From a virus: a stretch of DNA of 54,153 bases. Location of the stretch: positions 1 to 54,153 of the IMG/VR virus record IMGVR_UViG_3300009181_000094. One strand, 5' to 3'. Positions 1 to 54,153 of this stretch are shown here, one piece after another. The position numbers and the translations under genes were made by a program. The notes beneath the pieces are model-generated. The model was not told the DNA's origin and searched no databases. It saw only the letters and a program-made list of their open reading frames with translations. How positions within the stretch are numbered: position 1 is the first letter of the stretch; every line of letters begins with the position of its first letter.

Positions 1-449
1 ATATCAACACTGCTGGCATAATGTCAAGCACTGGCAATGCCATACATGGCAATATTACCACAGCCGGATTAATTAGTGCCACAGGCAACGTCACAGGTGG
101 CAATCTAAGTGGCACCAGCATTGTGGGCACGTTGACCACAGCCGTACAAAACAACATCACCAGCATAGGCACACTGAGCAGCTTGTCAGTTACAGGCAAT
201 GTGGTTGGTGGCAACATCAATACTGCTGGATTGGTATCAGTCACAGGCAACATAACCGGCGGTAATCTAAACGCAGTAGGATTGAGTTTGAGTGGCAATG
301 TAATCAGTGCAATCAATCTCACAGCAAACATTACAACAACAGCCAATGTCAATGCCAATAATATCAGTGCTACCACAGCGATAAATATTGCAGGAGCACG
401 GGTAGCAACATTGGATGACGCGGCTGCATTGGCATTAGCATTAGGATAA
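1..449 (+). CDS. Repeat-rich tail fibre/virion protein, C-terminal part (5' cut by window)
   Basis: The reading frame is open from base 3, so the ATG at 21 is probably internal and the gene begins outside the window. The visible protein is built from imperfect repeats of the type TGN(I/V)TGGN with alternating small and beta-branched residues, as in beta-structured fibre shafts of T4-like phages. It ends in a short acidic-alanine tail (DDAAALALALG). A segment at 99-183 is almost identical in DNA and protein to part of the downstream fibre gene (about 4109-4190), so the two are related and may exchange sequence. The next gene starts 3 bases after the stop. Virion fibre is inferred from composition and neighbours; the exact role is unknown. 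Confidence 0.7.
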   Translation, partial: INTAGIMSSTGNAIHGNITTAGLISATGNVTGGNLSGTSIVGTLTTAVQNNITSIGTLSSLSVTGNVVGGNINTAGLVSVTGNITGGNLNAVGLSLSGNVISAINLTANITTTANVNANNISATTAINIAGARVATLDDAAALALALG

Positions 450-452
450 CAA

Positions 453-785
453 ATGGCAAATACTTTTACACGAAAAACTCAACAAAATATAGGTGCAACA
501 GCTACCCAAATAGGTGCTTATACAGTGCCTTCGGCTACAACTACTATTGTGATTGGGTTGACTTGCACCAATACCACAGGCAGCGCAATCACAGCCAATG
601 TATATCTGGCCAATGCCACCGCCAACACTTATATTGTGGCCAATGCACCTATCAGTTCAGGAGCTTCACTAATTCCTGTGGGCGGCGATCAAAAGATTGT
701 GATGATCACTGGGGACAAAATGTATGTTCAAAGCAGTGCAGCCACCAGTATTGATACAGTAATGAGCATAATGGAAATCACCTAA
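453..785 (+). CDS. Small virion protein, 110 aa
   Basis: A 110-residue protein of beta-strand character, rich in Thr, Ala, Asn and Ile, without cysteines, signal peptide or membrane segment. It sits between two fibre genes. Its stop codon shares one base with the next start (TAATG at 783-787), so it is translationally coupled to the large fibre gene. Small all-beta proteins of this kind between fibre genes in T4-like aquatic phages are usually annotated as virion structural proteins. I do not recognise a specific family. Position and composition suggest a fibre-associated or collar-like component, but this is inference. Confidence 0.6.
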   Translation: MANTFTRKTQQNIGATATQIGAYTVPSATTTIVIGLTCTNTTGSAITANVYLANATANTYIVANAPISSGASLIPVGGDQKIVMITGDKMYVQSSAATSIDTVMSIMEIT

Positions 786-3700
786 TGAGCTATCTTGGTC
801 TTCAACCCAACACGCCACTGCTGAATACCAGCACCCAAACGTTCAGTGGTAACAGTGTGGCCACACAGTTTACGTTGGCCAGATCAGTAGCGTCTGCAGC
901 AGACCTAGATGTCATGATTGGCAGCACACTACAAAGACCTTTTACAGATTATGTTGCTGGCAACATAAGTTTGCAGTTTACTAGTGCGCCAACTGCTGGC
1001 GCAAACAACATCACTGTGACCTATCGTGGCGGTGCACTCAACAGTTTGAATTTGTCAGCATCAGTGTTCAATGCAGGCACAGTGGCAGCACCCAGTGTGG
1101 TGAGTCTGGCTGCCAACAACACTGGTTTGTATTGGGCCAATGCCAGTTCAATGAGTGTCACAGTGAGCGGCACCAATCGTGCTACTTTCAGTGCCAATGC
1201 CACTGCAATCAGCACAGACACCGGAGCCCTGCGTGTAAACGGCGGACTTGGAGTTGGGGGTAATACCATCATTGGTGGCAATGTGGTAATTGGTGACACT
1301 ACTCAAAGCACCAGCGTATCAACTGGCGCATTCAAGCTCAGTGGCGGCGCTGGTATTGTTGGTAATTTGAATGTGGGCGGCGACATCACCTGCGTGGGCG
1401 ACTTTACTGTCAACGGCACATTTACCACAACAGGCACAGACAGTTTATCAGTGACTGATCCTTTTATCTTTTTGGCCAATGCCAATCCTGGTGACACCTA
1501 TGACACTGGTGTGGTCTCGCAATACTATGATGGAGCCAACACACGTTATACTGGTTATTTCCGTGACATCACAGTGAACAAATACAAGTTGTTTGGCAAC
1601 TTGCTAACACAGCCAACCACAACAGTAGACACAACCGATCCTAGTTTTCAATATCAAGATTTGATTTTGGCCAACTTGAGTGCCACTGGCAATGTGAGTG
1701 GCACTTATTTGTTGGGCAACGGCAGTTTGCTCACTGGTATTTCAACTACCAGTAGCAATATCTTTAGTGGCAACACCAGTGTCTCTATACCTGCTGTGAA
1801 TGGCAATGTGAATGCTGTGATCAACAGCACTCAAATAGCCAACATATGGTCAGGCGGTATTTCAGTGGTTGGTGCAGTGACTGCATCTACCACAATCAGT
1901 GGTGCAGGCAACATCACTGGTGGCAACATAGCCACTGCAGGCTTGATCACGGCCACAGGCAATGTGACCAGTGCAGGTAATGTCAGTGCAGGCAATGTGC
2001 TGACTGGCGGAGTAGTCAGTGCGGTGGGCAACGCCACTGGCGGCAATGTAAATGCTGTGACGGCAGTCAGCGCAGGTGGCAATGTGATTGGCGGCAACAT
2101 CAAAACTGCTGGTATTTTATCAGCTGTTGGAGATGCATACGGTAACAACCTCAGTGCAGTCAACAACATAACTGCTGGATTGAATATCAGTGCCACAGGA
2201 GATGTCTCTGGACAAAATGTATACAGTCTGGGTGTGGTGTCTGCAGTAGGCAATGTCACAGGCAGCTACATCTTTGGCAATGGATCGCAACTGACCGGCA
2301 TTGACGCTACCAGCATACAAAATGGCAACAGCAATGTGCGAGTGTATGGCAACAGCAATGTTGCTGTAAGTATAACCAGCATTGCAAACGTAGTAGTATG
2401 GGCTACGTCAGGTGAGTATGTCACTGGGTTGATTAGTGCAACAGGCAACATAACTGGTGGCAATCTAATCACTGCAAATTTGGTGCAAGGGGCAACACTG
2501 AGTGCCACTGGCGCAGTCACATTCTCGGCCACAACACAAAGTATCGGTATCGGTAACAATCAAAGCACCGGAGCCATAGTGGTGGGTGCCACAGGACAAA
2601 CTGGCGAAATTGCAATTGGACAAAGCACTGCCACCCAAACAGTGAACATTGCCAATGCTGCCACTAGTACTGCTAACACCAAAACAGTAAATATTGGCCA
2701 AGGCGGTCTTGCAGGATCTACCACAAACATCAATGTAGGCCCAGTTAGTGCTACCACAGCCGCTGGCCTAGTAACATTTAATTCAGCCACCAGAGTGGCC
2801 ATTGCCAACACAGGTGCGTCGGCATTGAGCGTGGCTGGCAACATCACCGGCGGTAATGTGCTGTTTGGCACAGGTATTGTAAGTGGAACCGGTAATATCA
2901 CTGGTGGCAACTTGATTACCAGCGCCGCAATATCAGCGGCTTCAGTCAGTGCCAGTGCCAATATCACTGGTGGTAATTTGATTACCAGCGCCGCAATATC
3001 AGCGGCTTCAGTCAGTGCCAGTGCAAACATTGTTGGTGGCAACATCAACTACGGTTCAGGTATAGTGTCAGGAACTGGCAATATCACAGCAGGCACAGCC
3101 AATATTTCGGGTGGCAACTTGATTGGCACACTGGTTGGCAACGTTACTGGAACCACAGTGTCGGTCAGCGGTAATGTAATTGCTGGCAATTTAAACGCAG
3201 CCGGATTGAGTTTGAGTTCAAACGTGGTAAGTCAAATCACTACCACTGCCAACATCACAGGATCAAACATCATTGCCACAGCCGCAATGAGTGCCGCTTC
3301 AGTTAGCGCAAGTGCTAATATCACAGGCGGCAACTTAATAACATCAGCCGCAATATCAGCAGCATCAGTTAGTGCGTCGGGCAACATCACTGGCGGCAAT
3401 GTGCTGGGCGGAGCCAATGTCAATGCCACATTATTCACAGGCACTACAATTAGTGTAACTGGTAATATTACCGGTGGTAATCTTATTGTATCTGGAATAT
3501 TAGTTGACAATACTGGCAATCTTGATTTGCAGGCCACTGCAACAAACGCCAATATCAATCTAACACCCGCCGGCACTGGTATTGTTGGTATATCGACTTC
3601 ACTCAGTGTCACTGGCAACATCACTGGCGGTAATGTGTTGGGTGGCGCCAATGTCAATGCTACCACACATACTGGAACCACTGTAAGCGTCACTGGCAAC

Positions 3701-4789
3701 ATCACTGGTGGCAATGTTTTGGGCGGCGCCAATGTCAATGCCACACTGTTCACTGGAACTACAGTCAGTGTAGCAGGTAATGTCACTGGTGGCAATTTGA
3801 TTACAGCAGCCGCAATAAGTGCTGCGTCAGTTAGTGCATCAGGCACAGTAACTGGTAGTGGATTTGTTGCTACAGGTGCTACTGTAATAACAGCCAACGT
3901 GACCAATGCTGGCATGGAGTTGGGATTATTAAACGCAGTCAACACACCATACATTGATTTTCACAGTAGTGGTAATGCCACTGCTGATTATGACACAAGA
4001 ATTAGTTCTGGTGGCGGTGGAGCCACAGGCACAGGCACATTGAGTTTGACTGGAGCAGTTGTTACTGCAAGTGCAATTTTATCAGCCATTGGCAATATTG
4101 TTGGTGGCAATCTAAGTGGCACCAGCATTGTGGGCACACTGACCACAGCCGCACAAAACAACATTACCAGCGTGGGCACATTGAGCAGCCTAGCAGTAAC
4201 TGCCAACGTCACAGGTGGAAATATACTCACAGGTGGACTAATATCAGCAACTGGTGCAATAACTGGGGCGGCTATTACTGGTAGCAGTTTAACGGTGTCA
4301 ACTGGCAACATTGCTGGTGGTAACATCAACAACAACAACACCACTGGGGTGGGCAACATTGGTACTTCTACAGTGGCATTCAATACTGTGTTTGCCAAAG
4401 CAACATCTGCACAATACGCTGACTTGGCAGAATGGTATGAAGCAGATGCTGAGTATCCTCCGGGCACTGTGTTGATATTTGGCGGCAGCAAAGAAGTCAC
4501 CCAGGCCATTGGCATTGGTGATGTGCGTGTGGCAGGTGTGGTTTCTACAAATCCGGCACACATCATGAATTCAGGACTTGAAGCCGAACACACAGCAGCC
4601 GTGGCATTAACAGGTCGTGTGCCCACAATGGTAGTTGGCGCAGTGCGAAAAGGCGACATGATGGTCACAGCCGGCGGAGGACGAGCACAAGCCTGTGCAG
4701 AACCTAGAATGGGTGCAGTAATTGGTAAATCGCTGCAGGATCATCCAGGTGGGCAAGGCATGATTGAAATTGTTGTAGGAAGATTATAA
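785..4789 (+). CDS. Large repeat-rich tail fibre protein with C-terminal head domain
   Basis: A 1334-residue fibre protein. Residues 1 to about 90 form an N-terminal module (begins MSYLG) that resembles the whole N-terminal half of the next gene and probably docks the fibre. Around 215-290 is a globular stretch (DPFIFLANANPGD, then a DITVNKYKLFGN region) of the type seen in cyanophage fibres. Residues about 290-1190 are dozens of SxTGNITGGN-like repeats, likely a beta-helical or triple-stranded shaft. The last 120 residues (from YADLAEWYEADAEY) form a compact domain shared by many phage fibre tips and reminiscent of the peptidase_G2/IMC-type autoprocessing region, although I cannot confirm a catalytic residue. 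Likely a host-contact fibre. The long antisense frames opposite it come from repeat composition. Confidence 0.85.
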   Translation: MSYLGLQPNTPLLNTSTQTFSGNSVATQFTLARSVASAADLDVMIGSTLQRPFTDYVAGNISLQFTSAPTAGANNITVTYRGGALNSLNLSASVFNAGTVAAPSVVSLAANNTGLYWANASSMSVTVSGTNRATFSANATAISTDTGALRVNGGLGVGGNTIIGGNVVIGDTTQSTSVSTGAFKLSGGAGIVGNLNVGGDITCVGDFTVNGTFTTTGTDSLSVTDPFIFLANANPGDTYDTGVVSQYYDGANTRYTGYFRDITVNKYKLFGNLLTQPTTTVDTTDPSFQYQDLILANLSATGNVSGTYLLGNGSLLTGISTTSSNIFSGNTSVSIPAVNGNVNAVINSTQIANIWSGGISVVGAVTASTTISGAGNITGGNIATAGLITATGNVTSAGNVSAGNVLTGGVVSAVGNATGGNVNAVTAVSAGGNVIGGNIKTAGILSAVGDAYGNNLSAVNNITAGLNISATGDVSGQNVYSLGVVSAVGNVTGSYIFGNGSQLTGIDATSIQNGNSNVRVYGNSNVAVSITSIANVVVWATSGEYVTGLISATGNITGGNLITANLVQGATLSATGAVTFSATTQSIGIGNNQSTGAIVVGATGQTGEIAIGQSTATQTVNIANAATSTANTKTVNIGQGGLAGSTTNINVGPVSATTAAGLVTFNSATRVAIANTGASALSVAGNITGGNVLFGTGIVSGTGNITGGNLITSAAISAASVSASANITGGNLITSAAISAASVSASANIVGGNINYGSGIVSGTGNITAGTANISGGNLIGTLVGNVTGTTVSVSGNVIAGNLNAAGLSLSSNVVSQITTTANITGSNIIATAAMSAASVSASANITGGNLITSAAISAASVSASGNITGGNVLGGANVNATLFTGTTISVTGNITGGNLIVSGILVDNTGNLDLQATATNANINLTPAGTGIVGISTSLSVTGNITGGNVLGGANVNATTHTGTTVSVTGNITGGNVLGGANVNATLFTGTTVSVAGNVTGGNLITAAAISAASVSASGTVTGSGFVATGATVITANVTNAGMELGLLNAVNTPYIDFHSSGNATADYDTRISSGGGGATGTGTLSLTGAVVTASAILSAIGNIVGGNLSGTSIVGTLTTAAQNNITSVGTLSSLAVTANVTGGNILTGGLISATGAITGAAITGSSLTVSTGNIAGGNINNNNTTGVGNIGTSTVAFNTVFAKATSAQYADLAEWYEADAEYPPGTVLIFGGSKEVTQAIGIGDVRVAGVVSTNPAHIMNSGLEAEHTAAVALTGRVPTMVVGAVRKGDMMVTAGGGRAQACAEPRMGAVIGKSLQDHPGGQGMIEIVVGRL
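2894..3025 (+). repeat. 66-bp tandem duplication inside the fibre gene
   Basis: Two adjacent 66-bp units (2894-2959 and 2960-3025) differ at only a few positions and each encodes 22 residues containing NITGGNLITSAAISAAS. Because the unit is a multiple of three it keeps the frame. It is the clearest recent duplication in a gene made of older, diverged copies of the same motif. A third diverged copy is recognisable near 3310-3380. Such units can change fibre length by recombination or replication slippage. Confidence 0.85.
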
Positions 4790-5181
4790 TGAGTTACTTG
4801 GGAAATTCACCGCAGATTGGTCAGTATCGTAAAATGGACAATTTGACCTTTGACGGCGTACAACAGACATTTGACATCAACATCAGTGGCGTGCCTTTTA
4901 ATCCTCCCACAGCTTATGCCATGATGGTGAGTTTGAATGGCGTGGTACTAAATCCTGGTGTGAATTTTTCAATATCAGGATCACAAATCAGTTTTGCAAC
5001 ACCGCCTGCGGCATTAACACCGTTCTTTGGACTGTTGTTCGGAGATACACTATATACAGGCACACCCAGCGATGCCACTGTTACCAACAGCAAAATTGCA
5101 CAGGGTACGATCGATTACGACCGATTCAGTGTCAACACTCAAGCAACGTTGACAGCAAATCAAATCATATTTGGAGTTTAA
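4789..5181 (+). CDS. Short fibre-type virion protein, 130 aa
   Basis: A 130-residue protein starting MSYLGNSPQIGQ. It resembles the N-terminal module of the 1334-aa fibre (MSYLG, a strand-rich region with a VxLNGVVLNPGVNF-type segment, then SAPTA/TPPAA), but it ends after a short amphipathic tail (DATVTNSKIAQGTIDYDRF) in place of a shaft. Its ATG shares one base with the stop of the preceding gene (TAATG at 4787-4791). The shared module suggests that both proteins dock at the same virion site, perhaps as an adaptor and a long fibre. That role is inferred from architecture only. Confidence 0.65.
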   Translation: MSYLGNSPQIGQYRKMDNLTFDGVQQTFDINISGVPFNPPTAYAMMVSLNGVVLNPGVNFSISGSQISFATPPAALTPFFGLLFGDTLYTGTPSDATVTNSKIAQGTIDYDRFSVNTQATLTANQIIFGV

Positions 5182-5184
5182 GAA

Positions 5185-5598
5185 ATGGCAAGAAAAAGAA
5201 TATACGAGTACGTATTCACACCAGGCACAGCAGGTCTAGGCACTATACAAGTCCAGGATCGTATCAACCTGGAGGACTTCTTGGCCATATACGATACCAC
5301 AACCAACACATCAATCTACAACTTTGGAGCACCCACACAAGGTGGTACAGTAAGTTGGAGTTCAGGCACCATTGCTGGGTTGCCCACAGCCTATGCAGGT
5401 GTTACCACACTGAACTTGGACTTGGACACCAGCAGTCTAAGCGCCAATGACAAATTGGCCATTTATGTGGAATCACGTGAACTCGGCGTACAACCTTGGG
5501 AATTTGGCATGGATGCCATTGGACGTGAACGTGTGAGCAATCCAGAGAGTTTGATTGACGCTGACTTTGAATATGGTTTGCAAAATACCAAATGGTAA
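5185..5598 (+). CDS. Large structural protein, N-terminal fragment before an in-frame TAA
   Basis: This 137-codon frame (MARKRIYEYVF...) ends at TAA 5596-5598 directly after TKW. The same frame then continues without interruption to 9141. In related T4-like phage structural proteins, as I remember them, a DADFEYGLQ-TKW stretch is followed by Glu or Gln and more protein. One base change (CAA or GAA to TAA) would explain the stop. The fragment has a beta-rich N-terminal region and a ERVSNPESLIDADFEY segment typical of large baseplate-associated or virion proteins of aquatic T4-like phages. It is best read as the start of a gene of about 1318 codons that carries a nonsense codon or a sequence error. 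Confidence 0.65.
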   Translation: MARKRIYEYVFTPGTAGLGTIQVQDRINLEDFLAIYDTTTNTSIYNFGAPTQGGTVSWSSGTIAGLPTAYAGVTTLNLDLDTSSLSANDKLAIYVESRELGVQPWEFGMDAIGRERVSNPESLIDADFEYGLQNTKW

Positions 5599-8500
5599 AA
5601 CGTCAGCACTATCAACAACATTCCTAGTTTCTACGAAGATGTTGGTGCAGATTTAGTATACAACACCAATGGATATGCCACATTGTTGAGCAGCACCAAT
5701 TTGCTGACCAGCAATGCTGATACCAGTATCAACACAGCCGATGCTGGAACGCCGCCCTGGATCACCAACGATTATGCATTGATGATCAGCCAAACACAAG
5801 GCAACGTCACACCTTTTGTTACCAGTTATCTCACTGCCAATGTCAACAGTTCAGCAGAACGCACATTCACTGTGGCCAGCACAACTGGTGTTACTGCACT
5901 AGATAATATCATGCTGATTGGATTGCCTACCTCGGGTGGCACAACCACAGCAGTCAGTGCCATCACCAGCAATGCCACAACCACAGTCAATGTGGCCAGT
6001 GCTTCCGGTGCTGGTATTGTGGCTGGCACATACATCATTGTACAAACAGATACTACCAATATATACGAACTCATGGCAGTGACTTCAGTATCAACTAATC
6101 AACTCACAGTTGTGCGCCAAAGCAATGGCACCAATTCTTCATCTGCCAATATTGCCACAGGCAAAAACGTTTTTGTTGCCAGCACAATTGAAGTGGCACA
6201 AGTGCAAGAAGTTACAGATTCAACCACACTGCAACTGAACCGTGGATGGTATAATATTTCTGCAGCTAATTCTTTTGTGACAGGTTCAGTGTTTCAAAAG
6301 TTGAGCAGTAATGTGGAATTGGTCAAAATGACCACTGTCAGCACAGCGGTGAATGGCACACAAACCATTAGTCGCACACAATTCAACACCACAGGATTGA
6401 CCACTGCAGGTGTTGGGTCACCCTTGATTCGTATGACTGGTATGTTCTACGGTGGATCAAACACCATTCCCACTGTCACAGTCAACGTTACAGACACTCC
6501 ATTGACTGCCAACGAATACAGCAGCACACAAAACACTTCAGCCACCAATGCTGAAGGTATCAACATTGTGTATTTGGGGGAAACCAATAACTTTGCTTAC
6601 TACCCACGCAGATCGGTTGCAGTAGCGCCCGGCTATCCGCTGAATCAAACTGACACTTCCATACGTCAAGCATTTCCATATACCGGTGCTGACTTTGACA
6701 TTGCGTCAATGGCCAGTGATGGCGGCAATCCCAGTATTATCACAGTGACCACGCTGTATGCACATGGTTTGTTTCCAGGATGTCCAATTGTTGTGGACAT
6801 GACTGGTGGTACCAACACTGAATATGCCGAAGGGTCGTTTATTATCACAGCCATTCCCAGCACCACCACATTCCAATTTACAGCCAGAACAGGTGCTGTG
6901 GTCAGTGGTACTTTGACAGCCAATATCAACGTGCGAAGCAATGCTGTGTTCCAATCAAGACCGTTTGATGGCGGTGTGTTAATGGGTCCCGGCACACCCA
7001 CCCGTGGAGCAAGTGCAACTCGTGTGACCAAAAAATACTTCCGCTACCAATCTGGTAAAGGCATCTTCTTCAGCACTGGAACTGTGTTAGCACCTACCTT
7101 GGACGTGGCCAATGTTACATCTAGTGGTACTGTTGTCAACAGCAACATCACAATCACCACTGACATTGAGCACGGTCTCAACGCTGGCGCAACTATTACT
7201 CTAAGTGGTGTTACCACATCAGGATACAATGCCACAGGATACATTGTTACAAGTATAACCAGCGACACTGCATTTGTGGTGCAAGCACAAGGCACACTGG
7301 GCAGTGCAACTCCTGTGTTGGGGCAACAGCCTAGAATTAATGTCACTGCGTGGCATGGGGCAAGTATTAGAGCTGGGTTGTTTGACGACCAGAACGGCTT
7401 GTTCTGGGAAAATGACGGTATCACAGTGAATGCGGTGCAACGTTCAAGCACGTTCCAAACAGCAGGCCTGGTCAGTGTCAGTGTTGGTTCCAACCTTGTG
7501 ACCGGTGATGGAAACTGTCGTTTCCAAGATCAACTCAACGTGGGCGACGTTGTGGTCATACGTGGTATGACACACAGTGTGGCTTCAATCACCAACAACA
7601 ATCGTATGACAGTGGTACCCACATTCCGTGGGGTGACGAATCAAGTTCGTGTGAAAATGGCCTTGCGCAACGAAATTCGTGTGCGTCAAGCAAACTTCAA
7701 CATTGATCCACTCAACGGCACCGGCGCATCTGGATTCACACTTGATGCCAGCAAAATGCAGATGTATGCATTGGAATATTCCTGGTACGGTGCTGGTACA
7801 GTTATTTGGATGTTGCGTGGACAAGATGGGCGTTTCAATCATGCACACCGTCGTCCCAACAACAATTTGAACAATGAAGCATACATGCGTTCAGGTAATT
7901 TGCCTGCACGTTATGAAGCTATAAATGAAACTCCTACGAGTTCACTGAATGGCGCAATTACCAATAGTCAAACCACAATTACTCTGGTTGATGCCACAGA
8001 CTACCCACCAGCGTCGGTAACATATCCTGCGTATGTGATGATTGACAGTGAAGTCATAAAGTATTCAGGTAAAAATGGCAACGACTTGACTGGTTGTACA
8101 CGTGCCGCAACATTTACACAATGGGCCGAAGGACAAAGCCGCAGTTATACCAGTTCAGCAGCCACAACACATGCTGACAATGCAGGTGTTATATTGATCA
8201 GTAACACTTGTGTGCCCTTGGTAAGTCACTGGGGTAGTGCAGTTATCATGGACGGCAATTTCAACGGTGACGAGGGCTTTGCATTTACATACAACAGAAG
8301 CAACTATGGTTTGCCAGCTACAGTTGGTGCCAGCCAAACAGCGTTTTTGATGCGATTGGCTCCTAGTGTGTCAAACGGTGTTATTGGTGACTTGGGAGTG
8401 CGTGATCTTATCAATCGTGCTCAGTTGACACTGCAAACACTCACAGTCAACGTCAGTGCAGGACGATACTTGGTGACAGGTATTTTGAACCCCAACAACA

Positions 8501-9141
8501 TTGACTCAGCCAATACCACCTGGTCAGGACTGAACAATGCGGGTGGTGGCTTCCAGCCCAGTTTCTCACAGTTTGCTGTGGCTCCGCGTTATTCAAACGA
8601 AACCACAGGTGGCGTCCAAGCTGCTCCACTAAACACCACAGGTGGTTTTGCACGGTCAGGTGTTATGACTTCGGGCAGTTCTGTTAGAACGTATTCTGGA
8701 TTGAGCCTAACCAATGTGTCAAGTTCAGGTTCAGGTGCCAACGTCACTGTAACATTGCAAGCATTGAAAACTGTTTACAGTGATACCACAACTGCTATTA
8801 CCATTCAAAATCCTGGCACAGGTTATGCTGTGGGCGACACTGTGAAGATTCTTGGAAATGTATTAGGTGGAAGCACCACTGCAAATGATTTGTTCTTGAC
8901 AGTGGCTGCGGTATCAGCCGATATCACCGGAGGCGAAAGATTGTTTGCTATCCCAATTCAGTCCACAGGTGTTAATAATTTGGACTTGACACAGATCAAA
9001 CAGATTGGACAAAGTTCAATTCCTGGAACAGGCACCTATCCCAATGGACCAGAAGTATTGGCTGTAGTGATCACTGCATTGAGCACACAATCAGCACCAG
9101 TGGGCGAAATTCAGTTGAGTTTCCAGGAAAGCCAGGCCTAA
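5599..9141 (+). CDS. Large structural protein, continuation after the in-frame TAA
   Basis: About 1180 codons in the same frame as 5185-5598. No ATG or GTG with a ribosome site follows the TAA. The first usable codon is a TTG at 5683 without a Shine-Dalgarno, while the residues encoded between the stop and 5683 (VSTINNIPSFYEDVGADL) look like conserved protein. So this is not an independent gene. The protein is rich in Thr, Val and Asn with several repeated domains of the type (S/T)xxTTxFxVxA around residues 300-620, suggesting stacked beta-sandwich modules. It is probably a baseplate wedge or tail-surface protein, inferred from size, neighbours and the cyanophage-like N-terminus. Its 3' end overlaps the convergent Nudix gene by 4 bases. 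Confidence 0.65.
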   Translation, partial: NVSTINNIPSFYEDVGADLVYNTNGYATLLSSTNLLTSNADTSINTADAGTPPWITNDYALMISQTQGNVTPFVTSYLTANVNSSAERTFTVASTTGVTALDNIMLIGLPTSGGTTTAVSAITSNATTTVNVASASGAGIVAGTYIIVQTDTTNIYELMAVTSVSTNQLTVVRQSNGTNSSSANIATGKNVFVASTIEVAQVQEVTDSTTLQLNRGWYNISAANSFVTGSVFQKLSSNVELVKMTTVSTAVNGTQTISRTQFNTTGLTTAGVGSPLIRMTGMFYGGSNTIPTVTVNVTDTPLTANEYSSTQNTSATNAEGINIVYLGETNNFAYYPRRSVAVAPGYPLNQTDTSIRQAFPYTGADFDIASMASDGGNPSIITVTTLYAHGLFPGCPIVVDMTGGTNTEYAEGSFIITAIPSTTTFQFTARTGAVVSGTLTANINVRSNAVFQSRPFDGGVLMGPGTPTRGASATRVTKKYFRYQSGKGIFFSTGTVLAPTLDVANVTSSGTVVNSNITITTDIEHGLNAGATITLSGVTTSGYNATGYIVTSITSDTAFVVQAQGTLGSATPVLGQQPRINVTAWHGASIRAGLFDDQNGLFWENDGITVNAVQRSSTFQTAGLVSVSVGSNLVTGDGNCRFQDQLNVGDVVVIRGMTHSVASITNNNRMTVVPTFRGVTNQVRVKMALRNEIRVRQANFNIDPLNGTGASGFTLDASKMQMYALEYSWYGAGTVIWMLRGQDGRFNHAHRRPNNNLNNEAYMRSGNLPARYEAINETPTSSLNGAITNSQTTITLVDATDYPPASVTYPAYVMIDSEVIKYSGKNGNDLTGCTRAATFTQWAEGQSRSYTSSAATTHADNAGVILISNTCVPLVSHWGSAVIMDGNFNGDEGFAFTYNRSNYGLPATVGASQTAFLMRLAPSVSNGVIGDLGVRDLINRAQLTLQTLTVNVSAGRYLVTGILNPNNIDSANTTWSGLNNAGGGFQPSFSQFAVAPRYSNETTGGVQAAPLNTTGGFARSGVMTSGSSVRTYSGLSLTNVSSSGSGANVTVTLQALKTVYSDTTTAITIQNPGTGYAVGDTVKILGNVLGGSTTANDLFLTVAAVSADITGGERLFAIPIQSTGVNNLDLTQIKQIGQSSIPGTGTYPNGPEVLAVVITALSTQSAPVGEIQLSFQESQA

Positions 9142-9563
9142 GAACTCAAAGCAAGATATCTCTCTACAGTGTCTATCTTGCTTTGCACAGCTTCAATATT
9201 CACAGTTGACCATAAGCCAGGGTGCATGGGTCTAGGCCATTGACCACGATCAATCCAGGCGTAGCCCAGGTGTTCATCATTTAACACTGGCACAAATTCG
9301 TCAGCAACAACACACACCCAGGTGTTGTATTCAAACTGGCTGTCCGATGACGTAAATTTTTCTAGTGGAACCAAGCGTTGATATTCAGGCATTGAGCCTA
9401 GTTCTTCGATGCACTCACGTTCCATGGCACCCAGCAGTGTTTCTCCAGATTCTACCTTGCCACCAGGCAGTCCCCATGATCCAGGATGGCGTGTGTCGTT
9501 GCGCAAGAGATATAGATAACGTCCAGTGGCACTGCTACGAAACCAAACGCCAACGGCTTTCAC
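9138..9563 (-). CDS. Nudix hydrolase
   Basis: Hydrolyses nucleoside diphosphates linked to another moiety, with magnesium. The Nudix box GX5EX7REUXEEXGU is complete: GKVESGE, seven residues, then RECIEELG, preceded by the usual WGLPGG. I chose the GTG at 9563 (protein begins VKAVGVWF, 141 aa) because it overlaps the gp15 stop codon as GTGA and the family starts just before this first strand. Upstream in-frame residues belong to the gp15 3' end. It is the last gene of a minus-strand neck operon, an odd place for a metabolic enzyme. Substrate is unknown: damaged or unusual dNTPs, ADP-ribose and nucleotide sugars are all possible. Confidence 0.88.
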   Translation of the reverse strand: MKAVGVWFRSSATGRYLYLLRNDTRHPGSWGLPGGKVESGETLLGAMERECIEELGSMPEYQRLVPLEKFTSSDSQFEYNTWVCVVADEFVPVLNDEHLGYAWIDRGQWPRPMHPGLWSTVNIEAVQSKIDTVERYLALSS

Positions 9564-10963
9564 AGTACGATCCTCCAGGTGCCTCCAACGTATACACCTT
9601 GATAACTTTTGATCCATGCATCGCCAGCCCAACGATACTGTATGCCTGTGGTGATATTTGTAACATATTGTGTGCTGTTGGTTTCAGTGGCAGCACGAAA
9701 CACCACATGCCAGTAGTTGTTGCTATATTCAATAATGTCATTGGCCTGTGCCACAAGTCCACGACCGTTCGCACCTACCCATGCTTGAGCAGGGTCAGTA
9801 TTGTTGACTGATCCTGTGTCTTCGGTCAACAAATATCGTTGCCCTTCCAAGGCAGAATCTAAACCGTCGCCAGGACCTGATGTCAGTGGATTGATAACAG
9901 CATCAATAGGATCTAGTGTATTTTGCGGGGTAGTATCAATGTCAACATTATACAGCATGAATCTGTCATCGTTAGGGTCAAGTGCAATGGTGCCAATTAC
10001 TTCAGTGCCGTCAGGTTGTTCCAAACATATTTGACTCACACCAGGTCGAAGTGTGCCATACAGGTCTACCACAGTCGGCCACAACAAGTTGGAGTCTGGA
10101 ATAATTATTGTGGGATCTAGTTCTGCGTTGTTGGGTTCTTCAACCACAGATCTTTGTTGCAAACATTGTATTTTGTTGTTAACCAGGACCACGGCCCAGT
10201 TGTAAGGTGTGATAACTTGTCTGGTGCCCAGTAATAAATCACTGTCGGTGACTGCATTGTGTAAATCGCCTTGTGCATCATACATTGACGCAATCACACG
10301 TTCTATCACACCCAGTTTCTTGACCTTGGCTGGACTCGACAACCAAATTGGCATGCTAAAAGTCAATGTGGCAACGTCAATAGGATTTTCTGTGCCAATA
10401 GGAATAGTTCTGCTGGTCCATGCAGTTCTATCCAGATACATCACACTCAGGCTGGTCCAGTCAATGTAGTTGTCAGTGCTTTGAATTTCTAAACTGGGAT
10501 TGAACAGTGTAAGGATCTGCTCTAGCAACTGCAACTTTTGATTGGTATTTGATGTCCAGATATCCAATTGTATTGTGAGCTTGAATGGCACAGGCATCAA
10601 GCGTTCCACTGTGAATGCACTGCCTTGTGTGGTTTCGTAGGTTTCTGTTGCTGAATCATAAGTGCGTTGACGCACATTGATCTTGCTCACAAAGTAAGGC
10701 TCTTGCATGCGACTTTGTTCATAGTCCAAACCAGTGATATAAAATGTCATTAGTGGTGTTGAAGGCAAACTGTTGCGTGAGTTTTCTTGTATGATGGTTT
10801 GCGCATTGCGACTAGCATCACCATAGCGCACAGGCACACGCAACAGCGTGGCAGCGTTTACTCCGTCGTTTTCATTGGCATACTCTACTTGAAAGCCTGA
10901 AAAGATTCTTGTGAACTGCAACAAGAATCTGCGTATTTGTTCATCGTAAAAAAATTGCTGAAT
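9560..10963 (-). CDS. 15: Tail sheath stabiliser and completion protein, gp15-like (ATT start)
   Basis: Caps the sheathed tail and joins it to the neck. The first residues read (M)QQFFYDEQIRRF, matching the MFGYFYNSSFRRY opening of T4 gp15, followed by a gp15-like middle (LLRVPVRYGD, MTFYITGLDY, a KINVRQRTY segment and a FTVERLMPVPFKL region). There is no ATG, GTG or TTG that includes this conserved start. The first codon that does is ATT at 10963-10961, seven bases downstream of AGGAG (10975-10971), just after the gp14 stop. A TTG at 10924 is the alternative but drops 13 conserved residues. At 467 codons it is much longer than T4 gp15 (about 270 aa). The extra C-terminal part contains small tryptophan-rich modules (YRWAGDAWIKSY). 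Confidence 0.8.
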   Translation of the reverse strand: MQQFFYDEQIRRFLLQFTRIFSGFQVEYANENDGVNAATLLRVPVRYGDASRNAQTIIQENSRNSLPSTPLMTFYITGLDYEQSRMQEPYFVSKINVRQRTYDSATETYETTQGSAFTVERLMPVPFKLTIQLDIWTSNTNQKLQLLEQILTLFNPSLEIQSTDNYIDWTSLSVMYLDRTAWTSRTIPIGTENPIDVATLTFSMPIWLSSPAKVKKLGVIERVIASMYDAQGDLHNAVTDSDLLLGTRQVITPYNWAVVLVNNKIQCLQQRSVVEEPNNAELDPTIIIPDSNLLWPTVVDLYGTLRPGVSQICLEQPDGTEVIGTIALDPNDDRFMLYNVDIDTTPQNTLDPIDAVINPLTSGPGDGLDSALEGQRYLLTEDTGSVNNTDPAQAWVGANGRGLVAQANDIIEYSNNYWHVVFRAATETNSTQYVTNITTGIQYRWAGDAWIKSYQGVYVGGTWRIVL

Positions 10964-10970
10964 TTTAATT

Positions 10971-10975
10971 CTCCT
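10971..10975 (-). promoter_or_regulatory. Ribosome binding site deciding an ATT start for gp15
   Basis: On the minus strand AGGAG lies between the gp14 stop (TAA 10980-10978) and the gp15 frame. The only codon at proper spacing (7 bases) that is in the gp15 frame is ATT at 10963. This is the same arrangement as the known AUU start of bacterial infC. Confidence 0.6.
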
Positions 10976-10977
10976 GG

Positions 10978-12318
10978 TTAGGTGCCAGGCGGTAAGAACC
11001 CACCTTGGTCACCGTTGTCTGCACGTGGTTTAAGTATCTCGCTCAGGCTCTGACGACTTGGAATGTTGCCCAAGTCTTTGGTGTTTACTGTGGCTGTGTT
11101 ATTTACGAAGCCACTGCGCAGTGTTTTATTTGTTGGACCGTTGTTGAGATCTGTTCTTACTTTTTCGTCAACTTTGACCCATCGCAATCCGTCATATCGA
11201 AACAAGCGATTGGGTTTGTAGTCTAATCGCAGTATATACGCCCCCACCACAGGATTAGGCGGAAAGTTCACTGCAGATGTGACCGGAAGTCCGTTGGGCG
11301 CAACACCACCACCAGTAAGATAACCAGCTGCGTAGCCTTCGCTGGTTGGCGTGGTATTCATGCCACCTTGTGTGCCATCCACTGTGACATTGCCATCAGT
11401 GCTGAGACTTGTGGGATTGCCTGGTTCTCCTGTTGGCGTAGTAGACTCAAGATAGAACACAGTATTATCATACCCTGACAACGGAACTTCTGCATCTGCT
11501 TGAGCCAAGATAGCATCATTGATTTCGTAGTCTTTGTTACGGGTTCCCTGTATGTCGCTGATAGTGGCAGGATCATATGATGCCCAAAAATCTGTATTGG
11601 TGATGTCTGTGCCAGCAGGCACATTGCCTTGTGCTTGGTAATAAGTGTTGCCGTAATTGACAATGGTATTTGAAGGATAAAAATTACCTGGATCCCAGAT
11701 GTTTTCTTGCACAAGGGGCTTGTTGGTAATGGTGTTGAACTCTTGCTGGTCCTTCATTGGTGTGCATTTCACACGCCACAAGTGGGGCAACCAAGTTACT
11801 GAAAATCCTTCACTGGCGAAGTCTGCGTCTTGTATCACATAGTATCTGGGCAAGGCTCGGGGGATATTTTGATTCAGCGGATGGTAATCTTTCAAGTTGG
11901 GGATCTCAATAACATCACCGTTCATGAGTTTGCGACCAAATGTGTCAATCATGGTGTTGTAATGAAACGTCATGAATATGGTGTCGTTGTTGAGGAACAG
12001 GCCAAACTGTGTTAGGTCAAAGTCCACATCTTGTGTGTTGTAAACACCGCGCATGATATACACATCAGGATCATAAATTCTATCACGGTTCTCTAACAAC
12101 AGCAAGTCCTGAATGTTCAGCACATCCACTGTTTCGTATGTGGGCTGAGTGGCATCAAAATTTCCACTTAGTGCTGAGTCATCGCCACCCGATTGTGGAC
12201 CCATGTATTTGTGAATGTAGATATCCAATCCGCCCACAGTGTACATTTCACGTATGGTGCGGTCCAAAAATTGATAGTCTCTGGTGCGGTTGGGGCGGTA
12301 TAGGGATAAGCGTGGCAT
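10978..12318 (-). CDS. 14: Neck protein gp14-like with extra C-terminal modules
   Basis: Neck/head-completion protein that attaches the tail. The N-terminal 200 residues carry the gp14 pattern: IREMYTVGGLDIYIHKY, LLENRDRIYDPDVYIM, FGLFLNNDTIFMTF, then an RKLMNGDVIEIP and a YYVIQDADF segment. It is 446 aa, versus about 256 in T4. Residues 208-248 read like a carbohydrate-binding module of the CBM5/12 type (W..G..Y....V.YG..YYQAQG......W). A further tail segment (ILRLDYKPNRLFRYDGLRW) is common in neck proteins of aquatic T4-like phages. A perfect TATAAATA lies 4 bases upstream of the ATG. First gene of the gp14-gp15-Nudix operon. Confidence 0.8.
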   Translation of the reverse strand: MPRLSLYRPNRTRDYQFLDRTIREMYTVGGLDIYIHKYMGPQSGGDDSALSGNFDATQPTYETVDVLNIQDLLLLENRDRIYDPDVYIMRGVYNTQDVDFDLTQFGLFLNNDTIFMTFHYNTMIDTFGRKLMNGDVIEIPNLKDYHPLNQNIPRALPRYYVIQDADFASEGFSVTWLPHLWRVKCTPMKDQQEFNTITNKPLVQENIWDPGNFYPSNTIVNYGNTYYQAQGNVPAGTDITNTDFWASYDPATISDIQGTRNKDYEINDAILAQADAEVPLSGYDNTVFYLESTTPTGEPGNPTSLSTDGNVTVDGTQGGMNTTPTSEGYAAGYLTGGGVAPNGLPVTSAVNFPPNPVVGAYILRLDYKPNRLFRYDGLRWVKVDEKVRTDLNNGPTNKTLRSGFVNNTATVNTKDLGNIPSRQSLSEILKPRADNGDQGGFLPPGT

Positions 12319-12322
12319 GTTA

Positions 12323-12330
12323 TATTTATA
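12323..12330 (-). promoter_or_regulatory. T4-type late promoter TATAAATA before gp14
   Basis: Reading the minus strand, TATAAATA ends at 12323 and the gp14 ATG begins at 12318, leaving only TAAC between. T4 late transcription starts about 6-7 bases after this box, which would place the start at or inside the ATG. The box matches the T4 late consensus exactly. Confidence 0.7.
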
Positions 12331-12356
12331 GCACTTTGGGTTTACATTTGCTGGGG

Positions 12357-12385
12357 TTGACCAATAATTGCCAAAATGCTATAAT
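12357..12385 (+). promoter_or_regulatory. Sigma70-like promoter P1 (repeat family)
   Basis: TTGACC (12357-12362), a 17-base spacer beginning AATAAT and ending TGC, then TATAAT (12380-12385). Four other sites in the window (12709, 49548, 49841, 50071) share the -35, the AATAAT, the TGC extended -10 and the spacing. It drives the 89-aa gene and is divergent from the late gp14 promoter. Confidence 0.85.
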
Positions 12386-12412
12386 ATGGACTTAACAACA
12401 AAGGAGCCAACA

Positions 12413-12682
12413 ATGAGTGATTTAGTTACAGATTTGCACAGTGAGATGATTAACAGTGTAGCACCAAATTACAATATCAATTATGAAGCAGAGGCTCTTG
12501 CTAGTTTTGAAGCCTCAGGCGATGACTTGATGGAAGCACTTGAGACTCGGGCTACAGACTTTATTGCAGAGACAACTGGGGCAGATGTGCGTGAGGACTT
12601 GGGTGGGCTCACTGTATTTTTCCGTGGTAATACTTTGGTTGCATTTTATGATTACGAGCAATTTAAAGGGCATGTGTTCTAA
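12413..12682 (+). CDS. Small acidic protein of unknown function, 89 aa
   Basis: The start is the ATG at 12413, preceded by AAGGAGCC at 12401 and by promoter P1. An upstream in-frame ATG at 12368 lies inside the promoter and is rejected. The protein is acidic (begins MSDLVTDLHSEM), mostly helical in its first 60 residues and ends in a strand-rich stretch (LTVFFRGNTLVAFYDYEQF). No known motif. It shares promoter type and leader box with the 378-aa gene downstream and with three genes near 49600-51171, so it probably belongs to an early-expressed set, perhaps acting on the host. Function not recognised. Confidence 0.7.
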   Translation: MSDLVTDLHSEMINSVAPNYNINYEAEALASFEASGDDLMEALETRATDFIAETTGADVREDLGGLTVFFRGNTLVAFYDYEQFKGHVF

Positions 12683-12684
12683 AA

Positions 12685-12708
12685 CCCTGAGCCCGCAAGG
12701 GCTTTGGG
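12685..12708 (+). terminator. GNRA-loop hairpin between gene and promoter P2
   Basis: AGCCC-GCAA-GGGCT with an outer CCC/GGG pair forms a stable hairpin directly after the stop of the 89-aa gene and directly before the -35 of P2. There is no U-tract, so it may be a weak terminator or an mRNA 3' end stabiliser. Confidence 0.45.
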
Positions 12709-12737
12709 TTGACCAATAATTGCCATTCTGCTATAAT
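12709..12737 (+). promoter_or_regulatory. Sigma70-like promoter P2 (repeat family)
   Basis: TTGACC (12709-12714), 17-base spacer starting AATAATTGCC, TATAAT (12732-12737). Nearly identical to P1, 352 bases upstream. It is followed by an AAGGAGCCCAC leader and the ATG at 12761. Confidence 0.85.
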
Positions 12738-12760
12738 TACATATAATTTAAGGAGCCCAC

Positions 12761-13897
12761 ATGAACGCAACACGAGCCGCTGTCCGGCCAATGAACCCTC
12801 GCAGTCCTGATACCAAATACACAGGACTAGAACCCACATGGCGTGTGCAACCCACAGACGATCGCACCAGCCAACTCAGTGCTGCCTTTTCGTGGTATAA
12901 CTATTTTTATGGCAAGAAAGATGCTCGCGAAATGCTGGTAGCATACTTGGAGCATCATGGACGCAAAGCAGATGTCCGTGCCCTCAAAGGAGTGCCAGAT
13001 TCAGCAGTTCGTTTGACCACGGCATGGTTGTGCCGCATGAGCATGGTGGGACTGGAACTCACAGACACTGAGCAAGTGAGACTAGAAGGTTACATACAAG
13101 AAATTCTAAAAGCCCGCGAACCCGAAGTAGCAGTGGTAGAAGCCGTACCTGTGGTGGTCAAGCCCAACATTCAAGATCGCCTGCGTGAAAAGGTATCAGA
13201 ATGTGCTGGCGAATTGGACGGCATGTTTGATGAGTTTGTTGTAAACGGCGCCAAGATGAGTGCAGACTACAAGCCTATCACAGTTATACGTGGCTTAAAT
13301 GTAGCACCGCAAATGATTTCGGACATTGCCAACTTGTGGAAACACAAACTTGCAGAATTTGAAACTGTGATCGAGGGCAAGGACGCACAATTGGTTGAGG
13401 GCTATAGCCACCTAAGCAAGATTCAAATGCGCAATCTTGTGAAGTTTTGTGAAGCGGTCATAAATGACTGTGGTGCGTATGTGCAGATCAAGAAAGTAGA
13501 ACGCAAGCCACGCAAGGTCAAGTCAGTGCCACCTGAGAAACGTGCCGCAAAATTCAAAGTGCTCATGGACTTTGCCGAGCTCAAGCTCAAAGGGCTTCCT
13601 GCCGCAAGTCTTGTGGACAAAGCCGAAGCCTGGTTGTATGACACCAAAAAGCGCAAGTTGATACACCTTGTTGCTGACAGCCACACACAGGCATTCACTG
13701 TGAAAAGCAACAGCATCATTGGTTTCAGCACCATTGAGACCATGCAGAAAACTGTGCGCAAGCCAGCAGATGTTGTGAAAGCAGTGCAAGCCGCAGGCAA
13801 GCCAGCGGCACGTAAGATCTACAAGGACTTGACTACTACAGAAACCCCGTTTAACGGGCGCGGCACAGAGAATTTGATGGTGCTCAAGGCCTGGTAA
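12761..13897 (+). CDS. Conserved unknown protein, 378 aa
   Basis: Driven by promoter P2, with AAGGAGCC 8 bases before the ATG. The N-terminal 120 residues look helical and basic-aromatic (AFSWYNYFYGKKDA, then an LVAYLEHHGRKADV stretch). A variable linker (about 125-140) follows, then a helical middle, a KKVERKPRKVKSV basic patch near 250 and a C-terminal half (YDTKKRKLIHL, SIIGFSTIETM) that could bind nucleic acid. No catalytic motif, signal peptide or membrane segment. I recall similar uncharacterised proteins in aquatic T4-like phages but cannot name a function. The radical SAM gene starts 8 bases after its stop. Confidence 0.75.
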   Translation: MNATRAAVRPMNPRSPDTKYTGLEPTWRVQPTDDRTSQLSAAFSWYNYFYGKKDAREMLVAYLEHHGRKADVRALKGVPDSAVRLTTAWLCRMSMVGLELTDTEQVRLEGYIQEILKAREPEVAVVEAVPVVVKPNIQDRLREKVSECAGELDGMFDEFVVNGAKMSADYKPITVIRGLNVAPQMISDIANLWKHKLAEFETVIEGKDAQLVEGYSHLSKIQMRNLVKFCEAVINDCGAYVQIKKVERKPRKVKSVPPEKRAAKFKVLMDFAELKLKGLPAASLVDKAEAWLYDTKKRKLIHLVADSHTQAFTVKSNSIIGFSTIETMQKTVRKPADVVKAVQAAGKPAARKIYKDLTTTETPFNGRGTENLMVLKAW

Positions 13898-13904
13898 GTA
13901 ATGA

Positions 13905-14867
13905 ATGCCACAAGATACCAGATATGTATTAGACAAGGTTGAATTTTACATCACGAATGTTTGCAATTTAAATTGTGATCAGTGCAATCGATTCAATGAT
14001 TATAAATTTGCCGGCTGGCAACGATGGAGCGACTACGAAGCAGTTCACCGTCGGTGGGCTGACCTCATTGACATCAAGCAAATAGTAATCCTTGGCGGTG
14101 AACCCTTGTTGAATCCTTCTATAAATGAATGGATTAGAGGACTGTCAGACACATGGAAAAGACCAGTGCAAGTGTTAACCAACGGCACACGCTTAAATCA
14201 CACACCTGGATTGTATGAATCACTGCTGTCTTGGCACACTGATCCCGCAGTATTCAAACACTGGGTTGGTATCAGTGTTCACAACAAAGAAGACTTGGAT
14301 TTTTATATACAAGAAGCCAAAAAATTTCTTTGTGAACCTATTCAGATATTCACCAACAAACAAGAAACTGATGAAGAAAAATCAACACTTGGCGCTGATT
14401 TGGCACTCCTGGACGTGAATGGGGTCAGGGTGTGTTTTTGGATTCAAGACAATTTTTACAATGCTGCTGTTACCAAAAACAGCAACGGAGAGCTGACGTT
14501 GTTCAACAATGATCCAGAGATATCGCACAAGCACTGTGGATTTGTGCAATGGAAAAACTATCATTTTATCCGCGGCGCCTTGAACAAATGCGGACCTGCC
14601 CCGTTGTTTGCTGAGTTCGATCGTCAGCATCCATTGGCAATCAGCTCAGCTGATCGAGAACTGATCAATGCTTATCAGCCCTACACCGTAGATCAAGTGG
14701 AGCAACAGGGTGTTGATATTTTAAAAAACATTGACTCAGTATTGCCTCAGTGCAAGTTTTGCCCTGGTCCTAATGACATGAAATACCGGCAAATTCATGC
14801 TACTCTTAAAAATAAAACCATCCCCATAAATCAAATTAGAGCAAAAGAACTGCAGGAATCGCAATAA
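13905..14867 (+). CDS. Radical SAM protein
   Basis: The iron-sulphur and SAM site CX3CX2C is present at C20, C24 and C27 (NVCNLNCDQC), followed by GGEPLL near residue 65, the usual SAM-binding strand motif. The middle is a standard partial TIM-barrel length. Two late cysteines (CKFCPGP, about residues 287-290) could bind a second cluster or zinc. Start at ATG 13905 fits the family; an ATG four bases earlier is in another frame. It lies between an unknown early-type gene and gp13. Substrate unknown. It is distinct from the two other radical SAM proteins in the window, which have an N-terminal cysteine domain. Confidence 0.88.
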   Translation: MPQDTRYVLDKVEFYITNVCNLNCDQCNRFNDYKFAGWQRWSDYEAVHRRWADLIDIKQIVILGGEPLLNPSINEWIRGLSDTWKRPVQVLTNGTRLNHTPGLYESLLSWHTDPAVFKHWVGISVHNKEDLDFYIQEAKKFLCEPIQIFTNKQETDEEKSTLGADLALLDVNGVRVCFWIQDNFYNAAVTKNSNGELTLFNNDPEISHKHCGFVQWKNYHFIRGALNKCGPAPLFAEFDRQHPLAISSADRELINAYQPYTVDQVEQQGVDILKNIDSVLPQCKFCPGPNDMKYRQIHATLKNKTIPINQIRAKELQESQ

Positions 14868-14870
14868 ATA
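14863..14870 (+). promoter_or_regulatory. Late promoter AATAAATA before gp13
   Basis: AATAAATA lies 18 bases before the gp13 ATG (14889), overlapping the stop of the radical SAM gene. A short leader with CAGGAACCGGAG follows, so unlike several other boxes here this one leaves room for a ribosome site. Confidence 0.6.
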
Positions 14871-14888
14871 CAGGAACCGGAGTTCCAG

Positions 14889-15659
14889 ATGCCAGAACAG
14901 CAACAACAATCACTGCCCACACTAAAGCAAAACTTAATTGAATATGTCAAACTTCAATTGGGCGGCGACATCATTGACCTAGAACTAGATCCTTCACACT
15001 ACGAAGCAGCCTATCAAAAAACCATTGGCACTTATCGCCAGCGAGCCAACAATGCCTATGAAGAAAGCTACAGTTTTATGCAGTTGGTCACAGATGTCAA
15101 CATCTACGAGCTGCCCCAAGAAGTCATTAGTGTGCGCCAAATCTTCCGTAGAACTTTTGGCGATAGCTCAGGACCGTTTGCATCAAACTTTGATCCATTT
15201 GCACAAGCGTCAATCAACGTTTACCTCATGAACTTCAACGTGGCGGGCGGCCTTGCTACCTATGACTTCTACAGTCAGTATATTGAATTGGCTGGACGCA
15301 TGTTTGGTGCATACATGAACTACACATGGAATCCTGTCACAAAGAAATTGCAACTGATTCGTGATCCCAAAGGGTCAGGCGAAACTGTGTTGCTGTGGAG
15401 TTATAACTTAAAACCCGAATTTAACTTGTTGAATGACTTTCAAATCAGTCAGTGGATACGAGACTACATGGTGGCCAATTGCAAAATGATCATTGGCGAG
15501 GCACGTGAGAAATTTGGCACCATAGCTGGACCACAAGGTGGCGGTAGTCTAAACGGTGCTGCCATGAAGTCAGAAGCACAGACCCAAATGGATGGCCTAA
15601 TTGAGCAACTCAAAATGTATGTGGATGGGTCACAACCACTTACATTTGTTATTGGCTAA
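14889..15659 (+). CDS. 13: Neck protein gp13-like
   Basis: Head-completion/neck protein acting with gp14. 256 aa. The opening (LKQNLIEYVKLQLGGDI, then DPSHYEAAYQKTIGTYR) and the following QLVTDVNIYELPQEVISV block match the gp13 pattern of T4-like phages: a helical start, a DxxxxxxxLDxAL-like helix and a strand with YxLPxxV. The central YIELAGRMFG and LLWSYNLKPE and the C-terminal WIRDYMVANCKMIIGEAREKFG helix also fit. Its late promoter AATAAATA overlaps the preceding gene end. In T4 genes 13, 14 and 15 are adjacent. Here gp13 is on the opposite strand from gp14 and gp15. Confidence 0.75.
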   Translation: MPEQQQQSLPTLKQNLIEYVKLQLGGDIIDLELDPSHYEAAYQKTIGTYRQRANNAYEESYSFMQLVTDVNIYELPQEVISVRQIFRRTFGDSSGPFASNFDPFAQASINVYLMNFNVAGGLATYDFYSQYIELAGRMFGAYMNYTWNPVTKKLQLIRDPKGSGETVLLWSYNLKPEFNLLNDFQISQWIRDYMVANCKMIIGEAREKFGTIAGPQGGGSLNGAAMKSEAQTQMDGLIEQLKMYVDGSQPLTFVIG

Positions 15660-15686
15660 ACTGCTCGTACTTTCTTTTAAATTTCA

Positions 15687-15695
15687 TGCTATAAT
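15687..15695 (+). promoter_or_regulatory. Possible extended -10 (TGCTATAAT) before the exonuclease
   Basis: TGCTATAAT matches the extended -10 of promoters P1-P5, but there is no matching TTGACC 17 bases upstream. The -10 ends 5 bases before the ATG at 15701, so any transcript from it would be nearly leaderless. Confidence 0.35.
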
Positions 15696-15700
15696 GCGGT

Positions 15701-16219
15701 ATGGACTTAATGATCGACATTGAAGGTTTGGCCACTGGCCCTGAAGCAACAATACTGACCATTGCGGCTCAGGCATTTGATCCGCTGGGCACAGGTTACT
15801 ACGAACACAAATACTATGCTCGAGTAGATCTTGAAAGCCAAGAGAATCGTACCATTGAACAAGGCACTATAAACTGGTGGGCTACACAAAAAGAAGCCCA
15901 ACAAGAAGCCTTTGCTGAAGATGGGCGAATTCCGCTAGATCAAGCACTGGATGAATTACACCGGTTATGCTGGAAGTGCAATCGTATCTGGATGAATGGT
16001 CCCACATACGATGCCAACATCCTGGAGCATGCCTACAAGAGTTATCACAAACCCCTGCCTTGGCAGTATTACAAGATTCGTGATGCACGAACAGTGTATA
16101 GTTTGTGGCCAGGGTTGCCCAAGCCTGCTACCAGTCACCATGCGCTGGAAGACTGTCGCAGACAAATTGATTTGTTACAAGCAACTCTGCAACATTTAAA
16201 CATAACTGAACTAGCATGA
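15701..16219 (+). CDS. DEDDh 3'-5' exonuclease, DexA/Rv2179c-like
   Basis: Likely degrades DNA or RNA from the 3' end, as T4 DexA does. 172 aa. Motif Exo I is DIE (D6, E8) in MIDIEGLATGPEATIL. Exo II is the Asp in NGPTYDANIL (about residue 106). Exo III is HHALEDC, with H and D four residues apart, giving the DEDDh set. A TINWW segment about 50 residues in is typical of the Rv2179c-like exoribonuclease family (PF16473). The stop overlaps the next start (ATGA at 16216), so it is coupled to the following glycosyltransferase-like gene. Confidence 0.82.
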   Translation: MDLMIDIEGLATGPEATILTIAAQAFDPLGTGYYEHKYYARVDLESQENRTIEQGTINWWATQKEAQQEAFAEDGRIPLDQALDELHRLCWKCNRIWMNGPTYDANILEHAYKSYHKPLPWQYYKIRDARTVYSLWPGLPKPATSHHALEDCRRQIDLLQATLQHLNITELA

Positions 16220-17244
16220 TCATTTCTCGATCTGCTGAATTTTTGTTCAACAGTTGCTCTGACACCGCGGTAGAAATATTTTGCAACAAAATTGTTGCTA
16301 AAAAACCCACACATGTTTTTTTGACTGTGTTGTGGGAAACTTATGAGTGTTCAGATTACTGCAAAACAGTTGATGAATATTTTTACTCTCGCGGTATTCC
16401 TACCACCTGGGTTACAACCACCTGGGCCAAAGATAATATCAGTTGGCAGCAACTGCAAAATCAAGTGGTGTTCGTTGATTTTTGTCTTTTGCGGTCTCAT
16501 CAGGAAATTGTGGTCAGACACAAAAGCAAAATTAATTTAACCTGGAATCCAGACGCTGACCATTATTTGTTTTTGACTGGAAAACCTCACAAAATAAATC
16601 GTGCTGGCTTGCTGTATAAACTGCATCAACAAGATTTACTCAAACAGTGCAATTACAGTTTTTTCATGCATCAAGGCATGTGGCAACAGACTAAAAATGT
16701 GTTGCCTGAACTGTCAGATGCTGAATTTGTTGAATTTATAAACAAGTATCAACAATCTCCGGACAATGTGACACCCACCATGCAAGTCCATGACATACAC
16801 TATGGTGGTATACCTTATGATCATGAAATGTATAGCAATTCATTGTTTCGGTTGATTGCTGAAACAGGCATGAATTACACACCACCTTGGCTGTCTGAGA
16901 AAACGTATTTGACCATACTCAACAATCAACCTTTTGTCATTGCTGGTGATATTAATAGTTGTCAATATTTAAAGACCCTGGGGTTTGAAACTTTTGATAA
17001 CATGTTTGACACACCGTCATATGACAACATATTAGACCCTATTGAAAGATTGAACACTGTGATTGAGCATGTCAAGCAGTGGTTGAATGGCAACTTTGAC
17101 CGGACTCGAGTGAAAAATATGGTCGAGCACAACTATCATCAGTTTGAAAATGTAGTGTTAAATACCAAGGACAATTTTAAAAAAGCCACTGGGTATGACA
17201 TTATCAATGCGGTTAACACACGAGACGACATTACAGGATTTTAA
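16216..17244 (+). CDS. Glycosyltransferase-like protein (fucosyltransferase-like C-terminal motif)
   Basis: 342 aa, mixed alpha/beta. The C-terminal half reads SEKTYLTILNNQPFVIAGD, then YLKTLGFETFDNMF...YD and DPIERLNTV. This resembles the nucleotide-sugar binding end of GT10-type and related glycosyltransferases (EKxxxxxxxxxPFVxxG...LxxLGFxTF). The gene at 35114 carries the same motif in diverged form. The N-terminal domain is not recognised. Overlaps the exonuclease stop by 4 bases and is followed directly by gp1. It might modify a host or virion glycan; function is inferred from motif shape only. Confidence 0.6.
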   Translation: MIISRSAEFLFNSCSDTAVEIFCNKIVAKKPTHVFLTVLWETYECSDYCKTVDEYFYSRGIPTTWVTTTWAKDNISWQQLQNQVVFVDFCLLRSHQEIVVRHKSKINLTWNPDADHYLFLTGKPHKINRAGLLYKLHQQDLLKQCNYSFFMHQGMWQQTKNVLPELSDAEFVEFINKYQQSPDNVTPTMQVHDIHYGGIPYDHEMYSNSLFRLIAETGMNYTPPWLSEKTYLTILNNQPFVIAGDINSCQYLKTLGFETFDNMFDTPSYDNILDPIERLNTVIEHVKQWLNGNFDRTRVKNMVEHNYHQFENVVLNTKDNFKKATGYDIINAVNTRDDITGF

Positions 17245-17895
17245 ATGATAATTGGAATTTGTGGATTTATTGGCTCAGGCAAAGATACCATTGCAGATTA
17301 TCTTGTGAATTTGCATCACTTTCGCAGAGAAAGTTTTGCCAACACACTCAAAGACGCTGTGTCACAAGTGTTTGGTTGGGACAGAACCATGCTGGAAGGC
17401 CGCACAAAGCAGGCCCGTGAATGGCGTGAGCAAGTGGATCCATGGTGGGCTGAACGACTGGGCATACCGCACTTGACTCCACGTTTTATTCTACAACAAT
17501 GGGGCACAGAAGTATGCCGCAAAAACTTTCACGATGACATCTGGATTGCCAGCCTGGAAAACAAACTACGCAATTCAAAGGATGATGTTGTTATAAGTGA
17601 TTGCAGATTTCCCAACGAGATCCAAGCAATTAAACAAGCAGGAGGCATTGTGGTGCGTGTGGTGCGTGGGCCTGAACCTGAGTGGTATGATGCGGCTGTG
17701 AGTGTAAATCGTGGACCCAATGGTAACAGCACCTGGGCATTGAGTGGGCGTCGATTAGATCAACTGGGGGTGCATGCTAGTGAAACAAGTTGGGTGGGCA
17801 CACAGTTTGACGTAGTGCTGGACAACAATAGCACACTGGACAATTTATATCAACAGGTCAAGCGTCTGGTTCAAGATCACCCGCCCGCCAAGTAA
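17245..17895 (+). CDS. 1: Deoxynucleoside monophosphate kinase gp1
   Basis: Phosphorylates dNMPs to dNDPs for phage DNA synthesis. 216 aa. The P-loop GFIGSGKDT (residues 7-15) opens the protein. The gp1-type substrate region (SQVFGWDRTMLEGRTKQ, then WREQVDPWW and ILQQWGTEVCR) and the VVISDCRFPNEIQAIK strand-helix are all present. The C-terminal ASETSW segment fits the family. Starts immediately after the upstream stop. Its last 38 bases overlap the 3' end of an antisense gene. Confidence 0.92.
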   Translation: MIIGICGFIGSGKDTIADYLVNLHHFRRESFANTLKDAVSQVFGWDRTMLEGRTKQAREWREQVDPWWAERLGIPHLTPRFILQQWGTEVCRKNFHDDIWIASLENKLRNSKDDVVISDCRFPNEIQAIKQAGGIVVRVVRGPEPEWYDAAVSVNRGPNGNSTWALSGRRLDQLGVHASETSWVGTQFDVVLDNNSTLDNLYQQVKRLVQDHPPAK

Positions 17896-18202
17896 CTTCT
17901 GTCCGGGCTATTTCTTCCACACAATTTCGGCATACTGTGCGTAGGTTTCTCAATACTGTGTTGTTGAGATCTCCATCCACATGATACACTAACAACTGAC
18001 TAGTAAATCTTGCCTTGAACCCGCATCTATCACATGCGGGTTTTTTCTTGTAGCCTGCTGATTTCCAACGCGGTTCTCTGGGCTTGATTCCTCGCCCCCG
18101 GCGTTGGCAAGTTTCACAGCGGCTGCGGTAGTGTGTGACATCTTCCCGGATATAGTTCACAGCACAAGGGCGTTGATTGCAGGCTTGACAAATGGGTCTC
18201 AT
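17858..18202 (-). CDS. Small zinc-binding protein with HNH-like C-terminus
   Basis: 114 aa from the ATG at 18202 (MRPICQACNQRPCAV); an upstream TTG at 18277 is a weaker start. It has four Cys pairs: CQACNQRPC, CETC, CDRC and CRNC. The C-terminal part, YHVDGDLNNTVLRNLRTVCRNC, has the order of an HNH nuclease fold (H, DG, N, NL, CxxC), but the usual first His-Asn pair is not obvious, so catalysis is uncertain. It is transcribed against the surrounding genes, converges on gp1 with a 38-base overlap and lies just upstream of the sheath gene. A conserved T4-like phage protein of unknown function or a degenerate HNH protein are both possible. Confidence 0.65.
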   Translation of the reverse strand: MRPICQACNQRPCAVNYIREDVTHYRSRCETCQRRGRGIKPREPRWKSAGYKKKPACDRCGFKARFTSQLLVYHVDGDLNNTVLRNLRTVCRNCVEEIARTEVTWRAGDLEPDA

Positions 18203-18265
18203 TGGGTATTTAGCACCTGGACCTTTGGCAAAGGGCGGTGTAAAACACCTTTTTTTGGGTATGCC

Positions 18266-18273
18266 AATAAATA
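18266..18273 (+). promoter_or_regulatory. Late promoter AATAAATA before the sheath gene
   Basis: AATAAATA lies 25 bases before the sheath ATG (18299), leaving a leader with AAAAGGAATC as ribosome site. Typical T4-type late promoter geometry. Confidence 0.65.
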
Positions 18274-18298
18274 TCAATAACTTGAAAAGGAATCAACC

Positions 18299-21200
18299 AT
18301 GGCACTAGTATCACCAGGCGTAGAAGTACAAATAATTGACGAAAGTCAATATATCCCTTCTGCTGTAAACACAGTCCCTTATTTTTTAATTGCCACAGCA
18401 CAGAACAAAGCTGACGCAGCCGGTGTAGGCGTGGCAGCAGGCACAACCGCTGCCAATGCAAACAAAACTTATCTCATTACCAGTCAGCGTGATTTGGCAG
18501 CCACATTTGGTGTGCCATTCTTTTACAACACCACAACTGGAACACCAATCAATGGTTACGAACTCAACGAATATGGTTTGTTGGCAGCGTATAGTTCATT
18601 GGGGGTTACAAACCGTGCTTATGTTCAGCGTGTTGATATTGACCTAACAGAATTATCTGCAAGTTTGAGTCGCCCCACAGGCGATCCTGCCAATGGCACA
18701 TACTGGTTAGATACCAGCACCAGCACCTGGGGGGTGTTTCAGTGGAATCAAACCACTGGCGAATTTACAAATTATGTCCCCATTGTGATCACAGACACAG
18801 CAGATGTGGTAAACTATGCTGGTGGCAACTATACTCCACTTACTACAATTGGCACCATTGGCGATTATGCTGTGACCGCAGTGGCTCTTGGCAACGGCGG
18901 CTGGTATAAAAACATGGACAATGTCTGGGTGTATGTGGGCAGCGATGACTGGAAACTTTCATGGCCCACACTTCAAGGTTCAGTCAGCAACCCTAGTCTA
19001 GCCGGCACTTTTGGTTACAACATGTATATCAATGGCCAATTGGTAGCAGTGCCAGCTGGTCAGACAGTGAGTGCATTCAGCACTGCAATCAATGCTGCGT
19101 TGCCATATGGCACATACGGGTTTTATACTGAAGTAGTTGATGGCAAGTTGACATTCTATGCAGATTCAACTGCCACAAACGACGGATCAACTGCCGATGG
19201 CGGTATTGTTAGTATTACTCCTGGACCCAACAACGGTGTAGCATTGCTGGCCGCACTGGGCATCGAAGCCATCGAATATTTGACTCCTGAGTATTTTCCA
19301 GGCTACAGTTATCAGGCTCCACGTTGGAGAACTACTGATACCAGCCCACGCCCCACAGGCAGTGTATGGCAAAATCTCAGCTCGGCCAACAATGGTCTGA
19401 GTTTGAAAATCAAACAATACAGTGCAGCACTGGCCACTTGGATTACACAAACAGTGGCTCCATATGCCAACGATGCTGCTGCCAACTATGCGCTTGATCC
19501 TTCAGGTGGTGGCAAAAACATTCCTATCGGCACAACTTACACAGTGTATAATGCTTCGGCTTACACTTACAACCCTTCAAGTTCATTCCAGATCTTTGAA
19601 AGAGCTGCACTAGGCGCAACAGTGGTCACAGGTGATGTGTTGAATCCAACATTTGTCAATGGTAATTCATTCCAATTGAGTGCATCAGTAGCAGGTTCAT
19701 CAACATTTACCAACTACACAGTGACATTGACTGGAACCACACCAAGTGCATTTGTCAGTTCAGTTAGTGCAGCCAACATTCCTTATGTCAGCGCAAGTGT
19801 AAACAGCGCAGGTGCTATTGTGTTTACACACAGTCAAGGTGGAACTATGCTGGTAACCAATCTCACTGGCACTCCAATTACCACTGCTGGATTTTTGACC
19901 ACAACACAATATGTTCACGCCAGCAACACCACCGCTGGACAATTGGTATTGAGTAACTGGGTAACTGATCCTGAATTTACATACACAGCCAGCACAACAG
20001 CTCCAGATCAAAATCCTACTGACGGCCGTTACTGGTATTACAGCAGTGTGAGCGATGTTGATATCATGATCCAAGACAATGGTATTTGGCAAGGTTATCA
20101 AAACGTTACCAATGACACACGTGGATTTGACTTGACCCTGACCAATGCGTCAGGTCCGATCGTGGCAGCAACTGCGCCTCTCACACAAAACAATGCTGCA
20201 GAAAGTCCATTGGTATACGGTGATTTGTGGGTTGATACCAGTGATTTGGAAAACTATCCTAGATTGTATCGCTGGCAATCAGTGAGTGGCACTGATCAAT
20301 GGGTGGCAATTGATACCACAGATCAAACCACACAAAATGGTGTGTTGTTTGCAGATGCACGTTGGAGCACCAGTGGCGCTACCAATCCTGTGACAGATGC
20401 GTTGCCAACAATCGAAAGTTTGTTGACCAGTGATCACCTGGACTTGGATGCACCAGATCCTGCATTGTATCCCCAAGGTATGCTGTTGTGGAACACACGT
20501 CGTTCAGGTTACAATGTAAAAGCATTTACTACCAACTACTTTACCACAGCCAACTATCCTGATGCTGGCGCATACAATCCTGCAGCACCTACCAACAATG
20601 CCAACTTGCCCAATTACAGTTATACCTGGGTAACCGCAAGCGGTAACAAAGCTGATGGTTCAATGTATTCAGGTCGCCAGGCACAACGTGCATTGGTCGT
20701 GGCTGCATTGAAATCAGGTATTGATACCAGCTTGGCAGCAAGAGAAGAACAAAATCAATTCAATTTGATTGCTACTCCTGCATATCCCGAATTGGCTGTT
20801 AACATGGTAGCACTTAGCAACGAACGTGCCAACACATTGTTTGTTGTAGGCGATACACCAATGCGCCTGGCAGGCAACGGCACAGATCTTGCAACTTATG
20901 CCACAGACAACGGCGGACTTGGATTGTCAACTGGTGATGGTTTGACCATTGGTAGTGCTTATGCTGCTGTGTTCTATCCCAGCTGCCAGACCACAGACTT
21001 GTCAGGCAACACAGTTGTAACAGCACCAAGTCACATGATGATGCGCACAATCTTGCGCAGTGATGCAGTGAGCTATCCATGGTTGGCACCTGCTGGCACA
21101 CGCCGCGGTGTTGTTGACAATGCCACAGCAATTGGCTATATCAACAGTGCAACAGGCGAGTTTGTGCAAATTGCTGTGAGCCAAGGCCTGCGTGATGTTC

Positions 21201-21625
21201 TGTATCAAAACAACATCAATCCAATTACCTTTATTCCAGGTATTGGTATTACCAACTTTGGTAACAAAACACGTCAAGGTGCCACAACAGCACTGGATCG
21301 TATCAACGTTGCACGACTGATCTGTTTCTTGCGTGGACGTTTGGAAGAGATTGGCAAACTGTATTTGTTTGAACCCAATGATCAAATCACACGCAATGAG
21401 ATCACCAACACTGTGAACAGTTTGATGATTGACTTGATTGCCAAACGTGCTATCTATGACTACCTGGTGGTTTGCGACTTGAGTAACAACACTCCTGCAC
21501 GTATTGACCGCAATGAGTTGTGGGTTGACGTGGCTATCGAGCCAGTGAAAGCAGTGGAGTTTATCTACATTCCACTGCGTATCAAGAATACTGGTGAAAT
21601 TGCAGGCGGCAGTGCAGCACAGTGA
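18299..21625 (+). CDS. 18: Tail sheath protein gp18 (oversized)
   Basis: Contractile sheath subunit. The opening MALVSPGVEVQIIDES is the standard sheath N-terminus. The C-terminal third (ATPAYPELAVNMVALSNERA, SYPWLAPAG, NINPITFIPGIGI, NVARLICFLRGRLEEI, LWVDVAIEPVKAVEFI) is the conserved core. At 1108 aa it is far longer than T4 gp18 (659 aa). The extra mass lies between about residues 120 and 750 and contains at least four repeats of a short W/Y-rich motif (GTYWLDTST, SVWQNLSS, GRYWYYSS, GDLWVDTS), probably surface domains on the outside of the sheath. No intein splice motifs. Late promoter upstream; a hairpin follows the stop. Confidence 0.92.
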   Translation: MALVSPGVEVQIIDESQYIPSAVNTVPYFLIATAQNKADAAGVGVAAGTTAANANKTYLITSQRDLAATFGVPFFYNTTTGTPINGYELNEYGLLAAYSSLGVTNRAYVQRVDIDLTELSASLSRPTGDPANGTYWLDTSTSTWGVFQWNQTTGEFTNYVPIVITDTADVVNYAGGNYTPLTTIGTIGDYAVTAVALGNGGWYKNMDNVWVYVGSDDWKLSWPTLQGSVSNPSLAGTFGYNMYINGQLVAVPAGQTVSAFSTAINAALPYGTYGFYTEVVDGKLTFYADSTATNDGSTADGGIVSITPGPNNGVALLAALGIEAIEYLTPEYFPGYSYQAPRWRTTDTSPRPTGSVWQNLSSANNGLSLKIKQYSAALATWITQTVAPYANDAAANYALDPSGGGKNIPIGTTYTVYNASAYTYNPSSSFQIFERAALGATVVTGDVLNPTFVNGNSFQLSASVAGSSTFTNYTVTLTGTTPSAFVSSVSAANIPYVSASVNSAGAIVFTHSQGGTMLVTNLTGTPITTAGFLTTTQYVHASNTTAGQLVLSNWVTDPEFTYTASTTAPDQNPTDGRYWYYSSVSDVDIMIQDNGIWQGYQNVTNDTRGFDLTLTNASGPIVAATAPLTQNNAAESPLVYGDLWVDTSDLENYPRLYRWQSVSGTDQWVAIDTTDQTTQNGVLFADARWSTSGATNPVTDALPTIESLLTSDHLDLDAPDPALYPQGMLLWNTRRSGYNVKAFTTNYFTTANYPDAGAYNPAAPTNNANLPNYSYTWVTASGNKADGSMYSGRQAQRALVVAALKSGIDTSLAAREEQNQFNLIATPAYPELAVNMVALSNERANTLFVVGDTPMRLAGNGTDLATYATDNGGLGLSTGDGLTIGSAYAAVFYPSCQTTDLSGNTVVTAPSHMMMRTILRSDAVSYPWLAPAGTRRGVVDNATAIGYINSATGEFVQIAVSQGLRDVLYQNNINPITFIPGIGITNFGNKTRQGATTALDRINVARLICFLRGRLEEIGKLYLFEPNDQITRNEITNTVNSLMIDLIAKRAIYDYLVVCDLSNNTPARIDRNELWVDVAIEPVKAVEFIYIPLRIKNTGEIAGGSAAQ

Positions 21626-21660
21626 TGAAACAGGGGGCCTTTTTGAAGGCCTCCATTTCA
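21626..21660 (+). terminator. Hairpin between sheath and tube genes
   Basis: GGGGGCCT/AGGCCTCC around a short loop, extended by TGAAA/TTTCA outer pairs, directly after the sheath stop. There is no long U-tract after it, so partial termination or mRNA stabilisation is as likely as full termination. Confidence 0.55.
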
Positions 21661-21689
21661 GGTAAATAAAACAACAGGAGAAATAACAA

Positions 21690-22314
21690 ATGGCAGTTTC
21701 ATCATTACAGAGAATGACAGTACCCTTGGCAAGTGACCAAAGCTCACCAACCCAAGGTCTGTTGATGCCCAAACTCAAATATCGCTTTAGAGTGATGTTT
21801 GAAAATCTTGGCGTGAGCACACCAAGAACAGAATTGACCAAACAAGTTGTGAGCTTTGCTCGTCCCAATTTGACATTTGAAGAAATTTCATTGCCAATTT
21901 ACAACTCAACATTAAAACTGGCAGGTCGTCATGCCTGGGCCGACACCACATGCAGTCTGCGTGATGATGCGTCTGGTCAAGTCAGCAGATTGGTTGGCGA
22001 ACAGTTGCAGAAGCAAATGGATTTCTTGGAAATGAGTTCAGCAGCGTCTGGTATTGATTACAAGTTCACAACCAAAGTTGAAATCCTACGGTGGCAACGG
22101 TGCCAACGAACCAGTGGTGTTGGAAACATGGGAACTGTATGGCTGCTACCTCAAAGGTGCCAACTATGGCGACTTGAACTATGGCACTAACGAAGCTGCC
22201 ACAATCGAACTCAGCATTGCTTACGACAACGCCAATCAGACACCTGAAGGCACTGGAGTTGGTACTGCAGTTGGCAGAACTTTAGGCGACGTGGTAACCG
22301 GCGCAGGCGTCTAA
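21690..22314 (+). CDS. 19: Tail tube protein gp19, frameshifted near 22085
   Basis: Inner tail tube subunit. Frame one starts MAVSSLQRMTVPLA with GGAG 10 bases upstream and reads a normal gp19 (LLMPKLKYRFRVMF, FARPNLTFEEISLPIYNS, TCSLRDDASG, DYKFTTKVEI). At about 22083-22088 the protein sense moves to another frame (GGNGANEPVVLETWELYGCYL, then NEAATIELSIAYDNA) and ends at 22314. Frame one itself runs into nonsense and stops at 22190. The break fits loss of two bases (or gain of one) in CCTACGG, where a LDGG-type turn is expected. This would be a lethal lesion in an essential gene, so a sequence error or an unresolved assembly position is the likeliest reading. Confidence 0.8.
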
Positions 22315-22316
22315 AC

Positions 22317-23495
22317 ATGCCAACGTTCGGCCAGGACTTTTTAAAAGGGTTCTACGGCAACAACAGCTTGCGTGACTACCAACACGCAAGCCGTACATTT
22401 ACTACCAACGCCTACGAACTCAAACCCCGATTCAAGTTTCTCTTTCATGTCAGCTTCACGCTGAACGTGCAAGAGATTCCTGCATTGCGTGGTGCAATGG
22501 GCAACGATGACATAACCAGTTTGAGTTACATTGTCAAAACAGCAGACTTGCCCAAGTATAATATCGAAAACGAAACACTGAGTCAATACAATCGCAAACG
22601 TGTGATTCAGAAAAAAATCAACTATGAGCCTTGCACCATTGTGTTTCATGACGACGGTGGTGATGTGTCTCGTAACATGTGGTACAACTACATGGCCTAC
22701 TACTACAAAGATCCAAGCCAACAGTATCTAGCACCCAACAACACCAACGGCAGCATTGGTCCCAGTGCCAATCGTCAAGCAGGATTTGGATACAATGCTA
22801 GGGACATCTACAATGATGTGCGACAAGTCAACGATTGGGGCTACATCGGCGAATCGTTCAATGATGGCACTAGCACAGCATCTGGCAAACCACCATTCTT
22901 CCGAGACATTAGAATTTACGGCATGGACCAGCACAAGTTTGCTGAGTATGTGCTGATCAATCCATTAATCACAAACTGGAGTCATGATCAATACAGCTAT
23001 GCTGAAGGTGCTGGCATCATGCAAAACTCAATGACCATTGCGTATGAAACTGTGAAGTATTACACAGGTGCTGTGGGCAAACGTCAACAAGGTGGAGACA
23101 CCAATGTGCAAGGATTTGCAGATCATGCGCACTATGACACCACTACCAGTCCTTTGTCAAGAGCAGGTGGTGTTGCCACAGTGTTTGGCCAAGGCGGCTT
23201 GTTGGATGCTGGTGTTGGTATCTTGGAAGACTTGCAAAGCGGCAGTGTGTTGGGTTTGATTGGTGCAGCACAAAAAGCTGGCCGAACCTACAACACATTC
23301 AAAGGCAAGAACTTGGCAGCCATCACCAAGAGCGAAGCAACGGCCATTGGCACAAACACTGTGATACAAGCATTGCCAGGCGCCACCAGAGCAGTGGCCA
23401 ATCGTGCTGACGGCTGGATATTCCCTCAAGCACAAGCCCAGCGGCAAGCCGCAGCACAAGCACAAGGTAGAAACAATCCCAATCCTGGAGCATAA
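22317..23495 (+). CDS. Tail-tube-like protein, possible baseplate tube initiator (gp54/gp48-like)
   Basis: 392 aa. The N-terminal 250 residues have the tube-protein layout: RFKFLFHVSF early strand, IVKTADLPKYNIENETLSQYN (the VxxxxLPxxxxE step of tube folds), a CTIVFHDDGG strand, and a late FRDIRIYGMDQHKF...WSHDQYSY...NSMTIAYETV block. The C-terminal 140 residues are Ala/Gly/Gln rich and flexible. It starts 3 bases after gp19. T4 tube-cap proteins gp48 and gp54 share this fold, so a role at the tube-baseplate junction is plausible, but the assignment rests on pattern, not on strong identity. Confidence 0.6.
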   Translation: MPTFGQDFLKGFYGNNSLRDYQHASRTFTTNAYELKPRFKFLFHVSFTLNVQEIPALRGAMGNDDITSLSYIVKTADLPKYNIENETLSQYNRKRVIQKKINYEPCTIVFHDDGGDVSRNMWYNYMAYYYKDPSQQYLAPNNTNGSIGPSANRQAGFGYNARDIYNDVRQVNDWGYIGESFNDGTSTASGKPPFFRDIRIYGMDQHKFAEYVLINPLITNWSHDQYSYAEGAGIMQNSMTIAYETVKYYTGAVGKRQQGGDTNVQGFADHAHYDTTTSPLSRAGGVATVFGQGGLLDAGVGILEDLQSGSVLGLIGAAQKAGRTYNTFKGKNLAAITKSEATAIGTNTVIQALPGATRAVANRADGWIFPQAQAQRQAAAQAQGRNNPNPGA

Positions 23496-23498
23496 TTC

Positions 23499-23858
23499 GT
23501 GAGCACAGTAAATTACGCAAATCCCAACACAGACCTAACAGTCAGAGTGTTTGACAGTTTCTATGATTACGATGTCAACGTTCCTGTCAACGAATATGAT
23601 GCAGTGCATAGTTACTTTCTGTCACAAATGACATCACGAGTAGCTGCTGGAAACTTTACTGTGAGCTTGTTCAGAGTGTCAGAAAGCACCGGTATACCAG
23701 CACTGACATTGTTGCAACAGATGCAGGGCAACAACGGTGTCAATATCAATGTCAACATGGCCTACTACTTGAATCAAATTCGCAGCAGAGCCACGTTGTT
23801 GGGTGTGGGGGCAGCAGTTACTCCCAACTACTATCAGGCCAGAAACATATTGTCATGA
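23499..23858 (+). CDS. Small conserved virion-associated protein, 119 aa
   Basis: GTG start at 23499, 3 bases after the upstream stop. The protein (MSTVNYANPNTDLTV...) has a DSFYDYDVNVPVNEYDAVHSYF block, a compact helical middle and a C-terminal NYYQARNIL. No cysteines, membrane segments or known motif. It overlaps the gp4 start by 4 bases (ATGA), so it is expressed with the tail-head completion genes. T4 tail completion proteins such as gp3 are of similar size, but I see no sequence support for naming it so. Confidence 0.65.
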   Translation: MSTVNYANPNTDLTVRVFDSFYDYDVNVPVNEYDAVHSYFLSQMTSRVAAGNFTVSLFRVSESTGIPALTLLQQMQGNNGVNINVNMAYYLNQIRSRATLLGVGAAVTPNYYQARNILS

Positions 23859-24286
23859 GTCACTGGGCACAAGGTCCTTACACAGTGATCAACACAGCCA
23901 AGTATGTGGGCAACGGCACACCGCGTTATAGATCAGGTTGGGAACTGAGCTTTATGAAATTTTGTGACACCAATGACAATGTGTTGCAGTGGGCGTCAGA
24001 GAGCATTGCTATTCCCTATCGGCATCCACTCACAGGCAAGATGACACAGTATATTCCGGACTTTTTGATCACTTACAGAACTCGCAACAACACTGTGAAA
24101 GCAGAGTTGATCGAGATCAAACCCAAAAAGCAAAGCGTGATTGAATCAAAAATGAGCAACAAAGACCGTGCTATTGTGGCCATAAACTATGCCAAATGGG
24201 ATGCCGCAACCAAGTGGGCCAGAAGCAACGGCTTGACTTTTCGCGTGATTACCGAGAACGATATGTTTCACAACGGCAAGTCTTGA
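23855..24286 (+). CDS. 4: Head completion protein gp4 (nuclease fold)
   Basis: Matches T4 gp4 across its length: KYVGNGTPRYRSGWELSFMKFCD, WASESIAIPYRHP, YIPDFLI, AELIEIKPKK, AINYAKWDAATKWA and a final FRVITENDMF. The E...PDF...EIKP arrangement is the active-site layout of PD-(D/E)XK-like nucleases found in this family. Needed for filled heads to accept tails in T4. 143 aa, normal length. The late box CATAAATA begins 3 bases after its stop. Confidence 0.92.
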   Translation: MSHWAQGPYTVINTAKYVGNGTPRYRSGWELSFMKFCDTNDNVLQWASESIAIPYRHPLTGKMTQYIPDFLITYRTRNNTVKAELIEIKPKKQSVIESKMSNKDRAIVAINYAKWDAATKWARSNGLTFRVITENDMFHNGKS

Positions 24287-24288
24287 CC

Positions 24289-24296
24289 CATAAATA
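24289..24296 (+). promoter_or_regulatory. Late promoter CATAAATA directly before the gp16 start
   Basis: CATAAATA ends at 24296 and the ATG begins at 24301, so only GGGC separates them. A T4-type late start site would fall at the ATG, predicting a leaderless transcript. Confidence 0.6.
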
Positions 24297-24300
24297 GGGC

Positions 24301-24822
24301 ATGACTCGTAAACTCGAAGAACTGTTTGAATTACCTCCCGCCGAAGATGCTCCTGCTGCGGATGTTGGCTCTCCCCCAGTAGAAGATCTACGCACTCAAT
24401 TACAAACCCTGGACGAAACCATAGACAAAGTAGATGCTGCTTTGCCCGGCGTGCGTGGCTTGGAAAGCAGTGATGAAGAAATGGATGGCTTGGCCGAACT
24501 GGCCAAAGACAGCTACAAAGACCTCATGGATCTTGGCATGCAAGTTGATTCAAGATTTGCCAGTGAAATATTCTCAGTGGCTTCAAACATGCTGGGACAT
24601 GCTATCACAGCAAAAACAGCCAAGTTAGACAAAAAACTCAAAATGATTGACTTGCAGATGAAAAAGATCCGATTGGATCAACAACAGCAAGTTATTGACT
24701 CTAAGAAAATTGAAGCCGGCGACGGTGAAGCCATGCAAACAGCACAGGGCATGGTGTTGAGTCGCAATGATCTGCTGGATCGACTGCTGGCCGGCAAAGA
24801 CCAAAAAGATAAAAAAGAATAA
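24301..24822 (+). CDS. 16: Terminase small subunit gp16-like
   Basis: 173 aa, acidic with a long central coiled-coil character. The opening MTRKLEELFELPP, the helix KDSYKDLMDLGMQVDSRFA, and SNMLGHAITAKTAKLDKKLKMI are typical of gp16 from aquatic T4-like phages. A variable acidic segment (20-60) precedes them and a charged tail (LLAGKDQKDKKE) follows. Works with gp17 to start DNA packaging. No ribosome site is visible between the late box and the ATG. Position just after gp4 and upstream of gp17 supports the call. Confidence 0.75.
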   Translation: MTRKLEELFELPPAEDAPAADVGSPPVEDLRTQLQTLDETIDKVDAALPGVRGLESSDEEMDGLAELAKDSYKDLMDLGMQVDSRFASEIFSVASNMLGHAITAKTAKLDKKLKMIDLQMKKIRLDQQQQVIDSKKIEAGDGEAMQTAQGMVLSRNDLLDRLLAGKDQKDKKE

Positions 24823-24825
24823 ATA
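24818..24825 (+). promoter_or_regulatory. Late promoter AATAAATA after gp16
   Basis: AATAAATA overlaps the gp16 stop codon and lies 17 bases before the ATG at 24843, which has CAGGAAC as a ribosome site. An in-frame ATG at 24825 overlaps the box and is unlikely to be used. Confidence 0.55.
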
Positions 24826-24842
24826 TGATACAGGAACCTGAT

Positions 24843-25451
24843 ATGAAACCATTTGCACATTACCTAGCCGAAAGCGAACGTACCTACAACTATCGTATCA
24901 AACTGCTGGGTAAACCGCCTGGTGATTTGGTCGCACAGTTGAAGAAAAAGTTGGATCAATTTGATCCTGTCAAGATGGGTGAACCCAAGACCACCCCTAT
25001 ACAGATCATTCCCACTGACTTTCCCAATCACAAAAACGACTCAGTAACAATGTTTGATGTGAGCTTCAAGTATCCAGCCATCGAACCACAGATCAAACAA
25101 CTGGCACAGTTATTGGGCTTTGATCCCAATCACATCATCATGCAGACCACACCATATGTGGATGGCTTGGTGGATGAGTATGAACGGATTGATGCCGAAA
25201 GCAAAGACTTGCTGAATGACACAGACTATCCTGCTCCTGATGCAGAACAACGGGCCTTGAGCAAAGATTATGCTACTGGTCCTTATGATCATGCTGTGTT
25301 GAAAAATGCTTACCGTTCAGACTTCACCGTGGCTGGTGGCAAGACACCTCCTGCCAAAACCACAAATGATATTCCAATGGGCAACAAGAGCCCAATGACC
25401 AAGATCAATCGCCCCGCAAAGCCAGCCACTGGCGCACAACCAAGAGGATAA
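24843..25451 (+). CDS. Conserved T4-like phage protein of unknown function, 202 aa
   Basis: Start chosen at 24843 (MKPFAHYLAESERTYNYRIK) because of the AGGAAC leader and because the family opens this way. Residues 10-110 form a ferredoxin-like alpha/beta region (YRIKLLGKPP, LKKKLDQFDPVKMG, TMFDVSFKYPAIEPQI, FDPNHIIMQTTPY). The rest is charged, flexible and proline-rich, ending TGAQPRG. I recall similar proteins beside gp16 and gp17 in cyanophage genomes without a known role. A head or scaffold-related function would fit the neighbourhood but is inference. Confidence 0.7.
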   Translation: MKPFAHYLAESERTYNYRIKLLGKPPGDLVAQLKKKLDQFDPVKMGEPKTTPIQIIPTDFPNHKNDSVTMFDVSFKYPAIEPQIKQLAQLLGFDPNHIIMQTTPYVDGLVDEYERIDAESKDLLNDTDYPAPDAEQRALSKDYATGPYDHAVLKNAYRSDFTVAGGKTPPAKTTNDIPMGNKSPMTKINRPAKPATGAQPRG

Positions 25452-25455
25452 TACA

Positions 25456-27729
25456 ATGAGTTTCTTTTATGATTTAAACAAAAAACTAGACGCCATCCGC
25501 GAAACACCAAGCAAGACACATGGTCAGTTAAATGAGCGCGACATGGGCAAGCACAATAATGCCACCACAGGGTTCAAAGCCTTGGCTGACAAAGCCGGCA
25601 AAGAATATGGCTCAAAGGCTGCTGGCGAGCGTGTGGCTGGTGCTGTCAAGGCCAAGATGGCCAAGGCTGGCAAGTTGGAAGAAGAAGGCATGAGCCGTGC
25701 TGCCAAGGGTTATGAAAAATACGGCAAAGAAGGCATGGAAGCATTGGCCAAGGCTGGTCGTGATGGCAAAGCCCTTGATCCTATTAGAAAAAAGTACGAC
25801 AAGTATGACAATAAAGAAGTAGATGAAGGCGTCATGGACACAGTAAAGAACGTTGGCAAGCGAGTTGCCAGCGGTGTCAACCGGTTAGTTGGACATGGCA
25901 GTGATGAAGACATGATCAAAGACCTGCAACGCAAGTCAGGTGCTCCTGTCACAGGCAAGAAGCCAGCCACTGCACCAAAACAAAAGCCAATGCATCCAGC
26001 AGATGAATATGATTACTTTACTGGACGTGATAAGGTGCGTGGTGGTGAGCAACAAGTCAAAGAAAAACTAAGTCCAGCAAAACAAAAAAGTTTTGCAGCA
26101 TTGGCACCTCCCACAGACAAAATCACTTTTGCTGACAAGATTGCTGGCGCCAAAAAAGAAGTTGACGAGATGCTGGGTGATGTGGCTGCCGAAGCCATGC
26201 GTAATGCATTGAGCCCCAAGCAAAAGAAAATTGACATGAACAAAAATGGCAAACTAGATGCCAATGACTTTGCTATGTTGCGCAAAGGTTCTAAATCTAA
26301 ATCCAGTGGTGAAATGGACGAAGAACGTTCAAAAGGCACTGCATTTGACTTGTCAAGCCCAAGAGAAGTCAAACCCAAAGTTGGTTCAGTTGAACGTGGT
26401 CACAAGCATGATATCAAGCACACTGCTACAGGCCGTATGGTCACACGCCGTACAGATGATCAAGGCAACTCAGTTGGTGCAGACGATGACTCAGATACAC
26501 AAGCAGGACCACGTGGACGTGGACGTCCCAAGGGCACAAAAGGCGCTATTGGTGCCAAAGGACCCAGCGGCACAAGCAAGTTGATGACTCGTGAAGGTGA
26601 CAATGAAAGCAGCGAATTAAAAGCCGCCATGGCATTGCTGAAGAAGTCTGGTTACAAAGTGACCAAGGCTGAAGGTGAAGAACAAGAGCTTGATGAAAAA
26701 GCAGTGAGCAAAAAACAACAAAAATTCATGGGCATGGTTCATGCAACTCAAAAGGGCGAAAAAGCCCCCAGTAAAGAAGTTGCCAAAGTGGCCAAGACCA
26801 TGAAGAAATCGGACGCTGAAGACTTTGCCAGCACCAAGCACAAAGGCTTGCCAGAAAAAGCACCCAAGAAGAAAAAAGAAGAATCAGTTGAAGAATCTGG
26901 TACCACTAGTGGATCAGTTGCGACCAGCACTGCTACTGGTGGCAAGGGTGGAGTATTTGGCAAAGGCATTTATGACTCAATGAACTTTGAACTGGAACAA
27001 ATGATTGCTGAATCAATGAGCGTGAATATGAGTGACTCAACAGAAGGTGGTAAGAGTTTGACCATCACTGCCACAGACGAAGATGCACTCAAACTGGGCA
27101 TGATGTTGAAGAATGCCGGACTTGGTGGTGGAGATGCACACGGCGGCGACATGCACTCACATGCGGAAGAGCCATGTGAAACATGCGGCATGCCTGATTG
27201 TGGTTGCGGTGATGTTGAACAAGCAGTGGATGAAAATGCTCCTGATTGGCCCACAAACACTGAAACTTCTCCTGATGCATTGCAATATGCAGGCGGATTG
27301 AACAAGCCCAAAACAGACATAAACGGTGACGGACAAACTACCATTCCTAACCAAGCAGTTCACACACAAGACGAAAACATGCTACACAGACTCAGAGAAA
27401 TGGCCGGTATCAAACAATCTGAACTTGAGCCATGGAAAGAAACCATGAAGGAACAAGCTGAAGAAGAACTTGATGAAAGCAAAGAATGTTCTACATGCCA
27501 CAAGGCTCCTTGCGAGTGCGATGAAGATGTAGAAGAAAGTTTTCTTGAAAGCATCAAACGCATGCGAGAAATTGCTGGAATCCAAGAAGCCAAAAAACCA
27601 GACTTCTTGGACATGGACAAAGATGGCGACAAAAAAGAGCCCATGAGCAAAGCTGTCAAAGACAAAGAAAAGAAAGTTGATGAAAGCATTTTTGCGCTCA
27701 CCAACCAATGGAAAGCATACCGGGGGTAA
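25456..27729 (+). CDS. Mosaic low-complexity protein with AT-hook, EF-hand-like loops and Cys knuckles
   Basis: 757 aa, very rich in Lys and Glu, no membrane segment. Visible modules in order: a Lys/Ala helical N-terminus (1-130); EF-hand/dockerin-like loop DMNKNGKLDAND at 260-271; AT-hook-like RGRGRPKG at 353-360; a KQQKFMGMVHATQKGE...DFASTKHKGLP block (about 418-465) resembling DUF3008; two knuckles of identical spacing C-X2-C-X4-C-X-C at 574-584 and 678-688; DINGDGQTT at 621 and DMDKDGDKKE at 719; and a twice-used (L/I)xRxREMAGI-like motif at 643-652 and 699-709. Located between terminase genes, so an internal head, scaffold or DNA-associated protein is plausible. Function unproven. Confidence 0.7.
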   Translation: MSFFYDLNKKLDAIRETPSKTHGQLNERDMGKHNNATTGFKALADKAGKEYGSKAAGERVAGAVKAKMAKAGKLEEEGMSRAAKGYEKYGKEGMEALAKAGRDGKALDPIRKKYDKYDNKEVDEGVMDTVKNVGKRVASGVNRLVGHGSDEDMIKDLQRKSGAPVTGKKPATAPKQKPMHPADEYDYFTGRDKVRGGEQQVKEKLSPAKQKSFAALAPPTDKITFADKIAGAKKEVDEMLGDVAAEAMRNALSPKQKKIDMNKNGKLDANDFAMLRKGSKSKSSGEMDEERSKGTAFDLSSPREVKPKVGSVERGHKHDIKHTATGRMVTRRTDDQGNSVGADDDSDTQAGPRGRGRPKGTKGAIGAKGPSGTSKLMTREGDNESSELKAAMALLKKSGYKVTKAEGEEQELDEKAVSKKQQKFMGMVHATQKGEKAPSKEVAKVAKTMKKSDAEDFASTKHKGLPEKAPKKKKEESVEESGTTSGSVATSTATGGKGGVFGKGIYDSMNFELEQMIAESMSVNMSDSTEGGKSLTITATDEDALKLGMMLKNAGLGGGDAHGGDMHSHAEEPCETCGMPDCGCGDVEQAVDENAPDWPTNTETSPDALQYAGGLNKPKTDINGDGQTTIPNQAVHTQDENMLHRLREMAGIKQSELEPWKETMKEQAEEELDESKECSTCHKAPCECDEDVEESFLESIKRMREIAGIQEAKKPDFLDMDKDGDKKEPMSKAVKDKEKKVDESIFALTNQWKAYRG

Positions 27730-27732
27730 ACA

Positions 27733-27921
27733 ATGAGTACAAACAACATGATGAGACCTTACAGTGAAGTGGCAGCAGAACTTGCACAGCGCAATGCCAA
27801 CAACTATGTGCCACCTGCTGTGCCTAGTGTGAAACAAACACCTGTGGAAATTCCAGGCGTGATGTATCAAGCACGAGAACTATTTCAACCCATAGTTTCT
27901 AACCCCAAAGGTGACCAATAA
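27733..27921 (+). CDS. Small protein, 62 aa, unknown
   Basis: Starts 3 bases after the mosaic protein stop and shares its final base with the next start (TAATG), so it is part of the same late transcript. The sequence (MSTNNMMRPYSEVAAELAQRN) has one predicted helix followed by a proline-rich extended tail (VPPAVPSVKQTPVEIPG). No motif recognised. Confidence 0.55.
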   Translation: MSTNNMMRPYSEVAAELAQRNANNYVPPAVPSVKQTPVEIPGVMYQARELFQPIVSNPKGDQ

Positions 27922-28250
27922 TGGCTGTGCAAGTTGTAAATGCAATAGGAAACACACTGTGGACCACTGACAAAGTGGAATTTGCCACCACACTCAGCAA
28001 TGTGACATTTCAAGTGAGTGCTGTGCAGTTGACCTATGCTCAGGCCAATGGCACACCAGCCAATGCCACCATGCCCGCAGGTCTACCAGGCAACATCTAT
28101 GCCAATGCTGTGGCTGTGCCTGGCAACACTGTGTCACAATACTATGTGGGTGCAGGCAACTATTTGTATATTCTCACAGGTACTGGCGGATTTACTGCCA
28201 CTGCATTGGGCACTGCAACCAGTGCCACTGCTGGCAGCAACGGAATCTAA
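27921..28250 (+). CDS. Small beta-rich protein, 109 aa, probable virion component
   Basis: 109 aa, dominated by Ala, Thr, Val, Asn and Gly with no cysteines. It begins MAVQVVNAIGNTLWTTDKV and ends in a glycine-threonine repeat (LTGTGGFTATALGTATSATAG). Composition matches the fibre and decoration proteins at 453 and 4789. Coupled to the preceding 62-aa gene. Likely a small virion decoration or fibre-associated protein; not more specific than that. Confidence 0.55.
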   Translation: MAVQVVNAIGNTLWTTDKVEFATTLSNVTFQVSAVQLTYAQANGTPANATMPAGLPGNIYANAVAVPGNTVSQYYVGAGNYLYILTGTGGFTATALGTATSATAGSNGI

Positions 28251-28252
28251 CA

Positions 28253-28627
28253 GTGAGAGCCACTGAGTTCCTTGTTGAAAAACAACAAGGTCACATGCGT
28301 CATAGATATCACCAGGCCACCCGTGGACTAAACAAGTTCCGTGACCCAGGTGGGTATGATCGTGCCTATGAACTCAATCGTGTGATGATGGCAGTGGCCT
28401 GTGCTGATGGCAGTAATAAACCTATAGACATGGACTCGGCCAGTTGGGTAGGCAAGTACAACACAGCAAATCCTTACACTGATGAAGAATCAAAAATGAT
28501 GAAGCAGGCATTCAAAGCTGTGGGCAGCGAAACACATGACATGAATCATGGCGATAATCGCAGCCAAGAGCCTGGTGATACAAACAAAATCAGTCCGGTA
28601 GCAGCATTCAAAGGATATCCCCGATGA
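28253..28627 (+). CDS. Small protein of a paralogous pair (MRA-EFL / GYPR), copy 1
   Basis: 124 aa. The GTG at 28253 is chosen because it gives MRATEFLVEK, matching MRAKEFLKEQ in the next gene. Both proteins end with an F-x-GYPR tail (AFKGYPR here, PFAGYPR there) and share a middle segment of the form YxxxRxxxAxA..D....PI.MD-.W. The two genes overlap by 4 bases. Probably an old tandem duplication. No catalytic motif; soluble. Expressed with late genes. Role unknown. Confidence 0.6.
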   Translation: MRATEFLVEKQQGHMRHRYHQATRGLNKFRDPGGYDRAYELNRVMMAVACADGSNKPIDMDSASWVGKYNTANPYTDEESKMMKQAFKAVGSETHDMNHGDNRSQEPGDTNKISPVAAFKGYPR

Positions 28628-29010
28628 GAGCTAAAGAGTTCCTTAAGGAACAAACAACATTGCCTCCTGAACAAGCAGATCCCATGAATCACGTGTTTAC
28701 ATTGCCTGGAGTGCAATCTAGCGACCCATATCAGATTTATCGACTGGGTGTGGCCATGGCTCGTGCCAGAAGTGATGCTGGCACGAATGATCCAATTCCA
28801 TTCATGCCAGAATGGTCTCCCAGGGCTGCATTTGGAGAAGATGCGGTGGTTGCTGGTTTTAATGCCACTGTTGAACCCATAATTGACCAAGCATTGAAAA
28901 TGGCTGGCTTGCCTGCTACAAAAGTGCAAATTAGCACTCCAAACAGTTTAGAACCTGCATCTGTGTTAAAACAAAGTCCTGTCAAGCCATTTGCTGGCTA
29001 CCCCCGTTAA
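28624..29010 (+). CDS. Small protein of a paralogous pair (MRA-EFL / GYPR), copy 2
   Basis: 128 aa, overlapping copy 1 by ATGA. Begins MRAKEFLKEQTTLPP and ends PVKPFAGYPR. The central region (IYRLGVAMARARSDAG, DPIPFMPEWSPRAAFGEDAVVAGF) aligns loosely with YELNRVMMAVACADG and PIDMDSASWVGKYN in copy 1. The MRA-EFLxE start recurs in other short proteins of aquatic T4-like phages, where I recall no assigned role. A late box follows 6 bases after its stop. Confidence 0.6.
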   Translation: MRAKEFLKEQTTLPPEQADPMNHVFTLPGVQSSDPYQIYRLGVAMARARSDAGTNDPIPFMPEWSPRAAFGEDAVVAGFNATVEPIIDQALKMAGLPATKVQISTPNSLEPASVLKQSPVKPFAGYPR

Positions 29011-29016
29011 CCAATC

Positions 29017-29024
29017 AATAAATA
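29017..29024 (+). promoter_or_regulatory. Late promoter AATAAATA directly before the nuclease gene
   Basis: AATAAATA ends at 29024, and five bases (TCCAT) separate it from the ATG at 29030. No ribosome site fits between, so a leaderless transcript or translation from an upstream transcript is implied. Confidence 0.6.
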
Positions 29025-29029
29025 TCCAT

Positions 29030-29836
29030 ATGAAAAAACTTTTATTTGTGCTGTTGCTCACAGCCTTTAACTCAGCACAGGCCTGGGACCAAACAGCCCC
29101 ACTAGCAGTTGACCACTGCAAAGCACACAATCCTTACGGTTGGGCACAGACTTCAAAACAAGTCACAGCCATTTGCCGTAGAGCATATTTTGTGGCATAC
29201 GATGCAGCCGCAAAGATTCCCAACTATGTAACATACACACTGACCCCACCCAATGCCTTGGGATGCTGGCCAAGAACCAATGCGTTTGTAGCAGATGCCT
29301 CAGTGCCCAATGGGCCACGTCCAGATGACTATGCTGGCACAGGCTACGACAAAGGTCATGCTGCTCCTGATGGCGACTTATCATGGGATCAACAAGTAGA
29401 GTACGAGTCATTCCTAATGACCAATATGTATCCGCAACTGGGTGGATTGAATCGTGGCATTTGGAAACTGTTGGAAACGTCAGTGCGTGGCTGGACTGTG
29501 CAACAAAATCAGGTGTATACAATCTATGTGGGTGCTGTGTATGACACTGCCACTGACAAAAAGATTGGCAACGGTGTTGTGGTGCCCACAGGCTTCTACA
29601 AGATTGTGATCAATCAAGCCACAGGTGCCATGGCTGGCTGGTATTTCCGGCATGAAGGCGGACAAGGCAATGACTTGACCCGGGCCCGTGCTGCTATCTC
29701 AGCAATCCAAAACAAAGCAGGAGTGAAGTTTGCTTATCCTGCCAATGCGCATGAACTGCCTATTGGACAAGAATGGCCCGTGGACTTTGGCGCACTAACA
29801 AATGCCAAACGTGCCAAGTGCAAATCTGCCGAATAA
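29030..29836 (+). CDS. Secreted DNA/RNA non-specific endonuclease (NUC1/EndA family)
   Basis: 268 aa from ATG 29030. The first 18 residues (MKKLLFVLLLTAFNSAQA) are a clear Sec signal peptide with an AQA-W cleavage site, so the enzyme is probably exported to the periplasm or outside. The family motif DRGH appears as YDKGHAAPDGDL (about residues 106-117), followed at normal distance by the metal-binding Asn region TNMYPQ...LNRGIWKLLE. Length and order are normal for the beta-beta-alpha-metal nucleases. Two cysteine pairs fit an exported protein. It lies among late genes, between small virion proteins and a radical SAM gene. Possible roles: degrading released host DNA, blocking incoming phage DNA, or action at the cell surface. 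Confidence 0.9.
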   Translation: MKKLLFVLLLTAFNSAQAWDQTAPLAVDHCKAHNPYGWAQTSKQVTAICRRAYFVAYDAAAKIPNYVTYTLTPPNALGCWPRTNAFVADASVPNGPRPDDYAGTGYDKGHAAPDGDLSWDQQVEYESFLMTNMYPQLGGLNRGIWKLLETSVRGWTVQQNQVYTIYVGAVYDTATDKKIGNGVVVPTGFYKIVINQATGAMAGWYFRHEGGQGNDLTRARAAISAIQNKAGVKFAYPANAHELPIGQEWPVDFGALTNAKRAKCKSAE

Positions 29837-29856
29837 TACTCAACACCATTTGCACA

Positions 29857-29864
29857 TGTAAATA
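29857..29864 (+). promoter_or_regulatory. Late-type box TGTAAATA before a radical SAM gene
   Basis: TGTAAATA ends four bases (ATGC) before the ATG at 29869. It deviates from the NATAAATA consensus at position 2 but keeps TAAATA and the short spacing seen at other genes here. Confidence 0.45.
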
Positions 29865-29868
29865 ATGC

Positions 29869-31044
29869 ATGGCCAAAACTATTCCTAAAGATTTTTACTG
29901 TGCTGCACCCTGGCGCGGTTTGCATATAAACCCCCAGGGTGCTGTCAAAACATGCTGTGCCGGCGATCCCAACATGTTGGGCAATCTTAACTCGCAAGGC
30001 ATTGAACAAATACTCAACAGCGACCTGATGGGCAAAATACGTGCCAGTTTGGCACAAGGCAAACCGCACAAATACTGCAATAACTGTGTCAAAGCCGAAC
30101 GATTTGGTGCTGATTCAGAGCGGCAGTGGCACAACAAAGTCAACCCCAACTTTGACTTTGCCAACGCAGGTGATCAGTATCATTATCCAGTGATTGTGGA
30201 TGTGCGCTGGAATACCACTTGCAATTTGAGTTGCAACTACTGTGGAGAAATGTGCAGTTCAAAATGGGCGCAGATCAAGTCCATGCCAATCAAATCTGGC
30301 ACAAGACCCTATTACGAGCAAGTGTGTGATTTTATTGAGCAACATCATGATCACATATACGAAGTTGCACTAGTGGGCGGCGAACCACTGTTGCTGCCTG
30401 AAAATGAAAGACTGCTGGATGTTGTGCCCAAATCTGCTATCATCACATTGATCACAAATCTAAGTGTTGATTTACGCAACAACAAAGTATTCCGCAAATT
30501 GTCCGAAAGACAAAAGGTAGGGTGGTCAATGAGCTTTGACAACATTGGAGCTAAGTTTGAATATGTGAGGCACGGTGCTTCTTGGCCTGTGTTGCAAGAA
30601 AATTTACAGATCATCAAAGACAGCAAGCAAAGTCGACAAAACTGGGGCGGAGTACATGCAGTGTATAATATCTACAACGCCACTCATATCTGCGAATTTA
30701 GACAATTCCTTCAGGATGCAGGTGTTTCAATTATGTGGCAAAACTTGTTTAGACCTGACTACTTGGATCCATTTTTGTATGGTCCTGCTGTGGCCGAGAA
30801 GGCTGCGGAAGAGATTAGACGTTTTTATGCCATGGGCATTGCTACTCCTGCAGAGAAGAGATTTTTTGATCAAGCACTGAGTAAATACGAGTCTGTTGTG
30901 GCAGCACAACCCAGAATTGTTTACAAGTTCAAGCAACACATCAACGAAATTGAAACAATGTATCACCCAGACAAAGCAGGACAATTTAGACAGTTATGGC
31001 CTGAACTGGCCGAAAGCATATTAGATGATCCAACCTCCAGCTAA
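29869..31044 (+). CDS. Radical SAM protein with N-terminal twitch/SPASM-like cysteine domain
   Basis: 391 aa. The N-terminal auxiliary domain carries C11, C29-C30, C70 and C73 (YCAAPW...KTCCAGD...YCNNC). The radical SAM site CX3CX2C is C118, C122 and C125 (TTCNLSCNYC), followed by VALVGGEPLL near residue 167. The architecture is the same as in the protein at 52322. Such enzymes often modify peptides or sugars; the substrate here is unknown. It overlaps the terminase large subunit gene by 20 bases, so it is co-translated with packaging genes, which makes a virion or packaging-linked target conceivable but unproven. Confidence 0.85.
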   Translation: MAKTIPKDFYCAAPWRGLHINPQGAVKTCCAGDPNMLGNLNSQGIEQILNSDLMGKIRASLAQGKPHKYCNNCVKAERFGADSERQWHNKVNPNFDFANAGDQYHYPVIVDVRWNTTCNLSCNYCGEMCSSKWAQIKSMPIKSGTRPYYEQVCDFIEQHHDHIYEVALVGGEPLLLPENERLLDVVPKSAIITLITNLSVDLRNNKVFRKLSERQKVGWSMSFDNIGAKFEYVRHGASWPVLQENLQIIKDSKQSRQNWGGVHAVYNIYNATHICEFRQFLQDAGVSIMWQNLFRPDYLDPFLYGPAVAEKAAEEIRRFYAMGIATPAEKRFFDQALSKYESVVAAQPRIVYKFKQHINEIETMYHPDKAGQFRQLWPELAESILDDPTSS

Positions 31045-32611
31045 AAATTTAGAAACGGTGCTGGTCAAAGCGCCGCACCGCAAAGAAGTCTACACAGAAG
31101 ACGAGCTGATTGAGTTTGCCCGGTGTGCAGATCCTGTCACAGGTCCACTATACTTCATGGATAATTTCTTTTTTATTCAGCATCCCACACGCGGTAAGAT
31201 GTTGTATCATCCGTTTGAGTATCAGACCAGACTGATTGAAACTTATCACAACTACAGATACAGTATCAGTCTGATGCCTCGACAAACCGGCAAGTCAACG
31301 TCGGCTGCCGGTTACTTGTTGTGGTATGCAATGTTTGTGCCAGACAGCACAATCTTAGTGGCCGCACACAAATACACAGGTGCGCAGGAGATCATGCAAC
31401 GTATTCGTTATGCATATGAACTGTGTCCCAATCATATTAGAGCAGGTGCTACCAGTTACAACAAGAACAGTCTAGAGTTTGAAAACGGATCGCGTATTGT
31501 TGCACAGACCACAACTGAAACAACTGGACGGGGTATGTCCATATCGCTGTTATACGCTGATGAGTTTGCATTTGTGCGACCCACTATTGCCAGAGAGTTC
31601 TGGACTTCTATCAGCCCCACCTTGGCCACTGGTGGTAAGGCAATTATTACAAGCACTCCCAACTCAGACGAAGACCAGTTTGCACTGCTGTGGAAAGGTG
31701 CCAACAAGACTGAGGACGAGCATGGCAACACCACTGAGTTAGGCATCAACGGATTCCGTGCATTTAGAAGCAACTGGCGTGAGCACCCTGACAGAGATGA
31801 AAAATGGGGATTGGAACAGTTGGCACAACTGGGTGAAGATCGATTCCGACGTGAAATGGAATGCGAATTTGTTATCAATGATGAAACCTTGATTGCCCCT
31901 ACCAAACTACTGGACTTAGAGGGCGTAGAACCACAACGCAGAACAGGTCAAGTGCGTTGGTATAAAAAGCCTGTCAAAGACAAAATGTATATTGTGGCAT
32001 TAGACCCTAGCCTGGGCACAGGCGGCGATCCTGCTGCCATACAAGTGTTTGAAGCAGATACCACAGAACAAGTGGCCGAATGGCGTCACAACAGAACTGA
32101 CATTCCCACACAGGTCAAACTGTTGGCTGACATTGTGGCTGAGTTATACGAAGTCATCAAAGACGACAAAAAGATTTACTATTCAGTAGAAAACAACACC
32201 ATTGGTGAAGCTGCCTTGATATCCATAAACGAGTATGGCGAAGAGAATATTCGGGGCTACTTTCTCAGCGACAATTCAGTGACAGGCACCACTGGACGTA
32301 GATTCCGCAAGGGATTCAACACCACCAACAAAGCCAAGCTCACTGCCTGCAACAAGTTCAAAATTCTTGTGGAATCAGGTCGCATGAAGCTACACAGCAG
32401 ACCCTTGATTTCAGAACTCAAAACGTTTGTTGCTCATGGGGGCAGTTATGCTGCCAAGCCCGGCGAAACTGATGACCTTGTGATGAGCTCGCTGTTGGCA
32501 GTGCGCATGCTGATGATGTTGCAAACATACCATGCAGAACTAGACACACAAATGAAAGATCACGGCGATAACATCATTGAGCCCATGCCGTTCATATCAA
32601 TGCTGCGCTAA
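31025..32611 (+). CDS. 17: Terminase large subunit gp17
   Basis: ATP-driven DNA packaging motor and headful nuclease. 528 aa. The N-terminal ATPase has the Walker A variant SLMPRQTGKST (about residues 81-91), the Q-rich adenine region before it, Walker B LLYADEFAFV (about 175-184) and the coupling motif IITSTPN. The C-terminal RNase H-like nuclease shows YIVALDPSLGTGGD (first acidic residue), SVENNTIGEAAL and a late DDLVMSSLLA Asp pair. Starts inside the end of the radical SAM gene. Normal length for T4-like phages of this group. Confidence 0.95.
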   Translation: MIQPPAKNLETVLVKAPHRKEVYTEDELIEFARCADPVTGPLYFMDNFFFIQHPTRGKMLYHPFEYQTRLIETYHNYRYSISLMPRQTGKSTSAAGYLLWYAMFVPDSTILVAAHKYTGAQEIMQRIRYAYELCPNHIRAGATSYNKNSLEFENGSRIVAQTTTETTGRGMSISLLYADEFAFVRPTIAREFWTSISPTLATGGKAIITSTPNSDEDQFALLWKGANKTEDEHGNTTELGINGFRAFRSNWREHPDRDEKWGLEQLAQLGEDRFRREMECEFVINDETLIAPTKLLDLEGVEPQRRTGQVRWYKKPVKDKMYIVALDPSLGTGGDPAAIQVFEADTTEQVAEWRHNRTDIPTQVKLLADIVAELYEVIKDDKKIYYSVENNTIGEAALISINEYGEENIRGYFLSDNSVTGTTGRRFRKGFNTTNKAKLTACNKFKILVESGRMKLHSRPLISELKTFVAHGGSYAAKPGETDDLVMSSLLAVRMLMMLQTYHAELDTQMKDHGDNIIEPMPFISMLR

Positions 32612-32621
32612 ATACACAACT

Positions 32622-35117
32622 ATGACAATGGAAGCATTACCTCAAGATCTAGCAGACTTTCTGGTTACAAAGAATTTTGACCCAGAATACTTTGATGACC
32701 AAGGCCAGCCCTCAGAAGCTGGTGACGCTAAAACTATCAAATTTGACTATGTGGCAGATTCCGGCAAGAATTACGGCACAGCAGTGTGTGTGATTGCTGA
32801 TGATGAACTCAGTTTGTTCTACGGGGACAATTTGGGCCGCGGAATGGAGCCAGAGGACAAAGAAGAGTGGTTCAGTTTCTTAGAAGAACTCAGCAACCAA
32901 GCAGCCAGACATTCAGCAACTTGGAGTCCCCGAGATATCAACCAACTCAAACACACCTTGGCTGGCATTGCTGCCATCAAAGAAGGTTTGTTTGAAGGCT
33001 ACTACGGTAATCGCCGTGTGAGTTACATGGGCGAACAAACTCAAGCGCGACTGGTGATCAATCACAATCGTGTGTTGGGCGAAGAAGACAAACGTTATCG
33101 CTATGTGGAAAGTTTGTTTATTGAAACAGCAGATCAAGAACGTTTTAGACTGCCATTCAAAAGCCTGGCAGGTGGTCGAGCCATGCTGGAACATGTGCGT
33201 TCGGGCGGACGCCCGTATGATGTTCGTGGCAATCACATTACCGAAGTTGTGAGTGAGATGGCAGTGCTGAGTCGTTTCAATCGTGCGCAACACAATCGTG
33301 TGTACGAGGGTGTCACACAAGAACTAGTAGAAAGCGCACAGCAATACTATCACAACCTACAAGAAACCATCAAGCATCTTGGCAGCTCACGTGGCTATCA
33401 AGCATACTTTGAAAGCTGGGCTCCTGACCAAACAGGTGAAGCAGAAAGCCTGGTAGAAAATCTACGCAACTTGTTTGTGGAACAAACACTGGATGCTAGA
33501 ATTGAAGCTGCCTTGCCCACATTGGCCAAGATACAACAACAAGGAAACAACATGAAAGAAGCGCAAATATTTGAAAACTGGATCAACAACCTCAGCGAAG
33601 GAACTTGGTCACTACCAGAAACTCCTGAGCAAATGGAAAAACTCAACCAGTTGATGAGTGCAGAACTCATTGTTGGTCCAGATGCTACCAACGCCACAGA
33701 ACTGTTGTATGACATTGTGGGTGATGACGAACTGTTTGACATCTTAAACGACTTGGCTGATCGTTCAGAAGGTCGTGCCAACATTTGGGACGACTCAGAT
33801 GTGCAACGCAGACTGGCTGAACTGGGTGTGCAAACTCCTCAGAGCACACAAGCAGAACCTGCTGATGTGCCACAAGACACAGCACCGGCTGTGAAAGAAC
33901 AAGGCATGGCGGAAGGCTCGTTGAATGAATTTAAAGTAGATAATTTCGATCGTGATGACGATGATGACGATGAGGATGAATTCCCGCAGATGTTTGAAGC
34001 ACCATTTACTGCTGTTATTAACGGTAAAAAACAAACTGGCACAGTGATAATTTATCCTGGAGAAGTTACCTCGGCAGAATGGCATCTCAAAGATGCAATC
34101 TATATCAAAACTGGTATGGATAATGTACACGACACAAGTGACTTTATTACACATGCGGCAGAATACATTCAAGAAATCATCAAATTGGATGGCCGAGGGC
34201 ATAATTATGTAAAGCATCTGAAAAAGCGTCGAGGTGTGGGGGAAAACTCTGGTGACTCACAGATCGCACCTGGCATGAAAACTCAATACGGAATTGTGAT
34301 GTCTGTAGAGGGAAACACTGTCACAGTTAAAGCATCAAACGGTGAATTGACCACGGTGAATATTCACGATATAGAGCAAGGTGTGGCGGAAGGCGACAAC
34401 ATGTCTACATTTGCGGAAGATCGTGAATTGGCTGAGATGCTGAAATATGCTGGCGTGCCCATCAAAGAAAACGTGTTGACAGATTCCACTGGCAGCACAC
34501 TAGACCATATCATGGACACATACAAGCGTGATGTCAAAGACTTCACCCAAACTGGAGAAATGAGTCGTCATTTGGAGCAAGTATTGTATGATTACTACTA
34601 TGACGATATGCCATATGGCGCAAAAACTGGCGAAGACATAGATACATCTGAATGGATCGGCGATCGTTTTGCTCAAGACATTGGTCTTGACGAAGGTTGG
34701 AAAGGTGCCTTGGCCGGCGGACTTGCTGGCTCAGCATTGGGCAGCGTGGTTCCTGCACTGGGCACAATAGCCGGTGGTATTGCTGGTGCTTATGCAGGAC
34801 ACAAAATTGGCGATCAAGGGATCAGTGACCCAGACAAACAATGGAAGTCACCAAACAAAGAACCACAACAACAAAAACCTGTGAGTGAGTGCAACTACAC
34901 TATGGAAGGTGAATATTGCCCAGAACACGGTCTAGCCGAATGTGGCATGGCATCAGGTGGCGCAGTGGGCATGCCTTACAGCATGGGCGAAGGCACAGAT
35001 GATCCAATCAATTCAAACTCAGCCATGACTGGCAGCTACTACGAAGGCAAGGAATCTAACATCCAAGAAGGCGATGCACTCCTGGCAAGAATAAAGTCAT
35101 TAGCCTTGATTAGATGA
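32622..35117 (+). CDS. Large mosaic protein with EQG-AEG linkers and a glycine-zipper segment
   Basis: Start at ATG 32622 (MTMEALPQDLADFL), after the gp17 stop; GCTAAATA lies 7 bases upstream. About 831 aa. Residues 1-400 form a mostly globular region (FEGYYGNRRVSYMGEQTQ, LVINHNRVLGEEDKRYRYVE). Two short linkers, EQGMAEG (about 426) and EQGVAEG (about 584), separate further modules: an acidic stretch (DRDDDDDDEDEF) with a small domain, an SH3-like strand set (YGIVMSVEGNTVTV), then a helical block. Residues about 693-732 are a glycine-zipper hydrophobic segment (GALAGGLAGSALGS...GGIAGAYAGHKIG). Near the end is CNYTMEGEYCPEHGLAEC, possibly zinc-binding. Role unknown; the membrane-active segment invites a virion or ejection hypothesis. 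Confidence 0.7.
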   Translation: MTMEALPQDLADFLVTKNFDPEYFDDQGQPSEAGDAKTIKFDYVADSGKNYGTAVCVIADDELSLFYGDNLGRGMEPEDKEEWFSFLEELSNQAARHSATWSPRDINQLKHTLAGIAAIKEGLFEGYYGNRRVSYMGEQTQARLVINHNRVLGEEDKRYRYVESLFIETADQERFRLPFKSLAGGRAMLEHVRSGGRPYDVRGNHITEVVSEMAVLSRFNRAQHNRVYEGVTQELVESAQQYYHNLQETIKHLGSSRGYQAYFESWAPDQTGEAESLVENLRNLFVEQTLDARIEAALPTLAKIQQQGNNMKEAQIFENWINNLSEGTWSLPETPEQMEKLNQLMSAELIVGPDATNATELLYDIVGDDELFDILNDLADRSEGRANIWDDSDVQRRLAELGVQTPQSTQAEPADVPQDTAPAVKEQGMAEGSLNEFKVDNFDRDDDDDDEDEFPQMFEAPFTAVINGKKQTGTVIIYPGEVTSAEWHLKDAIYIKTGMDNVHDTSDFITHAAEYIQEIIKLDGRGHNYVKHLKKRRGVGENSGDSQIAPGMKTQYGIVMSVEGNTVTVKASNGELTTVNIHDIEQGVAEGDNMSTFAEDRELAEMLKYAGVPIKENVLTDSTGSTLDHIMDTYKRDVKDFTQTGEMSRHLEQVLYDYYYDDMPYGAKTGEDIDTSEWIGDRFAQDIGLDEGWKGALAGGLAGSALGSVVPALGTIAGGIAGAYAGHKIGDQGISDPDKQWKSPNKEPQQQKPVSECNYTMEGEYCPEHGLAECGMASGGAVGMPYSMGEGTDDPINSNSAMTGSYYEGKESNIQEGDALLARIKSLALIR

Positions 35118-36127
35118 ACTTATCGTTCCCACCAGGATCACCGGAACATGAATTAATTCAACCGGTTGATTCTGGCACTGTTCGACTGATAGATCATCTG
35201 TTTGGCTTTGATTCAAACTTTGAAAATTATCTGCTTCGAGCGTTTGATGACTTACAACAGCCTATAACAATCTACACTGAATATATTCTTGACGATCAAG
35301 TAAAACTCAAGTATCCAAATCTTGACATAAGATTTGATGCGGCTGCAATGATTCAAGGAAATAATTTGTTGGCAGTTGACAGATATGCAAGATCTGCAGA
35401 CCCAAACTTGTTAAACAATGTAAAAGTCAATTTCCTCAGCTCATTTAACAAAGCAGCACACATAGGTAGAATTTGGTTGGTTTTGTGGTTGTATGAACTG
35501 GGATGGTTCAATGATGAGTGTTGTTCAAAGCATTTTGAAATTGTAAACACTCCTCGACAAGGGTGGGTATGGAGTCCTATCCCAGACGAAGTGTTGTATT
35601 TGTATTCAAAGTATGTTGGAGATGATTACAATCTGCCCTCCAAACAACATCCACGAAGTCAATTCTTAAAAAAAATTATCAAGTTCGGCAATCCATACCA
35701 TACTCCCAGTGATGATTTAAAAATTCTAGCAAAGTTCAATCAAAGGTCTTTTGTGAATCTAGTGGCAGAAACTGTGCCAATCAACAGCATACCATTTCCA
35801 ACTGAAAAATCTTTGTGCCCAATCGTGCATAAAACATTATGGGTAGCATACGCACCGTTAGGACATCATAAATTTATGTTTGACAAGTTTGGATTCCGCC
35901 CATACCAGTGCTTTGATTACACATTTGATCAAGAACCTGACCCAGTGGAGCGACTAGGCAAGCTCACACACATGCTGACTAAATTTTCCAAAATGACTCC
36001 AGACCAATGGCAAGATATCTACAATCAAGAAAAAGAAATCATCAAGTTTAATTTTGAACATGTGGCCAGCGGATCTTTTCTAACACAAATTCGACAACTG
36101 AATCAGACTGACAATAATTTTAATTAG
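35114..36127 (+). CDS. Glycosyltransferase-like protein, paralogue of the 16216 gene
   Basis: 337 aa, coupled to the upstream gene by an ATGA overlap. The C-terminal half reads PTEKSLCPIVHKTLWVAYAP, then FDKFGFRPYQCFDYTFD and DPVERLGKL. This lines up with SEKTYLTILNNQPFVIAGD, LKTLGFETFDNMF and DPIERLNTV in the 342-aa protein at 16216. The N-terminal part is not recognised. Both look like distant GT10-type or related glycosyltransferases, but catalytic residues cannot be named. It is the last gene before the gp32 regulatory region and is followed by a terminator. Confidence 0.55.
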   Translation: MNLSFPPGSPEHELIQPVDSGTVRLIDHLFGFDSNFENYLLRAFDDLQQPITIYTEYILDDQVKLKYPNLDIRFDAAAMIQGNNLLAVDRYARSADPNLLNNVKVNFLSSFNKAAHIGRIWLVLWLYELGWFNDECCSKHFEIVNTPRQGWVWSPIPDEVLYLYSKYVGDDYNLPSKQHPRSQFLKKIIKFGNPYHTPSDDLKILAKFNQRSFVNLVAETVPINSIPFPTEKSLCPIVHKTLWVAYAPLGHHKFMFDKFGFRPYQCFDYTFDQEPDPVERLGKLTHMLTKFSKMTPDQWQDIYNQEKEIIKFNFEHVASGSFLTQIRQLNQTDNNFN

Positions 36128-36138
36128 AACAACTTGAT

Positions 36139-36146
36139 CATAAATA
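36139..36146 (+). promoter_or_regulatory. Late promoter CATAAATA upstream of gp32
   Basis: CATAAATA lies 11 bases after the preceding stop and just upstream of the sigma70-type promoter, so gp32 may be transcribed from both early/middle and late signals. A transcript starting here would still pass through the terminator at 36163-36199. Confidence 0.5.
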
Positions 36147-36149
36147 ACA

Positions 36150-36178
36150 TTGACACGTAGACAAAAAGCGCATATACT
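36150..36178 (+). promoter_or_regulatory. Strong sigma70-type promoter for gp32
   Basis: TTGACA (36150-36155), 17-base spacer, TATACT (36173-36178), a near-consensus promoter. It differs from the P1-P5 family (no AATAAT after the -35). The predicted start near 36185 falls between the arms of the upstream terminator, giving a gp32 leader of about 90 bases that carries only the right arm. Confidence 0.85.
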
Positions 36179-36199
36179 ACTACAGTGTTTGCGCTTTTT
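36163..36199 (+). terminator. Rho-independent terminator interleaved with the gp32 promoter
   Basis: AAAAAGCGCA (36163-36172) and TGCGCTTTTT (36190-36199) form a perfect 10-bp stem around a 17-base loop, with further T residues after it. Transcripts from upstream would form it; those from the promoter whose -10 lies in the loop would not. Confidence 0.8.
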
Positions 36200-36211
36200 T
36201 GTTTGTGTCAC

Positions 36212-36259
36212 AGGCAACTAAGATCTAAACATTTAGATAGGCAACATAACATAGGCAAC
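36212..36259 (+). promoter_or_regulatory. Candidate gp32 translational operator in the mRNA leader
   Basis: The leader holds three copies of AGGCAAC (36212, 36239, 36253) in an A-rich context, and a short palindrome ATCTAAA-CA-TTTAGAT (36223-36238) between the first two. T4 gp32 represses its own translation by binding its leader, so repeated elements just before the AAGGAG (36265-36270) are good operator candidates. Confidence 0.5.
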
Positions 36260-36277
36260 TTACTAAGGAGAAAAACT

Positions 36278-37276
36278 ATGGCATCATTAGCAGAAATCAG
36301 AGCAAGACTACAGGCAGCAGAGGGCAACAAAGGCGGCGGACAAACAGGTGGAGACAACTCCATTTACGCCCATTGGAACATGGAAGAAGGACAAAGTGCA
36401 ACACTGCGATTCCTTCCCGATGCAAATACAAAAAACACATTTTTCTGGCAAGAACGAGCAATGATTCGTTTGCCTTTCGCTGGCATCAAAGGCGAAATGG
36501 ATTCCAAACAAGTGTATGTGCAAGTGCCTTGTGTGGAAATGTGGGGCGAAGCATGTCCTATCTTGGCAGAAGTGCGCACCTGGTTCAAGGACAAGAGTCT
36601 TGAAGAAATGGGTCGCAAATACTGGAAGAAGCGTAGCTACATCTTTCAAGGCTTCGTGCGTGAAAACCCACTAAGCGACGACAAGAGCCCAGAAAATCCC
36701 ATCCGACGTTTCATCATCGGACCTCAGATTTTCACCATCATCAAAGGCGCATTGATGGATCCCGAACTGGAAGAATTGCCCACAGACACACTGCGTGGCT
36801 TGGACTTCCGTATCACTAAAACTGCCAAAGGTGGTTTTGCTGACTACAACACTTCAAAGTGGGCACGTAAGGAATCGGCACTGACCGAAGCTGAACAAGC
36901 CGCTATTGCCACACATGGCTTGTATGACTTGAGCACATTCCTGCCCAAGAAGCCGGGCGATGTTGAACTCAAGGTCATCAAAGAAATGTTTGAAGCCTCA
37001 GTGGAGGGACAACCTTACGACACAGAACGTTGGGGTCAATACTTCCGTCCTGCTGGTGTTCAAGCACCTGGTGGTGCCGGAGCCGCACATGTGGATGAGG
37101 ACACTCCTGCACCAGCAGCCAAAGCCGCACCAGTGGCAACACCTGCACCAGCAGCAGACAATGGATTTGACGAAGATGACACTCCTGTGGCAGCCGCACC
37201 AGTGGTCAAGCCCGCAGCCAGTGGACAAAATGCTCAGGACATCCTGGCCATGATCCGTAGCCGTCAAGCCAAGTAA
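36278..37276 (+). CDS. 32: Single-stranded DNA-binding protein gp32
   Basis: Coats single-stranded DNA in replication, recombination and repair. 332 aa from ATG 36278 (MASLAEIRARLQAA) with AAGGAG 7 bases upstream; the longer upstream frame is leader. The core has the gp32 zinc and OB-fold pattern: FLPDANTKNTFFWQER, VQVPCVEMWGEACPILAEVR, RKYWKKRSYIFQGFV, ENPIRRFIIGPQI and LRGLDFRITKTAKGG. The C-terminus is acidic, Ala/Pro rich and flexible (DEDTPAPAAKAAP, FDEDDTPVAAAP), as expected for the partner-binding tail. Followed by its own hairpin terminator and then uvsX. Confidence 0.95.
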   Translation: MASLAEIRARLQAAEGNKGGGQTGGDNSIYAHWNMEEGQSATLRFLPDANTKNTFFWQERAMIRLPFAGIKGEMDSKQVYVQVPCVEMWGEACPILAEVRTWFKDKSLEEMGRKYWKKRSYIFQGFVRENPLSDDKSPENPIRRFIIGPQIFTIIKGALMDPELEELPTDTLRGLDFRITKTAKGGFADYNTSKWARKESALTEAEQAAIATHGLYDLSTFLPKKPGDVELKVIKEMFEASVEGQPYDTERWGQYFRPAGVQAPGGAGAAHVDEDTPAPAAKAAPVATPAPAADNGFDEDDTPVAAAPVVKPAASGQNAQDILAMIRSRQAK

Positions 37277-37287
37277 TTGACTGTATC

Positions 37288-37317
37288 ACACAGAGGGGCT
37301 CTCCCTCTGTGTTCTTT
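37288..37317 (+). terminator. Hairpin terminator after gp32
   Basis: ACACAGAGGG (37288-37297), five-base loop, CCCTCTGTGT (37303-37312), a perfect 10-bp stem, then TCTTT. The U-tract is short, so some read-through into uvsX is likely and would allow gp32 to be made in excess of UvsX. Confidence 0.75.
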
Positions 37318-37337
37318 AAAAAAATAATAGGTGATTC

Positions 37338-38393
37338 ATGGGTAAACCCTTTGACGTTTCAAAATTCCGTAAAGAAATTACAAAATCAATCGATGGACTC
37401 AGCATCGGTTTTAACGATCCTACAGACTGGATCAGCACAGGCAATTATGCACTAAACTATTTGATCAGCGGCGACTTCAATCGCGGCATTCCACTGGGTA
37501 AGGTCACAGTGTTTGCTGGTGACTCTGGTGCAGGTAAATCATACATCTGTTCAGGTAACATTATCAAGAACGCACAAGAGCAAGGCATCTTTGTTGTGCT
37601 GATTGATAGTGAAAACGCCTTAGACGAAGACTGGCTCAAAGCACTTGGCGTGGACACATCAGAAAGCAAACTGTTGAAACTGAGTATGGCCATGATTGAC
37701 GATGTGGCAAAGACCATTTCAACATTTATGAGCGACTACAAAGCATTACCCGAAGGCGAACGTCCCAAGGTCATGTTTGTGATTGACTCACTGGGCATGT
37801 TGTTGACCCCAACGGATGTTAACCAGTTTGATGCAGGCGAAATGAAGGGCGACTTGGGTCGTAAACCCAAAGCACTCACAGCATTGGTGCGTAACTGTGT
37901 AAACATGTTTGGTAGCTACAACGTAGGGTTGGTTTGCACCAATCACACCTACGCAAGTCAAGACATGTTTGATCCCGACGACAAAATTAGTGGTGGTCAA
38001 GGCTTTATCTATGCTTCAAGTATTGTGGTTGCCATGAAGAAGATGAAGCTGAAAGAGGATGAGGACGGCAACAAAGTGTCAGACGTGAACGGTATTCGTG
38101 CAGGCTGTAAAGTTATGAAAACACGCTATGCCAAACCCTTTGAAGGTGTGCAGGTCAAGATTCCTTACACAACAGGTATGAGTCCTTACTCAGGCCTGGT
38201 AGACTTGATTGAAAAGAAAGAAATGCTCAAGCGCGAAGGCAACAGTTTAGTGTTTACCACAAGCGAAGGCGAGATCATCAAGAAGTTTCGCAAGGCCTGG
38301 GAAAAGAACGATGATGGTTGCTTGGACAAAGTCATGATTGACTTCAAGAATATCAAAACAGAGGTAAGTACAGCCGACACAGCGGAGGAATAA
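37338..38393 (+). CDS. uvsX: UvsX RecA-like recombinase
   Basis: Forms the strand-exchange filament with gp32 and UvsY. 351 aa. Walker A is GDSGAGKS (about residues 58-65). The strand VVLIDSENALDEDWL is the RecA-type DxExA element. Walker B is VMFVIDSLGML (about 145-155). The NHTYASQDMF loop and GGQGFIYASSIVVAMKK match DNA-binding loop regions of T4 UvsX. The lysine-rich C-terminal half and acidic last residues (TADTAEE) are normal. Followed 2 bases later by an 88-aa gene and then uvsY. Confidence 0.95.
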   Translation: MGKPFDVSKFRKEITKSIDGLSIGFNDPTDWISTGNYALNYLISGDFNRGIPLGKVTVFAGDSGAGKSYICSGNIIKNAQEQGIFVVLIDSENALDEDWLKALGVDTSESKLLKLSMAMIDDVAKTISTFMSDYKALPEGERPKVMFVIDSLGMLLTPTDVNQFDAGEMKGDLGRKPKALTALVRNCVNMFGSYNVGLVCTNHTYASQDMFDPDDKISGGQGFIYASSIVVAMKKMKLKEDEDGNKVSDVNGIRAGCKVMKTRYAKPFEGVQVKIPYTTGMSPYSGLVDLIEKKEMLKREGNSLVFTTSEGEIIKKFRKAWEKNDDGCLDKVMIDFKNIKTEVSTADTAEE

Positions 38394-38395
38394 CA

Positions 38396-38662
38396 ATGTC
38401 AGCAGAAGTAGCAAGCGAAATTTGGGGCGAATTAAAACGATACGTCAATGTGGTAGATCGCATGGATGCAGCCGAAAGCATTGTGGCTATCTTGATTGAT
38501 CATGACCATGATGTTGACGAAATTCGAGAAGCCTTTAAAGGAGATTCAGACATCAAGAAAGCTCTTACAGCATACTTGGACAATGACAAGGACTATGCAG
38601 AAGACGACCTAGAAGAAGATATTGATGATGAGGACAACTACAATCAAGAAGATGACTACTAA
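38396..38662 (+). CDS. Small acidic protein between uvsX and uvsY, 88 aa
   Basis: MSAEVASEIWGELKRYVN opens a helical domain of about 60 residues with an EIREAFKGDSDIKKAL helix pair. The tail is almost purely acidic (DDLEEDIDDEDNYNQEDDY), like the acidic tail of gp32, and could mimic DNA or bind recombination proteins. Stop and the uvsY start share one base (TAATG at 38660-38664). Similar short genes sit here in cyanophage genomes, as I recall, with no known function. A modulator of UvsX or UvsY is a reasonable guess from position. Confidence 0.7.
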   Translation: MSAEVASEIWGELKRYVNVVDRMDAAESIVAILIDHDHDVDEIREAFKGDSDIKKALTAYLDNDKDYAEDDLEEDIDDEDNYNQEDDY

Positions 38663-39114
38663 TGTGGTATAGCAAAGTAGTTGCTGATCTCAGCAACATA
38701 CCTGACTTCATTGCACACTTTGAGTCAGAACTCACGGATGCCAAACGTGACTGTAAAATTGGCGGCTTGGTAGAAAAGAATATTACTGCACTACCGGGCA
38801 TCACTGAGCACAGGTTCAACCAGCTGCAAGAAATTGAAGCTGTGTTGAACTTTCTCAACATTCAACTGCGCAAAATACGCACCCGACATTTTAAAAAATA
38901 TCTAGAAGGCTATGCCCGTGCGTTGACTGCACGTGATGCTGAAAAATATGTGGATGGCGAAGAAGAAGTTGTAGACTTTGAAACCATCATTAACGAAGTG
39001 GCCTTGCTACGTAATCGCTGGCTGGGCATCATGAAAGGTCTAGACACTAAGCAGTGGCAAATGGGGCATGTGGTGCGACTGCGCACAGCAGGCATGGAAG
39101 ACATCACAGTATGA
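38662..39114 (+). CDS. uvsY: UvsY recombination mediator
   Basis: Loads UvsX onto gp32-coated DNA. 150 aa, mostly helical. The C-terminal two thirds carry the UvsY pattern: HFKKYLEGYARALTARDAEKYVDGE, then VVDFETIINEVALLRNRWLGIMKGLDTKQWQMGHVVRLRTAG. The order gp32-uvsX-small gene-uvsY supports the call. The stop overlaps the start of the methyltransferase gene (ATGA at 39111), tying the glycan island to this operon. Confidence 0.88.
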   Translation: MWYSKVVADLSNIPDFIAHFESELTDAKRDCKIGGLVEKNITALPGITEHRFNQLQEIEAVLNFLNIQLRKIRTRHFKKYLEGYARALTARDAEKYVDGEEEVVDFETIINEVALLRNRWLGIMKGLDTKQWQMGHVVRLRTAGMEDITV

Positions 39115-39743
39115 ACTTGTATGCAGACAATCCCGACAAAGGTGCACACGACTCAGCACAGTGGGCTAGAAAATGGACTACTGAAAAATACATTGCCAAG
39201 CGTCGAGCCAACTTTGACGCAGTTGATGCATACTTGTCACAACCCATTGGCAAGTTATTGGACATTGGTTGCGGGTTTGCTCACGAATCCCGCTGGTTTG
39301 CAGAAAAGTACGGCACAGAGTTGTGGTTATTGGACGGCGATCAACAACAAAACGCCAACAAATCTGACACAGCCTCTTATGGTAATTGGAATGCAACATC
39401 AGACGCCTTGTACTTTTATCACAGTTTTGATTTTTTAGATGCCAAGTTACAAGAACTAGGCACAAAAAATTATCACTTGATTGATGCCAACAACATCAAC
39501 ATTGCCGAAGATGTAAAATTTGACGTAATAACTTCGTGGCTCAGTTGTGGACATCATTATCCTGTTAACACCTACATTGACTTAATGAAAAAGCATTCGC
39601 ATGAACACACACGAATCATATTGGACATACGATGCAAAGGTACTGAAACTAATTTTATAGGTGTAGACGGATTTGAAATTGTCAATGTGGTGTCAAACTC
39701 TGGCGGCAAAAAACGAGCCACAGTGGAAATAAAGTTGATCTAA
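39111..39743 (+). CDS. Class I SAM-dependent methyltransferase
   Basis: 210 aa from ATG 39111, which overlaps the uvsY stop; the upstream in-frame ATG lies inside uvsY. Motif I is KLLDIGCGFAHESRWFA. An acidic second strand (LWLLDGDQQ) and a YHLIDANN strand follow, and VITSWLSCGHHYP is in the catalytic position. The final strands end in RATVEIKL. Substrate unknown; its position at the head of the glycan island suggests a sugar or a small biosynthetic intermediate. First of five methyltransferases in the island. Confidence 0.8.
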   Translation: MNLYADNPDKGAHDSAQWARKWTTEKYIAKRRANFDAVDAYLSQPIGKLLDIGCGFAHESRWFAEKYGTELWLLDGDQQQNANKSDTASYGNWNATSDALYFYHSFDFLDAKLQELGTKNYHLIDANNINIAEDVKFDVITSWLSCGHHYPVNTYIDLMKKHSHEHTRIILDIRCKGTETNFIGVDGFEIVNVVSNSGGKKRATVEIKLI

Positions 39744-39744
39744 A

Positions 39745-39858
39745 ATGACTGACCAAGAACGCTGGCAACAAGATCTAGAAGAAATGGAAATTGTTTTGCT
39801 GCTGCTCTTTTTCTTTGCCTGGGTGGCTTTTTGGTGGTATGTCGATCATGTCAGTTAA
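39745..39858 (+). CDS. 37-aa single-pass membrane protein
   Basis: Starts at ATG 39745 just after the methyltransferase stop. The first 15 residues are polar (MTDQERWQQDLEEME), then one hydrophobic segment of about 18 residues (IVLLLLFFFAWVAFWWYV) and a short polar end. Looks like a small inner-membrane anchor or regulator. Too short for family assignment; coupling, clean composition and the membrane segment support it as a real gene. Confidence 0.55.
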   Translation: MTDQERWQQDLEEMEIVLLLLFFFAWVAFWWYVDHVS

Positions 39859-39861
39859 ATA
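39854..39861 (+). promoter_or_regulatory. Late-type box GTTAAATA before the nucleotidyltransferase gene
   Basis: GTTAAATA overlaps the stop of the 37-aa gene and ends 5 bases before ATG 39867. It keeps TAAATA and the short spacing found before other genes in this window. Confidence 0.4.
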
Positions 39862-39866
39862 CCCGC

Positions 39867-40631
39867 ATGAAAATAGTAATTGTCACAGGCGGATTTGATC
39901 CGCTACATTCAGGGCACATTGCCTACTTTGAAGCTGCCCGGGCACTAGGCGACAGACTAGTGGTGGGCATTAACTCAGATGAGTGGCTCACCCGTAAAAA
40001 AGGCAGGCCATTTTTGCCTGCAACAGAACGTCGAGCCATTATTGAAAATTTACGCATGGTGGACAAAGTAATCGAGTTTGACGATGCTGACAACACATCC
40101 ATAAATGCCATACGTGTTGCACGTGACTTTTATATACGTCCAGGAACCAAGTTTATTTTTGCCAATGGCGGAGACCGTACAGCCGACAACTGTCCTGAAA
40201 TGGTGTTTGATGATGTGGATTTTTGTTTTGGTGTAGGCGGCGAGAACAAAATGAATTCCAGTTCATGGATACTCAATGAATGGAAAACACCACGAACTGA
40301 TCGTGCCTGGGGATACTATCGTGTGTTACATGAAGTAGGCGCCAATACCAAACTCAAAGAACTCACTGTGATGCCCAACACATGTTTGAGCATGCAAAGA
40401 CACGACAGTCGTGCTGAGTTTTGGTTTGTGGCTGAAGGAGAAGCCACAGTGTATACTTTGGATGAGGCTTCAACTGATCAAGAAGTCAAGTGTCAGTTGA
40501 CCATGCATGCACACACTTTTATCAATGTAAATGAATGGCATCAGCTGTGCAATGAAACTGATCAACCACTCAAATTGATTGAAATACAATACGGTGACTG
40601 CTGTGTTGAGGAAGATATAGAACGCCGATGA
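39867..40631 (+). CDS. Fusion of a nucleotidyltransferase and a cupin (phosphomannose-isomerase-like)
   Basis: 254 aa. The N-terminal 140 residues are a cytidylyl/adenylyltransferase: GGFDPLHSGH (HxGH motif, about residues 8-17), GINSDEWLTRKKGRPF and ATERRAIIENLRMVDKV, resembling HldE/TagD-type enzymes that activate sugar phosphates or alcohols. Residues about 150-254 are a cupin like the C-terminus of type II phosphomannose isomerases (WGYYRVLHE, LSMQRHDSRAEFWFVAEG, NVNEWHQLCN, IEIQYGD). Start at 39867; earlier in-frame ATGs lie in the upstream gene. It overlaps the next gene by ATGA. Probably makes an activated precursor for the island's transferases. Confidence 0.85.
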   Translation: MKIVIVTGGFDPLHSGHIAYFEAARALGDRLVVGINSDEWLTRKKGRPFLPATERRAIIENLRMVDKVIEFDDADNTSINAIRVARDFYIRPGTKFIFANGGDRTADNCPEMVFDDVDFCFGVGGENKMNSSSWILNEWKTPRTDRAWGYYRVLHEVGANTKLKELTVMPNTCLSMQRHDSRAEFWFVAEGEATVYTLDEASTDQEVKCQLTMHAHTFINVNEWHQLCNETDQPLKLIEIQYGDCCVEEDIERR

Positions 40632-41320
40632 AACCCATACCTGTGTTTGTGGGCTATGATCCCAGAGAAGCAGTGGCATACCACGTATGTGTGAACTCGA
40701 TCATCAGGCATGCCAGTCAACCAGTTGCTATTATTCCTGTGGCATTGAACCTGTTCCGAGACTACGATGAAACGCATACTGATGGTAGTAACCAGTTTAT
40801 CTACAGTCGTTTCCTTGTGCCGCACCTGATGGACTATCAGGGCTGGGCCATATTCATCGATGGCGACATGATCCTGCGTGGAGACATTGTGGAATTATGG
40901 AATCTACAAGATTCTTTTAAAGATGTCATGGTTGTCAAACATGACTATAAAACTCGCATGCCTGTGAAATATCTTGGATCAAAGAACGAAGACTATCCGC
41001 GCAAGAATTGGTCAAGTGTGATACTGTGGAACTGCAACAGCTATCCCAATCGTAAACTAACGCCTGAGTTTGTGCAAAAATCAACAGGTGCGGAACTGCA
41101 TAGATTTTCCTGGATAGATGATGAACGTATTGGTGAACTACCTGCAGAGTGGAACTGGCTGGATGTTGAGTATGAGTGGAACCCTTTGGTCAAGTTAGTG
41201 CATTACACATTAGGAACTCCTTGTTTTCATGAGTTTGCTAATGCTGGTGACTTTGCACAAGACTGGCATCAAGAAAGACTATTAACTGACTACTGTGAGC
41301 AAAGAACAAAAAATGGATGA
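40628..41320 (+). CDS. GT-A glycosyltransferase (GT8-like)
   Basis: 230 aa. FVGYDPREAVAYHVCVNSI is the usual start of GT8-like phage and bacterial transferases, and IFIDGDMILRGDIVELW holds the DxD metal site (DGD, about residues 78-80). VILWNCNSYP and a late WNWLDVEYEW plus HYTLGTPCFHE with the metal-binding His complete the fold. Uses a nucleotide sugar, type unknown. Coupled to the nucleotidyltransferase fusion upstream and overlapping the GT-B-like gene downstream. Confidence 0.85.
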   Translation: MKPIPVFVGYDPREAVAYHVCVNSIIRHASQPVAIIPVALNLFRDYDETHTDGSNQFIYSRFLVPHLMDYQGWAIFIDGDMILRGDIVELWNLQDSFKDVMVVKHDYKTRMPVKYLGSKNEDYPRKNWSSVILWNCNSYPNRKLTPEFVQKSTGAELHRFSWIDDERIGELPAEWNWLDVEYEWNPLVKLVHYTLGTPCFHEFANAGDFAQDWHQERLLTDYCEQRTKNG

Positions 41321-42275
41321 TGAAGAATACACACCACCGGTAGAGCATGAATTTGATTTGTTACCAGCCGAAGTTCGAGAAATATTCTACGACATAATAA
41401 AATATCGGGCAGACCCAGCAGGGGATTATTATGGTATGAATTTTGATGCGATTACCGCAAAAATTCGTGCGTTAGACACACAGGCAGTACATGCCATTGA
41501 CAGTGAATACAGATATGAAAGAAAAGGGTATATGTACGATCCTACATTAGAAAGTTTTGTGCGCGGATGTGGTGGACAAATAACCACCTGGAGTAAAACT
41601 GAAACAACGCCCACTCCAGTGGTGTTACGTGGTATTACCAAACGCAAACAAATGGATGCGTGTCGAGCTGCTGGCAAAGACTTTTATTATATTGACACTG
41701 GATACTTTGGCAATGGCAAGAAAAAATTGTATCATAGGATTACAAAAAATGATGTGCAAAACTTTGGACCTGTGATTGAGCGTCCCAGTGATAGGTTTGA
41801 TCGCACAGGAGTTCGACTCAAAAAAGTGCGCACTGATGGCAGTAAAATATTGTTGGCACCACCCAGTCAAAAACTGTTGAATCTTTATGACATAGATCTT
41901 GAAACTTGGTTGCAAAATACATTGAATGAAATTGGTTTGCACACCGACAGAGAAGTGGTGATTCGCCGCAAGCAAGGGCGCAGTGTGAGAATAAATGATG
42001 ACACAATAGAAATGGCCTTAGACCAGGATATCTATTGTATGATAACTTATTCCAGTATTGCAGCCGGCGAAGCCATACTGCATGGCAAGCCTGCCATTAC
42101 GCTTGGCCCCAATGCTGCCGCTGCTGTATGCAGTAATTCAATTGCAGAAATAGAAAAAATTAAAAAACCCAATCTTGACGAAATTACTGCTTGGGCACAT
42201 CACATAGCCTATTGCCAGTTTACTGAAGCGGAAATGCGAGATGGCACCGCTTGGAGAATACTGCAAGGTGGTTGA
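41313..42275 (+). CDS. GT-B-like capsule/LPS-type glycosyltransferase, paralogue A
   Basis: Start at ATG 41313 (MDDEEYTPPVEHEF); a GTG at 41295 would add six residues. 320 aa. It aligns along its length with the minus-strand protein at 46379: VVLRGITKRKQMDACRAAGK / YYIDTGYFG / PSDRFDRTGV against LMLRGIMKHKIIKQCWEDKR / RYMDSGYLG / PSDRWNRLGL. Shared C-terminal motifs are SSIAAGEAILHGKPAI and WAHHIAYCQF. The pattern S-x4-EA-x3-G-x-P is the nucleotide-sugar site of GT-B enzymes of the KpsC/Kdo-transferase type. Donor and acceptor unknown. Confidence 0.7.
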   Translation: MDDEEYTPPVEHEFDLLPAEVREIFYDIIKYRADPAGDYYGMNFDAITAKIRALDTQAVHAIDSEYRYERKGYMYDPTLESFVRGCGGQITTWSKTETTPTPVVLRGITKRKQMDACRAAGKDFYYIDTGYFGNGKKKLYHRITKNDVQNFGPVIERPSDRFDRTGVRLKKVRTDGSKILLAPPSQKLLNLYDIDLETWLQNTLNEIGLHTDREVVIRRKQGRSVRINDDTIEMALDQDIYCMITYSSIAAGEAILHGKPAITLGPNAAAAVCSNSIAEIEKIKKPNLDEITAWAHHIAYCQFTEAEMRDGTAWRILQGG

Positions 42276-43209
42276 TTGTGTTGTTTACCTCAGTAGTGTG
42301 GCCAACGTTCGCAAACACACAAGAAAAATTGAATGTTTGGAAAGTTTTGCCGAAGGGGTGCGGGTAACCGGCCACTCAGTTGTGACAGAATGGGAACACC
42401 GATATACTCCCAGCAAATTAGCAGTAATATTGGGCTGGGCAACAACAAACACCGGTGGCCGCAATATTGCATTGCGCAAGCAAATCATTGCCGATCAACG
42501 CCGCCTGGGAAATCATACCATGTGTATAGATGCCAGTTGTTGGAAATATCTTGATGATGCCAGCGGCTATTTGCGATACAGTCTTGGTGGACCATTTTAC
42601 GATCGTGCTGAGTATGCTAATAAAAACAGCAATGCCACCAAGTGGACAGAAATAAGTCGCCAATTGGGTGTGCAACTACAGCCGGTCAAAACAAACACCA
42701 CTGGACATATCTTAATTTGCATGCAACGTGATGGTGGGTTCGCAATGAAAACTTTGGATCCCATGCAATGGCTCAAAGAAAAAGTTCAACAAATTAGATC
42801 TACAAGCAATAGGCAGATACATATTCGCCCACACCCTGGGCAATACGACATGAACAAATTTGTAGAATATACAAACAGATCAGGACAGCGAAACAACATA
42901 GTTGTTGTTGAACCCAGTCAAAGCCGATTGATTGATAATTTGCAAAATGCACATGCCGCAGTGTTTTTCAACAGTTCGGCCAGTGTGGCAGCGGCATGCG
43001 AAGGTATACCTGTGTTTGCGGACGATGCCAGTTGTGTGGCATGGGCAGTGGCCAACAAAGATGTCAGTAAGATTGAATCTCCTGAAACATTCTCAAGAGA
43101 GCAATGGATGTATGATCTAGCAGCCGCACATTGGAGTGATGCGGATGCTAGAGCCGGCCGTATCTATCAAAAATTCTTGCCTTACTTGACTTCCACAGTG
43201 ACGTCGTAG
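42268..43209 (+). CDS. GT-B-like glycosyltransferase, paralogue B
   Basis: GTG start at 42268 overlaps the upstream stop and places VVYLSSVANVRKHTRKIE as the first strand. An ATG at 42241 is possible but lies deeper in the previous gene. 313 aa. It has IHIRPHPGQYD (RxHP motif, about residue 190) and VFFNSSASVAAACEGIPVF, the GT-B donor-site pattern S-x6-AxxxGxP seen in its relatives at 41313, 46379 and 47975. Its 3' end overlaps the convergent methyltransferase gene at 43182 by 28 bases. Confidence 0.65.
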   Translation: MVDCVVYLSSVANVRKHTRKIECLESFAEGVRVTGHSVVTEWEHRYTPSKLAVILGWATTNTGGRNIALRKQIIADQRRLGNHTMCIDASCWKYLDDASGYLRYSLGGPFYDRAEYANKNSNATKWTEISRQLGVQLQPVKTNTTGHILICMQRDGGFAMKTLDPMQWLKEKVQQIRSTSNRQIHIRPHPGQYDMNKFVEYTNRSGQRNNIVVVEPSQSRLIDNLQNAHAAVFFNSSASVAAACEGIPVFADDASCVAWAVANKDVSKIESPETFSREQWMYDLAAAHWSDADARAGRIYQKFLPYLTSTVTS

Positions 43210-43739
43210 ACTTCGCCCACAATGTTGGGCCATTTGTGACGCTTGTCAAACACCGCAATCTCTTCTTTAACTATGATCACATTCATGTTGGCCAACAGTT
43301 GCTGACGCCACCAGTTGGGTGATTCCACAATCAAGTGAGCATTACGACCATCGGGCAAGTGTTTTTTTGCAGGATAACAGGCAATTCTAAACCAACCAGC
43401 AACTTGTATCTTGCTGCTGATCAACTGTAATGTGGCGGCAAGATGCGCAGGCTCTATGTGTTCAAATACATCAGCACTGACCACAGCATCAAATGATTTT
43501 TTGGGCATGCGATTGTGCTCAGTATTTCCTGGATCATAACCATCTGTGACTATGCCAGGGTATGCGTTGTTGATGCTAGACATCAGTGCGCCATGACCAC
43601 AGCCAAAGTCTAATATGCTGTTGGGTTGATATTGATTTATAAATGGACGCATGGCCTTGAGCATTTTGCTGCCTCTAACAAACTGGCCCTTGCTGTGCAT
43701 TTCCACCAGTTGTGCTTGATAGTTGGGATCAATTATCAT
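43182..43739 (-). CDS. Class I SAM-dependent methyltransferase (UbiG-like)
   Basis: 185 aa. Motif I is SILDFGCGHGALMSSI, the next acidic strand GYDPGN, and FDAVVSADVFEHIEPAHL is the standard post-SAM motif. The last gene of the minus-strand half of the island, overlapping the previous gene start by 4 bases (43736-43739) and converging with the plus-strand gene at 42268. Substrate unknown; sugar methylation fits the context. Confidence 0.82.
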   Translation of the reverse strand: MIIDPNYQAQLVEMHSKGQFVRGSKMLKAMRPFINQYQPNSILDFGCGHGALMSSINNAYPGIVTDGYDPGNTEHNRMPKKSFDAVVSADVFEHIEPAHLAATLQLISSKIQVAGWFRIACYPAKKHLPDGRNAHLIVESPNWWRQQLLANMNVIIVKEEIAVFDKRHKWPNIVGEVYDVTVEVK

Positions 43740-44383
43740 CTATGATTTACTTCCACAAACTCATACTTACCAATAAATGTTTCAGGTGTGTCCTGCCACA
43801 TACCAATCAATTGATCATCCATCCAGGTATCATAATACGGGCGATCTTTGAACCACCAAAATAAGTCACTTCCTGACCAATCTGTGTAGTGGCCACGAAA
43901 GAATTCTCTAGTGCGTGGCACACGAAAATAGTCAGGATTATACATGGTCTTTTTGCCCTTGGCCACACGTTGAAAGTTTAGCCCAATAAAACAAAACTTT
44001 TCAGCATGGTGTTCTAGTTTTTCTCTCACCCAGGTCATGTCATCATCAGGTATGCTGTTCAACACTTGTGTGCATATCACACCGTCAAATTTGGCACCTG
44101 GGGGCGGCGGGGTTTCAAATTCTGCCACACAAGGATCGTAACAATACACAGTGACACCAAGATATTGATCAAAAGTTTGCCACTGACTTTCGGGCATGGT
44201 CTCGCCAGACAACATGCCATATGGCAGTGGTTCTCGGTATTGTAGTCCTTTGCCGCAGCCATAGTCTAATATAGTTTTGGCATTGTATCGATCCACAAGA
44301 TCCTTGATGAGTTTTTGATATTTTACAACATCATATCCGGCCCAACTTTTGTTGTTAACTTGAAACTCACGACCCAGTTGCAC
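43736..44383 (-). CDS. Class I SAM-dependent methyltransferase; start GTG 44383 or ATT 44416
   Basis: Motif I is TILDYGCGKGLQY, with CYDPCV and FDGVICTQVLNSIPDDDM following. With the GTG at 44383 the protein is 215 aa. Reading upstream in frame gives SPSQYYEESV, a stretch that family members I remember usually carry before LGREFQVNNKSWAGYD. The only start codon including it is ATT at 44416-44414, one base after the previous gene's stop, with GGAG 7 bases upstream. No ATG is available in this frame. The second gene from the end of the minus-strand operon. Confidence 0.75.
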   Translation of the reverse strand: MQLGREFQVNNKSWAGYDVVKYQKLIKDLVDRYNAKTILDYGCGKGLQYREPLPYGMLSGETMPESQWQTFDQYLGVTVYCYDPCVAEFETPPPPGAKFDGVICTQVLNSIPDDDMTWVREKLEHHAEKFCFIGLNFQRVAKGKKTMYNPDYFRVPRTREFFRGHYTDWSGSDLFWWFKDRPYYDTWMDDQLIGMWQDTPETFIGKYEFVEVNHR

Positions 44384-44417
44384 TGATTCTTCATAATATT
44401 GACTAGGGCTTGTAATT

Positions 44418-45104
44418 TTATTTCTCCAAATTCATTGTGGTGGATAATTTTTTAATATTACCATCTTTTGCGTAAAGTGGATGTAGTCTCGCAATAGAGG
44501 GACAGTGATGACTCACCGACACAATTTTTGTTCCTATCAACCAGTCAGTTGGAAGGAAACCATTGGCTTTGACCCAGTCAATCAGCTTGACTGCGGCATG
44601 TGGTTTGATGATGTAGGCATAGGCTCCCAAGGTATTCCAGCCAGCAGCAGTTTCACGATTGCCACCGCTGTGTTCACCATCTCGAATGGTCCAGATTGAT
44701 GATGTATCATTTGAGTGTGCGGCCAACCAGTGTTCATATGAATCGCTGTAGGGATTTCCAGAATCTAATTTAATAACATCATCAAACAAGTCTAAAATAT
44801 TGTCTGGTAGTGGCTTGATAAAATATCCATCATGTTCTAGCACAAGATACGGAACATTGTGTTTGACACAATCCAGCCACAAATAATAATGACTTAGCAA
44901 ACACCCAACTATTCCAACTCTTCCTTTTTTAAATTTACCCAAGGGCTTTATGTTTAATAATTCTAAATGACTCGCTGCATCAAATCCGTTTATGGCATCA
45001 AATACTTCAGCAGTGATGCCAAACTTTGCGGCCTGTTCTATGCAATCCTGTGCCACTGTTTGAGACAGCTGATTATTTTGTAACACAATTATTTTTGTTC
45101 GCAT
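44418..45104 (-). CDS. Glycosyltransferase family 25-like (LPS type)
   Basis: 228 aa from ATG 45104 (MRTKIIVLQNNQLS); another ATG at 45116 adds four residues. The GT25 pattern is visible: an early strand IIVLQNN, AAKFGITAEVFDAINGFD, GRVGIVGCLLSHYYLWLDCV and VPYLVLEHDGYFI, where the family usually has LEDD. The Asp pair is thus replaced by EHD, still able to bind metal. A late GAYAYIIKPHAAVKLIDW helix is standard. Overlaps the FkbM-type gene upstream by 16 bases. Confidence 0.75.
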   Translation of the reverse strand: MRTKIIVLQNNQLSQTVAQDCIEQAAKFGITAEVFDAINGFDAASHLELLNIKPLGKFKKGRVGIVGCLLSHYYLWLDCVKHNVPYLVLEHDGYFIKPLPDNILDLFDDVIKLDSGNPYSDSYEHWLAAHSNDTSSIWTIRDGEHSGGNRETAAGWNTLGAYAYIIKPHAAVKLIDWVKANGFLPTDWLIGTKIVSVSHHCPSIARLHPLYAKDGNIKKLSTTMNLEK

Positions 45105-45745
45105 GTGTATATCCAATCAGATTCGTTCAGTGTATCAACATGTGTGTAACCCAATGATGCCAGTAGGTCTTTGGTTTTTTGATTGATGTTGTCCCCAAAT
45201 CTATTTTGATATTTAATTGGAGGTGGATCCCACATTTCAATGGCTATGACTGGTTTGAATTTTTGAATAGTAGACACAGCACCGCTGAGAGCAAAATATT
45301 CATAGCCTTCTATGTCCAAGTGTATCAAATCACATGCTGTCAATCCTAAATTATCTATCAAATAGATTGGATAAAGTCCAGCACCGTTGATAAAACTTTT
45401 TCCTCTACTTTTGGATTTGATATGAAGATCAACCAATCCAGGATCACTACCGAGACATCCTTGGGATTTAATTATATTTTCTTCAGGGCAATTCAGGGCT
45501 AAACAATAAAAATTCAGCCAGTCTGGTTCAAAAGTATAAACAGCATTAAAAATTTTTGAATATTGTTTTGGATACATACCGCAGTTGCCGCCAGCTTGCA
45601 CCACAACTTTTTTGTCATCAACATAACTGGATATTCGGCCAGGCAAATCAAAATTTTCTAATAAAAATTTCCAAGTGTTGGTATCATCTTTTGGCCAATG
45701 CCATCCTTCTTTAATTTCTACTAGATCAAGTGCAGTTATGGCCAT
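45089..45745 (-). CDS. FkbM-type methyltransferase, copy 1
   Basis: 218 aa. VVVQAGGNCGMYPKQYSKIF is motif I with an unusual QAGG, VYTFEPDWLNFYCL the FEP motif, and CDLIHLDIEGYEYFALSGA the diagnostic IDxEGxE block of FkbM enzymes, followed by KPVIAIEMWDPP. These usually O-methylate sugars or polyketide hydroxyls. It overlaps the second FkbM gene by 10 bases. Only modest similarity to its neighbour, so the pair is not a recent duplication. Confidence 0.85.
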   Translation of the reverse strand: MAITALDLVEIKEGWHWPKDDTNTWKFLLENFDLPGRISSYVDDKKVVVQAGGNCGMYPKQYSKIFNAVYTFEPDWLNFYCLALNCPEENIIKSQGCLGSDPGLVDLHIKSKSRGKSFINGAGLYPIYLIDNLGLTACDLIHLDIEGYEYFALSGAVSTIQKFKPVIAIEMWDPPPIKYQNRFGDNINQKTKDLLASLGYTHVDTLNESDWIYTCEQK

Positions 45746-46386
45746 CCCATGATCCAGTCGTCACGTATTTGCTCCAGTTTGACCATGCTCCAGGCTTGCA
45801 ATAATTCTACTGCTGCAAACTGACCGTATTGCTTGCTGTAAGCATCATGTGGTTTTTGTTCTATCACTATCACAGGTCTACAACGACGAATGGTTTGTTC
45901 AGCGCCTTGCAAGATACGATACTCGTATCCCTCGCAGTCAATTTTGATATAACTGACATCATGAAAATTCAATGTATCCAGTCGAACAACTTGCACATCG
46001 CCAGTGCCCATGGTAGCAGGATCTAGATGGCTGTGCCCAGAATTTTTCTCCGTGATGATCATGGTTCCTTGTGTGTCTTGATCACCTAAGGCAATTGGCT
46101 GAACTTCAAAGTTTGTGCCTTGCACATTTTGTTCCAGACATTCTCTAAACAAGGCCACTGGTTCAAATGCTATCACACGAGCAAAACTGCCAACAAAGTC
46201 ACGGCTCCACAATCCCACATTGGCACCAATGTCCAGGGCCACGTCTCGTTTTTTGCACAGTTCAATGCTTCGACGTCGCACAGCAACTTGATATTCAGCC
46301 GGGAGACCTTTGTCTACACTTTTCTTCAACATCTTTGGAAGATGTGTTTCAAAGTCCGGGAATTTCCATCCATAATGCTCAACCAT
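45736..46386 (-). CDS. FkbM-type methyltransferase, copy 2
   Basis: 216 aa. VALDIGANVGLWSRDFV is motif I, VIAFEPVALFRECL the FEP motif, and YIKIDCEGYEYRILQGAE the IDxEGxE block, followed by RPVIVIEQKPHD. A GAGGAG ribosome site lies upstream of the ATG, inside the previous gene's end. A clearer family member than copy 1. Probably methylates a sugar hydroxyl of the glycan made by the island. Confidence 0.88.
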   Translation of the reverse strand: MVEHYGWKFPDFETHLPKMLKKSVDKGLPAEYQVAVRRRSIELCKKRDVALDIGANVGLWSRDFVGSFARVIAFEPVALFRECLEQNVQGTNFEVQPIALGDQDTQGTMIITEKNSGHSHLDPATMGTGDVQVVRLDTLNFHDVSYIKIDCEGYEYRILQGAEQTIRRCRPVIVIEQKPHDAYSKQYGQFAAVELLQAWSMVKLEQIRDDWIMGWP

Positions 46387-47182
46387 TTAATATCTCCTCA
46401 GTTTGTTTAATTATACGTTCTGCTGAACCGTTCTTGAATTCGTCTATGTGAAACTGCGCATAGGCCAAATGATGTGCCCAGGCCAACACTTGATCTCGAT
46501 CTGGAAACCAAGGATTGTCTATGTGAGCCAGGTCTGTGTTGCTCACAGGTCTGGCAGCGTTCGATGGTGCCAAGGCAAACACAGGAACACCCGCTAGTAT
46601 AGCTTCTGTGCCTGCTATTGAGTTGAATGTTACCACAGCATGCACATCATCCAGGGCTTTTTCCACACGATTAATTTTTCTGTCAGTACGACTTCGATTG
46701 CGTTCACGCACAACAACAGGTCTGTCTGTGTGTTGCCGGATAGTGGCCACAGTTTCTGCCATCCATGAGTCCAGTTCAATATCATAAAATTTACAAGGCT
46801 TTTCGTCGGGAGCAACAATCAGTATTGTGCTGCCACGACGGCGATTGGCTACTTCTAATCCCAGTCGATTCCACCGGTCACTGGGTCGTGGAATAACCTG
46901 ATCATGCTGTAAGTTGTTGGGCACAATACGATGCCAGTGCTTCCAGCCTTGTGGGTTGTTGTAACTGGGGCGATTACCTAAATAACCTGAGTCCATGTAT
47001 CTAAATGGTCGTTTGTCCTCCCAGCACTGCTTGATAATCTTGTGTTTCATGATGCCACGCAACATAAGTGGCTCTGTGCTGTCCTCGTAACGCCATGACT
47101 CCAATGGAGTAGACTCAACACCAAGCCCATGTGCATACATGTCGATGTATTCGTCATCACCATTCTTGCTCAAAAATATCAT
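46379..47182 (-). CDS. GT-B-like glycosyltransferase, paralogue C
   Basis: 267 aa. Close relative of the plus-strand gene at 41313 (shared blocks LMLRGIMKHKI, YMDSGYLG, IPRPSDRWNRLGL, KALDDVHAVVTFNSIAGTEAILAGVPVFAL, WAHHLAYAQF). Compared with paralogue A the N-terminal domain is shorter by about 50 residues. It overlaps the upstream glycosyltransferase gene by ATGA. The two closest members of the family are thus on opposite strands about 4 kb apart. Confidence 0.7.
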   Translation of the reverse strand: MIFLSKNGDDEYIDMYAHGLGVESTPLESWRYEDSTEPLMLRGIMKHKIIKQCWEDKRPFRYMDSGYLGNRPSYNNPQGWKHWHRIVPNNLQHDQVIPRPSDRWNRLGLEVANRRRGSTILIVAPDEKPCKFYDIELDSWMAETVATIRQHTDRPVVVRERNRSRTDRKINRVEKALDDVHAVVTFNSIAGTEAILAGVPVFALAPSNAARPVSNTDLAHIDNPWFPDRDQVLAWAHHLAYAQFHIDEFKNGSAERIIKQTEEILNG

Positions 47183-47961
47183 CGCCAGTATGTTTCTTTT
47201 CTTGGTGCCACAAGGTCTGACAAGTTGCTGCGGCCACTGCCTTTGCGTTTGCCCTTGAGATGATCAATATACCCTCCCCAATCACAGTTGATCAAGGGAT
47301 GACCCTCGCCCATTTGCAAGTGTGCTGTCCAATTGAGTTCTGCCAGTCCACTGCGAGCTTTTACCGCATCAAACACAAAACTGTCGTGCCATTCTTTCAG
47401 AGTAAAGATGCCATTCTCAGCGTCATCATACATGCGTTGAAACTCTGCCAAGAACTTTTGCACAGGTTCTCTGGTTAGATTCATACCGTATAGGCCACAT
47501 TCACTGAATTTGTTACTGCGACCTGCATAACACAGTTCACGATCTGCAGGAAAGAACTGATCCAATTGTTGCACAGTGATTGGTGAGTGGCACACCATGT
47601 CAGCGTCCATCCAAATCAACCAATCTGTTTGGGCATGTTTGGCAGCATGAAATATAGCATACACTTTGTGACTGAATCTCACTGCTTGCCATTTGAATGA
47701 TTTACGTTCGCTACCAGGCCCATTATCGCCATTGGCCTTGGGCACGTTGCGCCATTTGTTTTTGAATGCCACAAGATCAGCACTTACCCCTTCCAAGTCC
47801 AACACTTGTAAATTGGGTGCTGATGGTTTAACACGACACCCTTCGGCATACACCTTGAGCAAGATGTCTTTGGGCCAAGTCTGTAAAAAAGTTTGAATCA
47901 TTCGCCGACCGTAGGTATTGTAACCGTCGGCATTGAAAGTGGTAACTACAGTGTATTTCAT
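47179..47961 (-). CDS. GT-A glycosyltransferase with DAD motif
   Basis: 260 aa from ATG 47961 (MKYTVVTTFNADGYNTYG); the upstream ATG at 47988 lacks support. DWLIWMDADMVCHSPI carries the metal-binding DxD (DAD). KWQAVRFSHKVYAIFHAA lies before it, as in GT8-like phage enzymes, and LKEWHDSFVFDAV and HPLINCDWGGYIDHLKG complete the C-terminus. First gene of the minus-strand half of the island; a TGTAAATA box lies 5 bases upstream of its ATG. Confidence 0.82.
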   Translation of the reverse strand: MKYTVVTTFNADGYNTYGRRMIQTFLQTWPKDILLKVYAEGCRVKPSAPNLQVLDLEGVSADLVAFKNKWRNVPKANGDNGPGSERKSFKWQAVRFSHKVYAIFHAAKHAQTDWLIWMDADMVCHSPITVQQLDQFFPADRELCYAGRSNKFSECGLYGMNLTREPVQKFLAEFQRMYDDAENGIFTLKEWHDSFVFDAVKARSGLAELNWTAHLQMGEGHPLINCDWGGYIDHLKGKRKGSGRSNLSDLVAPRKETYWR

Positions 47962-47966
47962 AAGCG

Positions 47967-47974
47967 TATTTACA
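47967..47974 (-). promoter_or_regulatory. Late-type box TGTAAATA in the divergent gap
   Basis: On the minus strand TGTAAATA ends at 47967, five bases before the ATG at 47961. The two divergent genes start only 13 bases apart, so this box lies in almost the entire available intergenic space and also touches the GTG start of the plus-strand gene. Confidence 0.5.
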
Positions 47975-48826
47975 GTGATCAAATCCATAGCCTATTTTCC
48001 TGCCCAGTGTGCGCTAAATTCCCGACCTGTGATGGCAGCGTTTTTGGATTGTTGCCAAGCCTCAGGTATACAAACACAAGAGAATTCCATGACTGCTGAT
48101 GCCGCAGTGATTTGGTCAGTGTTATGGCATGGCAGGATGCGAGCCAACCAAGCAGTATATGAGCACTATCGCGGTCAAAACCGACCTGTGATTGTGATAG
48201 ACATTGGTGCGTTGTATCGTGGGCAGACTTGGAAACTGGCAGTAAACCATATCACTAGAGATGGATACTATGGACACTATGATAATTTGGATTGGGATCG
48301 CCCTAGAAAGTTGCAAATAAGTTTGGCTACTCAACTGCATCCAGGTCCCGAAATCATCATTGCCGCACAACATCAAAACAGTTTGCAAGTCGCTGGCATT
48401 GGCAGCATGGAATCCTGGGTGTTGATGCAAATTCAACAACTACGCAACTCTACTGACCGTCCCATACGCATACGAGCACATCCGCGAAGTCCGCTACGCA
48501 TGCCATACTTGCCTGAGAATACTACTTTGGAAGTTGCAAGACCCGTGGTCAACACTTACGACAGTTTTGACATGCACTTTAACTGCCATGCAGTTGTGAA
48601 CCACAATTCAGGACCGGGCATACAAGCAGGCATTGCAGGTTGCAGACCCATTGTGGCACACAGCAGTCTTGCATATCCTGTGGCAGTGGGTATGCCTGAT
48701 ATTGAACAACCCTATGACATAGACAGGGAATCGTGGCTGGCGCAAATATGCCACACTGAATACACTGTGGAAGAAATTGGACAAGGACTATGGCTAAAAA
48801 GAATCGAGCCCACACTGACACTGTGA
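47975..48826 (+). CDS. GT-B-like glycosyltransferase, paralogue D
   Basis: GTG start at 47975 gives MIKSIAYFPAQCALN, the expected first strand; a TTG at 47933 would overlap the divergent gene and is rejected. 283 aa. It carries IRIRAHPRSPL (RxHP motif) and HAVVNHNSGPGIQAGIAGCRPIV (donor-site loop), matching paralogue B at 42268 in layout. A VIVIDIGALYRGQTWKL strand-helix is in the N-terminal domain. Overlaps the next glycosyltransferase gene by 37 bases. Role inferred as transfer or assembly of the island glycan. Confidence 0.65.
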   Translation: MIKSIAYFPAQCALNSRPVMAAFLDCCQASGIQTQENSMTADAAVIWSVLWHGRMRANQAVYEHYRGQNRPVIVIDIGALYRGQTWKLAVNHITRDGYYGHYDNLDWDRPRKLQISLATQLHPGPEIIIAAQHQNSLQVAGIGSMESWVLMQIQQLRNSTDRPIRIRAHPRSPLRMPYLPENTTLEVARPVVNTYDSFDMHFNCHAVVNHNSGPGIQAGIAGCRPIVAHSSLAYPVAVGMPDIEQPYDIDRESWLAQICHTEYTVEEIGQGLWLKRIEPTLTL

Positions 48827-49533
48827 CTGATTGTGCATGTGTGATTCACGGCACCGGGTATGATTGGGTATATGTGGAAAAGCTCTACAACATGTTGTTA
48901 CGTCACTTGCAAAATGGCATACGATTTCATGTATACACTGAATCCACAAGGCCTGTGCCACCTCACATGACCAAACACGAGCTGACAGAATGGCCTGGAA
49001 TCACTGGCCCAAAACGATCATGGTGGTATAAGATGCAGTTGTTCAACGCTGAACATCATGCAGGCAACCTGTTGTATTTTGATCTTGACTGTGTGATTGT
49101 CAACGACCTACAATGGCTTGTGGATTTGCCCACCCAGAATTTTTGGACCATACGCGACTTCAGATATCTGCAACGGCAAGGTCATTCCGGAATGAATTCT
49201 AGTGTGATGTGGTGGAACACTGAACAGTTTGCACATGTTTGGGAAAACTTTGCCCAGCTGGACATTGATCAAACAGTGCGGCGCTATCCTGGAGACCAAG
49301 ACTACCTGGGTGCGGTAATTGAGCCAACAGTGTGCAGATACTTTGATCAGTCCCAGTTACAAAGCTGGCGCTGGCAAGTGGCCGAAGGTGGATATGATTT
49401 TGCTTCTCGCAAACCACGAAAGCCAGGCACACCAGCACAAATTGATCCTGCTGCCAGCATACTGGTATTTCACGGCCGTCCCAAGCCACATGAATGTGTC
49501 ACTGACCCTGTAATACAGAGATTTTGGCAGTAA
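48790..49533 (+). CDS. GT-A-like glycosyltransferase
   Basis: 247 aa. CACVIHGTGYDWVYVEKLYNML opens the fold. GPKRSWWYKMQLF and LLYFDLDCVIVNDLQWL (DLD metal site, about residues 97-99) follow, then MNSSVMWWN and GDQDYLGAV. The late ILVFHGRPKPHE gives the metal-binding His region. This is the usual form of short phage and bacterial glycosyltransferases. Last gene of the glycan island; a hairpin and promoter P3 follow its stop immediately. Confidence 0.82.
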   Translation: MAKKNRAHTDTVTDCACVIHGTGYDWVYVEKLYNMLLRHLQNGIRFHVYTESTRPVPPHMTKHELTEWPGITGPKRSWWYKMQLFNAEHHAGNLLYFDLDCVIVNDLQWLVDLPTQNFWTIRDFRYLQRQGHSGMNSSVMWWNTEQFAHVWENFAQLDIDQTVRRYPGDQDYLGAVIEPTVCRYFDQSQLQSWRWQVAEGGYDFASRKPRKPGTPAQIDPAASILVFHGRPKPHECVTDPVIQRFWQ

Positions 49534-49547
49534 TACTTAGGTATTAC
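49530..49547 (+). terminator. Small hairpin at the end of the glycan island
   Basis: GTAATAC-TTAG-GTATTAC overlaps the stop codon of the last glycosyltransferase gene and abuts the -35 of promoter P3. It has no U-tract of its own, so termination would be weak. Confidence 0.45.
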
Positions 49548-49576
49548 TTGACCAATAATTCCCAATTTGCTATAAT
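49548..49576 (+). promoter_or_regulatory. Sigma70-like promoter P3 (repeat family)
   Basis: TTGACC (49548-49553), 17-base spacer starting AATAATTCCC and ending TGC, TATAAT (49571-49576). Followed by AAAAAGGAGCC and the ATG at 49607. Confidence 0.85.
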
Positions 49577-49606
49577 ACGGGCATACCAAGCAAAAAGGAG
49601 CCAGCA

Positions 49607-49816
49607 ATGGGATATCGTGTAGTTGATACCATAGACGTCATGCGTGACAAATACGGCCCTCGCAAGGGACTTGAAGGCCCGTTCAACTTTTCAGGCCGTG
49701 TGTTGTATTACGACAACAAACAGGGTCAATACTACGATCCTACTACTGACTTCTACGTGGAGCAGGCAGAAATGGACGAAATCAACACCCGCTTTTTTGA
49801 ACAGTTTAAAAAGTAA
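49607..49816 (+). CDS. Small protein, 69 aa, unknown (P3 cassette)
   Basis: MGYRVVDTIDVMRDKYGPRKG opens a small aromatic-rich protein with a strand pair (GRVLYYDNKQGQYYDPTTDFYV) and a C-terminal helix. Its AAGGAGCC leader is the one shared by the genes of promoters P1-P5. The terminator after it includes its stop codon. Resembles the small early, host-directed proteins of T4-like phages in size and context; no family recognised. Confidence 0.7.
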   Translation: MGYRVVDTIDVMRDKYGPRKGLEGPFNFSGRVLYYDNKQGQYYDPTTDFYVEQAEMDEINTRFFEQFKK

Positions 49817-49838
49817 TACTTTTGTAGTATTACTTTTT
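49808..49838 (+). terminator. Rho-independent terminator after the 69-aa gene
   Basis: AAAAAGTAATACT (49808-49820), loop TTTGT, AGTATTACTTTTT (49826-49838): a perfect 13-bp inverted repeat ending in a U-tract, three bases before promoter P4. The symmetric A and T runs would allow action in both directions. Confidence 0.85.
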
Positions 49839-49840
49839 GG

Positions 49841-49869
49841 TTGACCAATAATCCCCAAAATGCTATAAT
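49841..49869 (+). promoter_or_regulatory. Sigma70-like promoter P4 (repeat family)
   Basis: TTGACC (49841-49846), 17-base spacer starting AATAATCCCC, TATAAT (49864-49869), then AAAAAGGAGCC and the ATG at 49899. Confidence 0.85.
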
Positions 49870-49898
49870 AATGGCATACAAAGCAAAAAGGAGCCACT

Positions 49899-50081
49899 AT
49901 GCAGATCACCACAGCAATCAAACAAATTCAAAAAGAAGCAGACTTCCTGGGCATGCCACTGCTGGAAACCTTGCAAGACATTCAGAAAAACGGTCGCATG
50001 GTATACAGTGAGCGCACAATGGAAGCGTTTGTTGTTTTTATGCAACAAGGTCAAGCATTGTTTGCCCCGGTTGACCAATAA
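49899..50081 (+). CDS. Small protein, 60 aa, unknown (P4 cassette)
   Basis: MQITTAIKQIQKEADFLGMP begins a helical 60-residue protein with LLETLQDIQKNGRMVYSERTMEAFVVFM as its second half. Its last codons (VDQ-stop) are encoded by the -35 and the AATAAT element of promoter P5, so gene end and next promoter are fused. Leader AAGGAGCC as in the other cassettes. No function recognised. Confidence 0.65.
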   Translation: MQITTAIKQIQKEADFLGMPLLETLQDIQKNGRMVYSERTMEAFVVFMQQGQALFAPVDQ

Positions 50082-50099
50082 TCCGTCTTTTGCTATAAT
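50071..50099 (+). promoter_or_regulatory. Sigma70-like promoter P5 (repeat family)
   Basis: TTGACC (50071-50076), 17-base spacer starting AATAATCCG, TATAAT (50094-50099). The -35 and AATAAT overlap the last codons and stop of the 60-aa gene. Drives the AAA+ gene at 50143 after a leader ending AAAGGAGCC. Confidence 0.82.
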
Positions 50100-50142
50100 A
50101 GAGACATAAACAGTAAACAACCGCATTTCAAAGGAGCCAACA

Positions 50143-51171
50143 ATGAGTGCAATTCGTGTAATTAAAGGTGTGTATCGCAACAAACCCGTGCGCAACATCG
50201 CTTTCAATCTTGTGTCAGGCTTTCAATCTGGCGCCAAAGGTAACTTCGTGACAGTAGAAAACAACGGTGCATTTCCCAACTGCCCCGACACCATCCGTAT
50301 CAAAGTCAACAACATTAGCGACATCGAGTATGTCAATGGAGATGCAGTGAGCAAAGAAAATACAGTGGCATTTGCCAAGCCCCCAGTAGAGGCTGAAACA
50401 GAAGATGAAATCATGACACGTATTCGTGAGCGTTTTGACATCTTGCATGAGATGACAAAGGCCTGTGTCAACGGTGACATCCGTGCTATGATTGTGTCAG
50501 GTCCTCCTGGAGTTGGCAAGAGCTTTGGTGTTGAGCAAGAGATTGAAAAGGCCACACTGTTTGACAAGCTGGCAGGCAAGCGCCTTCGTGCCGAAGTTGT
50601 CAAAGGTAGTGCCACTCCCATTGGCTTGTATCAAGCACTTTACAAATACTCAGACGACAACTGTGTGTTGGTGTTTGATGACTGTGACAGCATTCTGCTT
50701 GATGACGTGGCACTGAACTTGCTGAAGGGTGCATTGGACTCCGGCAAGAAGCGCACAATTTCATGGTTGTCAGAGTCCTCAACTCTGCGCCGCGAAGGCA
50801 TCCCGGATCGTTTCGAGTTCAAAGGCTCAGTGATCTTTATTACCAACTTGAAGTTTGATCAGATGAAGAGCCAAAAGTTGCGTGATCACTTGGATGCACT
50901 GCAATCACGCTGTCACTATCTTGACTTGACACTGGACACCATGCGTGACAAAGTGTTGCGTATCAAGCAAATTGCCAAAGACGGTGTGTTGTTTGCAGAC
51001 TATGATTTTGAAGAGTGTGCGCAAGACGAGATCATTGAGTTCATGGAAGCAAATCAAAATCGTTTGCGTGAGATGAGCCTGCGTATGGCATTGAAGATCG
51101 CTGACTTGCGCAAGAGCTTTGCAGGCAACTGGAAGCGACTGGCTGAGACTACATGTATGAAGAGTGCCTAA
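50143..51171 (+). CDS. AAA+ ATPase
   Basis: 342 aa. The first 90 residues form a strand-rich domain (MSAIRVIKGVYRNKPVRN, VSGFQSGAKGNFVTV) not seen in clamp loaders. The AAA+ core has Walker A GPPGVGKSF (about residues 121-129), Walker B CVLVFDDCDSILL (about 172-184), sensor 1 VIFITNLKF and an arginine-containing LQSRCHYLDL region. The lid helices (REMSLRMALKIADLRKSF) follow. It does not look like gp44 of the sliding-clamp loader. Promoter P5 suggests early expression. Remodelling of a host or replication protein is possible; target unknown. Confidence 0.82.
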   Translation: MSAIRVIKGVYRNKPVRNIAFNLVSGFQSGAKGNFVTVENNGAFPNCPDTIRIKVNNISDIEYVNGDAVSKENTVAFAKPPVEAETEDEIMTRIRERFDILHEMTKACVNGDIRAMIVSGPPGVGKSFGVEQEIEKATLFDKLAGKRLRAEVVKGSATPIGLYQALYKYSDDNCVLVFDDCDSILLDDVALNLLKGALDSGKKRTISWLSESSTLRREGIPDRFEFKGSVIFITNLKFDQMKSQKLRDHLDALQSRCHYLDLTLDTMRDKVLRIKQIAKDGVLFADYDFEECAQDEIIEFMEANQNRLREMSLRMALKIADLRKSFAGNWKRLAETTCMKSA

Positions 51172-51172
51172 T

Positions 51173-51313
51173 ATGATAATTATAAATTTGCTTTTTGTGT
51201 TTGTCAGTGGATACTTTGCTGTGCAATGCTTTCAAGAGGGCAATAAATTTTGGGGCTGGTTCAACGTGTTTGCTAGTGCCATGAATGCGGCAGCCTTTTT
51301 GTTGTATATCTAA
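51173..51313 (+). CDS. 46-aa membrane protein
   Basis: Starts one base after the AAA+ stop. MIIINLLFVFVSGYFAVQCF is one hydrophobic segment, a polar turn (QEGNKFWGW) follows, and FNVFASAMNAAAFLLYI is a second. Likely a two-pass inner-membrane miniprotein. Two bases separate it (TAAC-ATG) from the next tiny gene. Real by spacing and composition; function unknown. Confidence 0.55.
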   Translation: MIIINLLFVFVSGYFAVQCFQEGNKFWGWFNVFASAMNAAAFLLYI

Positions 51314-51314
51314 C

Positions 51315-51404
51315 ATGGCTTGGCTTGCTGTGCTACTGTTAGTGTTTGTAGGCCACCCTGTGTTAGCATTGATATTGGCATTTTTGATTTTGATGTCTGA
51401 ATAA
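51315..51404 (+). CDS. 29-aa membrane peptide
   Basis: MAWLAVLLLVFVGHPVLALILAFLILMSE: almost entirely hydrophobic, one or two short membrane passes with GHP in the turn. It lies between the 46-aa gene and tandem terminators. The order AAA+ gene, two tiny membrane genes, terminators suggests one transcript from P5. So short that chance cannot be excluded. Confidence 0.4.
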   Translation: MAWLAVLLLVFVGHPVLALILAFLILMSE

Positions 51405-51411
51405 TAGTTTT

Positions 51412-51446
51412 ACCCTGGGGATTGGTTGGCTCCGCCCCGGGTTTTT
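51412..51446 (+). terminator. First of two tandem terminators
   Basis: ACCC(T)GGGG (51412-51420) pairs with CCCCGGGT (51435-51442) with one bulged T, followed by TTTTT. Confidence 0.7.
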
Positions 51447-51448
51447 AC

Positions 51449-51475
51449 AACAGGCTCTTCGGAGCCTGTTTTTTT
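51449..51475 (+). terminator. Second tandem terminator with UUCG loop
   Basis: AACAGGCTC (51449-51457), TTCG tetraloop, GAGCCTGTT (51462-51470), then TTTTT: a textbook rho-independent terminator just after the first. Together they isolate the cassette block from the radical SAM operon downstream. Confidence 0.92.
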
Positions 51476-51507
51476 GACTTCTTGTAGCGATAAGTATATA
51501 CTGTTAC

Positions 51508-52335
51508 ATGATCAAAGTTTATTTTCCTCGAGGTTGTTACGGCACTTACCTTGCACAGTGCATTTACAATTATACCAATTTAAGAACTGAACCGTTTGAA
51601 GGATTAGCATTAAACAATGACGGAAGCAGTCATCAATTTTGGTTGAGAAGTGAAGAGCTGGCATCAACAATAAGGCACGGCCACATTGATGCGCCATACT
51701 TGAATGTCAATGCAGATCATACAATAGTTGTCCTCCCTTGTCAAGAACACAGACTGGACTACTACGACAACCATTTTTTTAAAACAGAAAAAGAACAGTT
51801 GATCAATTATATTTTGATGCAAATGCCTGAACAAGAAGTCATCCACAAACTCAAAACGCATTGGGGTTACACAGGTAAATTTGACAGCACTGTTCCTAGA
51901 TGGATACTGAGAGAATGGTGTTCTTTTTGGATCAATGATGTTCTTGATCTAACATGTGATGCAACGTCATACACCAAAATAGATTCCACAATAAAAATAT
52001 CAACGCAAGACATAGTTGAAAATTGGAAAGAATCATTTATTCAATTGGTCTCAGCACTGCGGCTCAATCTCACAGTGGATGTTGATGTAATAGAAAAACA
52101 ACATGAGCAATTTCTAGCACTACAAAAATTTCATAATATTCAACTCAGGTGTGAACAATTTGCAACCAATCTAATCAACGGTGTCAACAGCAACATAGCA
52201 TTGCATAGCATTTTTGATGAAGCATACATTCAGCACTTCCTGCGACTGCACAATATTGAATTACAGTGTCACGGACTTGATGTGTTTCCAAACACCACGC
52301 AACAACTTAGAAACATGACTTATGCATCACAGTAA
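51508..52335 (+). CDS. Unknown protein coupled to a radical SAM gene, 275 aa
   Basis: MIKVYFPRGCYGTYLAQCIYNYTN opens with a strand, a Gly-containing turn and a helix, loosely like the nucleotide or PAPS-binding start of sulfotransferase-type folds. REWCSFWINDVLDL and KIDSTIKISTQDIV follow and the rest is helical. A TATACT lies 5 bases before the ATG. Its 3' end overlaps the radical SAM gene by 14 bases, so the two are made together and may act on the same substrate. I do not recognise the family with confidence. Confidence 0.65.
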   Translation: MIKVYFPRGCYGTYLAQCIYNYTNLRTEPFEGLALNNDGSSHQFWLRSEELASTIRHGHIDAPYLNVNADHTIVVLPCQEHRLDYYDNHFFKTEKEQLINYILMQMPEQEVIHKLKTHWGYTGKFDSTVPRWILREWCSFWINDVLDLTCDATSYTKIDSTIKISTQDIVENWKESFIQLVSALRLNLTVDVDVIEKQHEQFLALQKFHNIQLRCEQFATNLINGVNSNIALHSIFDEAYIQHFLRLHNIELQCHGLDVFPNTTQQLRNMTYASQ

Positions 52336-53473
52336 AATATTTTGTAATGCACCATTTACTAATGTGCGTATTGAAAGTCAGTCAGATCGAAATGTTATTT
52401 TCAAACCATGCTGTGTGTATCAAGAGCAGGCACCAATTCCTACTTTAAATGATTTTTTTGTTGGCAAGGAAATGAAAGATCTTCGGCACAACATGCTGGC
52501 GGGCGCAGTGCCAGATGTGGGGTGTGTCAACTGTTCTGTTCCTGAAAGCATGGGATTGACCAGCATAAGAAAACAACTGTTGAATCAGCCCTGGGCCAGT
52601 GCAGACAACAAGACCTATACGTTGGAAATATTCTTTGGTAACACTTGCAATTTAGGATGCGCCATGTGTTCGGCTGAAGTCAGCAGTTATGCAGCCGAGG
52701 AACGATACCAAGCAGGCATCATGCCCATCCGACCTTTGATTGCAGACAATGTTCAAATAGCATTGGACACCATTGACCAGCTGCCAGATTTGAAGAGTGT
52801 GACGTTCATTGGGGGCGAATTCTTTTTGGTCAAGCGCAACATTGAAATCCTTGACAAGATCATACAAAGAAATATACAATGTGTTATAGCTACCAACGCC
52901 ACCGTGCTCACCGAACCATTGCTACACAAACTGGAACAAATTCAAGACTTGGAAATAGGAATCAGTGTTGATGGTGTCAAAGATGTTTACAACTTTGTGC
53001 GATATCCTGGCAACTGGGACACACTAAATCGCAACATTGACACACTAAAGCAACGCATTCCTTGGGCTGACTATAGTGTTCGTGCGGTGGCACAACCTTT
53101 GAACATTCAAAATTTTCACGAACTGTTTGAATGGGCAAACAAAAAAATGCTACCGTTCCACTATCAAGTATTGGTAACTCCTGAACACTTGACTTGGAAA
53201 ATTTTAACACCAGAAGAGAAACACGGTCTGGTAGAACTATTGAAGACAAAACAATCTGCTGAATATAAAATTACCAGCAAACAAAAAAGCACCATTGAAG
53301 ATTTCATCAATGGCATTGTGCAAGACAACTATGATGCACAGTTGAGAACACAAGGAGTTGAATACTTGTCCAAGCTGTTTGCACATAGAAAAATTTCCAA
53401 CGATGCAATATTAAAACAGTTTGGAATATTAACAGACTTGGCCAATGAAATAATTACTGCAATGAAAGCATGA
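52322..53473 (+). CDS. Radical SAM protein with N-terminal twitch/SPASM-like cysteine domain, second copy
   Basis: 383 aa, same architecture as the protein at 29869. Auxiliary cysteines are C8, C30-C31, C68 and C71 (IFCNAPF...KPCCVYQ...GCVNC), and the radical SAM site is C109, C113 and C116 (NTCNLGCAMC). The SAM-binding GGE strand follows as FIGGEFFLV, lacking the usual Pro. ATNATVLTEPLL and ISVDGVKDVYNFVRY are further barrel strands. It starts inside the preceding 275-aa gene and ends 1 base before the uvsW GTG. Substrate unknown. Confidence 0.85.
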   Translation: MHHSKIFCNAPFTNVRIESQSDRNVIFKPCCVYQEQAPIPTLNDFFVGKEMKDLRHNMLAGAVPDVGCVNCSVPESMGLTSIRKQLLNQPWASADNKTYTLEIFFGNTCNLGCAMCSAEVSSYAAEERYQAGIMPIRPLIADNVQIALDTIDQLPDLKSVTFIGGEFFLVKRNIEILDKIIQRNIQCVIATNATVLTEPLLHKLEQIQDLEIGISVDGVKDVYNFVRYPGNWDTLNRNIDTLKQRIPWADYSVRAVAQPLNIQNFHELFEWANKKMLPFHYQVLVTPEHLTWKILTPEEKHGLVELLKTKQSAEYKITSKQKSTIEDFINGIVQDNYDAQLRTQGVEYLSKLFAHRKISNDAILKQFGILTDLANEIITAMKA

Positions 53474-53474
53474 T

Positions 53475-54153
53475 GTGAGAGCAACAATAGTAATCAAAGA
53501 CGAAGTAAACATCAAGATCGAAGGCCTGGACTTGGATGCTCGCAAGGCCTTGGTCAATGCGTTCAAATATGAAAACCCTGCCGCACGTTATTTGCCAGCA
53601 GTGAGACTGGGACGTTGGGATGGCAAGGTAGCATACTTCCAACTGGGTGGGTCAACTTATGTGAACCTGTTGCCGGAGATTGTGCCCATATTGGAACGAT
53701 TAAACTATGACATTGAACTGGATGACCAACGTGACTATTCGAACACATTCAACTTTGAACAGATAACCGAAACAAGTTTTGAACATGTGAAGTGGCCCAA
53801 GGGTCATCCGGCTGCAGGTCAGCCCATAATGATGCGTGACTACCAAGTAGAGATCGTGAACAATTTCTTGGCCAATCCACAGTGCATACAGGAAGTGGCC
53901 ACCGGCGCAGGTAAAACAATCATGACAGCAGCCTTGAGCAATGCCATTGCACCCTATGGACGCAGTATTGTTATTGTGCCCAACAAGAGCTTGGTTACGC
54001 AGACCGAAGCAGACTACAAGAACATGGAACAAGATGTCGGTGTGTATTTTGGTGATCGTAAAGAATATGGGCGTCAACATACTATATGCACATGGCAAAG
54101 TCGAAACAACCTGCTCAAGAACACCAAGGCAGGAGTAGGCGACTGCACCATTG
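53475..54153 (+). CDS. uvsW: UvsW helicase, N-terminal part (3' cut by window)
   Basis: GTG start at 53475 (VRATIVIKDEVNIKIEGLDL), one base after the radical SAM stop, open to the window end (226 codons). The N-terminal double-stranded-DNA-binding domain (ARKALVNAFKYENPAARY, RLGRWDGKVAYFQLG) is as in T4 UvsW. The SF2 motor follows: the Q-like motif MMRDYQVEIVNNF, Walker A EVATGAGKT (about residues 137-145), Ia IVIVPNKSLVTQ, and a YFGDRKEYG block. Reannealing and branch-migrating helicase of T4-like recombination. Confidence 0.9.
   Translation, partial: MRATIVIKDEVNIKIEGLDLDARKALVNAFKYENPAARYLPAVRLGRWDGKVAYFQLGGSTYVNLLPEIVPILERLNYDIELDDQRDYSNTFNFEQITETSFEHVKWPKGHPAAGQPIMMRDYQVEIVNNFLANPQCIQEVATGAGKTIMTAALSNAIAPYGRSIVIVPNKSLVTQTEADYKNMEQDVGVYFGDRKEYGRQHTICTWQSRNNLLKNTKAGVGDCTI

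Follow-up and report, generated by a model that had tools for sequence, protein, structure and literature searches.

The window, a 54-kb fragment in the form of one virus record (54,153 nucleotides), encodes in this order a neck protein, a dNMP kinase, sheath, tube and head closure proteins, ORF 24301, ORF 24825 and ORF 25456, followed by six ORFs, the large terminase gp17 (31025-32611, E 2e-114), a ssDNA-binding protein and UvsX. The window itself is without the gp21 S77 protease, gp23 and gp22. Its gene order matches that of Pseudomonas phage PA5oct gene by gene, and its gp17 is 51% identical to that of a PA5oct-type phage, the PA5oct terminase group being the closest cultured one. A sequence-only reading had placed ORF 25456 between gp16 and gp17; gp17 does lie downstream, but six ORFs intervene, and "gp16" is a positional label for ORF 24301, a member of phrog_16202, which is of unknown function.

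In the loci of the ORF 25456 family, upstream neighbours begin MK[PN]FA[KHRQ]YLAE/SE (slashes mark candidate cleavage points), and one or two proteins beginning MRAxEF[ILV]xE lie downstream in 26 of 27 loci (Table 1). Among 64 copies of these MRA proteins, residues 1-3, 6 and 9 are invariant and residues 4, 8 and 10 vary. Such a pattern is what a capsid-targeting peptide with a gp21 site at its end would be expected to show. The start resembles a T4-type capsid-targeting sequence (CTS) and may be a marker of the internal proteins that these phages encode; the targeting propeptides of T4 IPs are 10-19 residues long (PMC9026906). MRA proteins often end in KAFKGY(PR), close to the WKAYKG of the ORF 25456 family. 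As a whole, the gene cassette around ORF 25456 appears to encode a group of internal head proteins. The MRA start and end are common to unrelated small proteins, also in two large relatives, G005 (L139-L153) and G009 (L130-L138).

Table 1. Features of ORF 25456 and its neighbours (window coordinates; residues of the ORF 25456 protein).
Feature	Residues	Position	Strand	Basis or remark
Upstream neighbour, CTS-like N-terminus MKPFAHYLAE/S		24825..25451	+	syntenic with MS-detected EST35_0202
ORF 25456 protein, modular and disordered	1-757	25456..27729	+	757 aa; exact frame
N-terminal helix MSFFYDLNKKLDAI...QLNE, candidate targeting propeptide ending L-x-E	1-27	25456..25536	+	L25 41/43, E27 41/43
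Helical segment	40-115	25573..25800	+	pLDDT about 90
Near-invariant block KITFADKIAGAKKEVDEMLGDVAAEAM	209-251	26080..26208	+	alignment of relatives
EF/dockerin-like loop DMNKNGKLDAND, complete	260-271	26233..26268	+	in 23/50; Dockerin_1 22.5 bits
AT-hook-like RGRGRPKG	353-360	26512..26535	+	motif search, shuffles, alignment
DUF3008-like three-helix module	416-468	26701..26859	+	phrog_30268 E 3.7e-22; pLDDT about 90
Helix-strand-strand-helix module IYDSMNFELEQMIAESMSVNMSDS...ALKLGMMLKNAGLG	508-556	26977..27123	+	opens with I-A-E/S gp21-type site
Candidate prohead-protease site IAE/S	517-520	27004..27015	+	[IL] 43/43, E 43/43, S/G 42/43
Cys knuckle 1 CETCGMPDCGC	574-584	27175..27207	+	four-Cys cluster in 42/50
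Conserved segment DENAPDWPTNTET...YAGGLNKPK	593-619	27232..27312	+	alignment of relatives
Scaffold-tail-like motif 1 LHRLREMAGI	642-652	27379..27411	+	helix 641-649; gp22 C-termini
Cys knuckle 2 CSTCHKAPCEC	678-688	27487..27519	+	rare in relatives
Scaffold-tail-like motif 2 SIKRMREIAGI, then gp21-type IQE/A	699-712	27550..27591	+	helix 693-706
Cassette KPDFLDMDKDGDKKEPMSKA	714-735	27595..27660	+	phrog_24078 E 5.6e-7
Conserved C-terminus DESIFALTNQWKAYRG	742-757	27679..27726	+	resembles KAFKGY(PR) ends of MRA proteins
Downstream MRAxEF[IL]xE protein, CTS-like N-terminus		28253..28627	+	sequence; GTG start
Second downstream MRAxEF[IL]xE protein		28624..29010	+	sequence

ORF 25456 is a real frame whose boundaries had been read exactly, and all the motifs listed for it were recovered at the spacing originally given, although they carry unequal weight. 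All eight cysteines of the protein sit in the two knuckles. Neither two knuckles nor two tail-type AGI motifs arose in any of 2000 composition shuffles, and for RGRP the shuffles gave P=0.005. The AlphaFold model (mean pLDDT 54.8) consists mostly of disorder and short helices, two of which stop exactly at AGI; in the helical segment near the N-terminus, aa 30-77 represent an optional insert and aa 78-118 (MSRAAKGYEKYG...) are conserved. A PDB sequence search with the protein returned no match and Foldseek of the model against the PDB nothing at E under 0.5, while against BFVD the sole match was the DUF3008 module of S-RIM32 (E 6e-4). Searches of cultured phages by tblastn gave no match with the aa 500-675 region, nor with the variant in L079, the latter result being indicative only, as the query sequence was approximate.

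At least 249 relatives of ORF 25456 were found in IMG/VR, on records of up to 364 kb, and they come from large T4-related, metagenome-derived phages. Both gp23 (PF07068) and the S77 prohead protease occur in 10 of 12 large relative records (G001-G007, G009, G010, G012), and gp22 of the window's relatives was matched only in jumbo phages of the RaK2/PA5oct/Atu_ph07 type. Conservation was counted over 37-43 aligned sequences, and cysteines and loops over 50 non-redundant sequences, fragments included. The conserved parts are the N-terminal helix with LNE27, block 209-251, the AT-hook, DUF3008, the helix-strand-strand-helix region 505-556 with IAE/S, the first Cys cluster, DENxPDWPTNTET...GGLNKPK, the AG[ILV] helix and the C-terminus ES[IL]...WKAYKG; the second knuckle, the 621 loop and most of 30-77 are not conserved. 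Whole cassettes are swapped between relatives, both between and after the AGI helices, the exchanged cassette in L032 and L075 being a long AQ-rich stretch. Of the modules first listed, the AT-hook core and the AGI motif are kept in homologues, the first knuckle is common, the second is rare, and no loop is universal. In L034 and L048 the cassette between the AGI repeats is rich in hydrophobic, likely membrane-spanning segments, and the protein of L077 is almost doubled (1412 aa, 11 Cys).

RGRGRPKG has the R-G-R-P core and basic context of an AT-hook, and G356, R357 and P358 are invariant in 37 aligned relatives; because this core is invariant, DNA binding by the protein is plausible. Both C-x2-C-x4-C-x-C knuckles of identical spacing are present as described. 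Knuckle 1, as CxxCx4CxC or CxCx4CxC, was found in 42 of the 50 non-redundant sequences and is reduced to 0-1 Cys in four full-length ones (L034, L035, L048, L054); knuckle 2 occurs in a few relatives (L004, L007, L041). Metal binding by the CxxCx4CxC cluster is possible; a Pfam profile search of the protein gave no zinc-finger match, neither CCHC nor any other curated zinc-finger profile. The motif search also recovered D-x-[ND]-x-[DN]-G loops at aa 260, 621 and 719, and the proposal that these are three calcium sites was not supported. Loop 260-271 alone fills EF/dockerin positions 1, 3, 5, 6, 9 and 12, is not universal, and falls short of an EF-hand/dockerin calcium-site assignment, its score lying just under the Pfam Dockerin_1 cut-off (22.5 vs 22.9). 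The other two loops are incomplete and lie in exchangeable cassettes: the 621 loop is nearly confined to the window protein, and the 719 loop is part of one interchangeable C-terminal cassette (15/50), for which 11 of the 50 sequences have an alternative with DLDGDG. As the loops are not conserved, a role of Ca2+ as a general property of the family was rejected.

The DUF3008 module was absent from the sequence-only reading. It is 69% identical to the virion protein SSCSM1_93, through which it is tied to DUF3008: the module itself scores 15.0 bits against the Pfam profile (PF11450), under the gathering score of 24, and SSCSM1_93 scores 30.7. The cyanophage DUF3008 proteins S-SCSM1_93 and S-PM2p143 share 64-69% identity with the module over 61-73 aa; in cyanophages these are stand-alone proteins of 69-91 aa, whereas in ORF 25456 the module is one part of a fusion. 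Cassette 714-735 matches a second virion protein, SSCSM1_92 (56% over 32 aa), with PDFLD[ML]DKDG[DN]KKEPMxKA common to both; outside the cassette, S-SCSM1_92 is an unrelated basic protein of 520 aa. In S-SCSM1, for which 45 virion proteins were identified by MS (PMC9602691), DUF3008 (SSCSM1_93) and the PDFLDxDKDG cassette (SSCSM1_92) are adjacent separate genes, both annotated as virion proteins. In S-PM2 (L117; S-PM2p142, p143) a Cys-rich protein with a DNDGD loop adjoins the DUF3008 gene; the kinds of modules are those of ORF 25456, but in separate neighbouring genes.

Further virion evidence comes from proteins at the same locus. EST35_0203 (Wroclawvirus) lies in PA5oct directly before gp17 and after EST35_0202, a position corresponding to that of ORF 25456, and is annotated as "structural protein, ESI-MS/MS". 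GAP32_207, CBB_213 and RaK2_050 (phrog_15988) are also virion structural proteins encoded before gp17; CBB_213 was detected in virions with five unique peptides and 18.9% coverage (PMC5259590), and other proteins at loci of the CBB_213 type are virion structural too. Like the ORF 25456 protein, those of the GAP32 type carry L/I-x-E near the N-terminus (INE/A, LKE/A), phrog_15988 and EST35_0203 proteins have LAGI/LSGI helices and C-termini of the ES[IV]...K[FY] type, and the counterparts in PA5oct and Vibrio 2.275.O have Cys clusters; unlike it, phrog_15988 and EST35_0203 proteins have no AT-hook and no DUF3008 and are strongly acidic. Homology of the family to EST35_0203 or GAP32_207 was not significant (hmmsearch E 0.01-0.1, hhalign probability under 5%), and we claim no more than the same locus and a shared motif; the MS evidence therefore transfers by synteny and motif only. 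DUF3008 is present in bacteria too, and the module, together with the AT-hook, could instead act on host or phage chromatin in an intracellular DNA-binding or host-takeover protein that does not enter the virion. We regard this as very improbable, given that counterparts and modules are found in virions.

The repeated R-(E)-(M/I)AGI motif was confirmed as REMAGI at 647-652 and REIAGI at 704-709, and across the family the repeats read RRMMEMAGVKKK, RMREIAGIQEAK and RLREMAGIKQSE. All 43 relatives have [LIM]xx[LIM]AG[ILVM] within the last 260 residues, against 0.02 per shuffled protein; four (L038, L069, L074, L079) are without the later AGI helices and retain the 541-553 helix alone. R-x-[MI]AGI resembles the C-terminus of the prohead scaffold gp22 in these phages, which reads ...NVIDLKRLAGL in the window's relatives, ...VEELRRLAGIK in PA5oct, INDLKRLAGIKK (...LKRLAGIKK) in Atu_ph07 and LDRLTKIAGIRK in Vibrio 2.275.O, with the variants ...KLSGMDKKR (LSGM) in GAP32, ...ILSGIIKK (LSGI) in RaK2 and ...RNAGIHKK (NAGI) in Munch. 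T4-type gp22 of this group, a coiled-coil scaffold unflagged in PA5oct virions, thus has a C-terminal [LI]KRLAG[LI] like the AGI motifs of ORF 25456, where the motif is internal and repeated. Since gp22 ends with it, AGI is more suggestive of docking than of cleavage.

In PA5oct (~76,000 aa) the strict tail motif, [LIM]x[KRSTE][LIM][AS]G[ILVM], occurs five times: in the last residues of gp22, twice in EST35_0203, and in 0206 and 0235, all of these proteins except gp22 being MS-detected in virions. In G005 (94,000 aa) it is found in gp22, the ORF 25456 family member, an NMNAT-like enzyme and the C-terminus of a 179-aa protein, the only other G005 protein to end in it, and in G009 in gp22, twice in the family member and in the ORF 24301 homologue. 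The motif is short, and about 1.3 matches per proteome are expected by chance against the 4-5 found, so single matches mean little; the weight of the case comes from gp22 together with the shared locus in three genomes. The comparison of MS with non-MS proteins of PA5oct involves few matches (9 vs 5 for a broad motif) and a motif defined in part once the family had been seen. The 179-aa protein (L149:12256-12795; G005:C1:212256-212795), of the virion structural family phrog_13138, opens with a gp21-type site, MFEHLLE/G, and closes with a gp22-like tail, RSLQSMAGIR.

The surrounding genes, for neck, sheath, tube, head closure and terminase here and in PA5oct, where the counterpart is directly upstream of gp17, would also suit a neck, connector or packaging-associated protein whose AT-hook may contact DNA where the portal or terminase sits. 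This is quite unlikely: AlphaFold predicts no folded domain of the connector type, the tail motif also belongs to gp22, whose place of action is the head core, and the neighbours have CTS-like N-termini.

T4 gp21 cleaves after L/I-X-E (PMC9026906). Two candidate sites of the ORF 25456 protein, LNE27 and IAE519/S, are near-invariant, and a third, IQE711/A, is variable. The P1' residue of LNE27 is R in 41 of 43 relatives, which is atypical for gp21, after whose L/I-x-E a small residue would be expected. I/L517-x-E519-[SG] is present in 42 of 43, with position 518 free (A, S, T, K, N); where relatives carry insertions, the pattern is retained or doubled (IKE/SMSRLDE/S, INE/S..LSE/S, VLTE/G, LITE/G). 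The suggestion that the protein is cleaved at the AGI repeats was correct only in part: for roughly half of the relatives the last AGI leads into I-x-E-[AG] (AGIQEA, AGIREA, AGIKEG, the gp21 consensus), but many have AGVKKK there, and because these forms lack a site the suggestion no longer serves as the main idea. Family proteins average 3.0 sites against 1.5 when shuffled; the three strict [LI]xE[AGSN] sites of the window protein are not above chance in shuffles (P=0.21), and the enrichment of L/I-x-E in PA5oct virion proteins (29 vs 22 per 10,000 aa) is weak and hence not used as evidence. In this phage group gp23 carries YLKE/NASSG or FLVE/NASAG, presumably at the place where gp23 is cleaved, going by the T4 alignment. 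From the site patterns we infer that the ORF 25456 protein is probably cut by gp21.

The gp22-like tails, the several L/I-x-E sites, the disorder, the charged composition and the bounded exchangeable cassettes would fit a consumable core or scaffold auxiliary (like gp67/gp68) that fills the prohead with gp22, is cut up by gp21 and mostly leaves. We consider this unlikely, as syntenic proteins are present in mature virions whereas PA5oct gp22 has no MS flag, and an invariant AT-hook core would be odd for pure filler; the presence of counterparts in finished virions also weakens the purely scaffolding role proposed initially.

The reading we favour, at a probability of roughly 0.55, is that a jumbo T4-related phage of the RaK2/PA5oct type here encodes an internal head (prohead core) protein, made of short modules strung along a disordered chain; its location inside the head we infer. 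Of the initial idea, a virion protein of the head/packaging region gains indirect support from EST35_0203 and CBB_213 by synteny and from the lone DUF3008 virion protein of S-SCSM1. The N-terminal helix (aa 1-27, ending LNE) would help to bring the protein into the assembling prohead, where amphipathic helices ending [LIM]x[KRE][LIM]AG[ILV] would dock using the contact made by the gp22 C-terminus (with gp23 or the core). Cleavage by gp21 at LNE27, IAE519/S and, where present, IQE711/A would then free the central basic part, which, with its AT-hook and DUF3008, would stay with the packaged DNA.

The scaffold-like tail motif is the new point. The capsid-targeted, gp21-processed internal proteins IPI-III and Alt of T4 likewise have a short N-terminal segment ending L/I-x-E, and Alt is cut at its C-terminus too (PMC9026906); the ORF 25456 protein differs from them as a 757-aa mosaic chain with scaffold-tail motifs and no sequence homology, but would like them be expected to go into the core and undergo trimming. 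Inner-body and ejection proteins of phiKZ and SPN3US, phages of a different lineage, are described in PMC9026906 and PMC10052503 as a large protease-matured set packed with DNA.

More tentatively, the AGI helices could be a general head-loading tag of jumbo T4-like phages, with the gp22 C-terminal peptide reused by cargo, internally and in copies, and modules (AT-hook, Cys4, EF loop, DUF3008, even transmembrane segments) swapped onto a disordered chain that bears the tag and is trimmed by gp21 later, within the capsid. How proteins other than T4 IPs are sorted into the prohead core is, according to PMC9958956, unresolved, and a tag shared with the tip of the scaffold suggests how such internal proteins get loaded. 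A motif common to the scaffold C-terminus and to abundant uncharacterised virion proteins offers a direct and cheap test of core targeting; if the idea is true, internal cargo of giant phages would be predictable from sequence, and cargo could perhaps be addressed to large capsids.

Other frames of the window, all on the + strand, are also of note. The 846-aa protein after gp17 (32577-35117) contains a glycine zipper as well as six L/I-x-E-[AGS] sites and is related to phrog_13484; the PA5oct protein in that family, EST35_0206, was detected by MS and has DLKRLSGV. Frame 28991-29836, inside the head gene cluster, has a likely signal peptide and reads like a secreted nonspecific endonuclease. 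Frame 13905-14867 matches radical SAM families, and the Cys-rich frames 29869-31044 and 52322-53473 are similar to it by eye; two of the three sit among structural genes. The tail-tube-like frame at 21690-22314 seems split into overlapping parts (21690-22190 and 22054-22314), by a frameshift, a sequencing error or a programmed shift.
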